DNA from: Betaproteobacteria bacterium
GTDB taxonomy: Bacteria; Pseudomonadota; Gammaproteobacteria; Burkholderiales; Rhodocyclaceae
Length of the DNA stretch: 64,000 nucleotides
Assembly (NCBI GenBank): GCA_020621405.1
Contig: JAHRYN010000002.1
Location: 248,001-312,000 of the forward strand
Direction of reading: 5' to 3'
Part shown: positions 1-64,000 of the stretch, in pieces
Layout of the letters: every line of letters begins with the position of its first letter
Position numbering within the stretch: position 1 is the first letter of the stretch
Made by a program: the position numbers and the translations under genes
The notes under the pieces: generated by a model
What the model was told of the DNA's origin: nothing
The model's input: only the letters and a program-made list of their open reading frames with translations
The model's database searches: none

Positions 1-1007
1 ACCAGACGCGCCACCGGCACGGCTTCGGTCTGCGGCGCCGGCCAGGCGGTGAAGCGCCGCGCCATCGCCGGCATCACCTGCGCCAGATTCTCGACGCCGC
101 GCACTGCGCGCTGGCGGGCCAGCATTTCGAGGTAGCGCCCGGCCAGCAGCAGGAACACGAACATGGTGACCGAATCGAAATACACCTCGCCCGAGCGGGT
201 CAGCGTCGCCCACAGGCTGGCGGCGAAGGCGCTGCCGACACCGAGCGCGACCGGCAGGTCCATGCCGACCCGGCGCGCGGCCAGATCGCGCCAGGCGCGC
301 GAAAAGAAGGGTGCGGCGGAATACAGCACCACCGGCGCGGTCAGGATCAGGCTGGCCCAGCGCATCAGCGCGGCGATGCCTTCCGGCAGTTCGAGGTCGC
401 CCGCCATATAGGCCGGCCACGCGTACATCATCACCTGCATCATGCCCAGCCCGGCCACCGCGAGCCGCCACAGCGCGTCGCGCCGTTCGCCGCGCGCGAC
501 CGATTCGGCGTGGGCACGGTCGTTCGGCCAGGCCTGGTAACCGATGTCGACGACCGCCTGCAGTATTTCGGACAGCCGGATCTTCGCCGGATCCCACACG
601 ACGCGGGCACGCCGGGTCGTGTAGTTGATGTCCAGTGTCAGCACGCCCGGCAGCCGGCCGACGTGCTGTTCGTTGAGCCACACGCAGGCGGCGCAGCGTA
701 TGCCCTCGATGATCAGCAGCGCCTCGCGCGCATCGGCGCACTGCGCATGCGCCACGGTGCGCACGAAATCGGTCTGCACCTCGGGCAGGTCGTATACCGA
801 CAGGTCGCGTCCGCCGGCGGCATCGGGTGCCGCCTCGGGCAGGGCGTCGCGATGGCGGTAGAACTCGTCCAGCCCGCCGCCGCTGATCGCGCCGGCCACG
901 GCGGCACAGCCGGCGCAGCACATCGGCTGCTCGGTGCCGGCGATGCGCACGCGATAGCGCACCGCGCCGTCGACGGGCAGCCCGCAGTGGTAGCACTGCA
1001 CGGCCAT
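1..1007 (-). CDS. ccoI: Copper-translocating P-type ATPase, CcoI/FixI type (N-terminal part)
   Basis: Partial: the gene runs off the left edge, leaving about 335 N-terminal residues. The protein opens with a zinc-ribbon-like region (C5-x2-C8, then CCAGC at residues 30-34) found on CcoI/FixI-type ATPases. A heavy-metal-associated domain with the motif GIRCAACVW follows near residue 100, and then four hydrophobic segments. In this family the pump supplies copper for assembly of cbb3-type cytochrome oxidase. The conserved CPC, DKTGT and ATP-binding motifs would lie outside the window. The start ATG at 1007 directly precedes the cysteine-rich region. The FNR-like box about 110 bp upstream fits low-oxygen control. 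Another Cu-exporting subfamily is possible, but the double cysteine N-terminus favours CcoI. Confidence 0.85.
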   Translation of the reverse strand, partial: MAVQCYHCGLPVDGAVRYRVRIAGTEQPMCCAGCAAVAGAISGGGLDEFYRHRDALPEAAPDAAGGRDLSVYDLPEVQTDFVRTVAHAQCADAREALLIIEGIRCAACVWLNEQHVGRLPGVLTLDINYTTRRARVVWDPAKIRLSEILQAVVDIGYQAWPNDRAHAESVARGERRDALWRLAVAGLGMMQVMMYAWPAYMAGDLELPEGIAALMRWASLILTAPVVLYSAAPFFSRAWRDLAARRVGMDLPVALGVGSAFAASLWATLTRSGEVYFDSVTMFVFLLLAGRYLEMLARQRAVRGVENLAQVMPAMARRFTAWPAPQTEAVPVARL

Positions 1008-1114
1008 CACTCCATCGGGAACAGTGAAGCCCGCTCGCGGGTCGGGCGCATTCATCATGGGGAACAGGAAAAGCTCATGCGCACGAATTATAGAAAGCAC
1101 GTGTCAGGGTACGA

Positions 1115-1128
1115 GTGATGTGTATCAA
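1115..1128 (-). promoter_or_regulatory. FNR/Anr-like binding box
   Basis: GTGAT-GTGT-ATCAA matches the FNR/Anr consensus TTGAT-N4-ATCAA at nine of ten specified bases. It is centred about 114 bp upstream of the ccoI-like start codon. A class II site would place transcription initiation near 1080. This agrees with oxygen-limited expression of cbb3 oxidase assembly genes. Direct regulation is inferred. Confidence 0.55.
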
Positions 1129-1879
1129 GCAACATCCCCGTCGCCATGCCCGCGACGCGCCGTGGGTGCGGCCAGGAAGCGTGGCAGCCGCACAGTCCGG
1201 GAAACGGTCGAGGCGCACCGGCCAATTCTCAGAACCTGATTCCCGAACAGATGATAAACGTCCGCCATCGTCAATCAAAACCCCGCCAGCAAAGACTGGA
1301 GGATCGGGGGCACCGCAATGCGCAGAGACATCCTGGAAGACATTTCATCCAGACCCTGCGCAAGGGGGAATTCATGAAACGGGGACTCGAGAAAATCCGC
1401 CGCATCCTGCCCGAATCGTGACAGCAGGAGTTCCCAGGTCGCCAGCCATGCCTCTTTGACGGACGATACGTCGGGGGCACACCGCCAGACGCTTCAGGAA
1501 CAGCCCGAAACAGGCTGCACCTCTCTTGCCGGGCAACCGGAACACCATCGCATGACTGCCTCGCCGAGACCTCGGATACATTCGACGTCCATGCCGGACA
1601 ACTCCAGTGACATGCATGTCCCATGCGGAGGAGACTGACCATCGCCGGGCGGTTCGCGCTTGGCTTTGGTTTGCCGCCGCCGTCCTGATCATTACGGCCA
1701 GCGTGATCGGAGCCCGGAGCCGGACAACAGGCTCCACGCCAAGCCTCTGCATCAACCGGCAACGCGCCCCCTCGCGGGTTACGACACATCAGCCCGCGGA
1801 AACGCGGTTCCGGCACGATCAGACATCCGGCATCGATCGGTTTTCGGGTGAAATTCGGCAGGGCGCTCCGATCGGGCGC
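1129..1879. other. Gene-poor interval, no confident coding region
   Basis: About 750 bp between the FNR-like box and the chemoreceptor promoter. Open frames exist on both strands, including one of 208 codons on the minus strand and one of 91 codons on the plus strand with a single hydrophobic stretch. None has a recognisable domain and a convincing Shine-Dalgarno together. I see no tRNA, repeat or insertion sequence. It could be decayed coding sequence or a long regulatory region. Confidence 0.4.
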
Positions 1880-1906
1880 TAAAGTTAAATTCCGCAAGGT
1901 CGATTA
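1880..1906 (+). promoter_or_regulatory. Sigma-28 (FliA)-type promoter for the chemoreceptor
   Basis: TAAAGTTA, an 11-nt spacer and GTCGATTA match the flagellar sigma-28 consensus TAAAGTTT-N11-GCCGATAA at 7 of 8 and 6 of 8 positions with exact spacing. It faces the chemoreceptor gene and would give a leader of about 200 nt. FliA control is typical for chemoreceptors, which supports the call. Confidence 0.6.
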
Positions 1907-2117
1907 AGTCCGGGCAGGGCCGTGCGCTTCTGAGCTCACGCACGATTGTCCTGCCTACACGGCCCGCCCCCCCGCCGTCGCATCAATTGCGTGTTCGCCG
2001 CCCGATCCGCCGCGGCGTTCGTCTTTCCGGGCCTAACCCCTGCCCTCCCGTGTCTTGACTTCATCCAGTCCTGGCTCCGCCACGGACCGGAGACTACTGC
2101 ATAAAGGGAGAACACCC

Positions 2118-3740
2118 ATGTCTCGAAAACTCACCACCGCCGTCCGGCTTTCGCTTGGTTTCGGAGTGCTGCTGGGCTTGCTCGTCATTTCGGTCGTAAT
2201 GGGCCTGAACCGGCTTGCGTCGATAGAAACCATGGTCGAACGCATCGTCGATGTGGACTGGAAAAAGAGCGTGCTGGCGAACAACGCGATCGACCTGATG
2301 AACAGCAACACGCGAGAAACCTTTCTTCTGTTCCACATCGCCGACCCGGCGCGGGTGAAACAACGCATTGCATCGAACGTGCAGGCGATCAACACCACGC
2401 TCGAAGAACTTGACCGGTTGATATACCGTCCCGAGGGAAAAGCCATGCTCGAGGACGTCCGGGCGCAGCGCAAAATCTATGTCGATTCATTCCAGCGGGT
2501 CTCGCGCCTGCTCGACTCGGATCAGCGTGACCAGGCTTCGAACCTGATGACTTCGGAGACAGCGCCGGCGCTTGATCTGCTGCTTGGCTCGATCGGCAGG
2601 CTCATCGAGTTCCAGGGCAAGATTCTCGAACAGAGCGGCGCAGATGCAGCCGCCACTTACATCGACGCACGCAACCAGTTGATCGTGTTTCTGGGCCTGG
2701 CAATCGTGCTCGCAGTTGCACTGTCATCGTGGATCATCCGCGCAGTCACCCGGCCTCTGGGGGGCGAACCCGACGACGCCAAGGCAGCGGTGGAAAAATT
2801 TGCACTGGGCGACCTGACTGCAGACATCCACCTGAAGGCGGGAGACACGCACAGCCTGCTGGCAGCACTGCAGGGCATGCAGCGCAACCAGCGGGCCATG
2901 ATCGAGAAACTGACCAGCAACGCCAACAGCGTGGCCAGCGCAGCCGATCAGCTGGCCGTCGCCTCGAAACAGATTGCAACGAGTTCCGCACATCAGAGCG
3001 ATGCCGCGGCCGGCATGGCCAGCGCCGTGGAACAGATGACCGTAAGCATCAACCAGGTGACGGAGAGCGCCGGCGAAGCGCGGCGTGTGACAAGCGCGGC
3101 GGGAGACCTTTCGCACGGCGGAAGCAGCGTCATTGTCCGGACGGTCGCCGAGATGCAGGTTATCGCCGACACGGTCGCCGAGGCAGCGAAGACCATACAG
3201 GTTGCGGGCGACAGTTCGCAGAAGATTTCAAGCATCGTGCAGGTCATCAAGGATGTTGCGGATCAGACCAATCTGCTCGCGCTCAACGCAGCCATTGAAG
3301 CGGCTCGCGCCGGCGAACAGGGGCGCGGCTTCGCCGTGGTGGCGGACGAGGTCAGAAAGCTGGCAGAGCGGACCGCGCAGGCCACAACCGACATCAGCAA
3401 CATGATCACGTCCATACAGCTGAGTTCGACCACTGCGGTCCAGACCATGGAACAGGCAGTCATCCGCGTCGAAGACGGAGTGAGGTTCGCGAACGAGGCT
3501 GGAGAATCCATGCGGGCAATCAGCGATGGCACTCAACGCGCAGTCTCGGCGGTAAACGAGATCTCGAGCGCGCTCAGGGAGCAAAGCACCGCGAGCAACG
3601 ACATTGCCGCCAACATCGAAAAGATTGCCCAGATGTCGGAGGAGAACAGCGCCGCCACGCAGCAAGCGTCAGCGACCGCCGAGCACTTGCAGGCACTGGC
3701 CGCGAGCACCCTCTCGGCGGTGCGCGTATTCCGGATCTGA
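2118..3740 (+). CDS. Methyl-accepting chemotaxis protein
   Basis: A 540-residue transmembrane chemoreceptor. A membrane segment (about 10-31) is followed by a periplasmic helical region of the four-helix-bundle type (to about 185), a second membrane segment (about 187-209), a HAMP-like linker and a long cytoplasmic coiled coil. The highly conserved signalling tip that contacts CheA/CheW is at about 376-415 (core motif [20 protein letters not shown]). There is no C-terminal CheR-tethering pentapeptide; the protein ends in VFRI. The ligand cannot be told from sequence. The ATG at 2118 is chosen over an upstream in-frame TTG because AAAGGGAG lies just before it. No che genes adjoin it, so it is an orphan receptor, probably expressed from the upstream sigma-28-type promoter. 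Confidence 0.93.
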
Positions 3741-3898
3741 CGTATGCATGAGGACACTGCGGATCCGTGAAGCAAGACCGGACCTTCACTCCCGACGAGC
3801 GATGGGTACAGAGACATCTGTGTCCCGCGCAACGGGCGCCGGCACGTCTTTCCCGGCGGACTGGCTCTGCATGACCAGCCCGGGTGCGGCCAAGCCAT

Positions 3899-3919
3899 CG
3901 GGTGCGTCTGACGCACCCG
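3899..3919. repeat. Perfect inverted repeat between convergent genes
   Basis: Arms CGGGTGCGTC and GACGCACCCG flank a single T, a perfect 10-bp inverted repeat. It lies in the 289-bp gap between the convergent chemoreceptor and yheS genes. No T-tract follows on either strand, so it may be a weak bidirectional hairpin terminator or a protein-binding palindrome. Confidence 0.5.
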
Positions 3920-4029
3920 TCATCCGGCTGCACGGACGGGTTTCAGAACAACGCGGGCACCCTTGCCGCATCCGGAGGCGTTGACGCCGGCCGGAGCACT
4001 GCTCACCCGCGTTTGCGCACCCTGGATGA

Positions 4030-5967
4030 TTAGGGTGCTTCGGCCTCGATCTGCTCTGACAGCTCCAGCCAGCGCTCCTCGTTCGCATCGAGCGACTCCT
4101 GCAGCTTCTGCAGTTGCGAACCGAGTTCGCCGATCTCCTGCGGCGGCAGCGGCGTGGCCAGACGGGCCTCGAGCGCGTGCTTCTTCGTCTGCAGATCGAG
4201 GATGGCCTGCTCCAGCTTGCCCAGTTCCAGCTTCAGCGCCTTCAGGTTCACCGGCGCCTTCTTCACGGCGGCGACCTGCGGTGCAACCACCGCGGGCGTC
4301 GCTGCCGGCGCCTTCAGCGACTCCTTCAGGTCCTCGCGTGCGCGCTTGGCTTCGTTGAGCAGGTAGCGCTGGTAGTCGTCGAGGTCGCCCTCGAACGGCT
4401 CGATGCCGCCATGCGACACCAGCCAGAACTCGTCGCACACCGAACGCAGCAGCGAGCGGTCGTGGCTGACCAGCATCACCGTGCCTTCGAATTCGTTGAG
4501 CGCGACCGCCAGCGCCTCGCGGGTGGCGAGGTCGAGGTGGTTGGTCGGCTCGTCCATCAGCAGCAGGTTGGGGCGCTGCCAGACCAGCATGCACAGCACC
4601 AGACGCGCCTTTTCACCGCCGCTCATGGTGCCGACCGCCTGCTTGACCATGTCGCCGCTGAAGTTGAAGGTGCCGAGGAAGTTGCGCAGATCCTGCTCGC
4701 GGCCGCTCTGCCCGGCCGGCAGCCCTTCGCGCGCCATGCGCGTCATGTGTTCCAGCGGATTGTCCTGCGGGCGCAGCACGTCCAGCTCCTGCTGGGCAAA
4801 GTAGCCGATCGACAGGCCCTTGCCTTCGGTGACGGTGCCGCTGATCGGCGCCAGCGCGCGCGCGATGGTCTTGACCACTGTGGACTTGCCCTGGCCGTTG
4901 GCACCGAGGATGCCGATGCGCTGGCCGGCCATCACCGACTTGTCCACGTTGCGCACGATGACGGCCGGCGGCGTGCCGGCCGGCGCGTCGGCCGGCGGCG
5001 GGTAGCCGAAACTCGCCTGTTCCATCACCAGCATCGGGTTCGGAAGGTTGGGCGGTTCCTTGAATTCGAAGGTGAAGTCGGCACTGGCCAGCATGGGCGC
5101 GAGCTTCTCCATGCGGTCGAGCGCCTTGACCCGGCTCTGCGCCTGCTTGGCCTTGCTCGCCTTGGCCTTGAAGCGGGCGATGAACTTCTGCAGGTGGGCG
5201 ATCTTGTCCTGCTGCTTGGCGTAGGCGTTCTGCTGCAGCTCCATCTGCTGCGCACGCATGTCCTCGAAGGTGCTGTAGTTGCCGCCGTAGCGCGTCAGCT
5301 TGCCGGCATCGATGTGCAGCGTGACGTTAGTGATCGCGTCGAGGAATTCGCGGTCGTGGCTGATCACCACCAGCGTGCCTTCGTAGCGCTTGAGCCAGGC
5401 TTCCAGCCAAACCAGCGCATCGAGGTCCAGGTGATTGGTCGGTTCGTCGAGCAGCAGCAGGTCGGACGGACACATCAGCGCGCGCGCCAGCTGCAGGCGC
5501 ATGCGCCAGCCGCCGGAAAAGCTGTTGACCGGATTGCACAGCTGGTCCGACGTGAAGCCCAGGCCGAGGATCAGCGCCTGAGCGCGCGACTGCGCATCGT
5601 GCGCGCCGGCATCGTGCAGCGCCATGTAGGCGTAGGCCATGCGTTCGCCGTCGTCGCTGGCCTCGGCCGCATGCACTTCCTTCTGCGCCGCCAGCAGCGC
5701 GGTGTCACCGTCGATGACGAAGTCGGTCGCCGGCTGATCGGTCTCCGGCATGTCCTGCGCCACCTGCGCCATGCGCCACTGCGCCGGAATGCTGAATTCG
5801 CCGCCGTCTTCGTGCAGCGTGCCGTTGAGCAGCGCGAACAGCGTCGACTTGCCGGCGCCGTTGCGCCCGACCAGGCCGACCTTCTCGCCCGGATTGAGCG
5901 TGGCCGATGCATTGTCGAGCAGCACCTTGGCGCTGCGGCGCAGGGTGACGTTCCTGAGTGTGATCAT
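4030..5967 (-). CDS. yheS: ABC-F family ATPase, YheS type
   Basis: A 645-residue soluble protein with two ABC ATPase domains and no membrane segments, as expected of ABC-F translation factors that act at the ribosome. The first Walker A is GRNGAGKS (34-41), with signature SGGW near 151 and LLLDEPTNHLD near 171-181. A charged linker rich in Lys and Gln spans about 235-290. The second Walker A is GANGQGKS (355-362), and a basic, helical C-terminal region follows. Length and N-terminus (MITLRNVTLRR) match YheS (637 aa in Escherichia coli) better than Uup. The ATG at 5967 is chosen because homologous sequence begins there, although the frame stays open upstream. It is transcribed alone. Confidence 0.92.
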   Translation of the reverse strand: MITLRNVTLRRSAKVLLDNASATLNPGEKVGLVGRNGAGKSTLFALLNGTLHEDGGEFSIPAQWRMAQVAQDMPETDQPATDFVIDGDTALLAAQKEVHAAEASDDGERMAYAYMALHDAGAHDAQSRAQALILGLGFTSDQLCNPVNSFSGGWRMRLQLARALMCPSDLLLLDEPTNHLDLDALVWLEAWLKRYEGTLVVISHDREFLDAITNVTLHIDAGKLTRYGGNYSTFEDMRAQQMELQQNAYAKQQDKIAHLQKFIARFKAKASKAKQAQSRVKALDRMEKLAPMLASADFTFEFKEPPNLPNPMLVMEQASFGYPPPADAPAGTPPAVIVRNVDKSVMAGQRIGILGANGQGKSTVVKTIARALAPISGTVTEGKGLSIGYFAQQELDVLRPQDNPLEHMTRMAREGLPAGQSGREQDLRNFLGTFNFSGDMVKQAVGTMSGGEKARLVLCMLVWQRPNLLLMDEPTNHLDLATREALAVALNEFEGTVMLVSHDRSLLRSVCDEFWLVSHGGIEPFEGDLDDYQRYLLNEAKRAREDLKESLKAPAATPAVVAPQVAAVKKAPVNLKALKLELGKLEQAILDLQTKKHALEARLATPLPPQEIGELGSQLQKLQESLDANEERWLELSEQIEAEAP

Positions 5968-6224
5968 GCGGGTGAAACTCCAGCGGAATGTCCCGCAACG
6001 ACGAGCGGCAAGACTTGGGTATGAACGAATGCCTGGACGGATGTCCCGTGCCCTCAGGCACGCTTCCGACCCGGTCGCCCGGGCAGCGGACGACCATGCA
6101 GGCCGGGATGGAAGGGTCGGCGACGGCATGATTCGCCGGCGCGGGGCGAAGTATCTTCGCCAGTGACCGTTGCAGTCAATCGGGGACAGTGGCCCCGGCG
6201 CAAGGGCAACACCGCGGCGCCCCC

Positions 6225-6314
6225 GCAGGAGCGAGCCACGCTCGCGATGACAGCACGTTGAATTTGTGCAGGCCGATGCGTGACGACCGCATCGCGACCA
6301 TGGGTCGCTCCTGC
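6225..6314. repeat. Pair of inverted REP-like palindromes
   Basis: Two 24-bp elements in opposite orientation, 6225-6248 (beginning GCAGGAGCGAGCC) and 6291-6314 (ending GGTCGCTCCTGC), separated by 42 bp. They belong to the same family as the cluster at 9644-10015 and resemble GTAGGAGCGAG-type REP sequences known from pseudomonads. They lie in the roughly 400-bp gap between yheS and the amidase gene. A head-to-head pair can fold into one long hairpin, as in REPIN elements. Confidence 0.75.
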
Positions 6315-6381
6315 AAAGGCGCACTGCTTCGCACCAATCGGGAACAGGGGTCCCGGGGCACGGGTTGCGCCACGCCCGGCG

Positions 6382-7752
6382 TCAGAGCATCGCCATGCGC
6401 GATTTGGCGAGCGGCGGATTCTTCGCCAGGTAACGGCGCACGCCGCGCAGGATGGCTTCGGCCAGCTTGTCCTGGTAGGCGTCGTCGGTCAGTCGTTTTT
6501 CCTCTTCCGGATTGGAGATGAAGGCGGTCTCGACCAGGATGGACGGAACGTCCGGCGCCTTCAGCACTGCGAAGCCGGCCTGTTCGACCTGCGCCTTGTG
6601 CAGCGTGTTGACGCCGCCCAGCTCACCCAGTACCGCACGGCCGAGCTTCATCGAATCATTCATGGTCGCAGTCTGCGACAGGTCGAGCAGCGTGCGCGCG
6701 AGGTAGGGGTCCTTGACGTCCAGATTGACGCCGCCGATCAGGTCGGCCGAATTCTCGCGCTGCGCCAGCCAGCGTGCGGCCGAACTGGTGGCACCGCGAT
6801 CGGACAGCACGAACACCGAACTGCCGCGTGCGTCGGGACGCACGAAGGCATCGGCGTGGATCGACACGAACAGGTCGGCGTGCACGCGACGCGCCTTGTC
6901 GACACGGTTGCCCAGCGGCACGAAGAAGTCGGCATCGCGCGTCAGCACTGCGCGCATCGCCGGATCGGCGTCGATCTTGGCGCGCAGTCGCTGCGCGACC
7001 TCGAGCGTCACATCCTTTTCGTAGCTGCCGCCACGACCGACCGCACCTGGGTCCTCACCACCGTGACCCGGATCGAGCACGATGGTGATCAAGCGGCTGA
7101 CGCTGCCTTCGGGTTCTGTCTGCTGCGCGGGCTGCCGGCGTGCGTCGCGCTGCGCGGTCTGGCGCGGCGCGTCCGGCTGCGTGTTCACGGTCTGCGGCTG
7201 GGCCGGCGCGTCCGGCTGGTCGGGCGTCGCCTCGCCCTGATAGACGATATCGCCCTGGCGCGCCAGACGCATCAGCGGATCTGCCGGCTGCATCGGGTAG
7301 ATGTCCATCACGAGGCGATGGCCGTACTGACCGACCGGCGCCAGCGTGAACACCTGCGGCTTCACTTCGGTCTTCAGCTCCATCACCAGCCGCACCACGC
7401 CGGGCTTGTTGCGGCCGGCACGGATGATCTTGATGTAGGGGTCGGCGTCGGAAATCTTGCCGGGCAGACTGCCCAGCACATTGTTCAGCTCCAGCCCTTC
7501 GAGATCGATCACGAGGCGTTCCGGGTCCTTGACCAGGAAGTGGGAGAACTTCAGCTCGTCGCGGGATTCCAGCGTGATGCGCGTATATTCCAGCGCCGGC
7601 CAGACACGCACGGCCAGCAGCGACGACGCCGCGGCACGCCCGGCAGGGCTGACCGACAGCAGTACCGAGGCGCCTGAAAATCCGAGAAAATGGCGCCGAC
7701 TCAGGCCTGACCCGGCCGGCCTTCCGCGGCGTGCAGCAGACGATCTAAACAT
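6382..7752 (-). CDS. amiC: N-acetylmuramoyl-L-alanine amidase, AmiC type
   Basis: A 456-residue periplasmic cell-wall hydrolase that cleaves the amide bond between N-acetylmuramic acid and L-alanine and helps daughter-cell separation. The N-terminus has a twin-arginine-type signal (SRRHFLGFSGASVLL), as in E. coli AmiC. An AMIN domain (about 45-155) targets septal peptidoglycan. After a Gln/Pro-rich linker comes an Amidase_3 zinc domain with DPGHGGEDPGAVG (first ligand His) and a late catalytic-type Glu in VETAFISN. The ATG at 7752 is chosen because it places the signal peptide correctly. Its 5' end overlaps tsaE by 52 bp, so the two are probably co-transcribed, a common tsaE-amidase pairing. 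Confidence 0.92.
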   Translation of the reverse strand: MFRSSAARRGRPAGSGLSRRHFLGFSGASVLLSVSPAGRAAASSLLAVRVWPALEYTRITLESRDELKFSHFLVKDPERLVIDLEGLELNNVLGSLPGKISDADPYIKIIRAGRNKPGVVRLVMELKTEVKPQVFTLAPVGQYGHRLVMDIYPMQPADPLMRLARQGDIVYQGEATPDQPDAPAQPQTVNTQPDAPRQTAQRDARRQPAQQTEPEGSVSRLITIVLDPGHGGEDPGAVGRGGSYEKDVTLEVAQRLRAKIDADPAMRAVLTRDADFFVPLGNRVDKARRVHADLFVSIHADAFVRPDARGSSVFVLSDRGATSSAARWLAQRENSADLIGGVNLDVKDPYLARTLLDLSQTATMNDSMKLGRAVLGELGGVNTLHKAQVEQAGFAVLKAPDVPSILVETAFISNPEEEKRLTDDAYQDKLAEAILRGVRRYLAKNPPLAKSRMAML

Positions 7753-8222
7753 GCCCGTCCCCCTTCGCTGCAGGCGGACAGACGCGCATGGCGTGCTTCG
7801 CCGACCACGGCGAGCGCGATGCGCAGATCGGGCGACGGCAGATGGCCGCCAGCCTTGTCCGGCCATTCGACCAGACAGACCCCGGCGGCATCGCCGGTTT
7901 GCCCGAAATATTCGTCAAGACCTGCTTCAATGAATTCATCCGGATCGGTGAATCGATAAAAATCAAAGTGATACAACGGGAAGTTTAAGCTAGAAATAGC
8001 ATAAGATTCAAGCAAAGTGAAGGTCGGACTCTTAACCTTTCCCGCGTGGCCCAGCGCCCGCAGTACGCCGCGTACCAAGGTGGTCTTGCCGGCACCCAGA
8101 TCGCCGTCGAGAAACACGGTCAGTCCGGGCGCCAGCGCACCCGCCAGACGCGCACCCAGCGCCTCGGTGGCGGCGGTATCCGCAAGATCAATGCTGAAAG
8201 ACGAAGTATCGGGAGCGGGCAT
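7701..8222 (-). CDS. tsaE: tRNA threonylcarbamoyladenosine biosynthesis ATPase TsaE
   Basis: A 173-residue P-loop ATPase that works with TsaB, TsaD and TsaC to make N6-threonylcarbamoyladenosine at position 37 of ANN-decoding tRNAs. Walker A is GDLGAGKTT, followed by KSPTFTLLESY and YHFDFYRF, all typical of TsaE. The ATG at 8222 is the only one near the domain start. The 3' end runs 52 bp into the amidase gene in another frame. The divergent queG gene starts 60 bp away, so the two share a short promoter region. Confidence 0.93.
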   Translation of the reverse strand: MPAPDTSSFSIDLADTAATEALGARLAGALAPGLTVFLDGDLGAGKTTLVRGVLRALGHAGKVKSPTFTLLESYAISSLNFPLYHFDFYRFTDPDEFIEAGLDEYFGQTGDAAGVCLVEWPDKAGGHLPSPDLRIALAVVGEARHARLSACSEGGRACLDRLLHAAEGRPGQA

Positions 8223-8282
8223 GGCCGGGAACGGATTGTCGGGACAGCCGCCATTATCAACCGGCACCGCTGCGGCGCCGGC

Positions 8283-9359
8283 ATGAGCACGAACCTGCCC
8301 TGTACGCCGGACGAACTGGCGGCACGCATCCGCAGCTGGGGCCGCGCACTCGGCTTCACGTCCATCGGCATTTCCGGCATCGAGCTGGGCGAAGCCGAGA
8401 CGCGGCTGATGCAGTGGCTGGCCGCCGGCCGCCACGGTCAGATGCACTACATGGAGCGCCACGGCGCTGCCCGCGCTCGCCCGGCCGATCTGGTGCCCGG
8501 CACGCTGTCGGTGATCAGCGCACGCATGGCCTACTGGCCGGAAGCGCAGGACGCGCAGGTCGTGCTCGATGACCCGGACGCCGCCTATATCTCGCGCTAT
8601 GCGCTGGGCCGCGACTATCACAAGGTGCTGCGCGCCCGCCTGCAGTCGCTGGCCGACCGCATCGAAAGCGTGGTCGGGCCGTTCGGCTATCGCGCCTTCA
8701 CCGATTCGGCGCCGGTGATGGAAGTGGAGATCGCGCGCCGTGCCGCACTCGGCTGGCGCGGCAAGCACACATTGCTGATCCACCGCGACGCCGGTTCTCT
8801 GTTCTTCCTCGGCGAACTGTTCACCACCCTGCCGCTGCCGGTCGACGCGCCGCAACCCGACCACTGCGGCACCTGCACGCGCTGCATCGACGTCTGCCCG
8901 ACCGGCGCCATCGTCGCGCCCTACCAGGTCGACGCCCGGCTATGCGTGTCCTACCTCACCATCGAACTGGATGGCGCGATCCCCGAAGCACTGCGCCCGC
9001 TGATCGGCAACCGCATCTATGGCTGCGACGACTGCCAGCTGGCGTGTCCGTGGAACCGTCACGCGCAGGTCGCGCTGGAGCCGGATTTCGCGGTGCGCAA
9101 CGGCCTGGACCGAGCAACACTGGCCGAACTGTTCGCCTGGACCGAGGAGGAATTCGACCGACGGCTTGCCGGCAGTGCGATCCGCCGCATCGGCCACGTG
9201 CGCTGGCTGCGCAACATCGCCGTGGCACTGGGCAACGCGCCGCCGTCGGCCGCCGCCCGCAACGCCCTGACGGCCCGCGCCGACCACCCGTCGGAACTGG
9301 TACGCGAACACGTCGCCTGGGCGCTTGCCCGACAACATTCAACGGAATCCCCGACATGA
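8283..9359 (+). CDS. queG: Epoxyqueuosine reductase QueG
   Basis: A 358-residue cobalamin-dependent iron-sulfur enzyme that reduces epoxyqueuosine to queuosine in tRNA (wobble position 34). The N-terminal catalytic domain carries RYALGRDYHKVLR and the segment around FTDSAPVMEVEIA. Two [4Fe-4S] binding sets follow: CGTCTRCIDVCPTGAI and CDDCQLACPWN. The C-terminal part is HEAT-like. Length fits the family (about 350-380). The stop overlaps the slyX start in an ATGA arrangement. The tRNA-modifying genes tsaE and gluQ lie close by. Confidence 0.93.
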   Translation: MSTNLPCTPDELAARIRSWGRALGFTSIGISGIELGEAETRLMQWLAAGRHGQMHYMERHGAARARPADLVPGTLSVISARMAYWPEAQDAQVVLDDPDAAYISRYALGRDYHKVLRARLQSLADRIESVVGPFGYRAFTDSAPVMEVEIARRAALGWRGKHTLLIHRDAGSLFFLGELFTTLPLPVDAPQPDHCGTCTRCIDVCPTGAIVAPYQVDARLCVSYLTIELDGAIPEALRPLIGNRIYGCDDCQLACPWNRHAQVALEPDFAVRNGLDRATLAELFAWTEEEFDRRLAGSAIRRIGHVRWLRNIAVALGNAPPSAAARNALTARADHPSELVREHVAWALARQHSTESPT

Positions 9360-9574
9360 CAGAACCCATCGCCGACCGCATCGACAATCTGGAGGCCCGG
9401 ATCACGCTGATGGACGACATGCTGGACGCACTGAACCGCACGGTGTTCGAACAGCAGCGGCAGATCGAATCGCTGCAGCAGCAGCTGCGACACGTCTATC
9501 AGCAGATGCAGTCGCAGTCCCAATCAGCCGACGAACGCGCCGATCCGCGGCAGGACATTCCGCCGCACTGGTGA
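9356..9574 (+). CDS. slyX: SlyX family protein
   Basis: A 72-residue soluble protein, almost entirely heptad-rich coiled coil (RIDNLEARITLMDDMLDALN and following), ending in a Pro/His tail PPHW that is characteristic of SlyX. The biochemical role is unknown in the family. The start codon overlaps the queG stop (ATGA), which suggests translational coupling. Confidence 0.88.
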   Translation: MTEPIADRIDNLEARITLMDDMLDALNRTVFEQQRQIESLQQQLRHVYQQMQSQSQSADERADPRQDIPPHW

Positions 9575-9643
9575 GCACCGGTAGCAGGGGCCGTTCGCAA
9601 CTGCGAACGATGCGCAAGAAAGTGTCGCCGATTCACACACCGC

Positions 9644-10015
9644 ATCGCGACCGTGGGTCGCTCCTACAAAAGACACGCCGCTTCGTGGCCATCGCAACCG
9701 CCCCCCAGCGCAAAGCCCGCACCGCGACACCCCTGTAGGAGCGAGCCATGCTCGCGATTGTTCACGCCGAAACGGTGCCGGTCGCTGATTCAAGCTCCGC
9801 ATCGCGACCATGGGTCGCTCCTACGAAAGACACGTCGTTTCGTGGACATCACAACCGGCTCTCCCCGGCATAAAGCCCGCACCGCGACGCCCCCTTGTAG
9901 GAGCGAGCCATGCTCGCGATTGTTCGCGCCGAAACCGCGCCCGCGGTCGATTCACGCGCCGGACAACGCCGATCGATGATCAACGCGTGTTATCGCGAGC
10001 ATGGCTCGCTCCTAC
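9644..10015. repeat. Cluster of five alternating REP-like palindromes in a partial tandem duplication
   Basis: Five 24-bp copies with alternating orientation lie at 9644-9667, 9735-9758, 9801-9824, 9897-9920 and 9992-10015. Each reads GTAGGAGCGA..C on one strand and ends TCGCGAT, with an internal palindrome around CCATG. The flanking DNA is also repeated. Short segments after the first and third copies (for example AAAGACACG then TTCGTGG) recur about 157-162 bp later, so a two-element unit has been tandemly duplicated. The last copy overlaps the gluQ 3' end. The interval 9575-10011 holds no gene. Confidence 0.8.
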
Positions 10016-10911
10016 GTCGTCGTCGTCGCGGGTGCACGGGTGCACGCGGACAGCCGCCAGTGCGCGATGCCCCAGGCAAGCAGCGCATCGCGGCCGGCGG
10101 CAATGGCTTCGGGCGGCGGGGCGTGGTTCAGGAAGCGCAGCGCCTCGACCAAGTCGGATACCGCATCGCGCGGATCGAGCGGTTTTGCCAGCGTCTGCTT
10201 CGACAGTTTTTCGCCGTGCGCGTCGAGCACCAGCGGCACGTGCGCATAGCGCGGCTGCGCCATGCGCAGCGCGCGTTGCAGCAGCATCTGGCGCGGTGTC
10301 GAGGTGAGCAGGTCGGTGCCACGCACGACGTCGGTCACGCCCTGATCCGCGTCGTCCACCACCACGGCCAGCTGGTAGGCGCAGCAGCCGTCTGCGCGCC
10401 ACAGCACGAAGTCGCCGACATCGCGTGCGACGTCGATCGATACCGGACCGCACAGCTGGTCATCGAAGGTCAGATCGCCCGCCGGCACACGGAAGCGCCA
10501 GGCCCGCGGCTTGACGTCGAAACGGTCGCGGCAGGTACCCGGATAGCGCCGCGTACCGTCCAGCGACAGCGGCTGATCTTCGAGATCGCGGCGCGAACAC
10601 GCACAGGCGTAGGCAAAGTCGTCGGCGATCAGCCGATCGAGTGCGGCGCGATAAAGGCCTGTTCGCAGGCTCTGCCAGGTCAGTTCGCCGTCCCAGTGCA
10701 GGCCGAGCGCCTCGAGCTGGTGCAGGATGGTGTCGGCCGCCGCCTTGCTGCAGCGCGGCGCATCGACGTCCTCGATGCGCAGCAGCCATTGCCCGCCATG
10801 CGCGCGCGCATCCAGCCAGCTGGCCAGTGCGGCCACCAGCGAACCCTTGTGCAGCGGACCGGTCGGACTCGGTGCAAAGCGCCCTACGTAAGTTGCGCTA
10901 TCGGCTACCAT
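10012..10911 (-). CDS. gluQ: Glutamyl-Q tRNA(Asp) synthetase
   Basis: A 299-residue paralogue of the glutamyl-tRNA synthetase catalytic domain, lacking the anticodon-binding domain. It attaches glutamate to queuosine in tRNA-Asp. The adenylate-binding motif is GRFAPSPTGPLHKGSL, and the KMSKS-like loop is EKLSKQ. A zinc site is formed by CAC near residue 115 and a later YPGTC. The ATG at 10911 precedes the conserved N-terminus. The C-terminal tail (RAPATTTT) and its TAG stop come from the edge of a REP-like element, so the repeat now sets the end of the protein. The nearby queG makes the queuosine that this enzyme uses. Confidence 0.92.
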   Translation of the reverse strand: MVADSATYVGRFAPSPTGPLHKGSLVAALASWLDARAHGGQWLLRIEDVDAPRCSKAAADTILHQLEALGLHWDGELTWQSLRTGLYRAALDRLIADDFAYACACSRRDLEDQPLSLDGTRRYPGTCRDRFDVKPRAWRFRVPAGDLTFDDQLCGPVSIDVARDVGDFVLWRADGCCAYQLAVVVDDADQGVTDVVRGTDLLTSTPRQMLLQRALRMAQPRYAHVPLVLDAHGEKLSKQTLAKPLDPRDAVSDLVEALRFLNHAPPPEAIAAGRDALLAWGIAHWRLSACTRAPATTTT

Positions 10912-10961
10912 GCCGCCTCGCACCCGCACGACACACACCCGGACCGCATCCAAGGACCCCC

Positions 10962-11333
10962 ATGGCCGCCCTCGAACTGACTGCAGACACCTTCAACACG
11001 ACGATAGAAAACAACGCATTCGTCCTCATCGATTTCTGGGCACCGTGGTGTGCCCCGTGCCGCAATTTTGCCCCGGTCTTCGAAGCCGCGTCGGAAAAGC
11101 ACACGGACATCGTGTTCGCCAAGATCAATACCGAAGTCGAACAGGGCATCGCGGCCGAATTCAGCATCCGCTCGATCCCGACGCTGATGCTGTTCCGCGA
11201 CCAGATCATCCTCTACTCGCAAGCCGGCGCACTGCCCGGCCAGCAGCTCGAACAGCTGATCGCCCAGGCGCGCGCGCTGGACATGGACGCCGTGCGCGCC
11301 GAGATGGCGGCGGAAAAGGCCGCGGACGCCTGA
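10962..11333 (+). CDS. Thioredoxin family protein
   Basis: A 123-residue thioredoxin-fold protein without a signal peptide, so cytoplasmic. The active site is WAPWCAPCRNF, where Ala replaces the usual Gly of WCGPC; this change is expected to alter redox potential. The cis-proline loop is SIPTLMLF. The C-terminus extends past the standard fold as an Ala-rich helix. ATG 10962 has AAGGA a few bases upstream. It is divergent from gluQ and followed by a strong terminator, so it is probably monocistronic. Confidence 0.9.
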   Translation: MAALELTADTFNTTIENNAFVLIDFWAPWCAPCRNFAPVFEAASEKHTDIVFAKINTEVEQGIAAEFSIRSIPTLMLFRDQIILYSQAGALPGQQLEQLIAQARALDMDAVRAEMAAEKAADA

Positions 11334-11344
11334 AGACGCAGATG

Positions 11345-11371
11345 AAAAAGCCTCCGTCGCGGAGGCTTTTT
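11345..11371. terminator. Bidirectional rho-independent terminator
   Basis: Perfect 12-bp inverted repeat AAAAAGCCTCCG / CGGAGGCTTTTT with a TCG loop. Poly-A before and poly-T after make it work on both strands. It lies between the convergent thioredoxin-like and isochorismatase-family genes. Confidence 0.93.
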
Positions 11372-11397
11372 CATGTCGCACCGCCGCGCGGATCCGC

Positions 11398-11940
11398 TCA
11401 GCGGATGAAGCGCTTGAGCACGTCGCGGAACACTGGCGTGTTGGCCTGCTCCAGCCACTCGAACGCGACCATTTCGCGTGTCACGATCTCGGCACCGTTC
11501 TGCTGCATGCGCTGCAGTGCCCGTTCCTTGTCGCGGGGACGGCGCGAGCCGACCGCATCCTCGACGACGAACACCTGGCGCCCCATGGCCAGGCGGTCGA
11601 GCACCGTCTGCTGCACGCAGACATGCGCTTCGGTGCCGACCACGACCCACTGCTTGCGCCCTGCCTCGCGGGACTGCAGCAGCACCCCTTCGGTCAGCGC
11701 CGAGAAGTGCGTCTTCTGCACGATGCTGCCGTCGGGAAAGCGCGCGCGCAGCCCGGGCTCGGTCAGCCCCAGACCTTGCGGATACTGCTCGGTCGCCAGC
11801 ACCGGCACGCCGATGGCCTGCGCCACGTCGACCATCCACGCGGCATTCGCCAGCACCGTTTCGCCGTCGTCGATCGCCGGCAGCAGCCGTCCCTGCAGGT
11901 CGATGACCAGCAGCAGGGAATCGGATGGCTTGATTCTCAT
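11398..11940 (-). CDS. Isochorismatase-family cysteine hydrolase
   Basis: A 180-residue alpha/beta hydrolase of the isochorismatase/nicotinamidase superfamily. The likely triad is visible: D14 (LLVIDLQGRL), K76 (IVQKTHFS) and C108 (GTEAHVCVQQT). Members hydrolyse small amides or enol ethers; the substrate cannot be told here. It lacks the zinc-binding D-x-H-x-H of classical nicotinamidases, which suggests the YcaC/RutB-like side of the family. It starts 27 bp after the flavoprotein gene on the same strand and is probably co-transcribed with it, so it may act in the same degradation pathway. Confidence 0.85.
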   Translation of the reverse strand: MRIKPSDSLLLVIDLQGRLLPAIDDGETVLANAAWMVDVAQAIGVPVLATEQYPQGLGLTEPGLRARFPDGSIVQKTHFSALTEGVLLQSREAGRKQWVVVGTEAHVCVQQTVLDRLAMGRQVFVVEDAVGSRRPRDKERALQRMQQNGAEIVTREMVAFEWLEQANTPVFRDVLKRFIR

Positions 11941-11967
11941 GTCGATATCCTCCTGTACGGCGTGTTC

Positions 11968-13581
11968 TTACGCCCCGGCCTTCCCGGACGCGGGCAGCGG
12001 CACCATCACCGCCTGCCCGGGCTGGCTGCAGCCAGCATCGCAGCAGCGGCCCGGCTGCCTGTTGCGCGTGATCGAACGCGTCTCGTCGGCCAGCACGCCG
12101 CGGTCGAGCAGGCGTTCGACCAGATCGACCTTGTCGCCGACCGGGTAGTTGCGCCAGATTTCCTGCTTCAGCGCGGTCGGCGAGCCGCCGCCGTGCAGGC
12201 TGATCAGCGAATACCAGCCGCCCTGGTAGGACGCGGTCAGATCCTCCATGAAGCGCGCCACCTCGATCCGCTTGTCGTAGGGGATGTCCGGATTGGCGCG
12301 CAGCACTTCGGCCAGCGTCGCCGCCGTCGCCGGGTTGTGGTCCTCGTCCGGGCCCGGCAGCGCGACGATCAGCCCGCCCGACACCTCGTGCGCCAGACGG
12401 TGCATGTCGTAGATCTGGGTGGACAGCAGCAGCTTGCCGATGTTGGAAAACACAGGCTCCGGCATGAAGGTCTTCGAATACGGGTCCGGCGCGGCGTAGA
12501 CGCTGGCCGCGACGCCGCAGGCGTAGAAGCCTTCGGTGATCTTGATCAGCTCGACCATCGGATCGCGCAGATTGGCCTTGCGGTCCGGGTCGAGACCGTT
12601 GGCTTCGCACATCAGCGCGGCGGCGCCGATCAGCAGGTCGCCGAAACCGGCTCGAGCGGCGATGCAGCTGTGGCGGTGGTGGGTGGCGTAGTTGTAGGTG
12701 ACGGCGCCCGAGTGTTCCCATTCGCCGGCCAAGAACACGCGCTCCCAGGGCACGAACACCTTGTCGAAGATCACCACACCGGTGGACTGTCCGTAACGGC
12801 GCGAGAACAGCGGCGATCCGTGCTCCGGCTTCTCGCCCGGGCGCCCGGCAGGGCGCGCGACGATGGTGATGCCCGGCGCGTCGACCGGCACCGCACAGCA
12901 GACCGCAAAGTCGGCATCCGCCTCGATCATGTTGCGCGAGGGCATGACCAGGAATTCATGGACGTAGGGCGCACCGGTCACGATGGCCTTGGTGCCGGAA
13001 ATGACGATGCCCTTGCCGTTGCGCTCGACGATGTGCAGATACACATCCTGATTGAGCTGCTGGTTCGGGCGCTTGCTGCGGTCGCCCTTGGCATCGGTCA
13101 TGGCGATGCCCAGCGTCAGGTCTTCGTCCTGCACGCGCTGCAGATAGGCACCGAAGCGGTCGCCGTATTCGGGGTTGCCCAGCGCGTCGTCGAGGCGTGC
13201 GACCGCCTGGCCGATGCCGTTGAGCGCGTCGTGCGCCAGATAGCGCTGGGCGCAGCCGGTCTCCTGGCACAGGATGCGCACCGCTTCGAGCTTGTTCAGC
13301 AGGTCGCCCGACGACTCGTTGATGTGCAGCATGCGGTTGACCGTCCGGCCGCTGCGCGACTGCACTGCGGTCATCAGCGGCGCCTTGGCCGGATCGTGCG
13401 CGAAGTCGTAGGTCACCGCGAGCGCGTTGATGCCGGGCTGCAGCGACGGCGCGTCGGCCACCGATTCGATCAATTGCCCATCGACATAGACGGTCGGTCT
13501 GTACTTGCGCAGCGAATCGCGGAAGTCCTGCCCGTTCATCAGGCGACCGGTGTCGCTGCCTGCTGTTTCATGCGTTGCCAT
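11968..13581 (-). CDS. 4-hydroxyphenylacetate 3-hydroxylase / 4-hydroxybutyryl-CoA dehydratase family flavoprotein
   Basis: A 537-residue protein with the acyl-CoA-dehydrogenase-like fold shared by HpaB monooxygenases and AbfD dehydratase/vinylacetyl-CoA isomerase. Recognisable segments are LAHDALNGI, DRSKRPNQQ, VISGTKAIVTGAPY, FDKVFVPWERVF and GFGDLLIGAAAL. AbfD binds [4Fe-4S] through two cysteines spaced by three residues before the DALN motif; here C110 is present but the second position appears to be Y114, so a standard dehydratase cluster is doubtful. The C-terminal tail is cysteine-rich (GRCCDAGC). The ATG at 13581 is preferred over an upstream TTG because the TTG lies inside the operator palindrome. 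The precise reaction is unknown; FADH2-dependent hydroxylation or an isomerase reaction are the options. Confidence 0.8.
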   Translation of the reverse strand: MATHETAGSDTGRLMNGQDFRDSLRKYRPTVYVDGQLIESVADAPSLQPGINALAVTYDFAHDPAKAPLMTAVQSRSGRTVNRMLHINESSGDLLNKLEAVRILCQETGCAQRYLAHDALNGIGQAVARLDDALGNPEYGDRFGAYLQRVQDEDLTLGIAMTDAKGDRSKRPNQQLNQDVYLHIVERNGKGIVISGTKAIVTGAPYVHEFLVMPSRNMIEADADFAVCCAVPVDAPGITIVARPAGRPGEKPEHGSPLFSRRYGQSTGVVIFDKVFVPWERVFLAGEWEHSGAVTYNYATHHRHSCIAARAGFGDLLIGAAALMCEANGLDPDRKANLRDPMVELIKITEGFYACGVAASVYAAPDPYSKTFMPEPVFSNIGKLLLSTQIYDMHRLAHEVSGGLIVALPGPDEDHNPATAATLAEVLRANPDIPYDKRIEVARFMEDLTASYQGGWYSLISLHGGGSPTALKQEIWRNYPVGDKVDLVERLLDRGVLADETRSITRNRQPGRCCDAGCSQPGQAVMVPLPASGKAGA

Positions 13582-13606
13582 ATCGGGATCCAATCGGTGT
13601 TCTAAT

Positions 13607-13625
13607 AATTGAACACTGTTCAATT
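13607..13625. promoter_or_regulatory. TetR-type operator palindrome
   Basis: AATTGAACA-C-TGTTCAATT is a perfect 9-1-9 inverted repeat in the 69-bp gap between the divergent flavoprotein and tetR genes. A second overlapping inverted repeat uses GTGTTC (13597-13602) and GAACAC (13611-13616). Size and place fit a TetR-family operator that controls both directions. Confidence 0.75.
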
Positions 13626-13650
13626 CAAGGCCCGAATGTAAGATCCGGAT

Positions 13651-14349
13651 ATGGTCAAGTCAACAGGAAACCCTGCCGAAGACGCGGCAGGCGCAACGGC
13701 GCCGGTCGCACCGCGGGCATTGCGCGAGACCGCCATCAACGAGGCGCGGCGCATGCTGATCCTCGATGCCGCCCGCTCCGCCTTTCTCGAACTGGGGCTG
13801 GATGGCGCCAGCCTGCGCGAGATCGCCAAGCGCGCCGGCTACACGCCGGGCGCGATCTACAGTTACTTCAGCAGCCGCGAGGACATCTACGCCGCATTGC
13901 TCGGCGAATCGCTTGAGCGCCTGAAGCAGTGCGTCGATGGCGCGGCAGCCGGCGACGGGAGCCCGGTGCCGGACACGCCGGTGGCCGCATCGGCAGTGCT
14001 GCGCGCGCGGGCACTGGCCTTCTTCATCTTCTACCGCGACAACCCGCAGGACATGGACCTCGGTTTCTACCTGTTCAACGGCGCCCGACCGCGCGGCCTG
14101 ACACCGGAACTGAACCAGCAGCTGAACGGGCAGTTGCTGGCCACGCTGCGGCCGATGCAGGAAATGCTGGCCGCGCTGGGCCTGCCGGCGGTCGAGGCCG
14201 AAGCCGAAACCACCGCGATCTTCGCCCACGCCGTCGGCCTGCTGATGCTGAACAACACCGGTCGCATCCGGCTGTTCCAGCAGGACGCACTGGCGCTGTT
14301 CGAGCATTACCTGGACGCACTGCAGACGCGGCTCGTCGCCCGGAACTGA
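13651..14349 (+). CDS. TetR/AcrR family transcriptional regulator
   Basis: A 232-residue repressor-like protein. After a disordered Ala/Pro-rich stretch of about 25 residues comes the TetR helix-turn-helix: ILDAARSAFLELGLDGASLR, then EIAKRAGYTPGAIYSYFSSR. The C-terminal ligand domain is alpha-helical and not assignable to a ligand. It is divergent from the flavoprotein gene with a perfect palindrome between them, the usual layout for local repression. The inducer is probably the flavoprotein substrate or its CoA ester (inference). Confidence 0.92.
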   Translation: MVKSTGNPAEDAAGATAPVAPRALRETAINEARRMLILDAARSAFLELGLDGASLREIAKRAGYTPGAIYSYFSSREDIYAALLGESLERLKQCVDGAAAGDGSPVPDTPVAASAVLRARALAFFIFYRDNPQDMDLGFYLFNGARPRGLTPELNQQLNGQLLATLRPMQEMLAALGLPAVEAEAETTAIFAHAVGLLMLNNTGRIRLFQQDALALFEHYLDALQTRLVARN

Positions 14350-14452
14350 AGCCGGCTCCATCGGCATTCATCCGGCGACCAGGAACGGCCGGCCCGGCGC
14401 ACGGCACTCAATCTTCGCGCCCCCGAGTGCACTCCCGCGGCGGATGGCGGCA

Positions 14453-14471
14453 TGCGACATGTCCGGTCGCG
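14453..14471. promoter_or_regulatory. Inverted repeat, copy 1, upstream of the double-AAA gene
   Basis: TGCGAC-N7-GTCGCG, ending 39 bp before the AAA gene start. The same architecture recurs at 16698-16716 upstream of the DUF2779 gene, ending 46 bp before that start. It is a candidate operator for the WYL regulator of the block. Confidence 0.5.
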
Positions 14472-14509
14472 GCGCATCCCGACAATGACCTTCACCAAGG
14501 AGGTCGTCC

Positions 14510-16609
14510 ATGTCATCAGTGCTGCGGGTGGTTCACACACCACCGGTTCCCGAACTCAACGCCCGGCTGCGGCTGTGGCTGCTGCGTCTGCTGGTGCCGC
14601 TGGGCGCCCACCGCGCCTTTCTGGACAAGCCCGGCTACCGCTGCGACAGGCTGGCCGCCGCACTGGACCTGACGTCGGGCAACAGCGACGAGAGCGAGGA
14701 CTACGATCCGCGGCAGGCCAAGACCCGCCTGCTGCGCCTGCATGAAAGTGCCGAGCGGCAGGCCACGGGCAGCGCATCGTCGCCCTGCCTGCAACACAAT
14801 CTGGCACGGCTGTCGGCGCTGGCGGGCCTGTCGGACATCGACCGGCGCGTGCTCGAATTCGTCGTGCACATCCACAACGAACGTCTGCTGGACGACACGG
14901 CCGACTGGCTCGGCGCACTGTCTTCGGCGCGGGTATTCCATGCGCTGTCGCTACTGCTGGACGCTCCGCTGGATGAGGTCCGCGCCGCACTCGGCCCGCA
15001 CGGCGTGCTGGCCAGGTCGGGACTGGTGACCGTGGATCGCCATGGCCTGGCAACCCTGCGCGGCAAACTCGACCTGCTATCCGCCGGCTTCGCCGACCGG
15101 ATCACCTCGACCGATGCCGATCCGGTCAGCCTGCTGCGGGACATGGTGTCGCCGAGCCCGCCCACGCGCCTCACACTGGACGATTACCCGCACATCCGGC
15201 CGACACTAGACGTACTGCGTCCCTACCTGAAGAACGCGCTGGCGACGCGGCGTGCCGGCGTCAACGTGTTCGTGCATGGCGCGCCCGGCACCGGCAAGAG
15301 CGAACTGGCGCGGGTGCTGGCGTACGACCTGGGTTGCGACATGTTCGAGGTGGCCAGCGAGGACGCGGACGGCGATCCGGTCGCTGGCGAACGCCGCCTG
15401 CGCGCCTTCCGGGCGGCGCAGAGCTTCTTTGCCGGGCACCCGAACCTGATCCTGTTCGACGAGGTGGAAGACGTGTTCGGCGACGGCAACGAATGGCTCG
15501 GCCGCAAGAGCACCGCCCAGGTCCGCAAGGCCTGGCTGAACCGGACGCTGGAAGACAACCCGGTCCCCGCGCTGTGGCTGTCCAACACCATCAGCGGTCT
15601 GGACCCGGCCTTCATGCGCCGCTTCGATCTGGTGTTCGAACTGCCGGTTCCACCGCGGCAGCAGCGGGTGCGCATCCTGCAGACGGCCTGCCGGGATCTG
15701 CTCGACGCACCCACCCTGGAGCGCATCGCGGCATCGGCGTCGCTGGCCCCCGCCGTCGTGACGCATGCGGCCGCGCTGGTGAACAGCATCCGCGACGGCG
15801 TGGCCCCGGCAGCCGCAGCCGCAGCCTTCGAACTGGTCATCAACAACACCCTGCGGGCCCAGGGCCACGAACCTGTGCGCAGGCACGATCCGGACCACCT
15901 GCCCGAGGCGTACGACCCGGCATTCATCAAAGCCGATGCGGATCTGGCCGGCGTGGCGCGCGGCCTGCAGCAGTCCGGCGCCGGCCGCCTGTGCCTGTAC
16001 GGCCCGCCCGGCACCGGCAAGACCGCCTGGGGCCGCTGGCTGGCCGAGCGGATGGACACGCCGCTGCTGATCAGGCGCGCGTCCGACCTGTTGTCGAAAT
16101 ATCTCGGCGAAAGCGAACGCAACATCGCGCGCGCCTTCCGGCAGGCCGGAGAGGACGGTGCGGTACTGCTGCTGGATGAGGTCGACGGCTTCCTGCTCGA
16201 TCGCCGCTGTGCCGGACAAGGCTGGGAAGTGAGCGTGACCAACGAGATGCTGACGCAGATGGCGTCGTTCGCCGGAATCTTCATCGCATCGACCAACCTG
16301 ATGACGGAACTGGATCAGGCCGCCCTGCGCCGCTTCGACCTGAAGGTGAAGTTCGGCTACCTGCGCCCCGATCAGGTCGAGGCGATGCTGGAGCGGTACT
16401 GCGGCCTGTGGCAGCTGCCCACGCCCTCGCCGGACGAGCGGCTGGCCGCCCGCCGGCTGCACCGGCTGACGCCGGGCGACTTCGCCGTGCTGACGCGGCA
16501 GCACCGGTTTCGCCCGATGGGCTGCGTGCAGACGGTGCTGGATTGCCTGCGCACCGAATGCACGCTCAAGGAGGGCGGACCACGCACCGTAATGGGCTTC
16601 GTGCCCTGA
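14510..16609 (+). CDS. Protein with two AAA+ ATPase domains, first gene of putative nuclease/defence block
   Basis: A 699-residue soluble protein. Residues 1-230 are a helical N-terminal region I do not recognise. AAA domain 1 has Walker A GAPGTGKS (257-264), Walker B LILFDEVED (313-321) and a sensor/arginine-finger-like RRFD (370-373). AAA domain 2 has GPPGTGKT (498-505), VLLLDEVDG (552-560) and RRFD (608-611). Both domains keep the acidic DE pair, so both could hydrolyse ATP. The layout suggests a hexameric remodelling ATPase acting on a protein or nucleic-acid complex. A strong Shine-Dalgarno AAGGAGG (14497-14503) supports ATG 14510. Downstream in the same direction are a Cas4-like protein, a WYL regulator and a PD-(D/E)XK nuclease. 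I infer that it powers the nuclease partners; an unrelated chaperone role is possible. Confidence 0.85.
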   Translation: MSSVLRVVHTPPVPELNARLRLWLLRLLVPLGAHRAFLDKPGYRCDRLAAALDLTSGNSDESEDYDPRQAKTRLLRLHESAERQATGSASSPCLQHNLARLSALAGLSDIDRRVLEFVVHIHNERLLDDTADWLGALSSARVFHALSLLLDAPLDEVRAALGPHGVLARSGLVTVDRHGLATLRGKLDLLSAGFADRITSTDADPVSLLRDMVSPSPPTRLTLDDYPHIRPTLDVLRPYLKNALATRRAGVNVFVHGAPGTGKSELARVLAYDLGCDMFEVASEDADGDPVAGERRLRAFRAAQSFFAGHPNLILFDEVEDVFGDGNEWLGRKSTAQVRKAWLNRTLEDNPVPALWLSNTISGLDPAFMRRFDLVFELPVPPRQQRVRILQTACRDLLDAPTLERIAASASLAPAVVTHAAALVNSIRDGVAPAAAAAAFELVINNTLRAQGHEPVRRHDPDHLPEAYDPAFIKADADLAGVARGLQQSGAGRLCLYGPPGTGKTAWGRWLAERMDTPLLIRRASDLLSKYLGESERNIARAFRQAGEDGAVLLLDEVDGFLLDRRCAGQGWEVSVTNEMLTQMASFAGIFIASTNLMTELDQAALRRFDLKVKFGYLRPDQVEAMLERYCGLWQLPTPSPDERLAARRLHRLTPGDFAVLTRQHRFRPMGCVQTVLDCLRTECTLKEGGPRTVMGFVP

Positions 16610-16697
16610 ACGGACACACGCCTGACGCGGCCGGGGTCACCGGAACCGGCCCGCCATGGTCTGCCGCATGTCGCACGCCGACGCAGCCGGCAGCTCA

Positions 16698-16716
16698 TGC
16701 GACGTATTCTGTCGCA
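16698..16716. promoter_or_regulatory. Inverted repeat, copy 2, upstream of the DUF2779 gene
   Basis: TGCGAC-N7-GTCGCA, with a further GTCGCA half-site at 16670-16675. It lies in the 152-bp gap between the AAA and DUF2779 genes. The spacer carries TATTCT, a possible -10 element, so binding here could block transcription of the nuclease-regulator genes. Confidence 0.5.
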
Positions 16717-16761
16717 CACTGGACACAAACTGTCGGCATCCGTTCCTCGCAGAGAAATCAC

Positions 16762-18282
16762 ATGTCCGCCCACACAGGTCTGTCGAAGTCGAAACTGCTG
16801 CTCTACCGCCAGTGCCCCAGGCGCCTGTGGCTGCAGATCCACCGGCCGGAGCTGGCCGAGGACAGCGACGCCGTCGAACGCGTGATGGCGGCGGGCACCC
16901 TGGTCGGAGAGGTTGCGCGAGACCTTCACCGGGGCGGCATCCTGATCGAAACCGGCGATCTGGCCGGAAATATCGAGCTCACCCGGCAACTGCTTGCCTC
17001 GCAACCGGACACACCGCTGTTCGAGGCAACCTTCGCCCACGACGGCGTGCTGGTGCGCGCCGACCTGCTGATCCCGGACGGTGCCGGCCATCGCCTCGCG
17101 GAGGTGAAGTCATCGACCTGGGTCAAGCCCTACCATCTGGACGATGCGGCGATACAGACCTGGGTGGCAAGGGGCGCCGGCGTCGCGGTCACGCGCGTGG
17201 AACTGGCGCACATCAACAACCGCTTCGTGTATCCGGGCGGCAGCAACTATCAGGGCTTGTTCACCCATGCCGACGTGACCGCCGAGGTGACCGAGCGCAT
17301 CCCCCGTATCGCAGTCTGGGCCGACGGCGCGAGGCAGATCCTGCGGCACGGAGAACCGGACATCGCGCCCGGCGCGCACTGCAACGATCCCTTTGCCTGT
17401 CCGTTCGCCGGGTACTGCGACCGGCAGGCGAACCCGGCCGGAACCGCCACGGCGGAATTCCCGGTCGACATCCTGCCGCGCCACGGCGGCCTGGCCGACG
17501 CCTTGCGCGAAGAGGGCTTCCATGACCTGCGGCAGGTACCGGAAGAACGCCTGCAGCGGGACGTGCACCGGAAGATCTGGCGCATCACCCGCGCCGGTCG
17601 GGCGGAAATCGCCGACGACGGCAGGCAGTTCGCGCGGGACCTGCCCTGGCCGCGCTTCTATCTGGATTTCGAAACCATCTCTTTCGCCGTACCGCGCTGG
17701 CCGGGCACGCGGCCCTACCAGCAGATCCCTTTCCAGTTCTCGTGCCACGTCGAACCGGCTCCGGGGCAGCTGATGCCTCAGGCCTTTCTGCGCACCGATG
17801 GCAGCGATCCCCGGCGCGACTTCGCCGAAGCGCTGCTCGAAGCCACGAACCCTGCATGGCTGGCCGATCTCGGCATGGCCGACCTGCCGCCCGGCCCGAT
17901 TCTGGTCTATAGCATCGGCTTCGAGCGCGGCCGCGTGCAGGAACTGGCGGCGCAGTTCCCCGATCTGGCGCCGGCACTGAACGCCATCGCCGAGCGCATG
18001 ATCGATCTGCTGCCGATCACCCGCGCGCACTACTACCACCCCGGGATGCGCGGCTCGTGGTCGATCAAGGCGGTGTTGCCAACGCTCGGCGCCGACCTCG
18101 ATTACGAAGGCATGACGGTGGCCGACGGCGGCATGGCGCAGGAGGCGTATCTGGAGATGATCGATGCGGGCACGTCCCCCGAACGGCGTGAAACCCTCCG
18201 TCAGGGCCTGCTGGATTACTGCGCGCTGGACACCTTTGCGCTGGTCAGGCTGGTGGAATTCCTCGCCAGAGGGGAGGTTTGA
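16762..18282 (+). CDS. Cas4-like / DUF2779 putative nuclease
   Basis: A 506-residue two-part protein. The N-terminal half is RecB/Cas4-like: LSKSKLLLYRQCPRRLW with C18, D101, then E114-V-K116 (LAEVKSS) and Q132. Three further cysteines, C207, C213 and C219, could complete a [4Fe-4S] cluster with C18, as in Cas4 and AddB. The C-terminal half is DUF2779, with YLDFETISFAVPRW (D302, E304) and LLDYCALDTFALVRLVEFL (D490), acidic motifs in the pattern of an RNase H-fold/DEDD exonuclease. Both catalytic sets look intact. ATG 16762 sits right before the conserved start. WYL follows at 5 bp, so the two are one transcript. Nuclease activity is inferred from motifs, not shown for this family in detail. 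Confidence 0.83.
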   Translation: MSAHTGLSKSKLLLYRQCPRRLWLQIHRPELAEDSDAVERVMAAGTLVGEVARDLHRGGILIETGDLAGNIELTRQLLASQPDTPLFEATFAHDGVLVRADLLIPDGAGHRLAEVKSSTWVKPYHLDDAAIQTWVARGAGVAVTRVELAHINNRFVYPGGSNYQGLFTHADVTAEVTERIPRIAVWADGARQILRHGEPDIAPGAHCNDPFACPFAGYCDRQANPAGTATAEFPVDILPRHGGLADALREEGFHDLRQVPEERLQRDVHRKIWRITRAGRAEIADDGRQFARDLPWPRFYLDFETISFAVPRWPGTRPYQQIPFQFSCHVEPAPGQLMPQAFLRTDGSDPRRDFAEALLEATNPAWLADLGMADLPPGPILVYSIGFERGRVQELAAQFPDLAPALNAIAERMIDLLPITRAHYYHPGMRGSWSIKAVLPTLGADLDYEGMTVADGGMAQEAYLEMIDAGTSPERRETLRQGLLDYCALDTFALVRLVEFLARGEV

Positions 18283-18287
18283 GCGCG

Positions 18288-19316
18288 ATGCCCAAAGCCG
18301 CCCAGCATCATGCCCTGGCACGCCAGTGGGAAATCCTGCGTCTGCTGCCCGGTCGGGCGCCGGGCATCACCGCCCGCGATCTGGCGCTGAAACTGCACGA
18401 CACCGGTTTTGCCGTCACCAAACGGACGGTGGAGCGCGACCTGGTCGAGCTGTCATCGCTGTTCGGCATCGAGTGCAACGACAAGGGCATGCCCTACGGC
18501 TGGCACTGGATGCGCGGACAGGAAGCGATCTTGCCCGGCCTCAGCGTGGCCGATGCGGTATCCATGCGTCTGGTCGAGGAACTGCTGCGCCCGCTGCTGC
18601 CGCCCGCAATACTTGAGCCGCTGGAAAGCCGGTTCGGACAGGCCCGCCGGAAGATGTCCGAACTGGGCGGCGACAATAAGGCTGTCCGCTGGGCCGACAA
18701 GGTGCGTTACGTGCCGCCGTCGCTGCCCATGCAGACGCCCGCCATCGACCCGGCGGTTCTGGACACCGTGCAGCAGGCGCTGATGGATGGCCGCGCACTG
18801 CGGGTTGCGTACCGCAGGCCGACCGGAGACATCGCCGAAGACCTGCCGCTGCATCCGCAGGCGCTGGTGCAGCGCGGCTCCGTCACCTATCTGGTCGCCA
18901 CCGCCTACGACTACGACGATCTTCGCCTGTATGCAGTGCATCGCATGTTGGCGGCCGAGGCAGCGCTCGACGCATGCCGCGCAGTGCCCGGCTTCACGCT
19001 GGATGCCTACCTCGCCTCCGGCGCGCTGCAGTTCCACGCCGGTGCGGCGATCCGTCTGCAGGCGCACGTATCCGGCGACCTGGGCGTCTTGCTCGCCGAG
19101 ACGCCGCTCGGGCCGGATCAGCAACTGGAGCCGGTGCCGGACGGTTACCGGATGACCGTCACGGTCATCGAATCCCGCCAGCTGCTGTGGTGGATATTGA
19201 GCCAGGGCACGGCCATCAGGGTGCTGGGGCCGGAGGCGCTGGTCGCGCAGATGACGCAGCACGCACGATCCATCGCCGGCCTCTATGGCGGCGTGCCGGA
19301 CACGCGCGACGGCTGA
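18288..19316 (+). CDS. WYL-domain transcriptional regulator
   Basis: A 342-residue regulator. A winged helix-turn-helix N-terminus (about 10-75) includes ITARDLALKLHDTGFAVTKR and TVERDLVELS. The WYL domain lies at about 165-265, with VTYLVA in place of the usual WYLVA and RLYAVHRM supplying ligand-contact arginine. A WCX-like C-terminal extension follows. WYL proteins such as CapW and BrxR sense nucleic-acid-related ligands and repress phage-defence operons. ATG 18288 is chosen because GGGGAGG (18271-18277) is 10 nt upstream, while an in-frame TTG at 18279 is too close to it. It is probably the local repressor that binds the TGCGAC-N7-GTCGC repeats (inference). Confidence 0.88.
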   Translation: MPKAAQHHALARQWEILRLLPGRAPGITARDLALKLHDTGFAVTKRTVERDLVELSSLFGIECNDKGMPYGWHWMRGQEAILPGLSVADAVSMRLVEELLRPLLPPAILEPLESRFGQARRKMSELGGDNKAVRWADKVRYVPPSLPMQTPAIDPAVLDTVQQALMDGRALRVAYRRPTGDIAEDLPLHPQALVQRGSVTYLVATAYDYDDLRLYAVHRMLAAEAALDACRAVPGFTLDAYLASGALQFHAGAAIRLQAHVSGDLGVLLAETPLGPDQQLEPVPDGYRMTVTVIESRQLLWWILSQGTAIRVLGPEALVAQMTQHARSIAGLYGGVPDTRDG

Positions 19317-19389
19317 GCCCGCCCTGCTTGTTCGGCATTGCCGCGGGCACGCCATCGACTTCCGTTCAATCCATCATCAGGCACGATCC

Positions 19390-20418
19390 ATGAAACCGAA
19401 TCTGTTCAGCAACGCCACCAAGGAACTGGCCCAGGACGGTTTTTTCGTCTGGCTGCTGCAATGGGCCGATCCGTCGAACCGTGGCCACGACGAAAACCTT
19501 CACGCACTGGCCCAGGATCTGATCAGGACCCTGATGGACCTGCCCGGCGATTTCGTGATCAGCAAGGTGGAAGCCGGCAGACAGTGGCAGGGCGCCATCG
19601 ACCTGTGGGCGGAAATCAACGACGAATTCTTCCTGCTGATCGAGGACAAGACCGATACGTCCGAACATTCCGACCAGCTGGTGCGCTACCGGAAGATGGC
19701 CGAAGATCATTACCTGCCGAAGCAGTTCAAGCTGCGCTTCATCTACCTCAAGACCGGCAACGAATCGGACACATTGCTCGCCGGGGTTGTGGAAAAAGGC
19801 TACCGGGTATTCGAGCGTCGCGACATCCTCGCGACATTCGACCGGCACCGGGTCGCCAATCACATCTACAGCGACTTCAACGAGCACCTGCGCAACATCG
19901 AGCGCGAGTCATCATCCTATGCCGTTCATGCAAAGCTGGTGTCCAGCTGGTACGCGGCACAGGGCTTCTGCAAGGCACTCCAGAAGATCAAGGGAGGCGA
20001 TGCAGACTGGGGTTACGTCGCCAACCCGACCGGCGGCTTCCTCGGATTCTGGTACTTCTGGAATGGCAACAGCGTGTTCCGGGAGATCTACATACAGATC
20101 GAGAACGCCTTCGACCGCGGCATCCAGGTGGTCATCAAGGTCGCCGACTGGGACGAGAACATCGACCACCTGTACGAGCAACTGGAAATTCTTGCCGAAT
20201 GTGGAAGGCAGGCCGGCGTGGCGCTGGTCAAGCCGCGCCGCTTTCGGGCAGGCGCCACCTCCACGCTGGCCATCGCCGAAGACATCATCCGCGCCGATCC
20301 GGACGGCCTGCTGGACCAGGCTCATCTGCAGGCTTCGCTCGGCTATCTGGAGAGGGCTCTCGATCGGTACTGCGTCATGACGCAGGCCGCGCCGGACGGA
20401 AACGCCGGCGGCAGCTGA
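19390..20418 (+). CDS. PD-(D/E)XK nuclease superfamily protein
   Basis: A 342-residue soluble protein with a visible PD-(D/E)XK core near the N-terminus: D71 (QGAIDLW), then E85-D-K87 (LLIEDKTDTS) and Q96 (SDQLVRYR). This resembles the PDDEXK_4 group. The C-terminal half is rich in aromatic residues (GGFLGFWYFWNGNSVFREIY) and may bind DNA or a partner; I cannot name it. It starts 73 bp after the WYL gene on the same strand and ends before a strong terminator, so it is probably the last gene of the block. Such proteins are common in defence islands and restriction-like systems. Function is inferred from motifs only. Confidence 0.82.
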   Translation: MKPNLFSNATKELAQDGFFVWLLQWADPSNRGHDENLHALAQDLIRTLMDLPGDFVISKVEAGRQWQGAIDLWAEINDEFFLLIEDKTDTSEHSDQLVRYRKMAEDHYLPKQFKLRFIYLKTGNESDTLLAGVVEKGYRVFERRDILATFDRHRVANHIYSDFNEHLRNIERESSSYAVHAKLVSSWYAAQGFCKALQKIKGGDADWGYVANPTGGFLGFWYFWNGNSVFREIYIQIENAFDRGIQVVIKVADWDENIDHLYEQLEILAECGRQAGVALVKPRRFRAGATSTLAIAEDIIRADPDGLLDQAHLQASLGYLERALDRYCVMTQAAPDGNAGGS

Positions 20419-20454
20419 CGCTTCCGCCGAACGCGCGGCCCTCCCGGAAATGAA

Positions 20455-20487
20455 AAGGCCCGGCAAGCGGCAGGCTTGCCGGGCCTT
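20455..20487. terminator. Bidirectional terminator between the nuclease gene and ychF
   Basis: Inverted repeat AAGGCCCGGCAAG / CTTGCCGGGCCTT, 13 bp, with a 7-nt loop. A-rich sequence precedes it. It lies between convergent genes and serves both. Confidence 0.85.
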
Positions 20488-20506
20488 CCGACGGTCAGTT
20501 CAACCG

Positions 20507-21598
20507 TCACACGTTGAACAGGAAGTTCAGCACGTCGCCATCCTTGACCACGTATTCCTTACCTTCGGCGCGCATCTTGCCGGCTTCCTTGGCGCCCTGT
20601 TCGCCCTTGCAGGCGATGAAGTCGTCGAAAGCGATGGTCTGGGCGCGGATGAAGCCGCGCTCGAAGTCGGTGTGGATGACGCCGGCAGCCTGCGGTGCGG
20701 TGTCGCCCTTGTGGATGGTCCAGGCGCGCACTTCCTTGACGCCGGCGGTGAAGTAGGTCTGCAGGCCGAGCAGGTCGTAGCCGGCGCGGATCAGCCGGTT
20801 CAGGCCCGGCTCGTCCAGACCGAGGTCGGACAGGAAGGCCATCTTGTCGGCGTCATCCAGATCGGCCAGTTCGGCTTCGATCTTGGCGCACAGCGCGACG
20901 ACCGGCGCGCCTTCCTTGGCCGCATGCTCGCGCAGGCGGTCAAGGTAGGGATTGTTCTCGAAACCGCCCTCGTCGACGTTGCCGACATACATGGCCGGCT
21001 TGAGCGTCATCAGGCACAGCGGCTTGAGCAGCAGCTTTTCGTCGTCACTCAGCGCCAGCGTACGCGCCGGCTTGCCGTCGTTCAGGTGCGGCAGCAGCTT
21101 TTCCAGCACGGCCACAAGTTTCTGCGCGTCCTTGTCGCCGGCGCGCGCCTTCTTGCTGTCGCGGTTCAGTGTGCGCTCAACCACGGCCAGGTCGGACAGC
21201 CCCAGTTCGGTGACGATGGTTTCGATGTCGGCGATCGGATCGACGCGGCCATTCACATGCACCACGTTCTCGTCGTCGAAGCAGCGCACGACGTTGACGA
21301 TGGCGTCGGTCTCGCGGATGTTGGCCAGAAACTGGTTGCCCAGCCCCTCGCCCTTGCTCGCGCCGGCGACCAGACCGGCGATGTCGACGAATTCGACGAT
21401 GGCCGGCTGGATCTTCTGCGGCTTGACGATTTCCGACAGCGCGGCAAGCCGCGGATCGGGCACTTCGACGATGCCGACGTTCGGTTCGATGGTGCAGAAC
21501 GGATAGTTCTCCGCCGCGATGCCGGCCTTGGTCAGCGCATTGAACAATGTTGATTTACCGACATTCGGCAGACCGACGATGCCGCATTTGAGGCTCAT
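20507..21598 (-). CDS. ychF: Redox-regulated ATPase YchF (Obg family)
   Basis: A 363-residue P-loop protein, the exact usual length. The P-loop is [14 protein letters not shown] near the N-terminus and [10 protein letters not shown] is the G3 region. The NKXD motif is altered to a VGNVDE type, consistent with the ATP rather than GTP preference of YchF. The C-terminal TGS domain ends in DVLNFLFNV. It binds ribosomes and acts in stress response and translation quality. The start overlaps the pth stop in an ATGA, giving a coupled pth-ychF unit as in many bacteria. Confidence 0.96.
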
Positions 21599-22230
21599 GA
21601 GGGGTTTCCTTGTTTGGGCGGTTTCCCGGCACCGGGCTTTGCATTGAGCAGGGTGGACACGCGCGTCCAGTCGCCGGCGGCGATCATCGGCCAGGCGTCG
21701 AGCGCACGGTCGATGGCGGCATCGATGTCGCGCTGTTCTTCGGCACGCGGCCGGTGCAGCACATAGTCGGCGACTTCGGCACCCGGCGACAGCTGGCGCG
21801 GATGACCGATGCCGATGCGCAGACGCCAGTAGTCGTTGGTCGCCAGGTGGGCGCTGATGTCCTTGAGGCCGTTGTGTCCGCCCAGGCCGCCGCCGAACTT
21901 CAGCCGCAGTTCTCCCGGCTGTACGTCCAGTTCGTCATGGACCACCAGTATTTCAGCGGGCAGGATGCGGTAGAAACGGGCAAGTGCGCCGACCGACTGG
22001 CCGGAACGGTTCATGAAGGTCTGCGGCAGCAGCACGGTGACGCCATCGGCGCGCGAACTGCCGGCGATGCCGTTGAAGCGCGCTTCGCGGTTCAGCGTGA
22101 TGCCGAGTTTGCGTGCCAGCTGCTCACAAAACCAAAACCCGGCGTTATGCCGGGTTTCGGAATATTCCGGACCGGGGTTCCCCAGCCCGACCACGAGCCG
22201 GGGCACGGCTTTTGAACCGTTCCCGGACAT
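21595..22230 (-). CDS. pth: Peptidyl-tRNA hydrolase
   Basis: A 211-residue hydrolase that frees tRNA from peptidyl-tRNA dropped by ribosomes. Motifs are [20 protein letters not shown] (catalytic His in TRHNAG), [12 protein letters not shown] and [19 protein letters not shown] short basic/Pro tail follows. It follows rplY by 9 bp and overlaps ychF by 4 bp, so rplY-pth-ychF form one translation-related operon. Confidence 0.96.
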
Positions 22231-22239
22231 CGTGTCTGC

Positions 22240-22848
22240 TTACTTCTCTGCGTCGCCGGCGGCGGCCGCTTCGTCGGACTTGGCGCCACGCGGCAGCGAG
22301 AGCGTGGCCACGACCGGATCAGTGCCGTGCGTCTGCGCTTCAACGCCGGCCGGCAGCTTGATCTGCGACACGTGCACCGACTGACCGACCGACAGGCCCG
22401 ACAGATCGACTTCGAGGAATTCCGGCAGCTGGCTCGGCAGGCACTTGATGTCGAGTTCGTTCATCACGTGCGACACGACACCGCCCTGCATCTTCACGCC
22501 CGGCGCCTGTTCGGCGTTGACGAAGTGCAGCGGCACCTTGGTGTGCATCTGATGCGTCAGGTCGACACGCTGGAAATCGACGTGCATGACCTGCAGGCGG
22601 TAGGCATGCATCTGCGTGTCACGCAGCAGCACCGATTCCTTCTTGCCGGCGACGTTGATGGTCAGCACGGATGCGTGGAACGCTTCCTTGCGCAGCGCGT
22701 GGAAGATTTCGTTGTGGTCGAGCGTGATCGCCAGGGCGGGCTGGTTACCGCCGTAGATGATGGCCGGGACCTGCGCTGCGCGACGCAGGCGGCGGCTCGC
22801 TCCGGTGCCCTGCGCTTCACGCGTGTTTGCGTTGAGTTCGATAGACAT
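22240..22848 (-). CDS. rplY: 50S ribosomal protein L25/general stress protein Ctc
   Basis: A 202-residue protein of the long Ctc form. The N-terminal L25 domain (1-95), starting IELNANTREAQGTGASRRLR, binds 5S rRNA. A C-terminal TL5-like domain (about 100-190) precedes an Ala/Glu-rich acidic tail. It lies between prs and pth, the classic betaproteobacterial arrangement. Confidence 0.95.
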   Translation of the reverse strand: MSIELNANTREAQGTGASRRLRRAAQVPAIIYGGNQPALAITLDHNEIFHALRKEAFHASVLTINVAGKKESVLLRDTQMHAYRLQVMHVDFQRVDLTHQMHTKVPLHFVNAEQAPGVKMQGGVVSHVMNELDIKCLPSQLPEFLEVDLSGLSVGQSVHVSQIKLPAGVEAQTHGTDPVVATLSLPRGAKSDEAAAAGDAEK

Positions 22849-22925
22849 GATTACTCCTGGTTGATGAAGCCGCCCGCGACCAGGCGGCTGGGGGTACTCC
22901 CCTCATGGATTGACGTCGACTGACT

Positions 22926-23876
22926 TCAGTCCATGAAGAGGGACGAAACGGATTCCTCGTTGCTGATGCGCAGCAGTGTCTCGGCCAGCAGTTCGGCGAT
23001 CGACACCACGCGGATCTTGCCGCAGGCCTGCGCCGGCGGCGCCAGCGGGATGGTGTCGGTGACGACCAGCTGGTCCAGATCCGACTTCTCGATGCGGCTG
23101 ATCGCCTCGCCGGACAGCACGGCGTGCGTGCAGTAGGCGAAAACGCGCTCGGCGCCGTTTTCCTTCAACGCCTGCGCCGCCTTGCACAGCGTGCCGGCGG
23201 TATCGACCATGTCGTCCATGATGATGCAGGTGCGGCCGGACACGTCGCCGATGATGTTCATCACTTCCGACACGTTCGCCTTCGGGCGGCGCTTGTCGAT
23301 GATCGCGAGGTCGCATTCGAGACGCTTGGCGAAGGCGCGCGCGCGCACCACGCCGCCGACGTCCGGCGACACCGCCATCATGTTCGGATACTCGCACTTC
23401 CAGATGTCGCCCAGCAGGATGGGCGTCGCGTAGATGTTGTCGACCGGAATGTCGAAGAAGCCCTGGATCTGGTCGGCATGCAGGTCGACCGTCAGCAGGC
23501 GCTGCACACCCACGGCCTGCAGCATGTTGGCGACCACCTTGGCGGTGATCGGCACGCGCGCGCTGCGCGGGCGGCGATCCTGCCGGGCGTAGCCGAAATA
23601 CGGGATGGCGGCGGTGATGCGCCCGGCCGACGCGCGCTTGAGCGCATCCACCAGGATCACCAGTTCCATCAGATTGTCGTTGGTCGGCGCGCAGGTCGGC
23701 TGAAGCACGAACACGTCCTTGCCGCGGACGTTTTCGAGCAGTTCAACGTTCACTTCGCCATCGGAGAAACGTGCCACCTGGGCACGCCCGAGCGACATGC
23801 TGAGCCGCTTGGCCACGTCCGCCGCCAACTTGGGGTTGGCGTTTCCGGTAAAGATCATCAGGCTGTCGTAAGCCAT
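22926..23876 (-). CDS. prs: Ribose-phosphate pyrophosphokinase
   Basis: A 316-residue enzyme that makes PRPP from ribose 5-phosphate and ATP for nucleotide, histidine and tryptophan synthesis. Visible sites are [42 protein letters not shown] and the PRPP-binding loop [14 protein letters not shown]. Length and sequence match class I enzymes (315 aa). ATG 23876 gives the standard N-terminus. It lies just downstream of tRNA-Gln. Confidence 0.96.
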
Positions 23877-24031
23877 GGTGCCTCGCGAGACTGTGTGAAT
23901 GCTGCGCTTCAAACCGGACGGGCCGGCACTACCGGCAACGGGTGGGACCGATTCGACACCCTCGGCCAGCCCGCTGCCCTGAAAACGATTCGGGCAGACC
24001 CACACTGGCTGCGAGCCTGCCCGATCGGATA

Positions 24032-24108
24032 TGGCTGAGGAGGAAGGATTCGAACCTTCGAATGCCGGAATCAAAATCCGGTGCCTTGACCAACTTGGCG
24101 ACTCCCCA
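24032..24108 (-). tRNA. tRNA-Gln (anticodon TTG)
   Basis: A 77-nt cloverleaf including encoded CCA (24032-24034). The acceptor stem pairs TGGGGAG with CTCCTCA, and the D-arm begins GCCA. The anticodon stem is CCGGA/TCCGG with loop TTTTGAT, giving anticodon TTG (24072-24074 on the complementary strand). The T-arm is GAAGG-TTCGAAT-CCTTC. It sits between ispE and prs on the same strand and is probably processed from a shared transcript. Confidence 0.97.
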
Positions 24109-24156
24109 AAACTGCTGCAATGCCTGCTGCTGCATTGCCCTGTAACCCTGTCACTG

Positions 24157-25050
24157 CTATGCCGGCCGCTCCCGATACAGCGGGTGGACATCGACGCCGT
24201 CGGCGACGAATCCCTGCCAGCTGGCCGGCCACCTTGCCGACCACTCATCGAACTGCCGCTGCGCGCTTGCGCGGTCCGCGCACTGTACGAACACGCAGGC
24301 GCCCGAACCGCTCATCCGCACGACGCCGGGCCCCGCCAGACCGGAAAGAAGCGAAATCGCTTCCGACACTTCCGGGTACAACCGCGAGGCCACGTCCTGC
24401 AAATCGTTGCGTCCGAACAGATGTTTTTGTCCAGCCGCCGCAGCAAAGTCCGCTATTTTGCAAGTTTCGGTATTTCGTGTCAATTCCGGCGCGGCAAAAA
24501 TGCGTTGCGTCGGCACCGACGCGCCCGGCGCCACCACGATGTAGGCGGCCGGCGGCAGCACCAGCGGCTGCAACTGCTCGCCTACACCCTCGGCGAAGGC
24601 CGCGCGGCCGAACACGAATACCGGCACGTCGGCGCCCAGCTTCAGCCCGATCGCCTGCAGACGCTCGCGTGGCAGATCGAGCCGCCACAGGCGGTTCAGC
24701 GCAATCAGCACGGTGGCGGCGTCGGAACTGCCGCCACCCAGGCCGCCACCCATAGGCAGCTGCTTGTCCAGTTCGATGTCCGCGCCCTGCGTGCAACCGG
24801 TTTCGGCCTGCAGCAACCGCGCCGCACGCACGCAAAGATCATCCTCCTCGGCCACGCCGGGCAGCACATTCACGCGACGGACCATGCCATCGGCGCGCGG
24901 CGCGAAGCGCAGCCGGTCGCCGGCACCGAGAAAGCGGAACGCGGTCTGCAGCAGATGGTAGCCATCCGGACGCCGCCCGGTGACATGCAGAAAAAGGTTG
25001 ATCTTGGCCGGCGCCTCGAGCCAGACGCCCCAATCGACAACTGTACTCAT
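24157..25050 (-). CDS. ispE: 4-diphosphocytidyl-2-C-methyl-D-erythritol kinase
   Basis: A 297-residue GHMP kinase of the MEP isoprenoid pathway. Motifs are [20 protein letters not shown], the ATP-binding loop [15 protein letters not shown], and the C-terminal MSGSGACVF. It overlaps lolB by 4 bp (ATGA), so the pair is translationally coupled. A tRNA gene follows. Confidence 0.96.
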
Positions 25051-25628
25051 GGCACCGGGTACCAGCTATCGACACGCAGGCGGAACGAGTTTTCGCCATC
25101 GGTGGCGTCGATCTGCACCGGCAGCGCGTCCGGGCTGTCGTCTTCGTACTCGATGAATTCGACGCGCCAGCCGCGCTCGGTCAGCACCGACACCCGTCCG
25201 AACGCATCGCGCGAGCGGACGCCGGCCGAACCGGGGCGGCCGGTCACCCAGTGCGCGGCACGGGTCAGCGGCAGATCGGCGCCGAACGCCTGACGGGCCA
25301 GTTCATCCAGCGACGCAGCAGTCGTGACGCGCTGACGCTCGTCGATCAGCTTCACGCCATCCGCGTCGCGGGTGAGCTGTGCCAGCACCTTGCCCAGCGG
25401 CCCGTTGATCTGCAGTTCGTCCTGCGCCGGGGAGTGCTGCCAGTCCAGGCTGGCCGACGCGCTCTGATCCGGCCCCTTGACCACGAAACGCCCACTCAGC
25501 GAGAAGGCCGCGTTGCGTTCGCTGCGCGCGAGCGCACGCACCTGCGAACGCTGGTCGGCGTCGGGTTGCGGCAGGGTCGTACAGGCCGAGAGCACACAGG
25601 CGCCCAGCACCAGCAGCCAGCGACTCAC
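25047..25628 (-). CDS. lolB: Outer-membrane lipoprotein receptor LolB
   Basis: A 193-residue lipoprotein that receives lipoproteins from LolA and inserts them into the outer membrane. A signal peptide with lipobox LSAC ends at Cys about 17. The body shows FSLSGRFVVKGP, SASLDWQHSPAQDELQINGP and a C-terminal [11 protein letters not shown]. The GTG at 25628 is chosen because it opens directly on the signal peptide and overlaps the stop of the preceding gene. It is coupled to the TPR lipoprotein upstream and to ispE downstream. Confidence 0.92.
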   Translation of the reverse strand: MSRWLLVLGACVLSACTTLPQPDADQRSQVRALARSERNAAFSLSGRFVVKGPDQSASASLDWQHSPAQDELQINGPLGKVLAQLTRDADGVKLIDERQRVTTAASLDELARQAFGADLPLTRAAHWVTGRPGSAGVRSRDAFGRVSVLTERGWRVEFIEYEDDSPDALPVQIDATDGENSFRLRVDSWYPVP

Positions 25629-27364
25629 GGAATGAAGCGCTTGATCGTCGACTCCAGCGCCGCGTTCTCGGGATGCTGGGCAGCCACCGAACGCCACAGC
25701 TTTTCGGCGTCCTCACGGCGCCCGAGCAGCCACTGCACCTCGCCGAGATGAGCCGCGATTTCAGGATCGGGACGCAGTGCGAACGCACGCTCGAGATAGC
25801 CCAGCGCACCCTTGAGGTCGCCGCGCCTGAACATCACCCAGCCCATGCTGTCGAGGATGAAAGGGTCGTCGGGCGACAGTTCGAGCCCTTTGGCGATCAG
25901 CGACTGCGCCTCGTCGAGGCGCACATTGCGTTCGGCCAGCGAATAACCAAGCGCGTTGTAGGCATGCGCGTGATCCGGCTTGACCGCAATCAGCCGGCGC
26001 AGGCGGTCTTCGGCCACCTCGATGCGGTTGTCGCGCTCGGCCAGCATCGCGGTTTCGTAAAGCAGGTCCGGTTGTGTCGGCTCGGCGACAAGCGCCGCCT
26101 CGAGCACGGCTTCCCCTTCTTCTGCCCGACCGGCATCACGCAACAGCTGGAATTCCATCAGCGCCGAACGGGACTTCGAGCCTCCCGGCTGGTCGGCGAT
26201 CTTCCGCAGATGCGCGCGCGCATCATCGAGGCGACCCATGCGGCTGAGCAGCAGCACATAGCGGCCCTGCGCACCGAGGTAATGGTCGCCCTGACCGACC
26301 TGCCGGTACCAGTCCAGCGCCTCGTCCTGCTGCTTGAGTTCCTCGGCCAGTTGGCCGAGGTAGAGCATCACCAGATTCGGGTCCTGGTAACGCATCGTGA
26401 GCAGCTTCTTGAAATAGGTCTGCGCACCCGGATAGTCCTGCATCTGCATGGACAGCACGCCGACCGCGAACACCACGTCCGGCGTGTTCGGCGCACCGTC
26501 CAGAATCATCTCGAACTGGCGGCGCGCCTCCGCATAGTTGCGCTCGGCCACCAGCGTGCGGGCGTACTGCATGCGCACGTCGCGCGCCTGCGGATAGCGG
26601 ACCAGGTAGTCGCCCATCAGCTTGCGCGCAGCCGGCGGGTCGGAATCTGCGATCGCCTGCGCCTTGATCAGCAGACCGGCTTCCCATTCGGGCCGGATTT
26701 CGTGCGCCCGCGACGCCTCCTCCAGCGCCCGCTTCGGCTCGCGCGCCTGAAACGCAGCCTGGGCACGCGCGAAGTGCGCTTCGGCATAGGCCAGGTACGG
26801 TTCGGTCAGGCGATCAACCATGCGCAGCACTTCCGCCCGGTCCGGCAGACGCATCAGCACACGGTTCAACCGCAGCAGGCTTTCGCCGATCTGGTTGCCT
26901 TCCTGCGCCAGCAGGCCGGCCAGCTGCGGCTCTAGTTCCTGAGGCCGGTTGGCATTGACCAGCAGGCCGGCCAGCATCTGTCTCGCCTGAACCGAGCCCG
27001 GATCGAGTTCCTGCCACAACTGGGTCGCCTGCAGCGCGATTTCGTTCTGCCGGCTGAATGCCGCGATTTCCGCCGTACGCTTCGCGATGCGCGGGTCGCG
27101 CGTGGACTGCGCAAGATCGAGGTAGGCACTGGCCGACAGGCCGAGCTCGCCGCGCTGGGCCGCAAGTTCCGCCAGCAGCAGCTGGTAGGTGATCTGCCGG
27201 GTCAGTTCGACTTCGGGCAGCGGCGCCGTCCGGACGTCCTCCGGCGCAGCCTGCACCGTCGGCTCGGGCCGGTCCGGCGCATCCGGCTGGCGGACGGCGG
27301 TCTGCGCGCAGGCGCCCAGCACGAAGGGAAGCAGGACTGCGAGAAGGAGTGGGCGGGTTGTCAT
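25625..27364 (-). CDS. TPR-repeat lipoprotein upstream of lolB
   Basis: A 579-residue protein with a lipoprotein signal (LLPFVLGAC, Cys about 19), a Pro-rich linker and then tetratricopeptide repeats across the rest. Clear repeats include NTPDVVFAVGVLSMQMQDYP, HAYNALGYSLAERNVRLDEA and DDPFILDSMGWVMFRRGDLK. It is probably an outer-membrane-anchored scaffold facing the periplasm. This gene precedes lolB-ispE in many betaproteobacteria, but its role is not established. It shares overlapping stop/start bases with lolB. Confidence 0.88.
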   Translation of the reverse strand: MTTRPLLLAVLLPFVLGACAQTAVRQPDAPDRPEPTVQAAPEDVRTAPLPEVELTRQITYQLLLAELAAQRGELGLSASAYLDLAQSTRDPRIAKRTAEIAAFSRQNEIALQATQLWQELDPGSVQARQMLAGLLVNANRPQELEPQLAGLLAQEGNQIGESLLRLNRVLMRLPDRAEVLRMVDRLTEPYLAYAEAHFARAQAAFQAREPKRALEEASRAHEIRPEWEAGLLIKAQAIADSDPPAARKLMGDYLVRYPQARDVRMQYARTLVAERNYAEARRQFEMILDGAPNTPDVVFAVGVLSMQMQDYPGAQTYFKKLLTMRYQDPNLVMLYLGQLAEELKQQDEALDWYRQVGQGDHYLGAQGRYVLLLSRMGRLDDARAHLRKIADQPGGSKSRSALMEFQLLRDAGRAEEGEAVLEAALVAEPTQPDLLYETAMLAERDNRIEVAEDRLRRLIAVKPDHAHAYNALGYSLAERNVRLDEAQSLIAKGLELSPDDPFILDSMGWVMFRRGDLKGALGYLERAFALRPDPEIAAHLGEVQWLLGRREDAEKLWRSVAAQHPENAALESTIKRFIP

Positions 27365-27506
27365 GGGCAGGATCGCCAGGTGGGTTCAGGGTACGCTTGC
27401 ATTAATACGGCCTTGGAGTGCGCCGGCTAAAATTCGTTGCAGCCCCTGGGGCTTCGATGTTATTCCAAATCCAGCCTGATCGTTGCGCCCCTGGCGCGCC
27501 CTGCCG

Positions 27507-28319
27507 ATGCCCGAACTTCCAGAAGTCGAAATCACCCGCCGCGGCATCGCCGGTCCGCTGACCGGTTGTCGCGTCGATGACGTGATCGTGCGCAACGCCT
27601 CGCTGCGCTGGCCGGTGCCGGCAGAACTGCACGACATCCTGACCGGCCAGACGCTGCAGAACATCGACCGGCGCGCCAAATACCTGCTGCTGCGCTTCGA
27701 CCGTGGCACGCTGATCATCCACCTGGGCATGTCGGGCAGCCTGCGCGTGCTGGCGTCCGGCACGCCGCCGGAAAAGCACGACCATGTCGACATCGCATTC
27801 GGCGACTGCACGCTGCGGCTGCGCGATCCGCGGCGCTTCGGCGCGGTGCTCTGGCACCCGGGCGCCGACAGTGACCACGTTTTGCTGGCCGGTCTCGGTC
27901 CGGAACCGCTGGGCAGCGATTTCGGCGCAGTAGCCCTGCACGACGCGCTCGCGCGCCGTCAGTGCGCGATCAAGCTGGCAATCATGGACAGTTCGGTGGT
28001 GGTCGGCGTCGGCAACATCTACGCCTCGGAAAGCCTGTTCCGCGCCCGCATCCGGCCGGGCACGGCGGCACGGCGGCTGACGCTGCCGCAGGCCGGCCGG
28101 CTGGCCGACGAAATCCGCCGGACCCTCAACGATGCACTGGCCGCCGGCGGCAGTACCCTGCGCGACTTCATGCACGCCGACGGTGCGCCCGGCTACTTCC
28201 AGCAGAGCTACTTCGTCTACGGCAGGGAAGGCGAACCGTGCCGCATCTGCGCAACGCCCATCCGCAACCGGCGCATGGGCAACCGCTCGACTTTCTTCTG
28301 TCCGGCATGCCAGCGATAG
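27507..28319 (+). CDS. mutM: Formamidopyrimidine-DNA glycosylase
   Basis: A 270-residue base-excision repair enzyme that removes 8-oxoguanine and formamidopyrimidines. The mature N-terminus PELPEVE supplies the catalytic Pro and Glu, so ATG 27507 is chosen over an upstream in-frame GTG. A helix-two-turn-helix lies around MDSSVVVGVGNIYASE. The C-terminal zinc finger has CRIC...CPAC. It is divergent from the TPR lipoprotein gene. Confidence 0.96.
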   Translation: MPELPEVEITRRGIAGPLTGCRVDDVIVRNASLRWPVPAELHDILTGQTLQNIDRRAKYLLLRFDRGTLIIHLGMSGSLRVLASGTPPEKHDHVDIAFGDCTLRLRDPRRFGAVLWHPGADSDHVLLAGLGPEPLGSDFGAVALHDALARRQCAIKLAIMDSSVVVGVGNIYASESLFRARIRPGTAARRLTLPQAGRLADEIRRTLNDALAAGGSTLRDFMHADGAPGYFQQSYFVYGREGEPCRICATPIRNRRMGNRSTFFCPACQR

Positions 28320-28366
28320 CGCGCCCGGCCTGTGCTAGATTGACAAGTGCTTGACGGGAGACAGCA

Positions 28367-30319
28367 ATGAGCATGCAGGAAGAATTGTCGGCGTACGGAA
28401 GCTGGCGCACGCGCGTTGAGCAGGCGATCGTCCGTATTCGCGGCTGGCTTTTCGAAAGCAACCTGAACGACTCGCACAACGACCAGTGCATAGAACAGCT
28501 GCTGCTCAAGCTGCATGACGACCGGCTGGTCATCGCCTTCGTCGCCGAATTCTCCCGCGGCAAGTCGGAACTGATCAACGCGATATTCTTCGGCGATCAG
28601 GGCGCGCGCATCCTGCCGTCCAGTTCGGGCCGGACCACGATGTGTCCGACCGAACTGATGTATGACGCCGGCCGCCCGCCCTGCATCGATCTGCTGCCGA
28701 TCGAAACGCGTCGCACATCCACCACCGTGACCGACCTGAAGGGTCAGCCCGGCGCCTGGCAGCGCGTCGCACTCGACACCAATTCAACTGCATCGATGCA
28801 GCAGGTGCTGGCACGCGTCAGCGAGCAGCGCAAGGTGGCGATCGGCGAAGCCGAACTGCTGGGTTTCCGCATCGACCTGAGCGGCGAAACCGGACTGCAG
28901 CCGGACTCGCACGGCATGGTCGACGTGCCCGCCTGGCGCCACGCCATCATCAACCTGCCGCATCCACTGCTGCGCCAGGGGCTGGTCATCCTGGATACAC
29001 CGGGCCTGAATGCCATCGGCGCCGAACCGGAACTGACGCTGTCGCTGCTGCCGGCGGCTCACGCCGTACTGTTCGTACTGGGCATGGACACCGGTGTCAC
29101 GCAGAGCGATCTGGCGGTCTGGAAGACGCATGTCACGGCCGCGGGCGGCTCGCGCCAGGGCCGGCTGGCCGTGCTGAACAAGATGGACAGCCTGTGGGAC
29201 GGCCTGCGCACCGAGGCGCAGATCGAGACCGAAATCGCGCGCCAGATCACCACCTGTGCGACAACGCTCGATCTGCCGGAAAACCGCGTGTTTCCGGTTT
29301 CGGCACAGAAAGGCCTGCTGGCCCGCATCCAGCACGATGGCACACTGTTGACCCGCAGCCGGCTGCCGCAGCTCGAACAGGCTCTGGTCGAGGACCTGCT
29401 GCCGGCCAAGCGCGATATCGTCGCCGCGGCGGTGGAACAGGATGCCGGCAACCTGCTCGCACGCACTGCCGAAATGCTGTCGGTCCGCAAGCGCGCGATC
29501 GACGACCAGCTGGCTGAATTCTCCGACCTGCGTGGCAAGAACCGCGGCGTCATCCAGTACATGCTCAAGCGTGTACGCACCGAGAAGGAAGATTTCGAAC
29601 GCGGGCTGGAGCGCTTCTACGCGACGCGCAACGTGTTCGCGTCACAGACCAACGCACTGTTCGCCCATCTGGGCATGGACGCGCTGCGTACCCGCACGGC
29701 GCAGACGCGCGAACTGATGGAGCGGGCGAACTTCTCGCTGCAGCTGCGCGACGCGATGAACGCCTTCTTCGGCGAGGTCCGCGGCAGCCTGCAGAAGTCG
29801 GAGGCGAGCGTGGCCGAAATTTTCCAGATGATGGAAGCGATGTACCAGCGCTTCTCGACCGAGCATGACCTGCGGCTCGGCGTGCCGGTGCCGTTTTCGG
29901 TACATCGCTACGAGAAGGACATCACCCGGCTGGAAAAGGCCTTCCATCAGCAGTTCAACACCTGGCTCAACCTGCTGACCACGGAAAAGCGGCAGCTGAC
30001 CCAGCGCTTCTTCGAAACCGTCGCGGTGCAGGTGCGCAAGCACATGGAAGTGGTCAACCGCGATGTCGAGCACTGGCTGCGCGCCATCATGGCACCACTC
30101 GAAAATCAGGTGCGGGAACACCAGCAGCAGCTCAAGCGCCGTCTGGAAAGCGTGAAGCGCATCCACGAGGCGACCGACACACTGGAAGACCGGATCGAGG
30201 AACTACGTCAGAACGAAGCGGCGATCGATCACCAGCTAGAAGAGCTGGCTCGCCTACGCGCCATGCTGGATGCCACGCTGAAGGCGCCGGTGATGCGGGA
30301 AATGGACGCCGCCGCCTGA
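28367..30319 (+). CDS. Dynamin-like GTPase
   Basis: A 650-residue bacterial dynamin-family protein. The P-loop is AEFSRGKS (60-67), with Ala in place of the first Gly of GxxxxGKS. DTPGL (210-214) is G3 and NKMD (271-274) is G4. The rest is long helical, coiled-coil-rich sequence ending with a strongly heptad segment (about 575-640). I see no clear membrane span, so lipid contact would be through amphipathic regions. Bacterial dynamins remodel membranes or respond to stress, but the role of this subgroup is not known. It follows mutM by 47 bp and could share its transcript. Confidence 0.85.
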   Translation: MSMQEELSAYGSWRTRVEQAIVRIRGWLFESNLNDSHNDQCIEQLLLKLHDDRLVIAFVAEFSRGKSELINAIFFGDQGARILPSSSGRTTMCPTELMYDAGRPPCIDLLPIETRRTSTTVTDLKGQPGAWQRVALDTNSTASMQQVLARVSEQRKVAIGEAELLGFRIDLSGETGLQPDSHGMVDVPAWRHAIINLPHPLLRQGLVILDTPGLNAIGAEPELTLSLLPAAHAVLFVLGMDTGVTQSDLAVWKTHVTAAGGSRQGRLAVLNKMDSLWDGLRTEAQIETEIARQITTCATTLDLPENRVFPVSAQKGLLARIQHDGTLLTRSRLPQLEQALVEDLLPAKRDIVAAAVEQDAGNLLARTAEMLSVRKRAIDDQLAEFSDLRGKNRGVIQYMLKRVRTEKEDFERGLERFYATRNVFASQTNALFAHLGMDALRTRTAQTRELMERANFSLQLRDAMNAFFGEVRGSLQKSEASVAEIFQMMEAMYQRFSTEHDLRLGVPVPFSVHRYEKDITRLEKAFHQQFNTWLNLLTTEKRQLTQRFFETVAVQVRKHMEVVNRDVEHWLRAIMAPLENQVREHQQQLKRRLESVKRIHEATDTLEDRIEELRQNEAAIDHQLEELARLRAMLDATLKAPVMREMDAAA

Positions 30320-30341
30320 GTACCGCCCGGCCGTCAGGCCC

Positions 30342-31094
<753 letters not shown>

Positions 31095-31098
<4 letters not shown>

Positions 31099-31628
31099 GG
31101 TCGTTCCAGCAATTGGTAATGGACTTGCCCCGCACGACCTTCGCGTGTGGCGCGGAAATCGCCGAGCACCGGCACCGGGTGTTCGGCTTCGCAATAGATG
31201 AGCGCCCCGTCCGCCGCCAGCCGGCCCAGCTGCGCTTGCAGCTTGTCCAGCAAACCGTGTCCGTAGGGCGGATCGAGAAAGATCACATCGAAACGCTGCG
31301 GCGAATGAGCGGCGAATTCTAGCGCATCACCCCGGACCAACCGGACCTGCGGTGCCGGCAGCAGTTCGACCGCCTCGCGCAGACGGGCAAAGGCGCGCAC
31401 ATCGCGCTCGACCAAGGTGACCGAAGCAGCGCCGCGCGACGCCGCCTCGAACCCGAGCACACCGGTACCGGCGAACAGATCGAGGCAGTGCAGGCCGTCC
31501 AGATCCTGACCGAGCCAGTTGAACAGCCGTTCGCGGACCGAATCCGGTGTCGGCCTCAGGCCGGGCACGCCCGCGACCGGCAGCAGGCGGCTGCGCCACT
31601 GGCCGCCGATGATGCGTATTCGTGACAT
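31095..31628 (-). CDS. rsmD: 16S rRNA (guanine(966)-N(2))-methyltransferase RsmD
   Basis: A 177-residue SAM-dependent methyltransferase for G966 of 16S rRNA. The N-terminal [12 protein letters not shown] and [15 protein letters not shown] are diagnostic. The SAM loop is [18 protein letters not shown], and the catalytic motif is FLDPPY. It lies downstream of the M16 genes and is coupled to coaD. Confidence 0.95.
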
Positions 31629-31672
31629 GCCGCGGATTCTAGGTCATTGCGCAAGCAACACCTTGCTTCCGG

Positions 31673-32986
31673 TCAATCGCCGGCGACGATCACGCGCACC
31701 ATGTTGTCAGCCGACAGCCGGCGCTGGAACGCCTCGCGGACCTGTGCCGCGGTCACCGCCTGGACACGCTCCGGAAACTTGTTGAGCCAGTCCAGCGGCA
31801 GTCCATAGAAGCCGATGACGGCAAGACTTTCAAGCAGTTTGCGATTGCTGTCCAGACGCAGCGAATAGCCATCGACCAGATTCCGCTTGGCCGCACGCAG
31901 TTCCTCGTCGGTCGGCCCCTTCGCCATGAAGCCGGCCAGCGTCTCGTCGACCACCTTCAGTGCGTCGGCCGCCTGACTGCGCTGCGTCTGCAGCCCGATC
32001 TGGAACGGCCCAGGCTGGCGCTGCGGATTGAAATAGCTGTAGACGCTGTAGGCATAGCCGCGCTTCTCGCGAACTTCCTTGGTCAGGCGCGACACGAAGC
32101 CGCCACCGCCGAGGATGTAATTGCCGACCTGCAGCGGAAAGAAGTCCGGATCGCCACGGCGCATCACCGGCTGGCCGACGAAGATGTGGCTCTGGTTGGC
32201 CGGATGCGCGATCCGTTCGGTCGTGGCCTGCGGCATCGTCACCGCCGGCAGCGGCGCCAGCGGTTCGCCGGCCGGCAGGTCGCCGGTCAGCTGCAGCGCG
32301 ATCGCCTCGGCCTGGGTACGCGTGACATCGCCGACGATGGACACCACCGCACGCGGCGCCACGTAATGGACGCGATAGTGGTTCAGCAGGTCGTCGCGAA
32401 CGATGGCGGACACCGACTCGACCGTGGCAGTGCGGCCGTACGGGTGATCGCCGTACAGCGCCCGCGCAAACCGCTTGGCACCGATCGAATCGGGCTTGGT
32501 ATCGGCTTCCTTCAGCCCCGCGATCATGCGGGCCTTCTCGCGTTCGAGCACGGCGGCCGGGAATTCCGGCTTCGTCAGCAGCGTGTGCAGCAGCGCCAGC
32601 GCGCCTTCGCGCTCGCGCGGATTCGACAGCGTGCGCAGGGACACGCCGGCCCGGTCGTTGTCGACCACGCCGGCCAGTTGCGCGCCGAGGTCAGACAGCT
32701 TTTCGGCCAGCGCATCCTCGTCCAGCCCACCGGCACCGGCGTCGAGCATGCCCTGGGTCAAGGCCGCGACGCCCTTTCTGCCGACCGGGTCACGCGCGGC
32801 ACCGGCGTCAAAATCGACCTGGGTATCCAGTATTGGCAGTACATGGCTCTCGACGAAATAGACCCGGGCACCGTTGGGCGTCACCCAGTGCTGGATATCG
32901 ACTGCCGCCATTGCCGGCACGACGGCCAGAGCAGCGGCGAAAGAAAAGACGGCGCGCGACAGCGCGCGGCGGAAAGACGTGTTCAT
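31673..32986 (-). CDS. M16-family protein without the zinc motif (probable non-catalytic partner)
   Basis: A 437-residue exported protein with a signal peptide ending near AMA. It has the M16 (pitrilysin/insulinase) fold across two halves, including GGGGFVSRLTKEVREKRGYAYS in the second half. The inverted zinc motif HxxEH is absent from the first half (the equivalent region reads GVAALTQGMLD), so it should be inactive alone. It follows a catalytic M16 gene by 34 bp. Such active/inactive pairs form a heterodimeric periplasmic peptidase. Start ATG 32986 gives a clean signal peptide. Confidence 0.88.
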   Translation of the reverse strand: MNTSFRRALSRAVFSFAAALAVVPAMAAVDIQHWVTPNGARVYFVESHVLPILDTQVDFDAGAARDPVGRKGVAALTQGMLDAGAGGLDEDALAEKLSDLGAQLAGVVDNDRAGVSLRTLSNPREREGALALLHTLLTKPEFPAAVLEREKARMIAGLKEADTKPDSIGAKRFARALYGDHPYGRTATVESVSAIVRDDLLNHYRVHYVAPRAVVSIVGDVTRTQAEAIALQLTGDLPAGEPLAPLPAVTMPQATTERIAHPANQSHIFVGQPVMRRGDPDFFPLQVGNYILGGGGFVSRLTKEVREKRGYAYSVYSYFNPQRQPGPFQIGLQTQRSQAADALKVVDETLAGFMAKGPTDEELRAAKRNLVDGYSLRLDSNRKLLESLAVIGFYGLPLDWLNKFPERVQAVTAAQVREAFQRRLSADNMVRVIVAGD

Positions 32987-33020
32987 CCCTGTCCCCTGAT
33001 AGATGTCTGTGGGCGGCGGT

Positions 33021-34406
33021 TCAATGGCGCAGGCCGGCAGGCCTGGGGCGCGGCTTGGCATTCGGGTCGACCGGCTGCGGATCGAGCACGGCGACGTTCA
33101 GGGTGTCGTCGCCGAAGTACTTGCGCGCCACCGACTGCACTTCCTCCGCGGTCACCGAGCGCACCTTGTCGAGCATCAGGTCCTCGTCCTGCCAGCGATA
33201 GCCGGCCGCTTCGAGGCGGCCGATCTCCATCGCCTGCACATAGGTCGAATCGCGCTTGTAGATCTGCGAGGCGACGGTCAGCGTCTTGATCCGCTCCAAT
33301 TCCTCGGCCGACACGCCTTCGTCGGCAATGCGCCTGACCTCGGCACGCAGCGCGGCTTCCAGCTCGGCAACCGATTTACCCCTGGCCGGCGTACCGCCGA
33401 GCATGAAGGTCGCTTCGCCACGCGAAGTCGAGTCGTAGTTGGCGCCGACCTCGGTCGCGATCTGGCTGCCGCGCACGAGGTTGCGCGGCAGGCGCGACGC
33501 GGCGTGGCCATCGAGGATGCCGGCCAGCACTTCGAGTGCGTACGGCTCGCGGTCGTGTTCGACGTCCTTCAGGTGCGGCACCTTCCACGCCATCAGCAGC
33601 TGCGGCAACTCGGCCGGCGCCTTGACCACGATGCGGCGCTCGCCGGTCTGCGGCGGTTCGGCGGTGATCTTGCGCACCGGCAGCGGCTCGACCTTCATCC
33701 CGCCGTACGCCTTTTTCACCAGATCGAACACCTGCTTGTGGTCGACATCGCCGACCACCACGACATAGGCGTTGTTCGGCGCATACCAGCGGTGATACCA
33801 GGCGCGCGCGTCTTCCGGCCTCAGGTTTTCCAGGTCGTTCATCCAGCCGATCACCGGCCGGCGGTAGGGATGGGCATTGAAGGTCGTGGCCATCAGCTGT
33901 TCGTACACCTGTGCCTGCGGCTGGTCGTCGGTGCGCAGCCGGCGCTCTTCCATCACCACCTTCAGCTCGCGCTCGAATTCATCCTTGTCGATCAGCAGGT
34001 TGCGCATGCGATCGGCTTCCAGCTTGATCATGCGCGGCAGTGCGACGGCCGGCACCCGCTGGAAATAGGCGGTGTAGTCGTGGCTGGTGAAGGCATTGTC
34101 GCTGCCGCCGAGTCCGGCGACGATCTTGTTGAATTCACCGGCCTTCAGCGTCTTCGTGCCCTTGAACATCAGATGTTCGAGCAGATGGGCCACGCCGGTC
34201 GTGCCGTCGGTCTCGTCCATGGCACCGACCCGGTACCACACCATGTGCATCGCCACCGGCGCGCGGTGATCTTCCTTCACGATCACGCGCAGCCCGTTGT
34301 CGAGCTTCATTTCGTAGGGATTGGCCCGCGCGGGGCTCGCCAGCAGCAGGGTCGCGGCCAGCAGGCCGCACAGCGCGATGCCATTGGAAAAACGGCGCAA
34401 ATCCAT
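33021..34406 (-). CDS. M16-family zinc metallopeptidase (catalytic subunit)
   Basis: A 461-residue periplasmic peptidase with a signal peptide (cleavage near PARAN). The zinc motif is H74-L-L-E77-H78, with a downstream Glu in the VVMEERR segment as third ligand. The C-terminal half has the partner-domain sequence SRLPRNLVRGSQIATEVGA. It probably pairs with the inactive M16 gene just downstream. It is divergent from ftsY across about 107 bp. Confidence 0.92.
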   Translation of the reverse strand: MDLRRFSNGIALCGLLAATLLLASPARANPYEMKLDNGLRVIVKEDHRAPVAMHMVWYRVGAMDETDGTTGVAHLLEHLMFKGTKTLKAGEFNKIVAGLGGSDNAFTSHDYTAYFQRVPAVALPRMIKLEADRMRNLLIDKDEFERELKVVMEERRLRTDDQPQAQVYEQLMATTFNAHPYRRPVIGWMNDLENLRPEDARAWYHRWYAPNNAYVVVVGDVDHKQVFDLVKKAYGGMKVEPLPVRKITAEPPQTGERRIVVKAPAELPQLLMAWKVPHLKDVEHDREPYALEVLAGILDGHAASRLPRNLVRGSQIATEVGANYDSTSRGEATFMLGGTPARGKSVAELEAALRAEVRRIADEGVSAEELERIKTLTVASQIYKRDSTYVQAMEIGRLEAAGYRWQDEDLMLDKVRSVTAEEVQSVARKYFGDDTLNVAVLDPQPVDPNAKPRPRPAGLRH

Positions 34407-34513
34407 CTGTTACACTCTCCGGCAGTGAAGGTGAGCACGGCACAATTCGTGTTCACGCCTGTGTTTTAAGACCGCGCGGCCTGCTGCGCGGTGTTCCAGT
34501 GACCGTCTCCCAC

Positions 34514-35563
34514 ATGTTTGGTTTCTTCAGGAAAGACAAACCCGCCACCCCGGCGACCAGCGAGCCGCCCGAGTCGGCGGTACCGCAGGTCGCGCCGCAG
34601 GATAGCGCGCCCGCGCCCGCCGCGCAGAAGCTGTCGTGGACGCAGCGCCTGCGCGCAGGCCTGTCGAAGACGCGCGCACAGATCGGCGGCCAGCTCACTG
34701 CGCTGTTTTCGCGCACCAAGGTCGACGATGAACTGCTGGAAGAGCTGGAAACCCTGCTCATCATGGCTGACGTCGGCATGGACGCCACCACCCACCTGCT
34801 CGACCGGCTGCGCGAGCGCGTCCGGCTGGAGCGCATCGAGGATCCGACACGGCTGCGCGAGGTATTGCGCGAAGAGATGACGGCACTGATCTCACCGCTG
34901 GAAAAGCCGCTCGATCTGGACGCGCACAAGCCCTTCATCATCATGATCGCGGGCGTCAACGGCGCCGGCAAGACGACGTCGATCGGCAAGCTGGCCAAGC
35001 ATTTCCAGTCGCAGGGCAAGAGCGTGCTGCTGGCGGCTGGCGACACCTTCCGCGCCGCCGCACGCGAACAGCTCGAAACCTGGGGCGCGCGCAACAACGT
35101 CGCGGTGATCGCGCAGGATTCGGGCGATCCGGCAGCCGTCGTGTTCGACGCGATCAACGCGGCGCGCGCACGCAATATCGACATCGTGCTGGCCGATACC
35201 GCCGGCCGCCTGCCGACCCAGCTGCACCTGATGGAAGAGATCGCCAAGGTGAAGCGGGTGATCGCCAAGGCCGATCCGACCGGCCCGCACGAGGTGCTGC
35301 TGGTGCTCGACGGCAACATCGGGCAGAACGCGCTGGCGCAGGTGAAGGCGTTCGACGCCGCGCTCGGCGTCACCGGGCTGGTGATGACCAAGCTCGACGG
35401 CACCGCGCGCGGCGGCGTGATCGCCGCCATCGCCAAACAGCACGCGCCGTCCCGCCCGATCGCACTGCGCTACATCGGCGTCGGCGAAGGTCTGGACGAC
35501 CTGCAACCCTTCCACGCCGCCGAATTCGTCGACGCGCTGTTCGAGCCGCCGCAATCCGCATGA
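34514..35563 (+). CDS. ftsY: Signal recognition particle receptor FtsY
   Basis: A 349-residue SRP GTPase that docks ribosome-SRP complexes at the membrane. A short acidic/Pro-Ala-rich N-terminal region precedes the NG domain. GTPase motifs are GVNGAGKTTSIGKLA (G1), DTFRAAAREQLE, DTAGRL (G3) and TKLDGTARGG (G4). ATG 34514 (MFGFFRK) is preferred over an upstream GTG, as it gives the usual amphipathic start. It overlaps ftsE by 4 bp. Confidence 0.96.
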   Translation: MFGFFRKDKPATPATSEPPESAVPQVAPQDSAPAPAAQKLSWTQRLRAGLSKTRAQIGGQLTALFSRTKVDDELLEELETLLIMADVGMDATTHLLDRLRERVRLERIEDPTRLREVLREEMTALISPLEKPLDLDAHKPFIIMIAGVNGAGKTTSIGKLAKHFQSQGKSVLLAAGDTFRAAAREQLETWGARNNVAVIAQDSGDPAAVVFDAINAARARNIDIVLADTAGRLPTQLHLMEEIAKVKRVIAKADPTGPHEVLLVLDGNIGQNALAQVKAFDAALGVTGLVMTKLDGTARGGVIAAIAKQHAPSRPIALRYIGVGEGLDDLQPFHAAEFVDALFEPPQSA

Positions 35564-36210
35564 TCCGTTTCGAGCACGTCACCAAGCGTTACACCGGCGG
35601 CCATACCGCGCTGGAAGCCTTCGACTGCGATATCGGGCGCGGCGAGATGGTCGCAGTCAGCGGCCATTCGGGCGCCGGCAAGAGCACGCTGCTGCGCCTG
35701 CTGGCCGTTCTGGAACGACCGACCGAAGGTCGCGTGCTGGTCGGCGGCGAGAATGTGTCGGCACTCAAGCGTGCGGCCCTGCCCTACTGGCGCCGTTCGA
35801 TCGGCCTGGTGATGCAGGACCAGCGCCTGCTGTTCGACCGCAGCGCCTTCGACAACGTGATGCTGCCGCTGGCCATCAGCGGCCATCCGCCGCGCGAGGC
35901 GGCCAACCGGGTGCGCGCGGCGCTCGAACGCGTCGGTCTGTCCGGCCGCGAGAAATCGATGCCGATCGAACTGTCGGGCGGCGAACAGCAGCGGCTGACC
36001 ATCGCCCGTGCCATCGTCAATCGCCCGCAGATCCTGCTGGCGGACGAACCGACCGCCCATCTCGACGACGCCTACGCGCGCGACATCGCCGACCTGTTTC
36101 GCTCGTTCAACGAAGCCGGGGTGACCGTACTGGTGACCACCCACGACGACGCGCTGTTCTCGCGCTACGCGCCGCGCCGTCTCGTGCTGTCGCAGGGGCG
36201 GCTGCAATGA
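35560..36210 (+). CDS. ftsE: Cell division ATP-binding protein FtsE
   Basis: A 216-residue ABC ATPase that partners FtsX and controls septal peptidoglycan hydrolysis. Walker A is GHSGAGKST, the signature is LSGGEQQR and Walker B is ILLADEPTAHLD. It overlaps ftsY and ftsX by 4 bp each, a tightly coupled division operon. Confidence 0.96.
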   Translation: MIRFEHVTKRYTGGHTALEAFDCDIGRGEMVAVSGHSGAGKSTLLRLLAVLERPTEGRVLVGGENVSALKRAALPYWRRSIGLVMQDQRLLFDRSAFDNVMLPLAISGHPPREAANRVRAALERVGLSGREKSMPIELSGGEQQRLTIARAIVNRPQILLADEPTAHLDDAYARDIADLFRSFNEAGVTVLVTTHDDALFSRYAPRRLVLSQGRLQ

Positions 36211-37106
36211 GGTGGCTGCGCCTGCAGATGCGCGCCGGTCTGCGTGCCGCGCGACAGATGGCCCGTCAGCCCTTCAACACGCTGCTCGCCGCACTCGTGG
36301 TCGGCATCGCCGCCGCGCTGCCGGCCACCGGCTACATGCTGCTCGGCAACCTGCAGCGTCTGGCCGGCAACGTCAGCGCCGCGCCGGAAATTTCGATCTT
36401 CATGCAGCCGCAGGCCGGCACCGACACGCTCAGGGAAACCGACAAGCGCATCCGTGCGCTGGCCAGTGGCGCGCGCGTCGAGCGCATCACGCGCGAGGCC
36501 ACGCTGAAGCGCTTCCGCGACAACGATGCGCTGGCCGAAATTCTCGATGCGCTACCGGACAATCCTTTCGCCGATGCCTTCGTCGTGCATCTTGACGACG
36601 CCGACGCCGCACGTCTGGAGTCGCTGCGTGCCGATCTGGCCAAACTGCCCGACGTCGAACACGTGCAGCTCGATTCCGCCTGGGCCAAACGGCTCGACGT
36701 GCTGATCGCTCTGGGACGGCAGGCGCTGACCATGCTGGCCGGCGCACTCGGCCTGGGCCTCGTCGCTGTCACCTTCAACACCATCCGCCTGCAGTTGCTG
36801 ACCCAGCGCGACGAAATCGAGGTGAGCCGCCTGCTCGGCGCCACCGACGCCTGGATACGCCGCCCCTTCCACTGGTTCGGCGCGCTGCAGGGCCTGCTCG
36901 GCGGTGCACTGGCGGGTCTGCTCGCGCTGCTCGCGACGCGCGCCTTGGCCGCACCGATGGCCGAACTGGCCGGGCTGTACAGCCTGGAATTCGTGTTGCG
37001 TCCGCTGACCGCCACCGACTGGCTGGTGCTGCTCGCACTGTGTGCGCTGCTCGGCTGGCTGGGCGCCAGCGCATCGGTCCGCCGTCACCTGTCGCGGATC
37101 GCCTGA
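36207..37106 (+). CDS. ftsX: Cell division protein FtsX
   Basis: A 299-residue membrane protein of the FtsEX complex. It has an N-terminal membrane segment (about 22-42), a periplasmic domain (about 45-165) that recruits amidase activators in this family, and three further membrane segments with the permease-like motif RDEIEVSRLLGATDAWIRRPF. It is followed by dacB after 11 bp, so division and cell-wall genes are co-transcribed. Confidence 0.95.
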   Translation: MRWLRLQMRAGLRAARQMARQPFNTLLAALVVGIAAALPATGYMLLGNLQRLAGNVSAAPEISIFMQPQAGTDTLRETDKRIRALASGARVERITREATLKRFRDNDALAEILDALPDNPFADAFVVHLDDADAARLESLRADLAKLPDVEHVQLDSAWAKRLDVLIALGRQALTMLAGALGLGLVAVTFNTIRLQLLTQRDEIEVSRLLGATDAWIRRPFHWFGALQGLLGGALAGLLALLATRALAAPMAELAGLYSLEFVLRPLTATDWLVLLALCALLGWLGASASVRRHLSRIA

Positions 37107-37117
37107 GCGCGCAGGCG

Positions 37118-38551
37118 ATGCGCCTCATTTTCGCGGCGCTGCTCAGCCTGATTTCCTGCTGCGCCGGCGCGGTACTGCCGGCGCCGGTGCTGCAGGCGCT
37201 GCGTGCCGCCGACATTCCGGCATCGGCGATTTCTATCGTGGTGCAGCCGGTCGGCGGCGGTCCTGCGCGCATCAGCCACCGCGCGAAGGAGCCGATGAAT
37301 CCGGCATCGGTGATGAAACTGGTCACCACCTACGCCGCGCTCGACAGCCTCGGCCCGGCCTGGACCTGGCGCACCGAGGTGCTGACGACCGGCCGGCTGG
37401 CCGACGGCGTGCTCGACGGAAATCTGGTTTTGCGCGGCGGTGGCGACCCCTCGCTCACGCTCGAACAGTTCTGGCTGCTGCTGCGTGACCTGCGGGCGCG
37501 CGGCGTACGCGACATCCGCGGCGACGTGATCACCGACCGCAGCCTGTTCGCGCCCACCGGCTACGATCCGGGCGCCTTCGACAACGAACCGTTGGCCGCC
37601 TACAACGTCGGTCCCGATGCACTGTTGCTGGCACTCAACGCGCTGCGCATCCGGCTGCTGCCGCAGACCGGCGGCACGCCCGCGCTGTGGGCTGAACCGC
37701 CGCTGGCGGGCGTGCGCATCGACAACCGCGTGCAGCTGGTCGATGGCGAATGCGGTGACTGGAAGGACACGCTGGACGCGAAGGTGAGCGCGGCCGAAGG
37801 CGACGGCGCGGCACTGACGCTGCAGATCAGCGGGCGTTTCGCACGCGACTGCGGGGAACGCATCTGGAACGTTGCACCGCTGCCGCACCGCGAGTTCCTT
37901 GCCCGCGCGCTGCGCGCCATGTGGGCGGAACTGGGAGGACGCATCGCCGGGCGCGTGCGCGACGGCACCGTACCGGCGGATGCGGCACCGCTGGCGGCAA
38001 TCGAATCGCCGCCGCTGGCGCAGGTGATCCGCGACATCAACAAATACAGCAACAACGTGATGGCCCGCCAGCTCTTCCTGACGCTGGCAAGCGGCAACGG
38101 CACGCCAGCCGATACCGCAGGTGCGGCGTCGGCGGTACGCGCCTGGGCGGCACGGCGCGGGCTGGCCCTGCCCAGCCTGGTGCTGGAAAACGGTTCGGGA
38201 CTGTCACGCAGCGAACGCATCTCCGCTGCCGACATGGCAGCACTGCTGCGCCATGCCTGGGCGAGCAGCGTGATGCCGGAATTCATGTCGTCGATGCCGG
38301 TACTGGCGGTCGACGGCACGCTGCGCCGGCGCCTGCGCAATTCGCCAGCCAGCGGGCAGGCCCACCTGAAGACCGGCTCACTGGCCGACACCCGCTCGAT
38401 CGCCGGTTATGTGCTGGACCGCAACGGCCAGCGCGTGCTGCTTGTCGCCTGGCTCAATCACCCCAACGCAAAGCGCGCGCAGCCGGTGCTGGAATCACTG
38501 CTGGAGTGGGTGTGGGCCGGCAACAATCAGGCCTTTCCCGCAACGGACTGA
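37118..38551 (+). CDS. dacB: D-alanyl-D-alanine carboxypeptidase/endopeptidase PBP4 type
   Basis: A 477-residue periplasmic penicillin-binding protein (S13 family) with a signal peptide ending near CAGA. The active-site motifs are SVMK (in NPASVMKLVTT), SNN (KYSNNVMA) and KTG (AHLKTGSL). Between the first two is the inserted domain typical of PBP4. It trims or cleaves peptidoglycan cross-links. ATG 37118 follows the ftsX stop by 11 bp. Confidence 0.94.
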   Translation: MRLIFAALLSLISCCAGAVLPAPVLQALRAADIPASAISIVVQPVGGGPARISHRAKEPMNPASVMKLVTTYAALDSLGPAWTWRTEVLTTGRLADGVLDGNLVLRGGGDPSLTLEQFWLLLRDLRARGVRDIRGDVITDRSLFAPTGYDPGAFDNEPLAAYNVGPDALLLALNALRIRLLPQTGGTPALWAEPPLAGVRIDNRVQLVDGECGDWKDTLDAKVSAAEGDGAALTLQISGRFARDCGERIWNVAPLPHREFLARALRAMWAELGGRIAGRVRDGTVPADAAPLAAIESPPLAQVIRDINKYSNNVMARQLFLTLASGNGTPADTAGAASAVRAWAARRGLALPSLVLENGSGLSRSERISAADMAALLRHAWASSVMPEFMSSMPVLAVDGTLRRRLRNSPASGQAHLKTGSLADTRSIAGYVLDRNGQRVLLVAWLNHPNAKRAQPVLESLLEWVWAGNNQAFPATD

Positions 38552-38585
38552 CCGCCCGTGCAGGCGGCCTGACCCGTGTCCGGCA

Positions 38586-38894
38586 TCAGCCTGCGAGTTC
38601 CTTCTGCAGTTCGCCCGACTGGTACATCTCCTTCATGATGTCGCAGCCGCCGACGAACTCGCCCTTGATGTAGAGCTGCGGGATGGTCGGCCAATTGGCG
38701 TATTCCTTGATGCCCTGACGGATTTCGGCGTCTTCGAGCACATTGATCGTGTACAGGTCCTGCACGCCGAGGTGCTTCAGGATCTGTATCGCCGTGGCCG
38801 AGAAGCCGCACTGCGGAAACTGCGGCGTGCCCTTCATGAACAGCACGACGGGATGACTGGTGACGGTTTCCCTGATTCGGTCCTGGACGCTCAT
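38586..38894 (-). CDS. grxD: Monothiol glutaredoxin GrxD
   Basis: A 102-residue monothiol glutaredoxin with active site CGFS (PQCGFSATA), the glutathione-binding WPTIPQLYI and GGCDIMKEMY. It carries [2Fe-2S] clusters for iron-sulfur protein maturation. ATG 38894 has AGAGGAAA upstream; longer in-frame starts are unlikely. It is convergent with dacB. Confidence 0.95.
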   Translation of the reverse strand: MSVQDRIRETVTSHPVVLFMKGTPQFPQCGFSATAIQILKHLGVQDLYTINVLEDAEIRQGIKEYANWPTIPQLYIKGEFVGGCDIMKEMYQSGELQKELAG

Positions 38895-39010
38895 TTTGTA
38901 TTTCCTCTGCAGTTTGAAAGACTGAACCTCGCCCCCGAAAGAAGCGGACAAGGCGGATAACGACGGATCAGGCCTGGCACGTTACGCGCCGTCTGCCTGA
39001 CCCGCTTGCA

Positions 39011-39862
39011 TCAGATCCGTGCGCGGCCATCGGCCGGAACCTGCCGGCGCATGCCGCCGCTCACGCGTTCGATGCCGGCAATATCGCGCCATGACGCGAC
39101 ATCCGCAAGCCCGGCACCCGACATCAGCGCGCGCACGGCCGGCGCCTGGTCGTAACCGTGTTCGCACAGCATCCAGCCGCCCGCACCCAGACGCATCGGC
39201 GCCGAAGTACACAGCGAGCGGAGCGCATCCAGGCCGTCCGCCCCACTGGCGAGAGCCGAAACCGGCTCGAAACGCAGGTCGCCCAATCCGAGGTGCGGAT
39301 CGGCAGCTCGAATGTACGGCGGATTGGACACGATGCAATCGAATTCGTGCGCGCCGACTGCATCGAGCCAGTCGGAGGCAACGAAATCCACTTCAAGACC
39401 GAACCGCCGGGCGTTGTCGCGCGCGATGGCCAGCGCACATTCCGACCGGTCCAGCGCCATCACCCGCGCCTGCGGGCACTGCGCCTTGATCGCCAGCGCA
39501 ATCGCCCCGGAGCCGGTGCCGGCATCGAGCACGCGTGGCGCCGGCAGGTGCCGGATGCGCTCGAGCGCCAGATCGACCAGCAATTCCGTTTCCGGTCGCG
39601 GAATCAGCACACCAGGCGCCACCGCCAGATCGAGGCCGTAGAACTCGCGCCGGCCGACCAGATAGGCCACCGGCTCGCCGGCGGCACGACGCTCAAGCAG
39701 GCCATCCATCTGCGCCAGACGCGCGGCGTCGAGCGCATCTCGACCACGCGCGATCAGTCCGGCCCGGTCGCAGTCCAGCACGTGCGCGGCCAGCACCTGC
39801 GCGTCGCGGACATCGATCCGCGCCCGCGCAACGCGCAGCCAGTCATCGAGGCAGGTCGTCAT
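39011..39862 (-). CDS. prmC: Release factor glutamine methyltransferase PrmC
   Basis: A 283-residue SAM-dependent enzyme that methylates the Gln of the GGQ motif of release factors. The SAM motif is LDAGTGSGAIALAIK and the catalytic motif is SNPPYI. The N-terminal helical domain has PVAYLVGRREFYGL. It lies 18 bp after prfA, which encodes its substrate. Confidence 0.95.
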   Translation of the reverse strand: MTTCLDDWLRVARARIDVRDAQVLAAHVLDCDRAGLIARGRDALDAARLAQMDGLLERRAAGEPVAYLVGRREFYGLDLAVAPGVLIPRPETELLVDLALERIRHLPAPRVLDAGTGSGAIALAIKAQCPQARVMALDRSECALAIARDNARRFGLEVDFVASDWLDAVGAHEFDCIVSNPPYIRAADPHLGLGDLRFEPVSALASGADGLDALRSLCTSAPMRLGAGGWMLCEHGYDQAPAVRALMSGAGLADVASWRDIAGIERVSGGMRRQVPADGRARI

Positions 39863-39880
39863 GTGGCAGCCCTCGCGGAT

Positions 39881-40966
39881 TCAAGCGCCTTCTTCCGCCA
39901 GCTGTGACAGCTGCTCGGCCTGATGTTCGTGCGCCAGCGCGTCGAGCAGTTCGGTCAGGTCGCCATCCATGATGCTGTCAATCTTGTACAGCGTCAGGTT
40001 GATGCGGTGGTCGGTGATCCGGCCCTGCGGGAAGTTGTAGGTGCGGATGCGTTCCGAACGGTCGCCGCTGCCGACCAGGCTCTTGCGCGTCGACGCGATC
40101 TGGCTGTCGCGCGCCCGGACCTGGGCGTCCCGGATGCGTGCAGCCAGTACCGCCATCGCCTGCGCCTTGTTGCGGTGCTGGCTGCGGTCGTCCTGGCACT
40201 CGACCACGATGCCGGTCGGGATGTGCGTGATGCGCACCGCCGAATCGGTCTTGTTGATGTGCTGGCCGCCGGCGCCCGACGCGCGGAAGGTGTCGATGCG
40301 CAGATCCGCCGGATTGATGTCGATCTCGCCGACTTCGTCGACTTCCGGCATCACCGCAACGGTACACGCCGAGGTGTGGATGCGGCCCTGGGTTTCGGTC
40401 ACCGGCACGCGCTGCACGCGATGGCCGCCCGATTCGAACTTGAGCCTCGAATACACGCCGTCGCCGCTGATGCGGGCAATGATTTCCCGATAGCCACCGA
40501 GATCGGATTCACTCGCCGACACGACTTCGACCTTCCAGCGGCAGCGCTCGGCATGGCGCGAATACATGCGGAACAGGTCGGCCGCGAACAGCGCCGATTC
40601 ATCGCCGCCGGTGCCGGCGCGGATTTCGAGGAACACGTTGCGCCCGTCGTCCGGATCGCGCGGCAGCAGCGCGCGTTGCAGTTCCCCCTCCAGCCTTTCC
40701 ATGTCGGCGGCCGACTGCTCGATTTCCTGCTGCGCCAGCTCCTTCATGTCGGGATCGGCCAGCATGCCGCGCGCCGCCTCGCCATCGTCACGCGCCCGGC
40801 ACCACGCCTGATACAGCGCGCTCACCGGCGTAAGTTCCGCGTGCTCGCGCGTGAATCGGCGGTACTGCTCGATGTCCGCAGTGACGCCAGGATCGGACAG
40901 CGCGGCGTCCAGATCGGCCAGTCGTTGCGAAAGATGTTCGAGCTTGTCGGCGATGCGCGGTTTCAT
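39881..40966 (-). CDS. prfA: Peptide chain release factor 1
   Basis: A 361-residue class I release factor for UAA and UAG. The codon-recognition motif is P188-V-T190 (RVPVTETQ), a PxT variant, and the peptidyl-hydrolysis motif GGQ is at 233-235. The C-terminal coiled region is standard. ATG 40966 gives the usual N-terminus. The hemA-prfA-prmC order is conserved in proteobacteria. Confidence 0.97.
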
Positions 40967-41028
40967 GCGGGGACGTTCGGAAAGGGGAAAACGCCGGCGG
41001 AACCGGCGACGGAGCAGCCGGAGCGGCG

Positions 41029-42300
41029 CTAGGCGTCGTGGTCGTGCAGCGGAAACAGGCGCTGCACCAGTTCTTCTATCTGGCCGCGCGCTTCCGAGGG
41101 CGCATCGTTGAGCAGACGGGTCGGACCGTGCATCAGCTTGTTGGTCAGGTTGCGCGACAGCGTATCGAGCACCTGATTCGGCGCTTCGCCACGGGCGAGC
41201 GCACGCAGCGCCCGGTCGAGCTCCGCGGCACGCATTTCCTCGGCGTGGCCACGCAGCGCGCGGATGGCCGGCACTGCCTCGCGCGCCTGTACCCACTGCA
41301 GAAAGTTGGCGACCCGCGCGTCGATGATGGCCTGCGCCTCGACCACGGCAGCCTGACGCGATTCGAGTCCGGAATCGACGATCTGCGCGAGATCGTCGAC
41401 GGTGTACAGGAACACGTCACCGAGCTGTGCCACCTCGTTCTCGATGTCGCGCGGCACCGCCAGATCGACCATCACCATCGGCCGATGGCGCCGTGCACGC
41501 AGCGCACGCTCGACCAGACCGAGGCCGATGATGGGCAGCGGGCTGGCAGTACAGGACAGCACGATGTCGAAATCGGCGAGCCGGTCGCCCAGTTCGTCCA
41601 GCTTGATCGCCCCCACCTTCAGCGACGGTCCGGTAAAGCGGGCCGCCAGCGCCTGCGCCCGCTCCAGCGTGCGGTTGGCGATCACCATCTCGCGCGGCGC
41701 ACATCCGGCAAAGTGGGCGGCACACAGCTCCATCATTTCACCGGCACCGATGCACAGCACCCGCTGCGACGAAATGCTGCCGAAGATCCGTTCCGACAGA
41801 TGCACAGCCGCCGCCGCCATCGACACGATGTTGGCGCCGATCGCGGTGGTCGAGCGGACTTCCTTGGCGACCGCAAAGCTGCGCTGGAACAGCTTGTGCA
41901 GCAGCGCACCCAGCGTGCCGGCATCCTCCGCGAACCGGGCTGCCTGCTTCATCTGCCCGAGTATCTGGGGTTCGCCCAGCACCATCGAGTCGAGACCACT
42001 GGCGACACGGAAAGCGTGGCGCACCGCCTGCGGCTGTTCGAGCCGATACACGTAGGGAGCGATGTCGGCCGGCGCAATGCGGTGGTATTCCGCCATCCAG
42101 TCCAGTGCGCTGTCCGGATCGTTGGTCGCGCAATAAAGCTCGGTGCGGTTGCAGGTGGACAGAATCGCGGCCTCCTGCACCGGGCGCACGCGGGTCAGTT
42201 CGCCCAGCGCGTCCGGCAGTGTTTCAGGCAGGAAGGTCATGCGCTCGCGCACGGCAAGCGGGGCCGTGTGGTGGTTGAGACCGAGCGCAAACAAGGACAT
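41029..42300 (-). CDS. hemA: Glutamyl-tRNA reductase
   Basis: A 423-residue enzyme for the first step of C5 tetrapyrrole synthesis, reducing glutamyl-tRNA to glutamate-1-semialdehyde. The catalytic Cys is C50 in [10 protein letters not shown]. The tRNA/substrate site includes [11 protein letters not shown], and the NADPH fold has [12 protein letters not shown] 42300 ([14 protein letters not shown]) is chosen over an upstream GTG. It is transcribed with prfA-prmC from a good promoter upstream. Confidence 0.96.
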
Positions 42301-42361
42301 AGGGTTGGGCACCGCCAGCGTGAAAACCTGATGACCGACTTAGCCGGCACTTTCGCGGCGG

Positions 42362-42389
42362 ATTATAGCAGTCGCATCCGGTCCGTCAT
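42362..42389 (-). promoter_or_regulatory. Sigma-70 promoter of hemA
   Basis: On the minus strand, ATGACG (4 of 6 to the -35 consensus), a 16-nt spacer, and a perfect TATAAT (42362-42367). It lies 62 bp before the hemA ATG. Confidence 0.65.
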
Positions 42390-42400
42390 TAGACCGCCGG

Positions 42401-43162
42401 TCAGCGCGGCGCGGCCATCAGTGCGGCGAGGTGACTGACCGGAATCGCATAGGTGATGCCGCTCGGCTGGGACAGCCCGCTTTCCTTGCTCGCCCTGACC
42501 AGCACCATGTTGACGATGCCGACCACCTCACCGCTGTCCTGATCGAACACCGGACTGCCGCTGTTGCCCGGGTACGCGGTTGCATCAAGCTGGAACACCG
42601 GGAAACTGCCACGCGACAGGAAGCTGCGATTGACTGCATTGAGGCGGCTGGTGTTGTCGACCGGAATCACGATCGGCGTGATGGCGGACACGATGCCGCG
42701 ATGGGTAACCGGGGTGAAGCCGAGCACGCTGCCGATCGGGAAGCCGATGAACGCGATCGACTGTCCCTCGCGGACCTTCGACGAGTCGCCCAGCGGCAGC
42801 GCCGGCAGCGCCGGGCCTTCGATCTGCAGCAAGGTGAGGTCATGCTCCGGGCTCGACGCGACGATGCGTGCTTCACGCATCTGGCGCTGTCCGTCGACGA
42901 TGGTCAGTACCGCCAGCGATTCCAGCTTCTGGCTGTCGAGCGCGACATCGGCAACATGGGTGTTGGTGGCCACCAGGGTACCGTTGCCAACGGCAAAGCC
43001 GGTACCACGGAGCATGAAGGCCGGTGCCCGCGAGCGCATGAAGGTGCCAACCACGACAATGGATGGCTTGACCCGGACGATGGTGTCGCTGAGCGCCGCC
43101 TGCGCGATCAGCGGCGAAAACAGCAGCGCTGCGCAGGCGAGGCGGCGCGCCGGGTCAGCCAC
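42401..43162 (-). CDS. Periplasmic trypsin-like serine protease
   Basis: A 253-residue exported protease with a signal peptide ending near AQA. The chymotrypsin-fold triad is visible: His in NTHVADV, Asp in EHDLTLLQ and Ser in GNSGSPVF. There is no PDZ domain, so it is a short relative of DegP/HtrA. The GTG at 43162 is the only plausible start and overlaps the transglycosylase stop by 8 bp, which suggests coupling. The substrate is unknown. Confidence 0.85.
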   Translation of the reverse strand: MADPARRLACAALLFSPLIAQAALSDTIVRVKPSIVVVGTFMRSRAPAFMLRGTGFAVGNGTLVATNTHVADVALDSQKLESLAVLTIVDGQRQMREARIVASSPEHDLTLLQIEGPALPALPLGDSSKVREGQSIAFIGFPIGSVLGFTPVTHRGIVSAITPIVIPVDNTSRLNAVNRSFLSRGSFPVFQLDATAYPGNSGSPVFDQDSGEVVGIVNMVLVRASKESGLSQPSGITYAIPVSHLAALMAAPR

Positions 43163-44051
43163 GACGCTGCGCGATCTGACGCAGCGCCGGCGACGGCGTG
43201 GTGACGCTGGTGTCGAACGGATGATCCGACTTGCGGAACAGGTTGAGGATGCGCTTCACGTACTCGCGCGTTTCCCGGTACGGCGGCACGCCCTTGTAGC
43301 GATCCACAGCACCTTCGCCTGCGTTGTAGCCGGCAGCCGCCAGTTCGACGCTGCCCTGGAAGTAGGCCAGCAGCCAGCGCAGATAGGCGAGACCCCCACG
43401 GATGTTCTGCACCGGATCGTAGGTATCGCGCACATTGAAGCGCTCGGCCGTTTCCGGAATCAGCTGCATCAGGCCCTGTGCGTTTTTCGGCGACTTCGCC
43501 TTCGGATTGAAATTCGATTCCGTGCCGATCACGGCAAGCACGAGCTGCGGATCGATTTCGAAGCGCGGCGCCATTTCGCGCACGATCTCTATCACCCTGC
43601 GGCGGTCGGGCGTGGTGCCGAACGCAGCTTCGAGGTCGGGGTCGATGCCGGATGCCATCACCGGATCCGGCTCGGGTGGATCGCGCATGCAGTCGGGCAG
43701 GTCGCGTGTCGGATCACCGGTGAAGCGCAGCATGCGCTGCGCGTGCGTGTGACCCTGGCGAGCAGCCAGATCGAAGAAGGTCGCAGCCAGCGCGTCATCC
43801 CGCTCGACACCGCGTCCGTTGGCGTACATCCATGCCAGATTGAACTGCGCGTCGGCATTGCCCATCTTGGATGCCTGACAGTACAGCGCAGCCGCCCGTG
43901 CCGGATCCCGGGTAACCCCTTCGCCGTGTTCGAACTGGCGCGCCTCGGCCAGCAGCGAGCGCGCAGCCGCATCGAGTTCGAGCGCGCACGCCTGCGTGCC
44001 GGCGCACAGCGCCAGTGCAGCAACAAGGCAGCGGGTCAGGATCATGGACAT
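43155..44051 (-). CDS. Lytic transglycosylase (GH23) with Sel1-like repeats
   Basis: A 298-residue exported protein with a signal peptide ending near CAL. Sel1/TPR-like repeats (about 45-110) include ALYCQASKMGNADAQFNLAW. The soluble transglycosylase domain (about 145-270) has catalytic Glu in IGTESNFNP, then AQGLMQLIPETAERF and AAGYNAGEGAVDRY. It cleaves peptidoglycan glycan strands, perhaps making room for envelope export machinery. It lies 2 bp after wbpP, at the end of the polysaccharide genes. Confidence 0.92.
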   Translation of the reverse strand: MSMILTRCLVAALALCAGTQACALELDAAARSLLAEARQFEHGEGVTRDPARAAALYCQASKMGNADAQFNLAWMYANGRGVERDDALAATFFDLAARQGHTHAQRMLRFTGDPTRDLPDCMRDPPEPDPVMASGIDPDLEAAFGTTPDRRRVIEIVREMAPRFEIDPQLVLAVIGTESNFNPKAKSPKNAQGLMQLIPETAERFNVRDTYDPVQNIRGGLAYLRWLLAYFQGSVELAAAGYNAGEGAVDRYKGVPPYRETREYVKRILNLFRKSDHPFDTSVTTPSPALRQIAQRRG

Positions 44052-44053
44052 CG

Positions 44054-45109
44054 TCAGGCCGTCATCTCCGGCGCGAAACGCGCCACATACCAGTCCATCG
44101 CTTCGGCCAGTCCGCTCGTCACGTCGTGGCTCGGCGCATAGCCCAGCAGGGTTTGCGCGCGGCTGATGTCGGCCAGCGAATGGCGCACGTCGCCCGCGCG
44201 GAAGTCCTGATAATGCGCCTGCGCATGCGCGATGTACGGGAAACGCTTCACGAGTTCACCGCGCATGGCTGCAAACAATTGATTCAGCGAAGTCTGGCGG
44301 TGTGCGGCGACGTTGTAGACGGTGTTCACCGCATCCAGCCGTTCGGTCAGCGCAGACAACAGGTTCGCCTGGACCGCATTATCGACATAGCAGAAGTCGC
44401 GGCTGGTTTCGCCGTCACCGTTGATCGATACCGGCTGCCCCAGCAGCAGCGATCGCGCCCAGCGCGGGATCACCGCCGCGTAGGCGCCCTCCGGATCCTG
44501 ACGGGCACCGAACACGTTGAAATAGCGCAGCCCGATGCTCTGCAGGCCATAGCAGCGGCCGAACACATCGGCGTACAGCTCGTTGACGTATTTGGTGACG
44601 GCGTATGGCGACAGCGGCCGCCCGATCACGTCCTCGACCTTGGGCAGGCCGGGCGAGTCGCCGTAGGTGGAACTGGACGCTGCGTATACGAAACGCCCGA
44701 CCTTCGCGTCACGCGCCGCAACCAGCATGTTCAGGAAACCGTTGACGTTCGAGTCATGCGTGGCGATCGGGTCGGCCAGCGAACGCGGCACAGATCCCAG
44801 TGCAGCCTGATGCAGCACGACATCGACACCGTCGCAAACCCTTGCACAGGTCGCAAGGTCGCGGATGTCGCCCCTGACCAGCTCGAACCTCCCACGTGCG
44901 GCCGAAGGTGCACCTGCGAGCACTTCATCGAGATTGCGCTGATGACCGGTCGAGAAGTTGTCGAGTGCGAGAACCTGCTGTCCCGCATGCAGCAGGACCT
45001 CGACCAGATGGGATCCGATGAAGCCGGCGGCCCCGGTCACCAGCCAGCGGCGCGAACAGCCGGCCAGCGAGGCGGCCAGCGAGGCCGGCAATGCAGTCGG
45101 CTGCGTCAC
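44054..45109 (-). CDS. wbpP: UDP-N-acetylglucosamine/uronate 4-epimerase, WbpP/TviC type
   Basis: A 351-residue extended short-chain dehydrogenase/reductase. The NAD-binding motif is [12 protein letters not shown], and the active site has SSSTYGD and Y-x3-K in SPYAVTKY. The segment [20 protein letters not shown] is typical of the group that acts on N-acetylated UDP-hexoses. With tviB upstream it probably yields UDP-GalNAcA for the exopolysaccharide. The GTG at 45109, 7 bp after tviB, is the likely start. Confidence 0.88.
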
Positions 45110-45116
45110 GCCGGGC

Positions 45117-46397
45117 TCACAGTCGCCACACCGAGATGCCTTGGGCGCGCAGCGCTTCCGCGTCGAACTGGCACTTGATATCGGACAGCACGCCGCCCGG
45201 CTTCAGTTTCGACACGTAATCGCCGAGCGGCCGCGCGACGAACTCCTTGTGCGCCACCGCAGCGACGATAGCATCGACCTTGGGCACGTCGTTCCAGGCA
45301 TGCAGCGGCACGCCGTACTCGTGCTCGGCTTCCTTCGATTCGGCTACCGGATCGTGCACCAGCACCTCGATGCCGTAGCTCTCGAGCTCCCTGATGACGT
45401 CGATCACGCGCGAATTGCGCAGATCCGGACAGTTTTCCTTGAACGTGAGACCCAGCACCAGCGCCTTGGCGCCCTTGACCGAGGCACCGCTGCGGATCAG
45501 CTGCTTGACCGTCTGTTCCGCGACGTACTTGCCCATGCCGTCGTTGATGCGGCGACCGGCAAGGATGACCTGCGGGTGATAGCCCAGCATGTCGGCCTTG
45601 TGCGTCAGATAGTACGGATCGACGCCGATGCAGTGACCACCGACCAGACCCGGACGGAAGGGCAGGAAGTTCCACTTGGTACCGGCAGCACGCAGCACTT
45701 CCTCGGTGTCGATGCCGAGCTTGCCGAAGATGATGGCCAGTTCATTGACGAAGGCGATGTTCAGGTCGCGCTGCGTGTTTTCGATCACCTTCGCGGCTTC
45801 CGCCACCTTGATGCTGGAAGCTTCGTACACCCCGGCGGTGATGACCGTCTTGTAGACGTCCGCCACCTTGCGCAGCGTGTCCGGCGTATCACCCGACACC
45901 ACCTTGACGATCTTGGTGACCGTGCGCTCCTTGTCACCCGGGTTGATGCGCTCCGGCGAGTAGCCAACGTTGAAATCCTGCAACCATTTCATGCCGGAGA
46001 ACTTTTCAATCACCGGAATGCAGATTTCTTCGGTAGCGCCCGGATACACGGTGGATTCGAACACCACGGTGGCACCGCGCTTCATGTGGCGGCCGCAGGT
46101 TTCCGACGCGCCGACCAGCGGTGAAAAATCGGGCTGGTGCGCATCGTCGACCGGTGTCGGCACCGCCACGATGATGAAGTCGGCCTCCTTCAGCGCCGCC
46201 CCATCGGTCGTGACTGTCAGGTGCGTCGCCGCGCGCAGGTCTTCCGAGCTGACCTCGCCGGTCGGATCGAAGAATTCCCGGTAAGCCGCCACCTTGGCAG
46301 CCGACATGTCGACGCCGACGGTCGGCATCTTCTTCCCGAACTCGACGGCCAGCGGCAGTCCGACGTAGCCGAGGCCGATCACAGCAACTTTGGTCAT
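45117..46397 (-). CDS. tviB: UDP-N-acetyl-D-glucosamine/galactosamine 6-dehydrogenase, TviB/WbpO type
   Basis: A 426-residue nucleotide-sugar dehydrogenase that oxidises C6 of a UDP-HexNAc to the uronic acid with two NAD. Motifs are [12 protein letters not shown], the central domain, and the catalytic Cys in [12 protein letters not shown]. The C-terminal [15 protein letters not shown] is standard. It lies downstream of prsT and next to wbpP, so both feed the XrtA-associated polysaccharide. Confidence 0.92.
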
Positions 46398-46439
46398 GAT
46401 GTCTGCTCTTCGAAAAAACGATTAAATCGGTGCGGGCGC

Positions 46440-49238
46440 TTACAACGTTTTCAGCAGCGATGCCGCTTCGCCGGAACGGTTGTAGCGGTCACCCAGCGCA
46501 GCAAGCGTCTCGAGTTCCTTGCGCGCTTCGGCCTTTTTCCCGACCTTGATGAACGCGCGCGCCAGCGTGAAGCGGAATTCATAAACCTTGGGCGACGAAG
46601 CAACAGCGTCCTGCAGCATCTTTATCCCGCGTTCCGCCTCTCCCGCATCGATCAGGATTTCGCCGTAGGTGTCCAGGACTGCAGGCGCCGTCGGTCCAAG
46701 CTTGTAGGCCTTCTCGGCATATTCACGGGCTTTCGGATCGGAACGACGATGCGCCAGCCACGCCAGATTGTTCAGGATCACCGGGTTGTCCGGCAGCAAG
46801 GCATACAACTGATCGTAATATCGACGCGCTTCGTCGTACTGCTGGTTCTTCAGCGCAAGGTCGCCCAGGAACATCCGGAACTTCGGATCTTTCGGCGCGG
46901 ACTTGAGCCACTCGTCGGCAAGCGCCGTGGCTTCCTTGGCATTGCCCGCACGTTCAAGCGCGGCATACAGCAGAATCGCGTTATTGCTGTCGTGAGCGCG
47001 CGCATAGGCTTCGCGCAGCGGTTTGATCGCCATCTGGGGCTTGTTCGCGCCGAGCAGGATCTCTCCTTCCTTCGCATAACCATGCGGCTGCTTGGGCAGC
47101 CTCTTCTGCATGTCGCGCGCGACGCGCAGCGCTTCCTCGACATTGTCTTGCTTCAGGTAAATCCTGATGGCCAGTACATAGGCATCGATCAGATCCGGAC
47201 GCAGCCCGAGCGCCTTGTGGACGGACTGGAGTGCGTCCGACTCATGTCCCCCCGCCAGCTGGACGTTCGCGAGCTGCATCAGGGGCAGCACGTTCTGCGG
47301 ATCACGGGCCACGATGCGCGACAGGGTCGTCGCCGCATCGTCGTGGCTGCCTTTGGCAGACTGTGCGAGCGCGAGCGTTTCAAGCACATTCGCATCGTCG
47401 GGAAAAACCACCGCCGCATCCCCGGCAACCTTCACCGCCTTGTCGAACTGATTGGCGGCCAGATAGAGGCGCCCGAGAACGATGCGCGGCGCGGGAAGCT
47501 TGGGATTCGCGTCGATAGCCTTGTCCAGCAGCTTGGCCGCCGCAGAGACGTCCTTCCGCTCGGTCGCCTTCAAGCCTGCCAGCGCCATGAGTGCTTCGGC
47601 ATGGCCCGGGCTTTTGCCAAGTATCTTTTCATAGCGCCCCTCGGCATCCTGCAGACGCTGTTCGCCGAGGTCGAGCCTGGCAAGGCTGGCCGCCGCCGGG
47701 AAATAGTCCGCCTGGATTTCAAGCGCTCGTTCGAAGCTCTTGCGTGCGCCCGGCAGATCCTTCGCGACCAGCAGGGCAGCACCACGCAGGTTGTGCGTGA
47801 CAGGATCGTTCGGACGCTTCTTTTCCATCGCGGCTATTGCATCGAGCGCCCCGCGCGCATTGCCGCTGCGCAGCTGGGTCGCAATCAGCAGCATGTCCGC
47901 CGTGGTGTCGTCGTTGTCAAGGCGGGTCGCCGCCTCCAGTTCGGTGATGCCACCCGCCTTGTCCCCTTGCGCCAGACGACTCAAGCCGAGGCGCGAATGC
48001 ATCACCGGATCATCGGGCGCTTTCGCGGCTGCGAGTTCAAAAGCCTTCGATGCGGCCGCGTTATCACCTGCTGCCAGATACACCTGCCCGGCCAGCGACA
48101 GCACGGACGGGTCGTTCGGATGCGCCTTCAGAAACGGGGCCAGCGCCTGCTGCGCTTTTGAAGCACGACCGTTGCGAAGGTACGAGGCAATCAGGATCTT
48201 CCTCACGGTTTTGGTTTCGCCACCGTTGGCGATCACCTTTTCCGCAACCTGTTCCGCCTGCGCAAAGGACTTCAGTTCAAATTCGATCTGCGCGGAGAGC
48301 GCCAGCGAGGGCATGTGTCCGGGATACGAGGCGAGCATCTTGTTGATCCGCTCCCGGGCTTCAACAAATTTTCCTTCCTTGACCAGCACAAGCGCATCCA
48401 GAAAATTGCCTTCCGGCGCCTTGGGCGCGATCTTGTGAAAGGCGGCCAGCTCCTTGCGCGCCTCATCAAGGTGCCCAAGATTGGCGTTGCCCACGACCAC
48501 CGCATAACGCGAACGCAGATGATCCGGTTTGAGCTCGTACACCTTCCGGTAGGACGCCATCGCGGCATCGACCCTGCCCTGTGCTGCATGGATGTCGGCA
48601 TCCAGGAACCAGGCATCGGGGCCACCGGTGCCGGCATCCATGACCTGCTTCAGAAGTGTCTTGCCGCCCTCGATGTCGTCCTGCGAGGCCAGCAACCTTG
48701 CCTTGCCGATCAACGCATAGGCATCGTCCGGCTTCAGCGCAAGTGCGGCATCGAAGTACGTCCGGGCACCGTCAGGATTGCGCGTCTGCATCGCGGCGTA
48801 ACCGAGCGCCGCCTTGAGCGATGCCTGTGCGGCGGGATCGGTCAGGTTGGTCGCTCCGAAACGTGACAGCGCCTGCGCCTGCTCGCCCGCCTCGACCATG
48901 GCGCGCGCCAGCATCGGCGCCACGGACGACTCGGGCACGCCGAGGTCCTGCGCCTTCTTCAGTTCCTTCACCGCCGACGGCATGTCGCCGGTCTCGAAAT
49001 AGAGCCGCCCCAGTTCGAAGCGTGCATCCGGGAAGTCCGGACTCTTCTGCAACGCGTTCTTCAACTGGATCAGTGCGGTGTTCGTATCCTTACCCTGCAA
49101 TGCAGTGCGGGCAGCGTCGAGCATCTGCTCGGGAGACGAGGACAGCCGGTCACACCCGGACGCACCGAACGCGAGGGCGAGCATTACGCAAAGCAACCGT
49201 GCAGTCGTACCCGGCAAAGAACCAGAAGTGCGCACCAT
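46440..49238 (-). CDS. prsT: XrtA/PEP-CTERM system TPR-repeat lipoprotein PrsT
   Basis: A 932-residue lipoprotein (signal ending FGASGC) with more than twenty tetratricopeptide repeats covering the rest, a size typical of PrsT. Repeats such as DARFELGRLYFETGDMPSAV recur throughout. In exosortase-A genomes prsT sits with prsK and prsR. The protein is proposed to act at the outer membrane in polysaccharide or PEP-CTERM protein export, but direct evidence is limited. GGAGAT precedes ATG 49238. It is followed by tviB after 42 bp. Confidence 0.92.
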   Translation of the reverse strand: MVRTSGSLPGTTARLLCVMLALAFGASGCDRLSSSPEQMLDAARTALQGKDTNTALIQLKNALQKSPDFPDARFELGRLYFETGDMPSAVKELKKAQDLGVPESSVAPMLARAMVEAGEQAQALSRFGATNLTDPAAQASLKAALGYAAMQTRNPDGARTYFDAALALKPDDAYALIGKARLLASQDDIEGGKTLLKQVMDAGTGGPDAWFLDADIHAAQGRVDAAMASYRKVYELKPDHLRSRYAVVVGNANLGHLDEARKELAAFHKIAPKAPEGNFLDALVLVKEGKFVEARERINKMLASYPGHMPSLALSAQIEFELKSFAQAEQVAEKVIANGGETKTVRKILIASYLRNGRASKAQQALAPFLKAHPNDPSVLSLAGQVYLAAGDNAAASKAFELAAAKAPDDPVMHSRLGLSRLAQGDKAGGITELEAATRLDNDDTTADMLLIATQLRSGNARGALDAIAAMEKKRPNDPVTHNLRGAALLVAKDLPGARKSFERALEIQADYFPAAASLARLDLGEQRLQDAEGRYEKILGKSPGHAEALMALAGLKATERKDVSAAAKLLDKAIDANPKLPAPRIVLGRLYLAANQFDKAVKVAGDAAVVFPDDANVLETLALAQSAKGSHDDAATTLSRIVARDPQNVLPLMQLANVQLAGGHESDALQSVHKALGLRPDLIDAYVLAIRIYLKQDNVEEALRVARDMQKRLPKQPHGYAKEGEILLGANKPQMAIKPLREAYARAHDSNNAILLYAALERAGNAKEATALADEWLKSAPKDPKFRMFLGDLALKNQQYDEARRYYDQLYALLPDNPVILNNLAWLAHRRSDPKAREYAEKAYKLGPTAPAVLDTYGEILIDAGEAERGIKMLQDAVASSPKVYEFRFTLARAFIKVGKKAEARKELETLAALGDRYNRSGEAASLLKTL

Positions 49239-49253
49239 GAAATCTCCAGAGAA

Positions 49254-50603
49254 TTAACGCAGTCCGAACCTGTTCATCAGGTCGTACAGCGTAGGGCGGC
49301 TCACGCCGAGTATTTCTGCCGCCTTGACCATGTTGCCGTCGACACGTGCCAGTACGCTGACGACGGCCCTCCGTTCGGCATCGTCGCGGACCTGACGCAG
49401 GTTCAGGAAGGTCTCTCCGTCATCGGCCGGCTTGAGTCCGAGATCGGCCACCGATATCTGGCTGCCGTCAGCCATGATGGTTGCCCGCTTTATGCAGTTT
49501 TCCAGTTCGCGCACATTGCCCGGCCACCTGTGCGCCTCGATCGCCGCGACGGCCTCGCGTGACAGCGTCAGCGCGCTGCGTCCCTGCTCGCCGGCAAAAC
49601 GCTTGACGAAGGAGTGCGCGAGCAGCGCCACGTCGCCTTCGCGCGCGCGCAGCGGCGGAATCGTGACCACGATTTCGGCCAGCCGGTAATAAAGATCCTC
49701 GCGGAATCGTGCTTCGCTGATCAGGGTCTGCAGATCCTGGTGGGTCGCACAGACGACCCGGACGTCGATCGGAATCTCTTCCCTGCCACCCAGCCGTTCG
49801 ATCACGCGCTCCTGCAGGAAACGCAGCAGCTTCGCCTGCAGCGGCCCCGGCAGATCGCCGATTTCATCAAGGAACAAGGTGCCCTTGTTGGCCACCTCGA
49901 TCTTGCCCGGGGTCTGTTTGGTGGCGCCGGTGAACGCCCCCTTCTCGTAGCCGAAAAGTTCGCTCTCGAGCAGATTGTCCGGAATGGCGGCGCAGTTGAT
50001 GGCAACGAAGCGTTCGCCGGCACGGTCCGAGCGGTCGTGCAGCGTCTTGGCCAGCACCTCCTTGCCGGTACCGCTCTCGCCCAGCAGCAGCACGGTCGCG
50101 CGCGTGGCCGACACTTTCTCGATGGTACGCAGCACGCGCAGCATGTCGGCATCGCGCGTGATGAAGCGCCCTTCGACGCCGAGGTTCTGGTTGGCGAGCC
50201 GCACGTTCTCGGCCTGCAGGTCGTGCAGGCGGAAAGCGCGCTCGATCAGCAGTGCCAGCATGTCCGGCTCGAACGGCTTGGCATAGAAGTCGTACGCCCC
50301 CATGCCGATCGCGCGCAGTGCGTTTGCCCGGTCGTTCTGGCCGGTCAGCACGATGACTTTCGATTGCGGCGCCAATGCAGTGATTTCGCCCAGCAACGCC
50401 ATGCCCTCGGTAACATCGTCCGGTGCGGGCGGCAAACCCAGGTCCATCGTGATCACGGCCGGTTCATGACGCCTGATCTGCGCCAGCGCGGATTCGCGGT
50501 CACTGGCCAGCACCACTTCATAGTCATCGAAGCTCCAGCGCATCTGCTTCTGCAGCGCAGGATCATCCTCGACGATCAACAGCGTACGCCCCTTGTCTGC
50601 CAT
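49254..50603 (-). CDS. prsR: PEP-CTERM-box response regulator PrsR (sigma-54 dependent)
   Basis: A 449-residue NtrC-type activator. The receiver domain has phosphorylation site D54 (VITMDLGLPP). The AAA+ domain has GESGTGKEVLAKTLHDRS and the sigma-54 contact loop GAFTGA. The C-terminal Fis-type helix-turn-helix is NMVKAAEILGVSRPTLYDLM. With PrsK and RpoN it controls PEP-CTERM and polysaccharide genes. ATG 50603 has GGGAG five bases before it; an ATG at 50618 that overlaps the prsK stop is also possible. Confidence 0.94.
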   Translation of the reverse strand: MADKGRTLLIVEDDPALQKQMRWSFDDYEVVLASDRESALAQIRRHEPAVITMDLGLPPAPDDVTEGMALLGEITALAPQSKVIVLTGQNDRANALRAIGMGAYDFYAKPFEPDMLALLIERAFRLHDLQAENVRLANQNLGVEGRFITRDADMLRVLRTIEKVSATRATVLLLGESGTGKEVLAKTLHDRSDRAGERFVAINCAAIPDNLLESELFGYEKGAFTGATKQTPGKIEVANKGTLFLDEIGDLPGPLQAKLLRFLQERVIERLGGREEIPIDVRVVCATHQDLQTLISEARFREDLYYRLAEIVVTIPPLRAREGDVALLAHSFVKRFAGEQGRSALTLSREAVAAIEAHRWPGNVRELENCIKRATIMADGSQISVADLGLKPADDGETFLNLRQVRDDAERRAVVSVLARVDGNMVKAAEILGVSRPTLYDLMNRFGLR

Positions 50604-50614
50604 GTCACTCCCGG

Positions 50615-52702
50615 TCATGCAACGGCCAAGCCGGCCGTCTGCTGAGGAAACACCAGCCGGAACAGGCTGCCCCGGCCCGGCTCGCTATCCACTTCTATAC
50701 GGCCACCCAGATCCTGGATGTAGCGAAAACTTTCATATGCGCCGATGCCCATTCCATTGGCCTTGGTGGACTGGAAAGGCTTGAACAGGCGCTCGCGCAC
50801 GAACTCTTCGGTCATGCCGCAGCCGGAATCCTCGACCTCGACCACGACCCCGTCGCCATCCCTGCGCGCCCGAATGCTGACTTTACCGTTTTGCGGCGTG
50901 GCATCCAGTGCATTCTGCACAAGATGCCCCACAACCCTTTCGATACGATCTTCATGCGCCCGGATGAACAGCCCGCCCTCGGCATCCAGCTCCAGCGCGC
51001 ACGCGCTTCTTGCGCGCGCACGATGCAGGCGTTCAAGAAGCGGCGTAAGTGCAACCGGTGCCGCCTGCTCGATCGGCTGCGTCCCGGAACGAAGCTGCAG
51101 CAGCATGCTGTTCATGCGACCGACCGCATGCTCGATGGTATCCAGCATGTCCTGCTGGAACTCGGGGTTGTCATGGTGCTTCTTCGCGTTGCGCAGCAAC
51201 AGTGACAGCTGGGCGATCAGATTCTTCAGGTCGTGCACCACGAAGGCGCTCATCTTCGAAAACGCTTCGAACTTCTTGGCTTCGATCAGACCTTCCATCG
51301 CCTGGGTCTGATTCAGCACCCCGGCAACCTGACGGCCGGCCGTCTTCAGAAGGTCGCGCACTTCCCAGTTCAGATCGAGCAGGGCGCGCGGGCGGCCGAG
51401 CACGACAAAGCCGAGCGGCATGTCCTTGCTGCCCAGCGGACACATGAGCCAGGCATCCGGTATCTGAGCCACCCACTCGGGCAGACGAAGGTCTCCGTAC
51501 ACGCCCGGGCGGGAGCGGTGCTCCTCGACGTTGATCACCCACATGCGATCAAGCAGCAGCCTGACCAGCGGACTGTCGGCCGGCTCCCGGGCGTCGAGCA
51601 TCGGCACATTCAGGCGGGCGGCCGGCGCGTAGTGCCCCTGCTCGCTGCGCAACCACAGTATTCCGCCCGGACTTTCGACCAGGTCGGCCATGACGCGGAT
51701 CGACGCCTCGCGCAATGCGTCAACACTGGAAGCGCTGTAAAGCGTGTCCGCAAGCTTCAGCCACTCGGCGCGATAGTCATAGCGCAGACTGAAAAAATGC
51801 TTGTTGATGAAGACGCGCAGCCATGCGCGCACGCTGCCCGAAGCGATGGATGCGAGAAGGCCGAGCGCGCCGGCTGCCAGCACGACGGTTTGCAGCGCGC
51901 GCCCCCACTCGCCGCCGAAGTAGCGCACGTAGTAGCCGGCAAGCGCGATCAGCAGCAACGCTCCGCCCGAAATCACCAGCGCAGAGGTATGGAATACCGC
52001 TTCGCGCGACACGTTCAGGCGGATCGACCACTCGCGTATGCGCGCCGACGACGCCGCAAACAACGGGATCGCAAGCGCGTGCAGCAGCCCGCGCGCAGCC
52101 CAGAGCGTGGTGTCCTGCTCACGGAACATCAGCGATTCGGAGAAGAAATACAGATCGAAGATCAGCGTGAACGCCAGACCGAGCGTCATCGGCTTGATGC
52201 CCCAGCGCCATTGTTGCGGCGTGTTCCGGTAGAACTGCTCGGTCATCACCGCACCGAGCAGACTCAGCCCGAGACCACTCGCCATGAACCAGATGAATGC
52301 CGACTTGCCGGTAGGCACCAGCCAGGACAGCACGACGTAACCGATGGCACACGGCGTCACCAGCACGACCAGCAGACGCAGCAGCCACGACGGACTGCGA
52401 AGCAGGCGGGACAGCGGCTGCCGGCCCTCGGGGTCGACGACACAGGCTGCAAGGAACAGCAGGAACAGCACGTAATGCAGCGCATCGGCCGCATGCGCCA
52501 GCATCCACAGCAGGGGATGGGGCTCCAGCACGAAGCCGGCCGACAGCGCGCACCAGGCTGCACCCCACATCATGCAGAACGCCAGCAGCCTGGCACGCGG
52601 GGACTGCTTGGTACCCATCAGCAACTGCAGCCCGAAGACTGCAAAGCCGACGAAGGCGACGCCGTAGGCGTAGAGCGCGAATGCTGCCGGGAAGGAATCC
52701 AT
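50615..52702 (-). CDS. prsK: XrtA/PEP-CTERM system histidine kinase PrsK
   Basis: A 695-residue membrane kinase. About eight membrane segments (1-290) are followed by a GAF-like domain (about 325-465) and the kinase core. The phospho-acceptor is H490 in VVHDLKNL, the N box is QNALDATPQNG (N597) and the G box is EDSGCGMTEEF. The multi-span sensor has no large periplasmic loop, so it may sense a membrane state. The stop lies next to the prsR start, so the pair is coupled. Confidence 0.94.
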   Translation of the reverse strand: MDSFPAAFALYAYGVAFVGFAVFGLQLLMGTKQSPRARLLAFCMMWGAAWCALSAGFVLEPHPLLWMLAHAADALHYVLFLLFLAACVVDPEGRQPLSRLLRSPSWLLRLLVVLVTPCAIGYVVLSWLVPTGKSAFIWFMASGLGLSLLGAVMTEQFYRNTPQQWRWGIKPMTLGLAFTLIFDLYFFSESLMFREQDTTLWAARGLLHALAIPLFAASSARIREWSIRLNVSREAVFHTSALVISGGALLLIALAGYYVRYFGGEWGRALQTVVLAAGALGLLASIASGSVRAWLRVFINKHFFSLRYDYRAEWLKLADTLYSASSVDALREASIRVMADLVESPGGILWLRSEQGHYAPAARLNVPMLDAREPADSPLVRLLLDRMWVINVEEHRSRPGVYGDLRLPEWVAQIPDAWLMCPLGSKDMPLGFVVLGRPRALLDLNWEVRDLLKTAGRQVAGVLNQTQAMEGLIEAKKFEAFSKMSAFVVHDLKNLIAQLSLLLRNAKKHHDNPEFQQDMLDTIEHAVGRMNSMLLQLRSGTQPIEQAAPVALTPLLERLHRARARSACALELDAEGGLFIRAHEDRIERVVGHLVQNALDATPQNGKVSIRARRDGDGVVVEVEDSGCGMTEEFVRERLFKPFQSTKANGMGIGAYESFRYIQDLGGRIEVDSEPGRGSLFRLVFPQQTAGLAVA

Positions 52703-52794
52703 CTGCGGGCCGGGACGAGGTCGGAACGACTACATTGTGCCCGCCGCAGGGAGGCGAGTCATCGAACGCCGGCCGGACCGGCGGTCGATGGGGC

Positions 52795-54183
52795 TCAGCG
52801 TGCGCCGTCGCCGGTGAGCACGACACGCACCGTCTGCAGCAGCACGAGGATGTCGAGGAACAAGGTGTGGTTCTTCACGTAGTACAGGTCGTACTGCAGC
52901 TTCTGCACCGCATCGTCCACCGACGCCCCGTAGGCGTAGCGCACCTGTGCCCAGCCGGTGATGCCCGGTTTGACCGAATGACGTGCGGCGTAGAACGGGA
53001 TCTGATCGGTCAGCTGATCGACGAAATAGGGGCGTTCCGGACGCGGCCCGACGAAGCTCATGTCGCCGTGCAGTACGTTGAAGATCTGCGGCAGTTCGTC
53101 GATGCGCGTCTTGCGGATGAAGTGGCCGACCCGGGTGATGCGGTCATCGTTGCTGCCGGCCCAGCGCGGCTTGCCGTCCGCTTCGGCGTCCAGCCGCATG
53201 CTGCGGAACTTCAGCACCTTGAAGGTACGGCCGCCCTGGCCGACGCGTTCCTGACTGTAGAACACCGGAAAACCCGACTCGATGGCGATCGCGATGGCGG
53301 CCAGCAGCATGACCGGTGCGGTCAGCAGCAGCAGCACGGTCGCCGCGACTACGTCAAACAGCCGTTTCACGATGGTGCGGCCCATGCCCTGGCGGAACCC
53401 GTCACCGTAGATCAGCCAGCTGGCCCGCAAGGAATCCAGACGCACCTGACCGCGCATGCGCTCGAAGAAACTCGACAGGTCATTGACCGTTACGCCGGCC
53501 AGCTTGCAGTCGAGCAGCTCGCGCAGCGGCAGCACACCACCACGGCGCTCGCGCACCGCAACCACGATTTCGTTGGCCCGATGATCACGGGCAAGCTGCA
53601 TGACACAACTGCCTTCCGGCATGACCATCGCTGCCGGCACTTCGACTTCGCTGTCGGCACCGACAGGAACAAAACCGACAATGGTGTGCGTGGCGCTTGC
53701 CGACGTCGACACGCTGGCCCACACCGACGCCGCCTCCGGGCCGGTACCGACCACGAGTATCCGCCGGGTGAACATGCCGGCTCCGTCCGCCTGCACGAAT
53801 GACGCTGCACGCAGCAGCAGGATGCCGCCAAAACCGAGGCAGAGCGACAGATCCAGCGCCGGCATCGCCATGCTGCCCTGGGGCATCAGGCGGAACACCA
53901 TGTAGGCAACCGGCAGTCCGAGCAGGAAGGCAAACAGCACGCGGCCGACAAGTTCCGACAGATTGCGCGGCTGCTCTCGCTGATAAAGACCCAGCGCGCT
54001 CATCAGAACGGTCATCAGCGATGCGAAGACCGAGGCCGGCAGCAATGCCGGAAGCAGGGTTTCGATGCTGCCGGGTGCGCTGATCCATGCCGCGCCGAAG
54101 CCGGCAATCAACAACACGATCGCCTCTGCGATTAGTCTCATGAGCGTGACGGAAGGTACGTAGTGACTGAACAGCCTGACCAC
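52795..54183 (-). CDS. XrtA-associated polyprenyl-phosphate sugar-1-phosphate transferase (EpsB-like)
   Basis: A 462-residue initiating transferase that moves a sugar phosphate to undecaprenyl phosphate. It has an N-terminal block of four or five membrane segments, a Rossmann-like central domain (RRILVVGTGPEAASVW) and the C-terminal bacterial sugar transferase domain. That domain has a membrane re-entrant helix (about 280-305), LKFRSMRLDAEADG, TRVGHFIRKTRIDELPQ and the C-terminal KPGITGWAQV. The N-terminus MVRLFSHYV is typical of the exosortase-A-associated subfamily. The start is GTG. prsK follows after a 92-bp gap. Confidence 0.92.
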   Translation of the reverse strand: MVRLFSHYVPSVTLMRLIAEAIVLLIAGFGAAWISAPGSIETLLPALLPASVFASLMTVLMSALGLYQREQPRNLSELVGRVLFAFLLGLPVAYMVFRLMPQGSMAMPALDLSLCLGFGGILLLRAASFVQADGAGMFTRRILVVGTGPEAASVWASVSTSASATHTIVGFVPVGADSEVEVPAAMVMPEGSCVMQLARDHRANEIVVAVRERRGGVLPLRELLDCKLAGVTVNDLSSFFERMRGQVRLDSLRASWLIYGDGFRQGMGRTIVKRLFDVVAATVLLLLTAPVMLLAAIAIAIESGFPVFYSQERVGQGGRTFKVLKFRSMRLDAEADGKPRWAGSNDDRITRVGHFIRKTRIDELPQIFNVLHGDMSFVGPRPERPYFVDQLTDQIPFYAARHSVKPGITGWAQVRYAYGASVDDAVQKLQYDLYYVKNHTLFLDILVLLQTVRVVLTGDGAR

Positions 54184-54460
54184 AATGGACCCCTTTTAGG
54201 CTGCCCGGAAAAAACCGGGCCGGCCGCTGATGTTGTTCCGACGCCTGCACGCCGGCTGTATCGAGCGCGAACGATATGTGGCCGCGCATCAATCACGCGT
54301 GAATCCCATCACGGGAAACCGCCGCTACAGCACGATGTGATAACTGGAGCACGTTGCGACGCCGTTTCAACGACGCCAAGGGGAATGAAGGACACAAAAA
54401 TCCACAAAACCGCGGCGGGAAATCGTGTCGCTTCTGCCTGACCGACAGGTCCGCAGACGA
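54184..54460. other. Intergenic region upstream of the sugar transferase
   Basis: A 277-bp gap holding the promoter of the sugar transferase-prs genes and the end of the decarboxylase gene. There is a short hairpin CCCGG-AAAAAA-CCGGG at about 54204-54219. I find no convincing sigma-54 or sigma-70 element and no gene. Confidence 0.4.
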
Positions 54461-55705
54461 TCAGACGAGCAGCTGGACCGGTTCTGGATGTCCGAGGAAG
54501 CCGAGCGGGCTGGCCGAAAAGCCGTAGGCACCGGACTGGAAGACCGCGACCAGATCGCCGGGCACCGCGTCGGGCAGATCGGTCTTGTCAGCCAGCAGGT
54601 CGAGCGGTGTGCACAGCGGTCCGACCACACTCGCCGGCCCCGATGCAGGCTGGTCCATGCGATTGGCCAGCGCCAACGGATAGTTGCGCCGGATCACCTG
54701 ACCGAAGTTGCCTGACGCAGCCAGGTGCTGGTGCATGCCGCCGTCGACAACCACGAAGGCCTGTCCGCGCGACATCTTGCAATCGGTCACCCGGCAGACG
54801 TAGACCCCGGCCTCGCCGACCAGATAGCGACCGAGTTCCAGCACGAGTTCCGCGCCCGGCGCCCGCAACCGCGCCTCATCGGCGATGACCGCAAGCGCTT
54901 CGCACACCGGTTCGAGCGCGAGCGCCCGCTCGCCCGGAAAATACGGAATGCCGAAACCGCCGCCCAGATTCAGCACCTTGAGCGGACCCGGAGCATCGTC
55001 GCCAAGACGCAAGGCAAGTTCGAAGCTGCGGCGCTGCATGTCAATCAGCGCATCGGCGTTGAGATTCTGCGACCCGGCGTAGATGTGGAAGCCTTCGAAC
55101 GCCAGGCCGAGCACACCGATGCGCCGCAGCAGCGCCGGCACCTGCTCCGCGTCCACCCCGAACTGCTTGGGGCCGCCGCCCATGCGCATGCCCGCCGATC
55201 GCAATTCAAAGTCAGGATTGACACGCACCGCCACCCTCGCCTTCCAGCCCGTCTCATCCGACAGTTGCGCAAGACATTCGACCTCGCGCGCCGATTCGAC
55301 GTTGATCAGCACGCCAGCGGCCAGCGCCTGACGCAGTTCGCCCTCGCGCTTGCCGGGGCCGGCAAAACTGATGCGTGCCGGCGCCATGCCGGCATCGAGC
55401 GCAACCCGCAGTTCGCCGCCAGACGCCACGTCCAGCCCATCCACCCGCTGCGCCATGAGGCCGACCAGCGCAGGCATCGGGTTGGCCTTCATCGCGTAAT
55501 GCAGCTGTACGCCCGGCGGCAGCAGACGGCGCAGGGTCTGAACGCGGCGCTCGATCACGCTGCGGTCGTAGGCGTAGAAAGGCGTGCGCCCGGCCATTGC
55601 CGCGACACGCGACACCGGCAGGCCGTTGATCAGCAGCTCGCCATGCTCACTGGCGAAAAATTCGTTTGGCGCGTGCCGGGGCGCTGCGCTGGAAGATTTG
55701 GTCAT
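54461..55705 (-). CDS. PLP-dependent decarboxylase, exosortase A system-associated
   Basis: A 414-residue fold-III enzyme like diaminopimelate/ornithine decarboxylase. The PLP lysine is in YAMKANPMPA, phosphate contact is in LNLGGGFGIPYF, and GGMHQHLAASG and the SGAYGFS segment complete the active site. It belongs to the subfamily found next to the exosortase-A-linked AMP ligase and acyl carrier protein. It starts inside the ligase stop (ATGA). The amino acid it decarboxylates is unknown; a modified amine or acyl-amine tag for the polysaccharide is an inference. Confidence 0.92.
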   Translation of the reverse strand: MTKSSSAAPRHAPNEFFASEHGELLINGLPVSRVAAMAGRTPFYAYDRSVIERRVQTLRRLLPPGVQLHYAMKANPMPALVGLMAQRVDGLDVASGGELRVALDAGMAPARISFAGPGKREGELRQALAAGVLINVESAREVECLAQLSDETGWKARVAVRVNPDFELRSAGMRMGGGPKQFGVDAEQVPALLRRIGVLGLAFEGFHIYAGSQNLNADALIDMQRRSFELALRLGDDAPGPLKVLNLGGGFGIPYFPGERALALEPVCEALAVIADEARLRAPGAELVLELGRYLVGEAGVYVCRVTDCKMSRGQAFVVVDGGMHQHLAASGNFGQVIRRNYPLALANRMDQPASGPASVVGPLCTPLDLLADKTDLPDAVPGDLVAVFQSGAYGFSASPLGFLGHPEPVQLLV

Positions 55706-57297
55706 GTTTGCGACGTCGGAAAGTCGGCCAGACGGCTGCGCGCATCGCCTTCGATACGGGGCCGATCCAGCTTGCCATTGGGGTTGCGCGGCAGCGGCGC
55801 GGCGCAGGCCAGGAAATGCGCGGGTATCTGAAAGGCCGGCAGGCTCGCACGGCACAAGGCGCGCAGCGATTCTACGTCGGCATCCATGCCCTCGGGCGCG
55901 CAGAAGGCGACGGCGATGACCTGGCCCAGCTCCGCATGATCGACACCGAAAGCCACGCATTCGGCCACCCGACCGGTGGCGAGCAGCGCTTCCTCGATCT
56001 CGGTCGGGCTGACCCGGTAGCCGGACGTCTTGATCATTTCATCGCGACGGCCGACGAAATACAGGAAACCGTCCTCGTCCATGCGTACCGTGTCGCCGGA
56101 AAACACCGCGATCTCGTCGCGTACCAGACCCGACAGACGGATGCCGGATGCGGCCGGCAGCGGCCGGAAGCGCTCGGCCGTTCGCTGCACGTCGTTCCAG
56201 TAACCTTGGGCAACCAGTGGCCCGCGCTGCACCAGTTCGCCGGCTTCACCCGGCGCGCAACAGCTGCCATCCGCTCGCAGCACCAGCACCTCGGCGTTCG
56301 GGATGGCCTTGCCGATCGAATCCGGACGACGGTCGACTTCTTCCGGCGGCAGATAGGTGGCGCGAAAGGCTTCGGTCAGCCCGTACATCAGGAAAGGCCG
56401 AGCCGACGGCAGGCGCTGCCTCAGGGCATCCAGCGTGACGCGCGGCATCCGCCCGCCAGTGCTGGCGAAGTAGCGCAGATGACCATCGATCGTATCCGGC
56501 CACGGCAGCTGCGCGATCTGCATATATAGAGGGGGCACAGCCGTCAGCCCGGTCACCCGCTCGGCGGAGAGCGCCTTCACCAGATCGCGCGCCAGCAGGT
56601 AATTCAGCAGCACGACCTTCGCACCGACCAGGAACGCCGTCGTCAGCTGGGAAAAACCCGCGTCGAAGGACAGGGGCAGCGCCGCCAGCAGCACGTCTTC
56701 GCGATGATTGCCGAGATAGCCGGCCACGCTGCAGGCGCCCGCCACCAGGTTCGCATGCGACAGCACCACCCCCTTGGGCTGTCCGGTACTGCCGGATGTA
56801 TAGAGGATGGCCGCGACGTCGCAGTCGATCACCCGATGCAATGCGCCGCATGCCGCGTCAAGCACATGCGCCCAGGGCAATGTTCCGGGCGCGTCCCCAT
56901 CGACCAGAATCACGTGCAGCAGCCCGGGACAGGCATCCTTCAGTTCGCCCAGCGCGGCAAGGCGGGCGTGCGACGTGACCAGCACCCGGGCGCCGCTGTC
57001 GCGCAGGATGTGGATCACCTGAGCCGCCTTGAGCAGGGGGTTGACCGGCACCAGCACGGCACCCGCCGCCGCCGCCCCGAAACTCGCAACCACCGTCTCG
57101 ATCCGCTTGTCCAGATAGACCGCGACCCGGTCACCGCGGGCGAGGCCGAGCGCAACCAGGCCGCCGGCGCATGCGTGCACCTGCCGCACCAGCGCGCCAT
57201 AGGACAGCGCGGTGCCATCCGAACCCAGAGCGCAGGCGTCCGGATCGCGGCTGGCGGAGTGTTCGATCAGGTGGTGCAGCAGGGTCGGAACGGGCAT
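55702..57297 (-). CDS. Acyl-CoA ligase (AMP-forming), exosortase A system-associated
   Basis: A 531-residue adenylate-forming enzyme. Core motifs are the P-loop ILYTSGSTGQPKGVV, MYGLTEAF, SGDTVRMDEDG, and the C-terminal lysine region RNPNGKLDR. It probably activates a carboxylic acid and loads it on the divergent acyl carrier protein. It is coupled to the decarboxylase by a 4-bp overlap. ATG 57297 is preferred to a TTG three codons upstream. Confidence 0.92.
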   Translation of the reverse strand: MPVPTLLHHLIEHSASRDPDACALGSDGTALSYGALVRQVHACAGGLVALGLARGDRVAVYLDKRIETVVASFGAAAAGAVLVPVNPLLKAAQVIHILRDSGARVLVTSHARLAALGELKDACPGLLHVILVDGDAPGTLPWAHVLDAACGALHRVIDCDVAAILYTSGSTGQPKGVVLSHANLVAGACSVAGYLGNHREDVLLAALPLSFDAGFSQLTTAFLVGAKVVLLNYLLARDLVKALSAERVTGLTAVPPLYMQIAQLPWPDTIDGHLRYFASTGGRMPRVTLDALRQRLPSARPFLMYGLTEAFRATYLPPEEVDRRPDSIGKAIPNAEVLVLRADGSCCAPGEAGELVQRGPLVAQGYWNDVQRTAERFRPLPAASGIRLSGLVRDEIAVFSGDTVRMDEDGFLYFVGRRDEMIKTSGYRVSPTEIEEALLATGRVAECVAFGVDHAELGQVIAVAFCAPEGMDADVESLRALCRASLPAFQIPAHFLACAAPLPRNPNGKLDRPRIEGDARSRLADFPTSQT

Positions 57298-57392
57298 GAA
57301 TGGCAACTGACAGGGCGTGCGGGAAGCAAAACCTATACTATCGCGGCCCCGGATGTGACAAATTCAATCTCGAAGCCTGGAGGGAAACTGGT

Positions 57393-57644
57393 GTGGACAC
57401 GCGGCACATCTTGCGCGAACTGCTGAGGCAGGAGCTGAGCCTCGGCGCGCGCGCCGAGGCACTGGCCGACGACACGCCACTGCTGGGCGCACTGCCGGAA
57501 CTGGATTCGATGGCGGTCATCGCCGTCATCACGGCCATCGAGGAGCGTTTCGGCATCACCCTGGACGATGCGGAGATCGACGGCAGCACATTTGCCACCT
57601 TCGGATCTCTGAACCGGTTCATCACCGAGCACCTGGGCGTCTGA
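57393..57644 (+). CDS. Acyl carrier protein
   Basis: An 83-residue carrier with the phosphopantetheine Ser in LPELDSMAVIAVI and the usual four-helix pattern (EERFGITLDDAEID, TFGSLNRFI). GTG 57393 has GGAGGG 8 nt upstream. It is divergent from the AMP ligase and probably its partner. A separate, non-fatty-acid carrier is expected because no fab genes adjoin it. Confidence 0.9.
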   Translation: MDTRHILRELLRQELSLGARAEALADDTPLLGALPELDSMAVIAVITAIEERFGITLDDAEIDGSTFATFGSLNRFITEHLGV

Positions 57645-57665
57645 ATCTGTCCGGCCCGCAGCGCA

Positions 57666-58850
57666 TCACACCACCGCGAGAATCACTGCCAGCACGGTGA
57701 GCAGCACAAGCACCGCAGCCACCTTGCGCCGCCGGCCGTGTCGGTCCAGTCGATACCACAGGGCAGACAGTCGCACCGACAGGCGCCGGTCCAGCAGCTC
57801 GCCGTCCTGCTCGTACTGGCGCGCAAGCTCGGCCACCGACAAAAACCGCAATGCAGGCTGCGCGACCAGCGCCTTCGCCACCAGATCACCCACCGCACGC
57901 ACGCTGTCTTCGGGTTCGGCGGTCGAACCGACGAAGTTCGAGCGGTGAGTCTCAAGCAGCAGCGGACGACGCTGCGCCCACCGGGTCGCCAGAGCGGCCA
58001 GTCCGCGGTCGGCGCGATGTCCGCGCACCGGTTCGAAATAATCGTTCCGCACCATGGCCATCAATCCGGACGGACAACGCTGGCCGTTGCGGTAGCACAC
58101 GCCCGTATCGACCGGCAGTCCGTCGGCGCCGCGCCCCTCGTAGCGCTCACCCGGCGTCACCAGCACGCGGAGGCCTGCGTGCGCCCACGCCTGTTCCACA
58201 CATTCGTTCCACACGAAAGTCGGCGGCACCACTACTGTCGGCGTGATACCGAAGCATTGACGATAGGTGGCGACCTCTTCCACCACGCGCTTTCGGACAT
58301 CGTCGTCAGCCAGCGTACGGGACGGCAGCACGGACGCATCGGTCCATCGACTTTGCAAGGGTGACGGCAACCTTTCGGTCTCGCAGAAGGGTGCATCGGC
58401 GAGCCAGTCCCGGACTTGCGGATCATGTGTCACGGCATTGCCCAGTGCGGCGGGATGGTAGTGCTCCATGCCGTGCAGCTGCAGATCGAACACGCCGGCC
58501 GCCACACCGTCGTGCATTGCATTGACCACCGGTTCGAGACGTGGATCCGTCAACGTCACGCGTGCCGCGGCCAACGCATCAGTCGGCGTACCTGCCACGC
58601 CCGGACCGGCGAGCACGACGCCCAGCGTCATCTCCGGATGGCGCCCGGTCGAATCACGATGACGGCACAGCTCGGCCGCGATTTCGCGCAAGGCATCGGC
58701 CTGGGCAAGCGGCCCGTAGCCCCAGTCATCGCCCTCGAACACCATCACCGGCTGACGCAGACAGGGCTCGCTCCACGCGGACGCGATTTCGCGCCTGAGC
58801 GCATACAGTGCGCAACACCAAAGCAGCAGAACGCCCAGCAGCCCGTACAT
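57666..58850 (-). CDS. Membrane-anchored putative polysaccharide deacetylase-like protein
   Basis: A 394-residue protein with an N-terminal membrane segment (about 2-18) and a C-terminal one (the last 17 residues), so the middle is probably periplasmic. The middle resembles the NodB/glycoside hydrolase-deacetylase fold: VFEGDDWGYG (D41, D42) and LHGMEHYHP could form a metal site of Asp and His. TVVVPPTFVWN and LLLETHRSNF are further family-like segments. GGAGGAAG precedes ATG 58850. It may modify the exopolysaccharide during export. I am not certain of the enzyme class. Confidence 0.72.
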   Translation of the reverse strand: MYGLLGVLLLWCCALYALRREIASAWSEPCLRQPVMVFEGDDWGYGPLAQADALREIAAELCRHRDSTGRHPEMTLGVVLAGPGVAGTPTDALAAARVTLTDPRLEPVVNAMHDGVAAGVFDLQLHGMEHYHPAALGNAVTHDPQVRDWLADAPFCETERLPSPLQSRWTDASVLPSRTLADDDVRKRVVEEVATYRQCFGITPTVVVPPTFVWNECVEQAWAHAGLRVLVTPGERYEGRGADGLPVDTGVCYRNGQRCPSGLMAMVRNDYFEPVRGHRADRGLAALATRWAQRRPLLLETHRSNFVGSTAEPEDSVRAVGDLVAKALVAQPALRFLSVAELARQYEQDGELLDRRLSVRLSALWYRLDRHGRRRKVAAVLVLLTVLAVILAVV

Positions 58851-58928
58851 TGCTTCCTCCCCGAGGTGCGCACTTTCGCACAGCAATGCCTGACGGCACG
58901 CCGCCGTCGGCGGGCGATCCGTGACTGA

Positions 58929-58943
58929 TGGCACTGCGGACGC
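58929..58943 (+). promoter_or_regulatory. Possible sigma-54 promoter
   Basis: TGGCAC followed by the correct GG-N10-GC spacing. The -12 half reads ACGC rather than TTGC, so it is a partial match. It lies 130 bp before the VanZ-heparinase gene and would fit control by PrsR. Confidence 0.25.
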
Positions 58944-59072
58944 CGAGTACCGGGTCTTGCCCACTACCGGACGGGACGACAGGCCGGGATAATCGCGGGC
59001 GATCCATCGCTGGCCGTTCGCCCTTAGGCCACCACCAATCCCTTGGCCACTGCCACCCGAGACAGAACGCCC

Positions 59073-62000
59073 ATGCCCACCGATTCGCGCCCGATCCGGA
59101 ACGTCGCCGCGGCATGCCTGCTCTACGTCTTCCTCATCCTGTGGGGCAGCCTCTATCCCTTCACCGACTGGCGGCACGAGGCAGAGACCTTCGGCTTTCT
59201 CAGTGCCTGGAGCCACAGCGCGCTGTCGGTCCCCGACCTCGTCGTCAACGCACTCGTCTATATACCGCTCGGGGTCTGCCTGCGTCTGCTGACACGGTCC
59301 TGGCCGGTCGCCATGTCGGTCATGCTGTCGACGGTGCTTGCCGGCATGCTGAGCTTCGGCGTGGAAGCGACGCAGGCGCACCTGCCGGGGCGCGTGCCAT
59401 CGCTGTCCGACTTCCTGCTCAATACCGCCGGCGGACTGATCGGCGCCAGCCTGGCCGGATTGCTGGCGCCGCACGGACGGCTGCTGACGCGATGGCAGGC
59501 CTGGCGCACCCGGACTTTCCAGGCAACGCGCGACGCCGATCTCGCGATCGCGGCGCTGGCGGCCTGGGCCATGGGGCAGCTGACGCCTTTCGTGCCGTCG
59601 TTCGACCTTGGCGGACTGCGCCACGGTCTGGCACCTCTGGCCGCGACACTGCAGGATCCGGCGACATTCGACTTCGCCCGCATGGCAGTCAGCGCGCTCG
59701 AAATATTCGCGCTCGTGCTGCTGGCACGCGACGCGCGGATCCGCAGCGTTTCGCTGAACCGCACGTTATGGACGTTTGCCTTTGCCGTGCTGGCGCTCAA
59801 GGTTGCCATCATCAGCCGCCAGCTGTCGGCCGAAGCGCTGGCGGGTACGGCCGCCGGCCTGTCGTTCGGCCTTGGCTTCCCGCGTCGCCTGAAACCCTGG
59901 CGTCCTGCGCTCGCCACGCTGGCCATCACGCTGGCATTGGTGACGAGCGAGCTGACGCCGGAAGCCGGCGCACTGCGCCAGATGAACTGGGTGCCCTTCG
60001 TCGCGCACATGAGCAACCCGATGCTGGGCGTCAGCGTGCTGATCGACAGCGTGTGGCCCTATCTATTGCTATCCGCCGCGATGTGCCGTCTGAGCCGCCA
60101 CGACCGGACATCCGCGGCAATCGTTGTCGCGCTCTGCAGCGGACTGTCGTTCGGGCTCGAATGGCTGCAGCAGTACATTCCCGGCCGTACCCCCGACATC
60201 ACGACGGTCACCGTCGCGGTGCTCACCGTATTACTGGTGGTGCGTCATGCCGGCTTTTTCGCGACAACGCCCGAGCCGGTGTCAGACCGACCGACTCATG
60301 GTCCGCGACTGGCAGGCACGATGTTCGCGGCAGTCATCCTGTGCACGGTGATCGCGCTGTGGTCGCTGGCGCGTACACCGCCGCCCACCCAGCTGGCGTC
60401 TTCGCGCAACAAGGTCATGCTGCCGCCGCCGGAAGAGTTGCGCGTGCCCGACCTGCCGGGCTTCCACCACGGCCATCCGCGCCTGCCCTATCCGTCGGCG
60501 GCTGACGTTGCACGGCTGCGCACTGAAAATCCGGAGTACATCCGCCAGCTGGTCGTTCGGGCCCAGGGGGGAAAGGGTGATCTCGACGCCGCAATACAGG
60601 CAGCCGTTCTGGCGCCGGAAACGCAGGACGTGCGCACCATCGTCGAGCGGATGCTCAAGCTCAACCCGAGCTGGCGCGGCCATCAGCAGACCAAGCCGAT
60701 CGCGCAGACCTACGACTGGCTGCACGACCGCATACCGCCGGACCTCATGCCCAAACTGAAGGACAAGGTGATCGAGGCCTGCAACTACCAGATCAAGGTC
60801 ATCCGGCAGGAAACGCTGTCGCCCTACAACGTGTTCCTCTACAACTCGCCGCTGCAGGCGCTGATGGCCTGCGCGCTGGCGATTCACGGCGATGACCCGC
60901 GTGCAGAACCGGCCATGGCATTCACCTACGACTACTGGATCAACCGTGTGCTGCCGGTATGGCGGCAGATAGGTGGGCACAACGGCGGCTGGCACGAAGG
61001 CAATGAATACGTCGGCATCGGCATCGGTCAGGCCATCTACCAGCTACCGGCGATGTGGCGCTCGGCGACCGGCGAGGATCTGTTCAGGAGCGAACCGGAA
61101 ATCCGCGGCTTTCTGGACTTCCTGGTGTTCCGGCAGTTGCCCGACGATACCTCGGTACGCTGGGGCGACGGCCGCTTCGGCAAGCGCACGGTGGACGACG
61201 CTGCCGCACTGGCGCTCGAATATCGTCACGGCGCCGCCTACACGCTGTCTGTGCGACCGAACGAACGACCGCGGCCGACCTCCTGGCCCTGGGGACCGCT
61301 GTACGACAACATGCTGTACGACCCGGCTGCCGCTCAGAAGATGCCTCTGACCCACATTGCGGACGGGCTCGGCCTCGTCATCACACGCAGCAGCTGGAAC
61401 AGCGACGCCACGCATCTGAGCTTCAAGGCCGGCGACAACTTCTGGTCGCACAGCCATCTGGACCAGGGATCATTCACGCTGTTCAAGGGCGCGGCCCTGG
61501 CGATGGACAGCGGCTGCTACTGCGGCTATGGCAACGACCATCATCTGAACTATCACTATCAGACCATCGCCCACAACACCGTGACGGTCACCGACCCGAC
61601 CGACACGCTGCCGATGCCGGTACGCCAGGGCAAGAAGCCGCGCATCATCGCGAATGACGGCGGTCAGCGCCGCATCGGCTCGGGCTGGGACCTGCGCCCC
61701 GCACCGCTGGACATCGATGACTGGCGGCGGAATTACGACGACTTCCACACCGGACGCCTGGTGAAGGTCGTCGAGCAGGACGGCCTGCTGATTGCACTGA
61801 CCGACATCACTGCCGCATACACCAGTGAACAGACCGGCGCCCACAGCTTTCATCACCGCACCCGGCGCGTCGAAAAGGCATGGCGCATCTTCGTGTACGA
61901 CCGTACTGCCGACGTGTTGGTCGTGCAGGACACGCTCGAATCGACCCGTGCCGACTTCACCAAGCGCTGGCTGCTGCACACCGCGCTACAGCCGCGCATC

Positions 62001-62519
62001 GACGGCCGGAACTTCGTGATCGAGCGTACGCCGACGGCAAAGGTGCAAGGCATGCCCCGGCTCGAGGGCCAGGTGCTGTTCCCGCGCGACGCGCGCATCG
62101 TTCCGATTGGCGGCAAGGACTTCGAGTTCTTCGTCGACGGCCAGAACTATGACGAGAACGGCGAAATCGACGCCAACATCGCGCGCGGGCCTCCGGAACT
62201 GGATCCCGGCGCCTGGCGGCTCGAGATCACGCCAGCGCAACCTGCACTGGAGGACCGCTTCCTCGTCGTGCTCCGCCCGAGCCTCAGCCAGCTGCCCGCA
62301 TTGGAGACAAAGGCACTGGAAACAGCGGACAGCATCGGCACTGAAATCGCCCTGTCGGGTCGTTTATTGACGCTGCGCTATCCACGGGACCGGCTCGCGG
62401 TTGAAGTCACGCTGACACCGACAGACGGCAGCAAACAAACCCTGGTGGTCGAAGGGGAAGGTTCGCGAGCCCCGGCATTGGGATGGGTCGATCAACTTCG
62501 CACCTGGATTTCGCGATGA
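59073..62519 (+). CDS. Fusion of two VanZ-like membrane domains with a heparinase II/III-type domain
   Basis: A 1148-residue protein. Residues 10-135 form one VanZ-like unit with GVEATQ (96-101) and a conserved Asp at 113. Residues 235-395 form a second with GLEWLQQ (361-367) and GRTPD (371-375). A last membrane segment lies at about 415-433. The remaining 700 residues are soluble: an alpha-helical toroid-like region, then a heparinase II/III C-terminal domain with FWSHSHLDQGSFTLF, LAMDSG and TIAHNTVTVTD (His and Tyr of the lyase type). The likely role is cleavage of an uronate-containing polysaccharide at the periplasmic face. This matches the tviB/wbpP sugars in the locus. ATG 59073 is used; an in-frame TTG lies 30 bp earlier. 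Confidence 0.82.
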   Translation: MPTDSRPIRNVAAACLLYVFLILWGSLYPFTDWRHEAETFGFLSAWSHSALSVPDLVVNALVYIPLGVCLRLLTRSWPVAMSVMLSTVLAGMLSFGVEATQAHLPGRVPSLSDFLLNTAGGLIGASLAGLLAPHGRLLTRWQAWRTRTFQATRDADLAIAALAAWAMGQLTPFVPSFDLGGLRHGLAPLAATLQDPATFDFARMAVSALEIFALVLLARDARIRSVSLNRTLWTFAFAVLALKVAIISRQLSAEALAGTAAGLSFGLGFPRRLKPWRPALATLAITLALVTSELTPEAGALRQMNWVPFVAHMSNPMLGVSVLIDSVWPYLLLSAAMCRLSRHDRTSAAIVVALCSGLSFGLEWLQQYIPGRTPDITTVTVAVLTVLLVVRHAGFFATTPEPVSDRPTHGPRLAGTMFAAVILCTVIALWSLARTPPPTQLASSRNKVMLPPPEELRVPDLPGFHHGHPRLPYPSAADVARLRTENPEYIRQLVVRAQGGKGDLDAAIQAAVLAPETQDVRTIVERMLKLNPSWRGHQQTKPIAQTYDWLHDRIPPDLMPKLKDKVIEACNYQIKVIRQETLSPYNVFLYNSPLQALMACALAIHGDDPRAEPAMAFTYDYWINRVLPVWRQIGGHNGGWHEGNEYVGIGIGQAIYQLPAMWRSATGEDLFRSEPEIRGFLDFLVFRQLPDDTSVRWGDGRFGKRTVDDAAALALEYRHGAAYTLSVRPNERPRPTSWPWGPLYDNMLYDPAAAQKMPLTHIADGLGLVITRSSWNSDATHLSFKAGDNFWSHSHLDQGSFTLFKGAALAMDSGCYCGYGNDHHLNYHYQTIAHNTVTVTDPTDTLPMPVRQGKKPRIIANDGGQRRIGSGWDLRPAPLDIDDWRRNYDDFHTGRLVKVVEQDGLLIALTDITAAYTSEQTGAHSFHHRTRRVEKAWRIFVYDRTADVLVVQDTLESTRADFTKRWLLHTALQPRIDGRNFVIERTPTAKVQGMPRLEGQVLFPRDARIVPIGGKDFEFFVDGQNYDENGEIDANIARGPPELDPGAWRLEITPAQPALEDRFLVVLRPSLSQLPALETKALETADSIGTEIALSGRLLTLRYPRDRLAVEVTLTPTDGSKQTLVVEGEGSRAPALGWVDQLRTWISR

Positions 62520-62734
62520 ATCTCGACGAGCAGAAAACAGAGAACCAAACCTCTCTGGCGATTTCTAGGTGCCACCCAAACGAATTAACCGAGCATGTTG
62601 TCAGCACCGTGCTGCGATTTAATCTAAAAATTGAATATTTGAATCACAGGTGATACCCCTCGCCGTAAGGAGCGGTCAAGCCACACAGAGGCAAGAAGCA
62701 GCAGCACTCACTTCGTCCATCGAAGGATTTTTTC

Positions 62735-63676
62735 ATGACTAACCCGCGCTTTTCGATTGTTATTCCGACTCACAATCGCCATGAACTGCTCTTTGAGGCT
62801 CTGCGCTCAGTCGCCGAACAAACCTGTGATGATTGGGAGGTAATCATCGTCGATGACGGATCAACCTTGGCTGTCAGCGAAACCGATATTAGGAAAATCG
62901 TCGGGAACAAATTTACCCTACACCGGCACGAGCATCCACTTGGTGTCGCAGCCGCAAGAAATACTGGCTATGGACTCGCGTCGGGTGAATTTATCGCGCA
63001 AGTAGACGACGATGACCTGCTAGCTTCAACAGCTCTCGAACATGCGGATGCAACATTGAGGCTCAATTCCACCCTCAAGGTACTGTACATCGGAATAGAG
63101 GCTTTCGGAGCTGATGGAGATGATGTCAACGCCAGACAAAGACGAACGCTTAATGCCGTCCTTGAACACGCTCAACCAGTGTGCAATGGACGCCTCCATC
63201 TGTTTGATGAATCTCTTTTCAAGGCGCTGTTGCGCAGCGTCCCGATTGCATTCCAAAAGCCAATCTGGCACCGCAGTCTGCTTGGTCGAGTGCAAGCCAT
63301 GCGTGCTGATGATTGGCCAGAATCAGCGTGGGCCATCGAAGCGGCAGCTCGGTCCATCCGAAGTGCGCTGCTTGACCTTCCCTTATACCGTTGGCGCCGC
63401 GACGGACAAAGCTACTTTTCCGTCAGCACTCAACACCAAACCGCGATGCTCGGACACATTAACATGAAGAGACACCTATTAGAAACCTTAGGACAGGAAT
63501 TTCCGTCACACAGAAAATTATTGCGCCAAGCGCTGGCAAAAGCTCGCTTCAATTACTGCTACAACAAAATAGAAAATAAATTGAGCTTACCATGGAAGCA
63601 GTTCCTTCGCTCAGCAATTGAAGATCCGAAGATCGACCACCTAAAACTTCTATATCGCAGCATTGTAAGAAACTAA
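62735..63676 (+). CDS. Family 2 glycosyltransferase
   Basis: A 313-residue GT-A type transferase. The start FSIVIPTHNRHELLFEALRS is the nucleotide-sugar fold, with VIIVDDGST and the metal-binding AQVDDDDLL. There is no membrane segment, so it is cytoplasmic. AAGGA precedes ATG 62735. Base composition is clearly lower in GC than everything to the left, which suggests transfer from another source. The sugar is unknown. Confidence 0.9.
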   Translation: MTNPRFSIVIPTHNRHELLFEALRSVAEQTCDDWEVIIVDDGSTLAVSETDIRKIVGNKFTLHRHEHPLGVAAARNTGYGLASGEFIAQVDDDDLLASTALEHADATLRLNSTLKVLYIGIEAFGADGDDVNARQRRTLNAVLEHAQPVCNGRLHLFDESLFKALLRSVPIAFQKPIWHRSLLGRVQAMRADDWPESAWAIEAAARSIRSALLDLPLYRWRRDGQSYFSVSTQHQTAMLGHINMKRHLLETLGQEFPSHRKLLRQALAKARFNYCYNKIENKLSLPWKQFLRSAIEDPKIDHLKLLYRSIVRN

Positions 63677-63805
63677 TCAATATACATCAGACCAATCCAG
63701 GCAGAACAACGACACCCTTTCGACCCAGCCACCAACTCTCTGCAACCAAACAACACTGAAATTATCCCGCACCACAAAACGACTCGAAACTAAAAAACCC
63801 ATCCC
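63677..63805 (+). promoter_or_regulatory. C-rich, G-poor intergenic stretch (possible Rho utilisation site)
   Basis: In 63721-63780 I count about 25 C and 5 G, with many A. C-over-G-biased, unstructured RNA is the usual sign of a Rho loading site. It lies directly after the first glycosyltransferase. No hairpin terminator is visible. Confidence 0.35.
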
Positions 63806-63830
63806 ATGAAAATCTATATCGGATTTCAAC

Positions 63831-64000
63831 ATGACTCTTAAAAATCAATCCATTGCAGTATTAATTCCATGCTACAACGAAGAATCAACAATTCACAACG
63901 TAATCAAAGACTTTCAAAACTCTTTACCAACAGCCAAGATTTACGTCTACGACAACAACTCAACAGACAACACGATAGACGTGGCGACACGAGCTGGCGC
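63831..64000 (+). CDS. Family 2 glycosyltransferase (N-terminal part)
   Basis: Partial: 56 codons before the window ends. SIAVLIPCYNEESTIHNVIK and VYDNNSTDNT are the nucleotide-binding start of a DPM1/Alg5-type or polyprenyl-phosphate GT2. It is low in GC like the preceding gene. Confidence 0.85.
   Translation, partial: MTLKNQSIAVLIPCYNEESTIHNVIKDFQNSLPTAKIYVYDNNSTDNTIDVATRAG

Follow-up and report, generated by a model that had tools for sequence, protein, structure and literature searches.

A mobile four-gene block encoding predicted nucleases, a tandem AAA ATPase and a DriD-like WYL regulator, a candidate inducible defence system

The best solved relative of the regulator family considered here is DriD, which has an HTH-WYL-WCX layout, activates recJ and bapE in Caulobacter and has the consensus ATACGAC(X)7GTCGTAT (PMC12340889). 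The known DriD targets are didA, recJ, bapE, dnaG and a TonB-transporter operon, with no module of AAA, DUF2779 and PDDEXK_4 proteins among them. Other WYL regulators, such as BrxR and CapW, adjoin defence genes, and control of defence loci by such WYL repressors has been described (PMC9122601). On the nuclease side, the fusion of a Cas4-like DUF83 domain to DUF2779 and the prediction of a 3'-5' exonuclease are already in print (PMC3985635); the part of that description available to us does not include a genomic system of the kind reported below.

The locus lies in a window of 64,000 nucleotides, which is the whole stretch of DNA that was analysed, and consists of four intact open reading frames in one direction, which we term A, B, C and D (Table 1). 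This agrees with a preliminary description of the same DNA, which had reported four co-directional genes between a tetR locus and housekeeping genes; the flanks are tetR on one side and ychF-pth-rplY on the other. The "strong terminator" that it had placed at the end of the block stands only in part: there is a perfect inverted repeat between the convergent D and ychF, but a plus-strand terminator for D is not established because the sole terminator-like call is on the minus strand, on the ychF side. The sequence AAGGAGG immediately precedes the ATG of A, and C has a possible alternative TTG start at 18279. The block is carried by an accessory insert with conserved flanks, which contains in order isochorismatase-like, monooxygenase-like and TetR genes and then A to D. 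Genome G005 has a near-empty site at the matching place, and A, B and D gave no matches among 12 genomes of the same genus. With plasmid copies elsewhere and an accessory insert here, the block is mobile.

Table 1. Features of the four-gene block and its insert, in window coordinates.
Feature	Coordinates	Strand	Length	Remarks
Accessory insert	11372..20502	.	9.1 kb	conserved flanks on either side
Operator 1 (putative), CATGCGAC-N7-GTCGC	14451..14470	+		centre ~49 bp upstream of A ATG
Gene A	14510..16609	+	699 aa	tandem AAA ATPase
Operator 2 (putative), CATGCGAC-N7-GTCGC	16696..16715	+		centre ~56 bp upstream of B ATG
Gene B	16762..18282	+	506 aa	Cas4/AddB-like Fe-S nuclease and DEDDy exonuclease-like domain, DUF2779 (PF11074)
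Gene C	18288..19316	+		HTH-WYL-WCX transcription regulator, DriD/PafBC type
Gene D	19390..20418	+	342 aa	PD-(D/E)XK nuclease, PDDEXK_4 (PF14281)
Perfect inverted repeat	20455..20487	.	14 bp	between convergent D and ychF

Both predicted nucleases have conserved active sites. The domain set of B is that of the Cas4/AddB-type nucleases and DUF2779 proteins, with four cysteines and a D-E-K-Q core of Cas4/AddB kind in its N-terminal part and a Pfam DUF2779 match (E 3e-42) in its C-terminal part. The residues K9, C18, E88, D101, E114, K116, Q132, C207, C213 and C219 are invariant in all 35 aligned sequences, as is the complete DEDDy set D302, E304, D415, Y486 and D490; the D101-E114-K116 and D302/E304/D490 sites proposed from the first inspection are therefore intact, the second being fuller by D415 and Y486. 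The structure model of B (pLDDT 93.9) matched Cas4 chains in Foldseek at E 1.5e-4 to 8e-4, with TM-scores that are low because one domain alone aligns, and its C-terminal part matched ExoI at E 0.009 only. We do not class B as a Cas4, since neither the block nor the listed ORFs that surround it showed a cas1/cas2, helicase or addA-like partner. A phage origin was rejected, as a search of 50,697 phage records gave no DUF2779 match at E 1e-5; in E. coli none is present at the megablast level. Gene D scores 32.3 bits against PF14281 (gathering score 22.3) and has the D-ExK motif, which identifies it as a PDDEXK_4 protein, and the PD-(D/E)XK residues noted previously, D71, E85 and K87, are kept in 3/3 sequences. 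In the PADLOC collection, D matches the candidate PDC-S26 over the nuclease core alone (residues 58-122, E 4e-11), a partial match to what, going by its label, is presumably a single-gene entry.

The two ATPase sites attributed to A were confirmed: both AAA domains have intact Walker A and B sites and arginine fingers, as in classical tandem AAA proteins, in an alignment in which two short or diverged rows are without some parts. About 220 N-terminal residues match no family. The structure model resembles Rix7, Cdc48, NVL and p97, and on this basis A is predicted to be a protein unfoldase or remodeller of the Cdc48/p97/Rix7-like D1-D2 type. IetAS and other defence AAA ATPases of PADLOC are among the closest known systems: in a PADLOC scan the second AAA domain of A was similar to TRIP13 and to IetA (E 1e-34). 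Membership of IetAS was nevertheless rejected, based on a score of 107.9 bits against the cut-off of 510 for the NCBIfam anti-phage ATPase model (IetA) and on the fact that none of the four genes encodes a protease, whereas IetAS has a subtilase partner; a HORMA partner is also missing from the block.

A chance grouping of the four genes is ruled out by linkage statistics and by the loci of B homologs. Across 349 other genomes of the class, with our own genome excluded, pairs within 10 kb exceeded the numbers expected from random placement for A-B (5 against 0.09), A-C (9 against 0.24), A-PDDEXK_4 (3 against 0.07), B-C (5 against 0.10), B-PDDEXK_4 (1 against 0.04) and C-PDDEXK_4 (2 against 0.06); the per-genome co-occurrence of B and PDDEXK_4 was not significant (p 0.22). 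We also inspected the best 80 of at least 511 B loci, oriented by B and, being selected by B similarity, not a random sample. The B ORF was called in 74 of these, and A, C or PDDEXK_4 stood alongside in 53; the remaining 21 had none of them in the fetched flanks, some of which were on short contigs. Beyond the window, ORF calling was mechanical and took the longest frames first; some neighbors are therefore spurious and starts are uncertain. All four genes occur together on two distant contigs (L064 and L098) and on a Sphingobium plasmid. Thus, the genes are found together elsewhere as pairs beyond random expectation, with all four in few loci, but not as a fixed operon, and a single conserved four-gene operon is excluded by the varying orders, strands and partners. 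Rather, A, the B-C pair and the PDDEXK_4 genes act as modules that are combined in differing orders.

The window itself looks like such a combination, with A akin to one lineage and B-C to another: the closest relatives of its B and C are from Dechloromonas (57 and 56% identity), whose fetched stretch contains no A, whereas the closest relative of its A (61%) belongs to an A-B-C lineage. These affinities, the variable order and strand of the genes, and the occurrence of solitary D-type genes on plasmids would all be consistent with there being no joint machine, that is, with A, the B-C pair and D being separate defence-island genes that were joined by recombination and share at most a regulator. 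We consider this somewhat unlikely, based on the fact that A, B and C are together in 18 of the 74 B loci, tightly packed in several, and that in one locus (L028) the same operator precedes A and B/C although the genes stand apart. In a comparison of 23 loci, A, B and C also show correlated pairwise distances (r 0.55-0.76, permutation p 0.0002), a correlation that is confounded by host phylogeny, since shared host ancestry would give the same result.

For the regulator C the first assignment did not survive. It had been described as a WYL protein of CapW/BrxR type; its WYL and WCX domains are above the Pfam cut-offs and its HTH is weak, and in comparisons of its profile with solved chains DriD (E 5e-18) and PafBC (3e-15) were far ahead of BrxR (1e-4) and CapW (4e-4). 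By sequence, C is clearly closer to DriD and PafBC, which are activators that sense single-stranded (ss) DNA, and we rejected a BrxR/CapW-type repressor identity. Binding of ssDNA by PafB requires R211 together with R214, and PafB R211 corresponds to A216 in C, with alanine at this position in 35 of 51 sequences, so that the middle arginine of the WYL pocket is replaced by alanine. At the other pocket positions, Y201 is present in 20/20 sequences (alignment A8), R213 in 33/51 and R219 in 42/51. C may sense ssDNA. The partly conserved pocket, along with the precedent of WYL repressors at defence loci, could also fit C being a CapW/BrxR-style repressor that holds the nucleases off until a different ligand arrives, with the palindromes described below as repressor sites. 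This is unlikely in view of the greater similarity to the activators and of a palindrome spacing equal to that of DriD.

The main new result is a palindrome that lies upstream of A and B in the window and recurs upstream of A, B or C genes at distant loci. Its core and 7-bp spacing are the same as those of the DriD operator, CGAC-N7-GTCG, and by this resemblance the palindromes in the window are putative operators of DriD type. The exact form, GCGAC-N7-GTCGC, occurs at 72 sites across 145 loci (2.354 Mb of sequence), compared with 1-17 sites each (mean 7.6) for the same half-sites at 14 other spacings and at most 19 for 29 decoys composed of the same letters, and there were no sites in 337 kb of control sequence. 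Exact operators were located upstream of 9/58 A, 8/94 B and 8/83 C genes, of 35/1595 other genes and of 0/8 D-type genes. The fraction of A, B and C genes with an operator rises from 25/235 to 59/235 when one mismatch is allowed, a relaxed form that is only ~1.5 times as dense in the loci of these genes as in the control; 89 of 123 A/B loci have no operator within 600 bp. Within the window, two plain palindromes were found against 0.52 expected, which is not significant as 12 of 100 shuffles reach two, and the extended form of the operator was picked after the window sites had been seen. The strict form, TGCGACA-N5-TGTCGCA, is absent from the window's own genome and occurs in 4/37 genomes with A or B and 0/35 without, a difference that is not significant alone; a backward control pattern hits 2/72 genomes. 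Three of the four strict sites stand at genes of the families studied here, namely A in G138, PDDEXK_4 in G126 and C in G379.

The regulatory likeness to DriD bears on the purpose of the block. DriD-type control, DriD targets such as recJ, bapE and dnaG (PMC12340889), and the repair-type folds of the Cas4/AddB-like and ExoI-like domains would suit a mobile DNA-repair module, in which DNA damage would lead a DriD-type regulator to turn on the unfoldase and both nucleases so that broken or crosslinked ends are processed; in G388 a recC-like gene is preceded, at ~60 bp, by an exact operator, which points in the same direction. We nevertheless find this reading doubtful, and defence more likely than repair, because patchy mobile spread (on plasmids and in an accessory insert) and exchange of partners are commoner in defence, as is the proximity of Azaca, GmrSD, BREX and Sir2 genes. 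A close homolog of ZacC (Azaca, zacABC) lies beside A-B-C in Acidovorax FJL06 (E 2e-269), L113 has weaker ZacB/ZacC-like genes after its A-B-C set, GmrSD genes are near some loci, and on a plasmid BREX pglZ/brxD is next to WYL-A-Sir2. None of A to D is itself an Azaca gene, and nothing Azaca-like is adjacent in the window. In a PADLOC scan at E 1e-10, 104 nearest neighbors matched 28 families and 98 control ORFs matched 10, an excess that we take as mild support only, since the neighbor hits include many that occur once and since the six control ORFs of L292, a stretch adjoining an A locus, were left out before the count.

Consistent with the initial impression that no named system has this gene set, PADLOC-DB 2.0.0 (2023) contains no matching system, only partial-domain matches to different ones, and no described system with these genes was recognized in the literature searched, which was covered mostly at the level of PMC. 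Nor did a housekeeping role for homologs turn up. Given that the gene set recurs among bacteria that are far apart, in some cases next to genes for defence against viruses, we regard the block as a good candidate for an inducible defence system.

Our preferred explanation, to which we assign a probability of roughly 0.5, is a mobile module for DNA degradation that is induced by damage or ssDNA. Under this model C, an activator of DriD/PafBC type, would be produced at a basal level and would most likely be triggered by short ssDNA, whether from replicating phage, incoming plasmids or damaged DNA. Ligand-bound C would then bind the two palindromes and switch on A and the B-C-D unit. The DNA would be attacked by the PD-(D/E)XK nuclease D and by B, a single chain that may unite a Cas4/AddB-like nuclease of 5'-3' type with a 3'-5' DEDDy exonuclease. 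Judging from its fold, A would be a hexameric p97-like unfoldase that threads or remodels protein, its target possibly being either the nuclease complex or a protein bound to the incoming DNA. A more specific proposal, which we put forward tentatively, is that the genes form an undescribed mobile immune system triggered by ssDNA, in which a DriD-type regulator senses infection and turns on a p97-like unfoldase, a two-ended exonuclease and a PD-(D/E)XK nuclease. It is possible, at a similarly tentative level, that the effectors of such a system swap by host among DUF2779, PDDEXK_4, Sir2 and PLD/helicase proteins.

The 17-bp operator makes this idea directly testable and offers a route to further members of the regulon. 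If the proposal is right, the SOS-independent WYL pathway that senses ssDNA in Caulobacter and mycobacteria would be linked to a mobile nuclease module located within or close to defence islands, and a function would be provided for the DUF2779 proteins, which are spread from Pseudomonadota to Latescibacterota.

The preliminary description had reported four co-directional genes whose key residues looked intact. The genes are present at the given location, intact and co-directional, and alignments show active-site residues conserved among the relatives of A, B and D. Gene A encodes a 699 aa protein with two AAA domains (PF00004), whose Walker motifs are conserved among relatives, while B encodes a 506 aa protein with a Cas4-like N-terminal part plus DUF2779, in which every Cas4-like and DEDDy position is conserved in 35/35 aligned relatives. 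C has WYL and WCX domains, and D is a PDDEXK_4 protein with active-site residues conserved in 3/3 sequences. The genes are separated by 152 bp (A-B), five bases (B-C) and 73 bp (C-D).

Positions in the window of the four genes, their operators and the surrounding accessory spot
Feature	Position	Strand	Placement	Site centre to start
gluQ-like region	10012-11310		flank of spot	
Accessory spot	11372-20502			
Operator 1	14451-14470		before A	49 bp
A (tandem AAA ATPase)	14510-16609	+		
Operator 2	16696-16715		before B	56 bp
B (Cas4-like + DEDDy/DUF2779)	16762-18282	+		
C (WYL-WCX regulator)	18288-19316	+		
D (PDDEXK_4 nuclease)	19390-20418	+		
ychF	20507-21598		flank of spot	

The predicted model of A (pLDDT 84.5, pTM 0.61) matched Rix7, Cdc48, NVL and p97 (best E 9e-19), and since these act on proteins, A is more likely to be an unfoldase or remodeller than a DNA motor. 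In the alignment its second AAA domain has a conserved Y-x-G (consensus SxYVGETE), in keeping with a peptide pore loop. The predicted model of B (pLDDT 93.9) matched Cas4 chains (E 1.5e-4 to 8e-4), followed by RecE and MGME1, while for its second domain the match was E. coli ExoI (E 0.009); the Cas4-like/DUF2779 fusion is already in print, in the available text of PMC3985635.

Of 101 genomes (the block's own and relatives), 6 have B, 7 have A (E 1e-30), 14 have C (E 1e-15) and 1, the block's own, has D. In 350 genomes sampled from the class, the corresponding numbers were 23 for B, 24 for A, 42 for C and 15 for PDDEXK_4. With the own genome omitted from this sample and random placement as the expectation, all six pairs were much more frequent at distances of up to 10 kb than chance permits: A-B (5 vs. 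0.09 expected), A-C (9 vs. 0.24), B-C (5 vs. 0.10), A-PDDEXK_4 (3 vs. 0.07), C-PDDEXK_4 (2 vs. 0.06) and B-PDDEXK_4 (1 vs. 0.04). Genome co-occurrence in the class sample was significant for each pair except B-PDDEXK_4 (p 0.22). Scanning named genomes for B relatives yielded at least 511, of which the best 80 loci were used; the B ORF was called in 74 of these. In the fetched flanks (up to 10 kb) of these 74 loci we found a C relative in 49, A in 21, a PDDEXK_4 gene in 10, A, B and C jointly in 18, and at least one partner in 53. All four genes are present in a Pseudomonadota MAG (L064) and a Latescibacterota MAG (L098), where a D-type gene adjoins B, and on a Sphingobium yanoikuyae plasmid (PDDEXK_4, A, C and B). 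A-B-C are consecutive on Rhodoferax antarcticus and Diaphorobacter plasmids, and genome G126 has PDDEXK_4, A, a GmrSD-type gene and C in that order on a single strand.

Known or candidate defence genes are neighbours at several loci elsewhere. In Acidovorax sp. FJL06, Azaca ZacC adjoins A-B-C (E 2e-269). Downstream of A-B-C in locus L113 are a protein without assignment, a PLD-like protein and a helicase, a trio with weak ZacB/ZacC resemblance (3e-8, 8e-12) to which other defence helicases are closer; judged by annotation and order, the Rhodoferax plasmid has a comparable trio after A-B-C, and a Pantoea plasmid has one after A-C. L064 and L254 contain GmrSD-type genes, and in G299 A and B flank a Sir2 gene. 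A Sphaerotilus plasmid (L228:7718-11879) carries BREX pglZ and brxD, then WYL-A-Sir2, Sir2 being a different possible effector paired with an A-type AAA protein. On the Sphingobium plasmid (L129:11456-13668), the A-B-C-PDDEXK_4 cluster is adjoined by a parallel WYL plus RecB-like pair, namely a further WYL gene and, in divergent orientation, the gene of a TM0106-family RecB-like nuclease. In the window, no Azaca-, BREX-, Sir2- or GmrSD-type gene adjoins A-D.

The block lies in an accessory spot whose flanks are neighbours in 12 same-genus genomes. The site is near-empty (about 20 bp) in G005, and the remaining genomes have about 0.7-5.7 kb of different content there. In these 12 genomes the spot's sequence had no alignment at this place, and A, B and D had no match anywhere; a C relative is present at another place in G005. 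Homologues of B were found in 29/72,556 plasmid records, of A in 13 (E 1e-50) and of D in 4. The G+C content of the insert (0.668) is similar to that of the window (0.652) and therefore gives no clue to the donor. The spot also holds a TetR gene, assigned by Pfam, and genes that we take from their sequences to be isochorismatase-like and 4-hydroxyphenylacetate-hydroxylase-like.

Reading of the intergenic stretches revealed a palindrome, GCGAC-N7-GTCGC, before both A and B. The extended form CATGCGAC-N7-GTCGC, chosen post hoc, has four matches in the whole 3.8-Mb genome, of which two are in the window, against 0.01 expected there, and two are within called ORFs; the plain form is not significant within the window alone. 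Independent support came from 145 other loci (2.354 Mb), which have 72 exact sites, compared to 3 in their shuffled sequence, 1-17 (mean 7.6) for alternative spacings and at most 19 for each of 29 same-letter decoys; the control stretches (337 kb) have no exact site. Of the A genes 9/58 have an exact site upstream, as do 8/94 B and 8/83 C genes, vs. 35/1595 other genes. With one mismatch allowed these values are 23/58, 15/94, 21/83 and 98/1595. Over 27 cases, the site centre is a median of 41 bp from the called start, a value that both window sites fit. Counting against a shared operator, sites with one mismatch are only 1.5 times denser in these loci than in the control, and no exact site was found within 600 bp in 89/123 A/B loci, nor upstream of D-type genes (0/8); regulator divergence may be a cause of absent or diverged operators. 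The operator consensus, TGCGACA-N5-TGTCGCA, has the same core and spacing as the site of DriD, the ssDNA-activated WYL regulator of Caulobacter crescentus, ATACGAC(X)7GTCGTAT, a sequence overlapping the -35 element (available text of PMC12340889). In L295 (G289:C14:24464-24482), a strict operator also marks the start of an unrelated gene, whose 449-aa product is HTH-like at the N-terminus; this gene is remote from the genome's A fragment and is a possible further regulon member.

The assignment of C to the CapW/BrxR type in the preliminary description did not hold, as its family is matched far better by DriD (5e-18) and PafBC (3e-15) than by BrxR (1e-4) and CapW (4e-4). Two HTH arginines with i, i+4 spacing are conserved in 46/51 and 49/51 family members and would correspond in position to the two arginines that SiwR requires for promoter binding (as given in the accessible part of PMC10693628). 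In the WYL pocket, PafB R208, R211 and R214 (residues from the accessible part of PMC11804915) align with R213, A216 and R219 of C. Since the middle position is Ala in 35/51 sequences, we consider ssDNA a likely but not safe ligand of C.

The nearest relatives of B and C are in Dechloromonas agitata (57 and 56% identity), where the fetched stretch has a PDDEXK_4 gene 3' of C and no A, and that of A is in L113 (61%). Based on these differing affinities, the block appears to consist of two transcription units, A and B-C-D, with separate operators, that may have been united by recombination. No description of either the gene linkage or the shared operator was found in the portions of the literature searched. 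In G388 (L252:14918-14986), a recC-like gene adjoined by A and a PDDEXK_4 gene has an exact operator some 60 bp upstream, which hints that recBCD-like genes may be under DriD-type regulators in some bacteria. We conclude that the block is a real, recurrent and mobile module under DriD-type control; DNA repair is the main rival for its function, and defence is our best guess.
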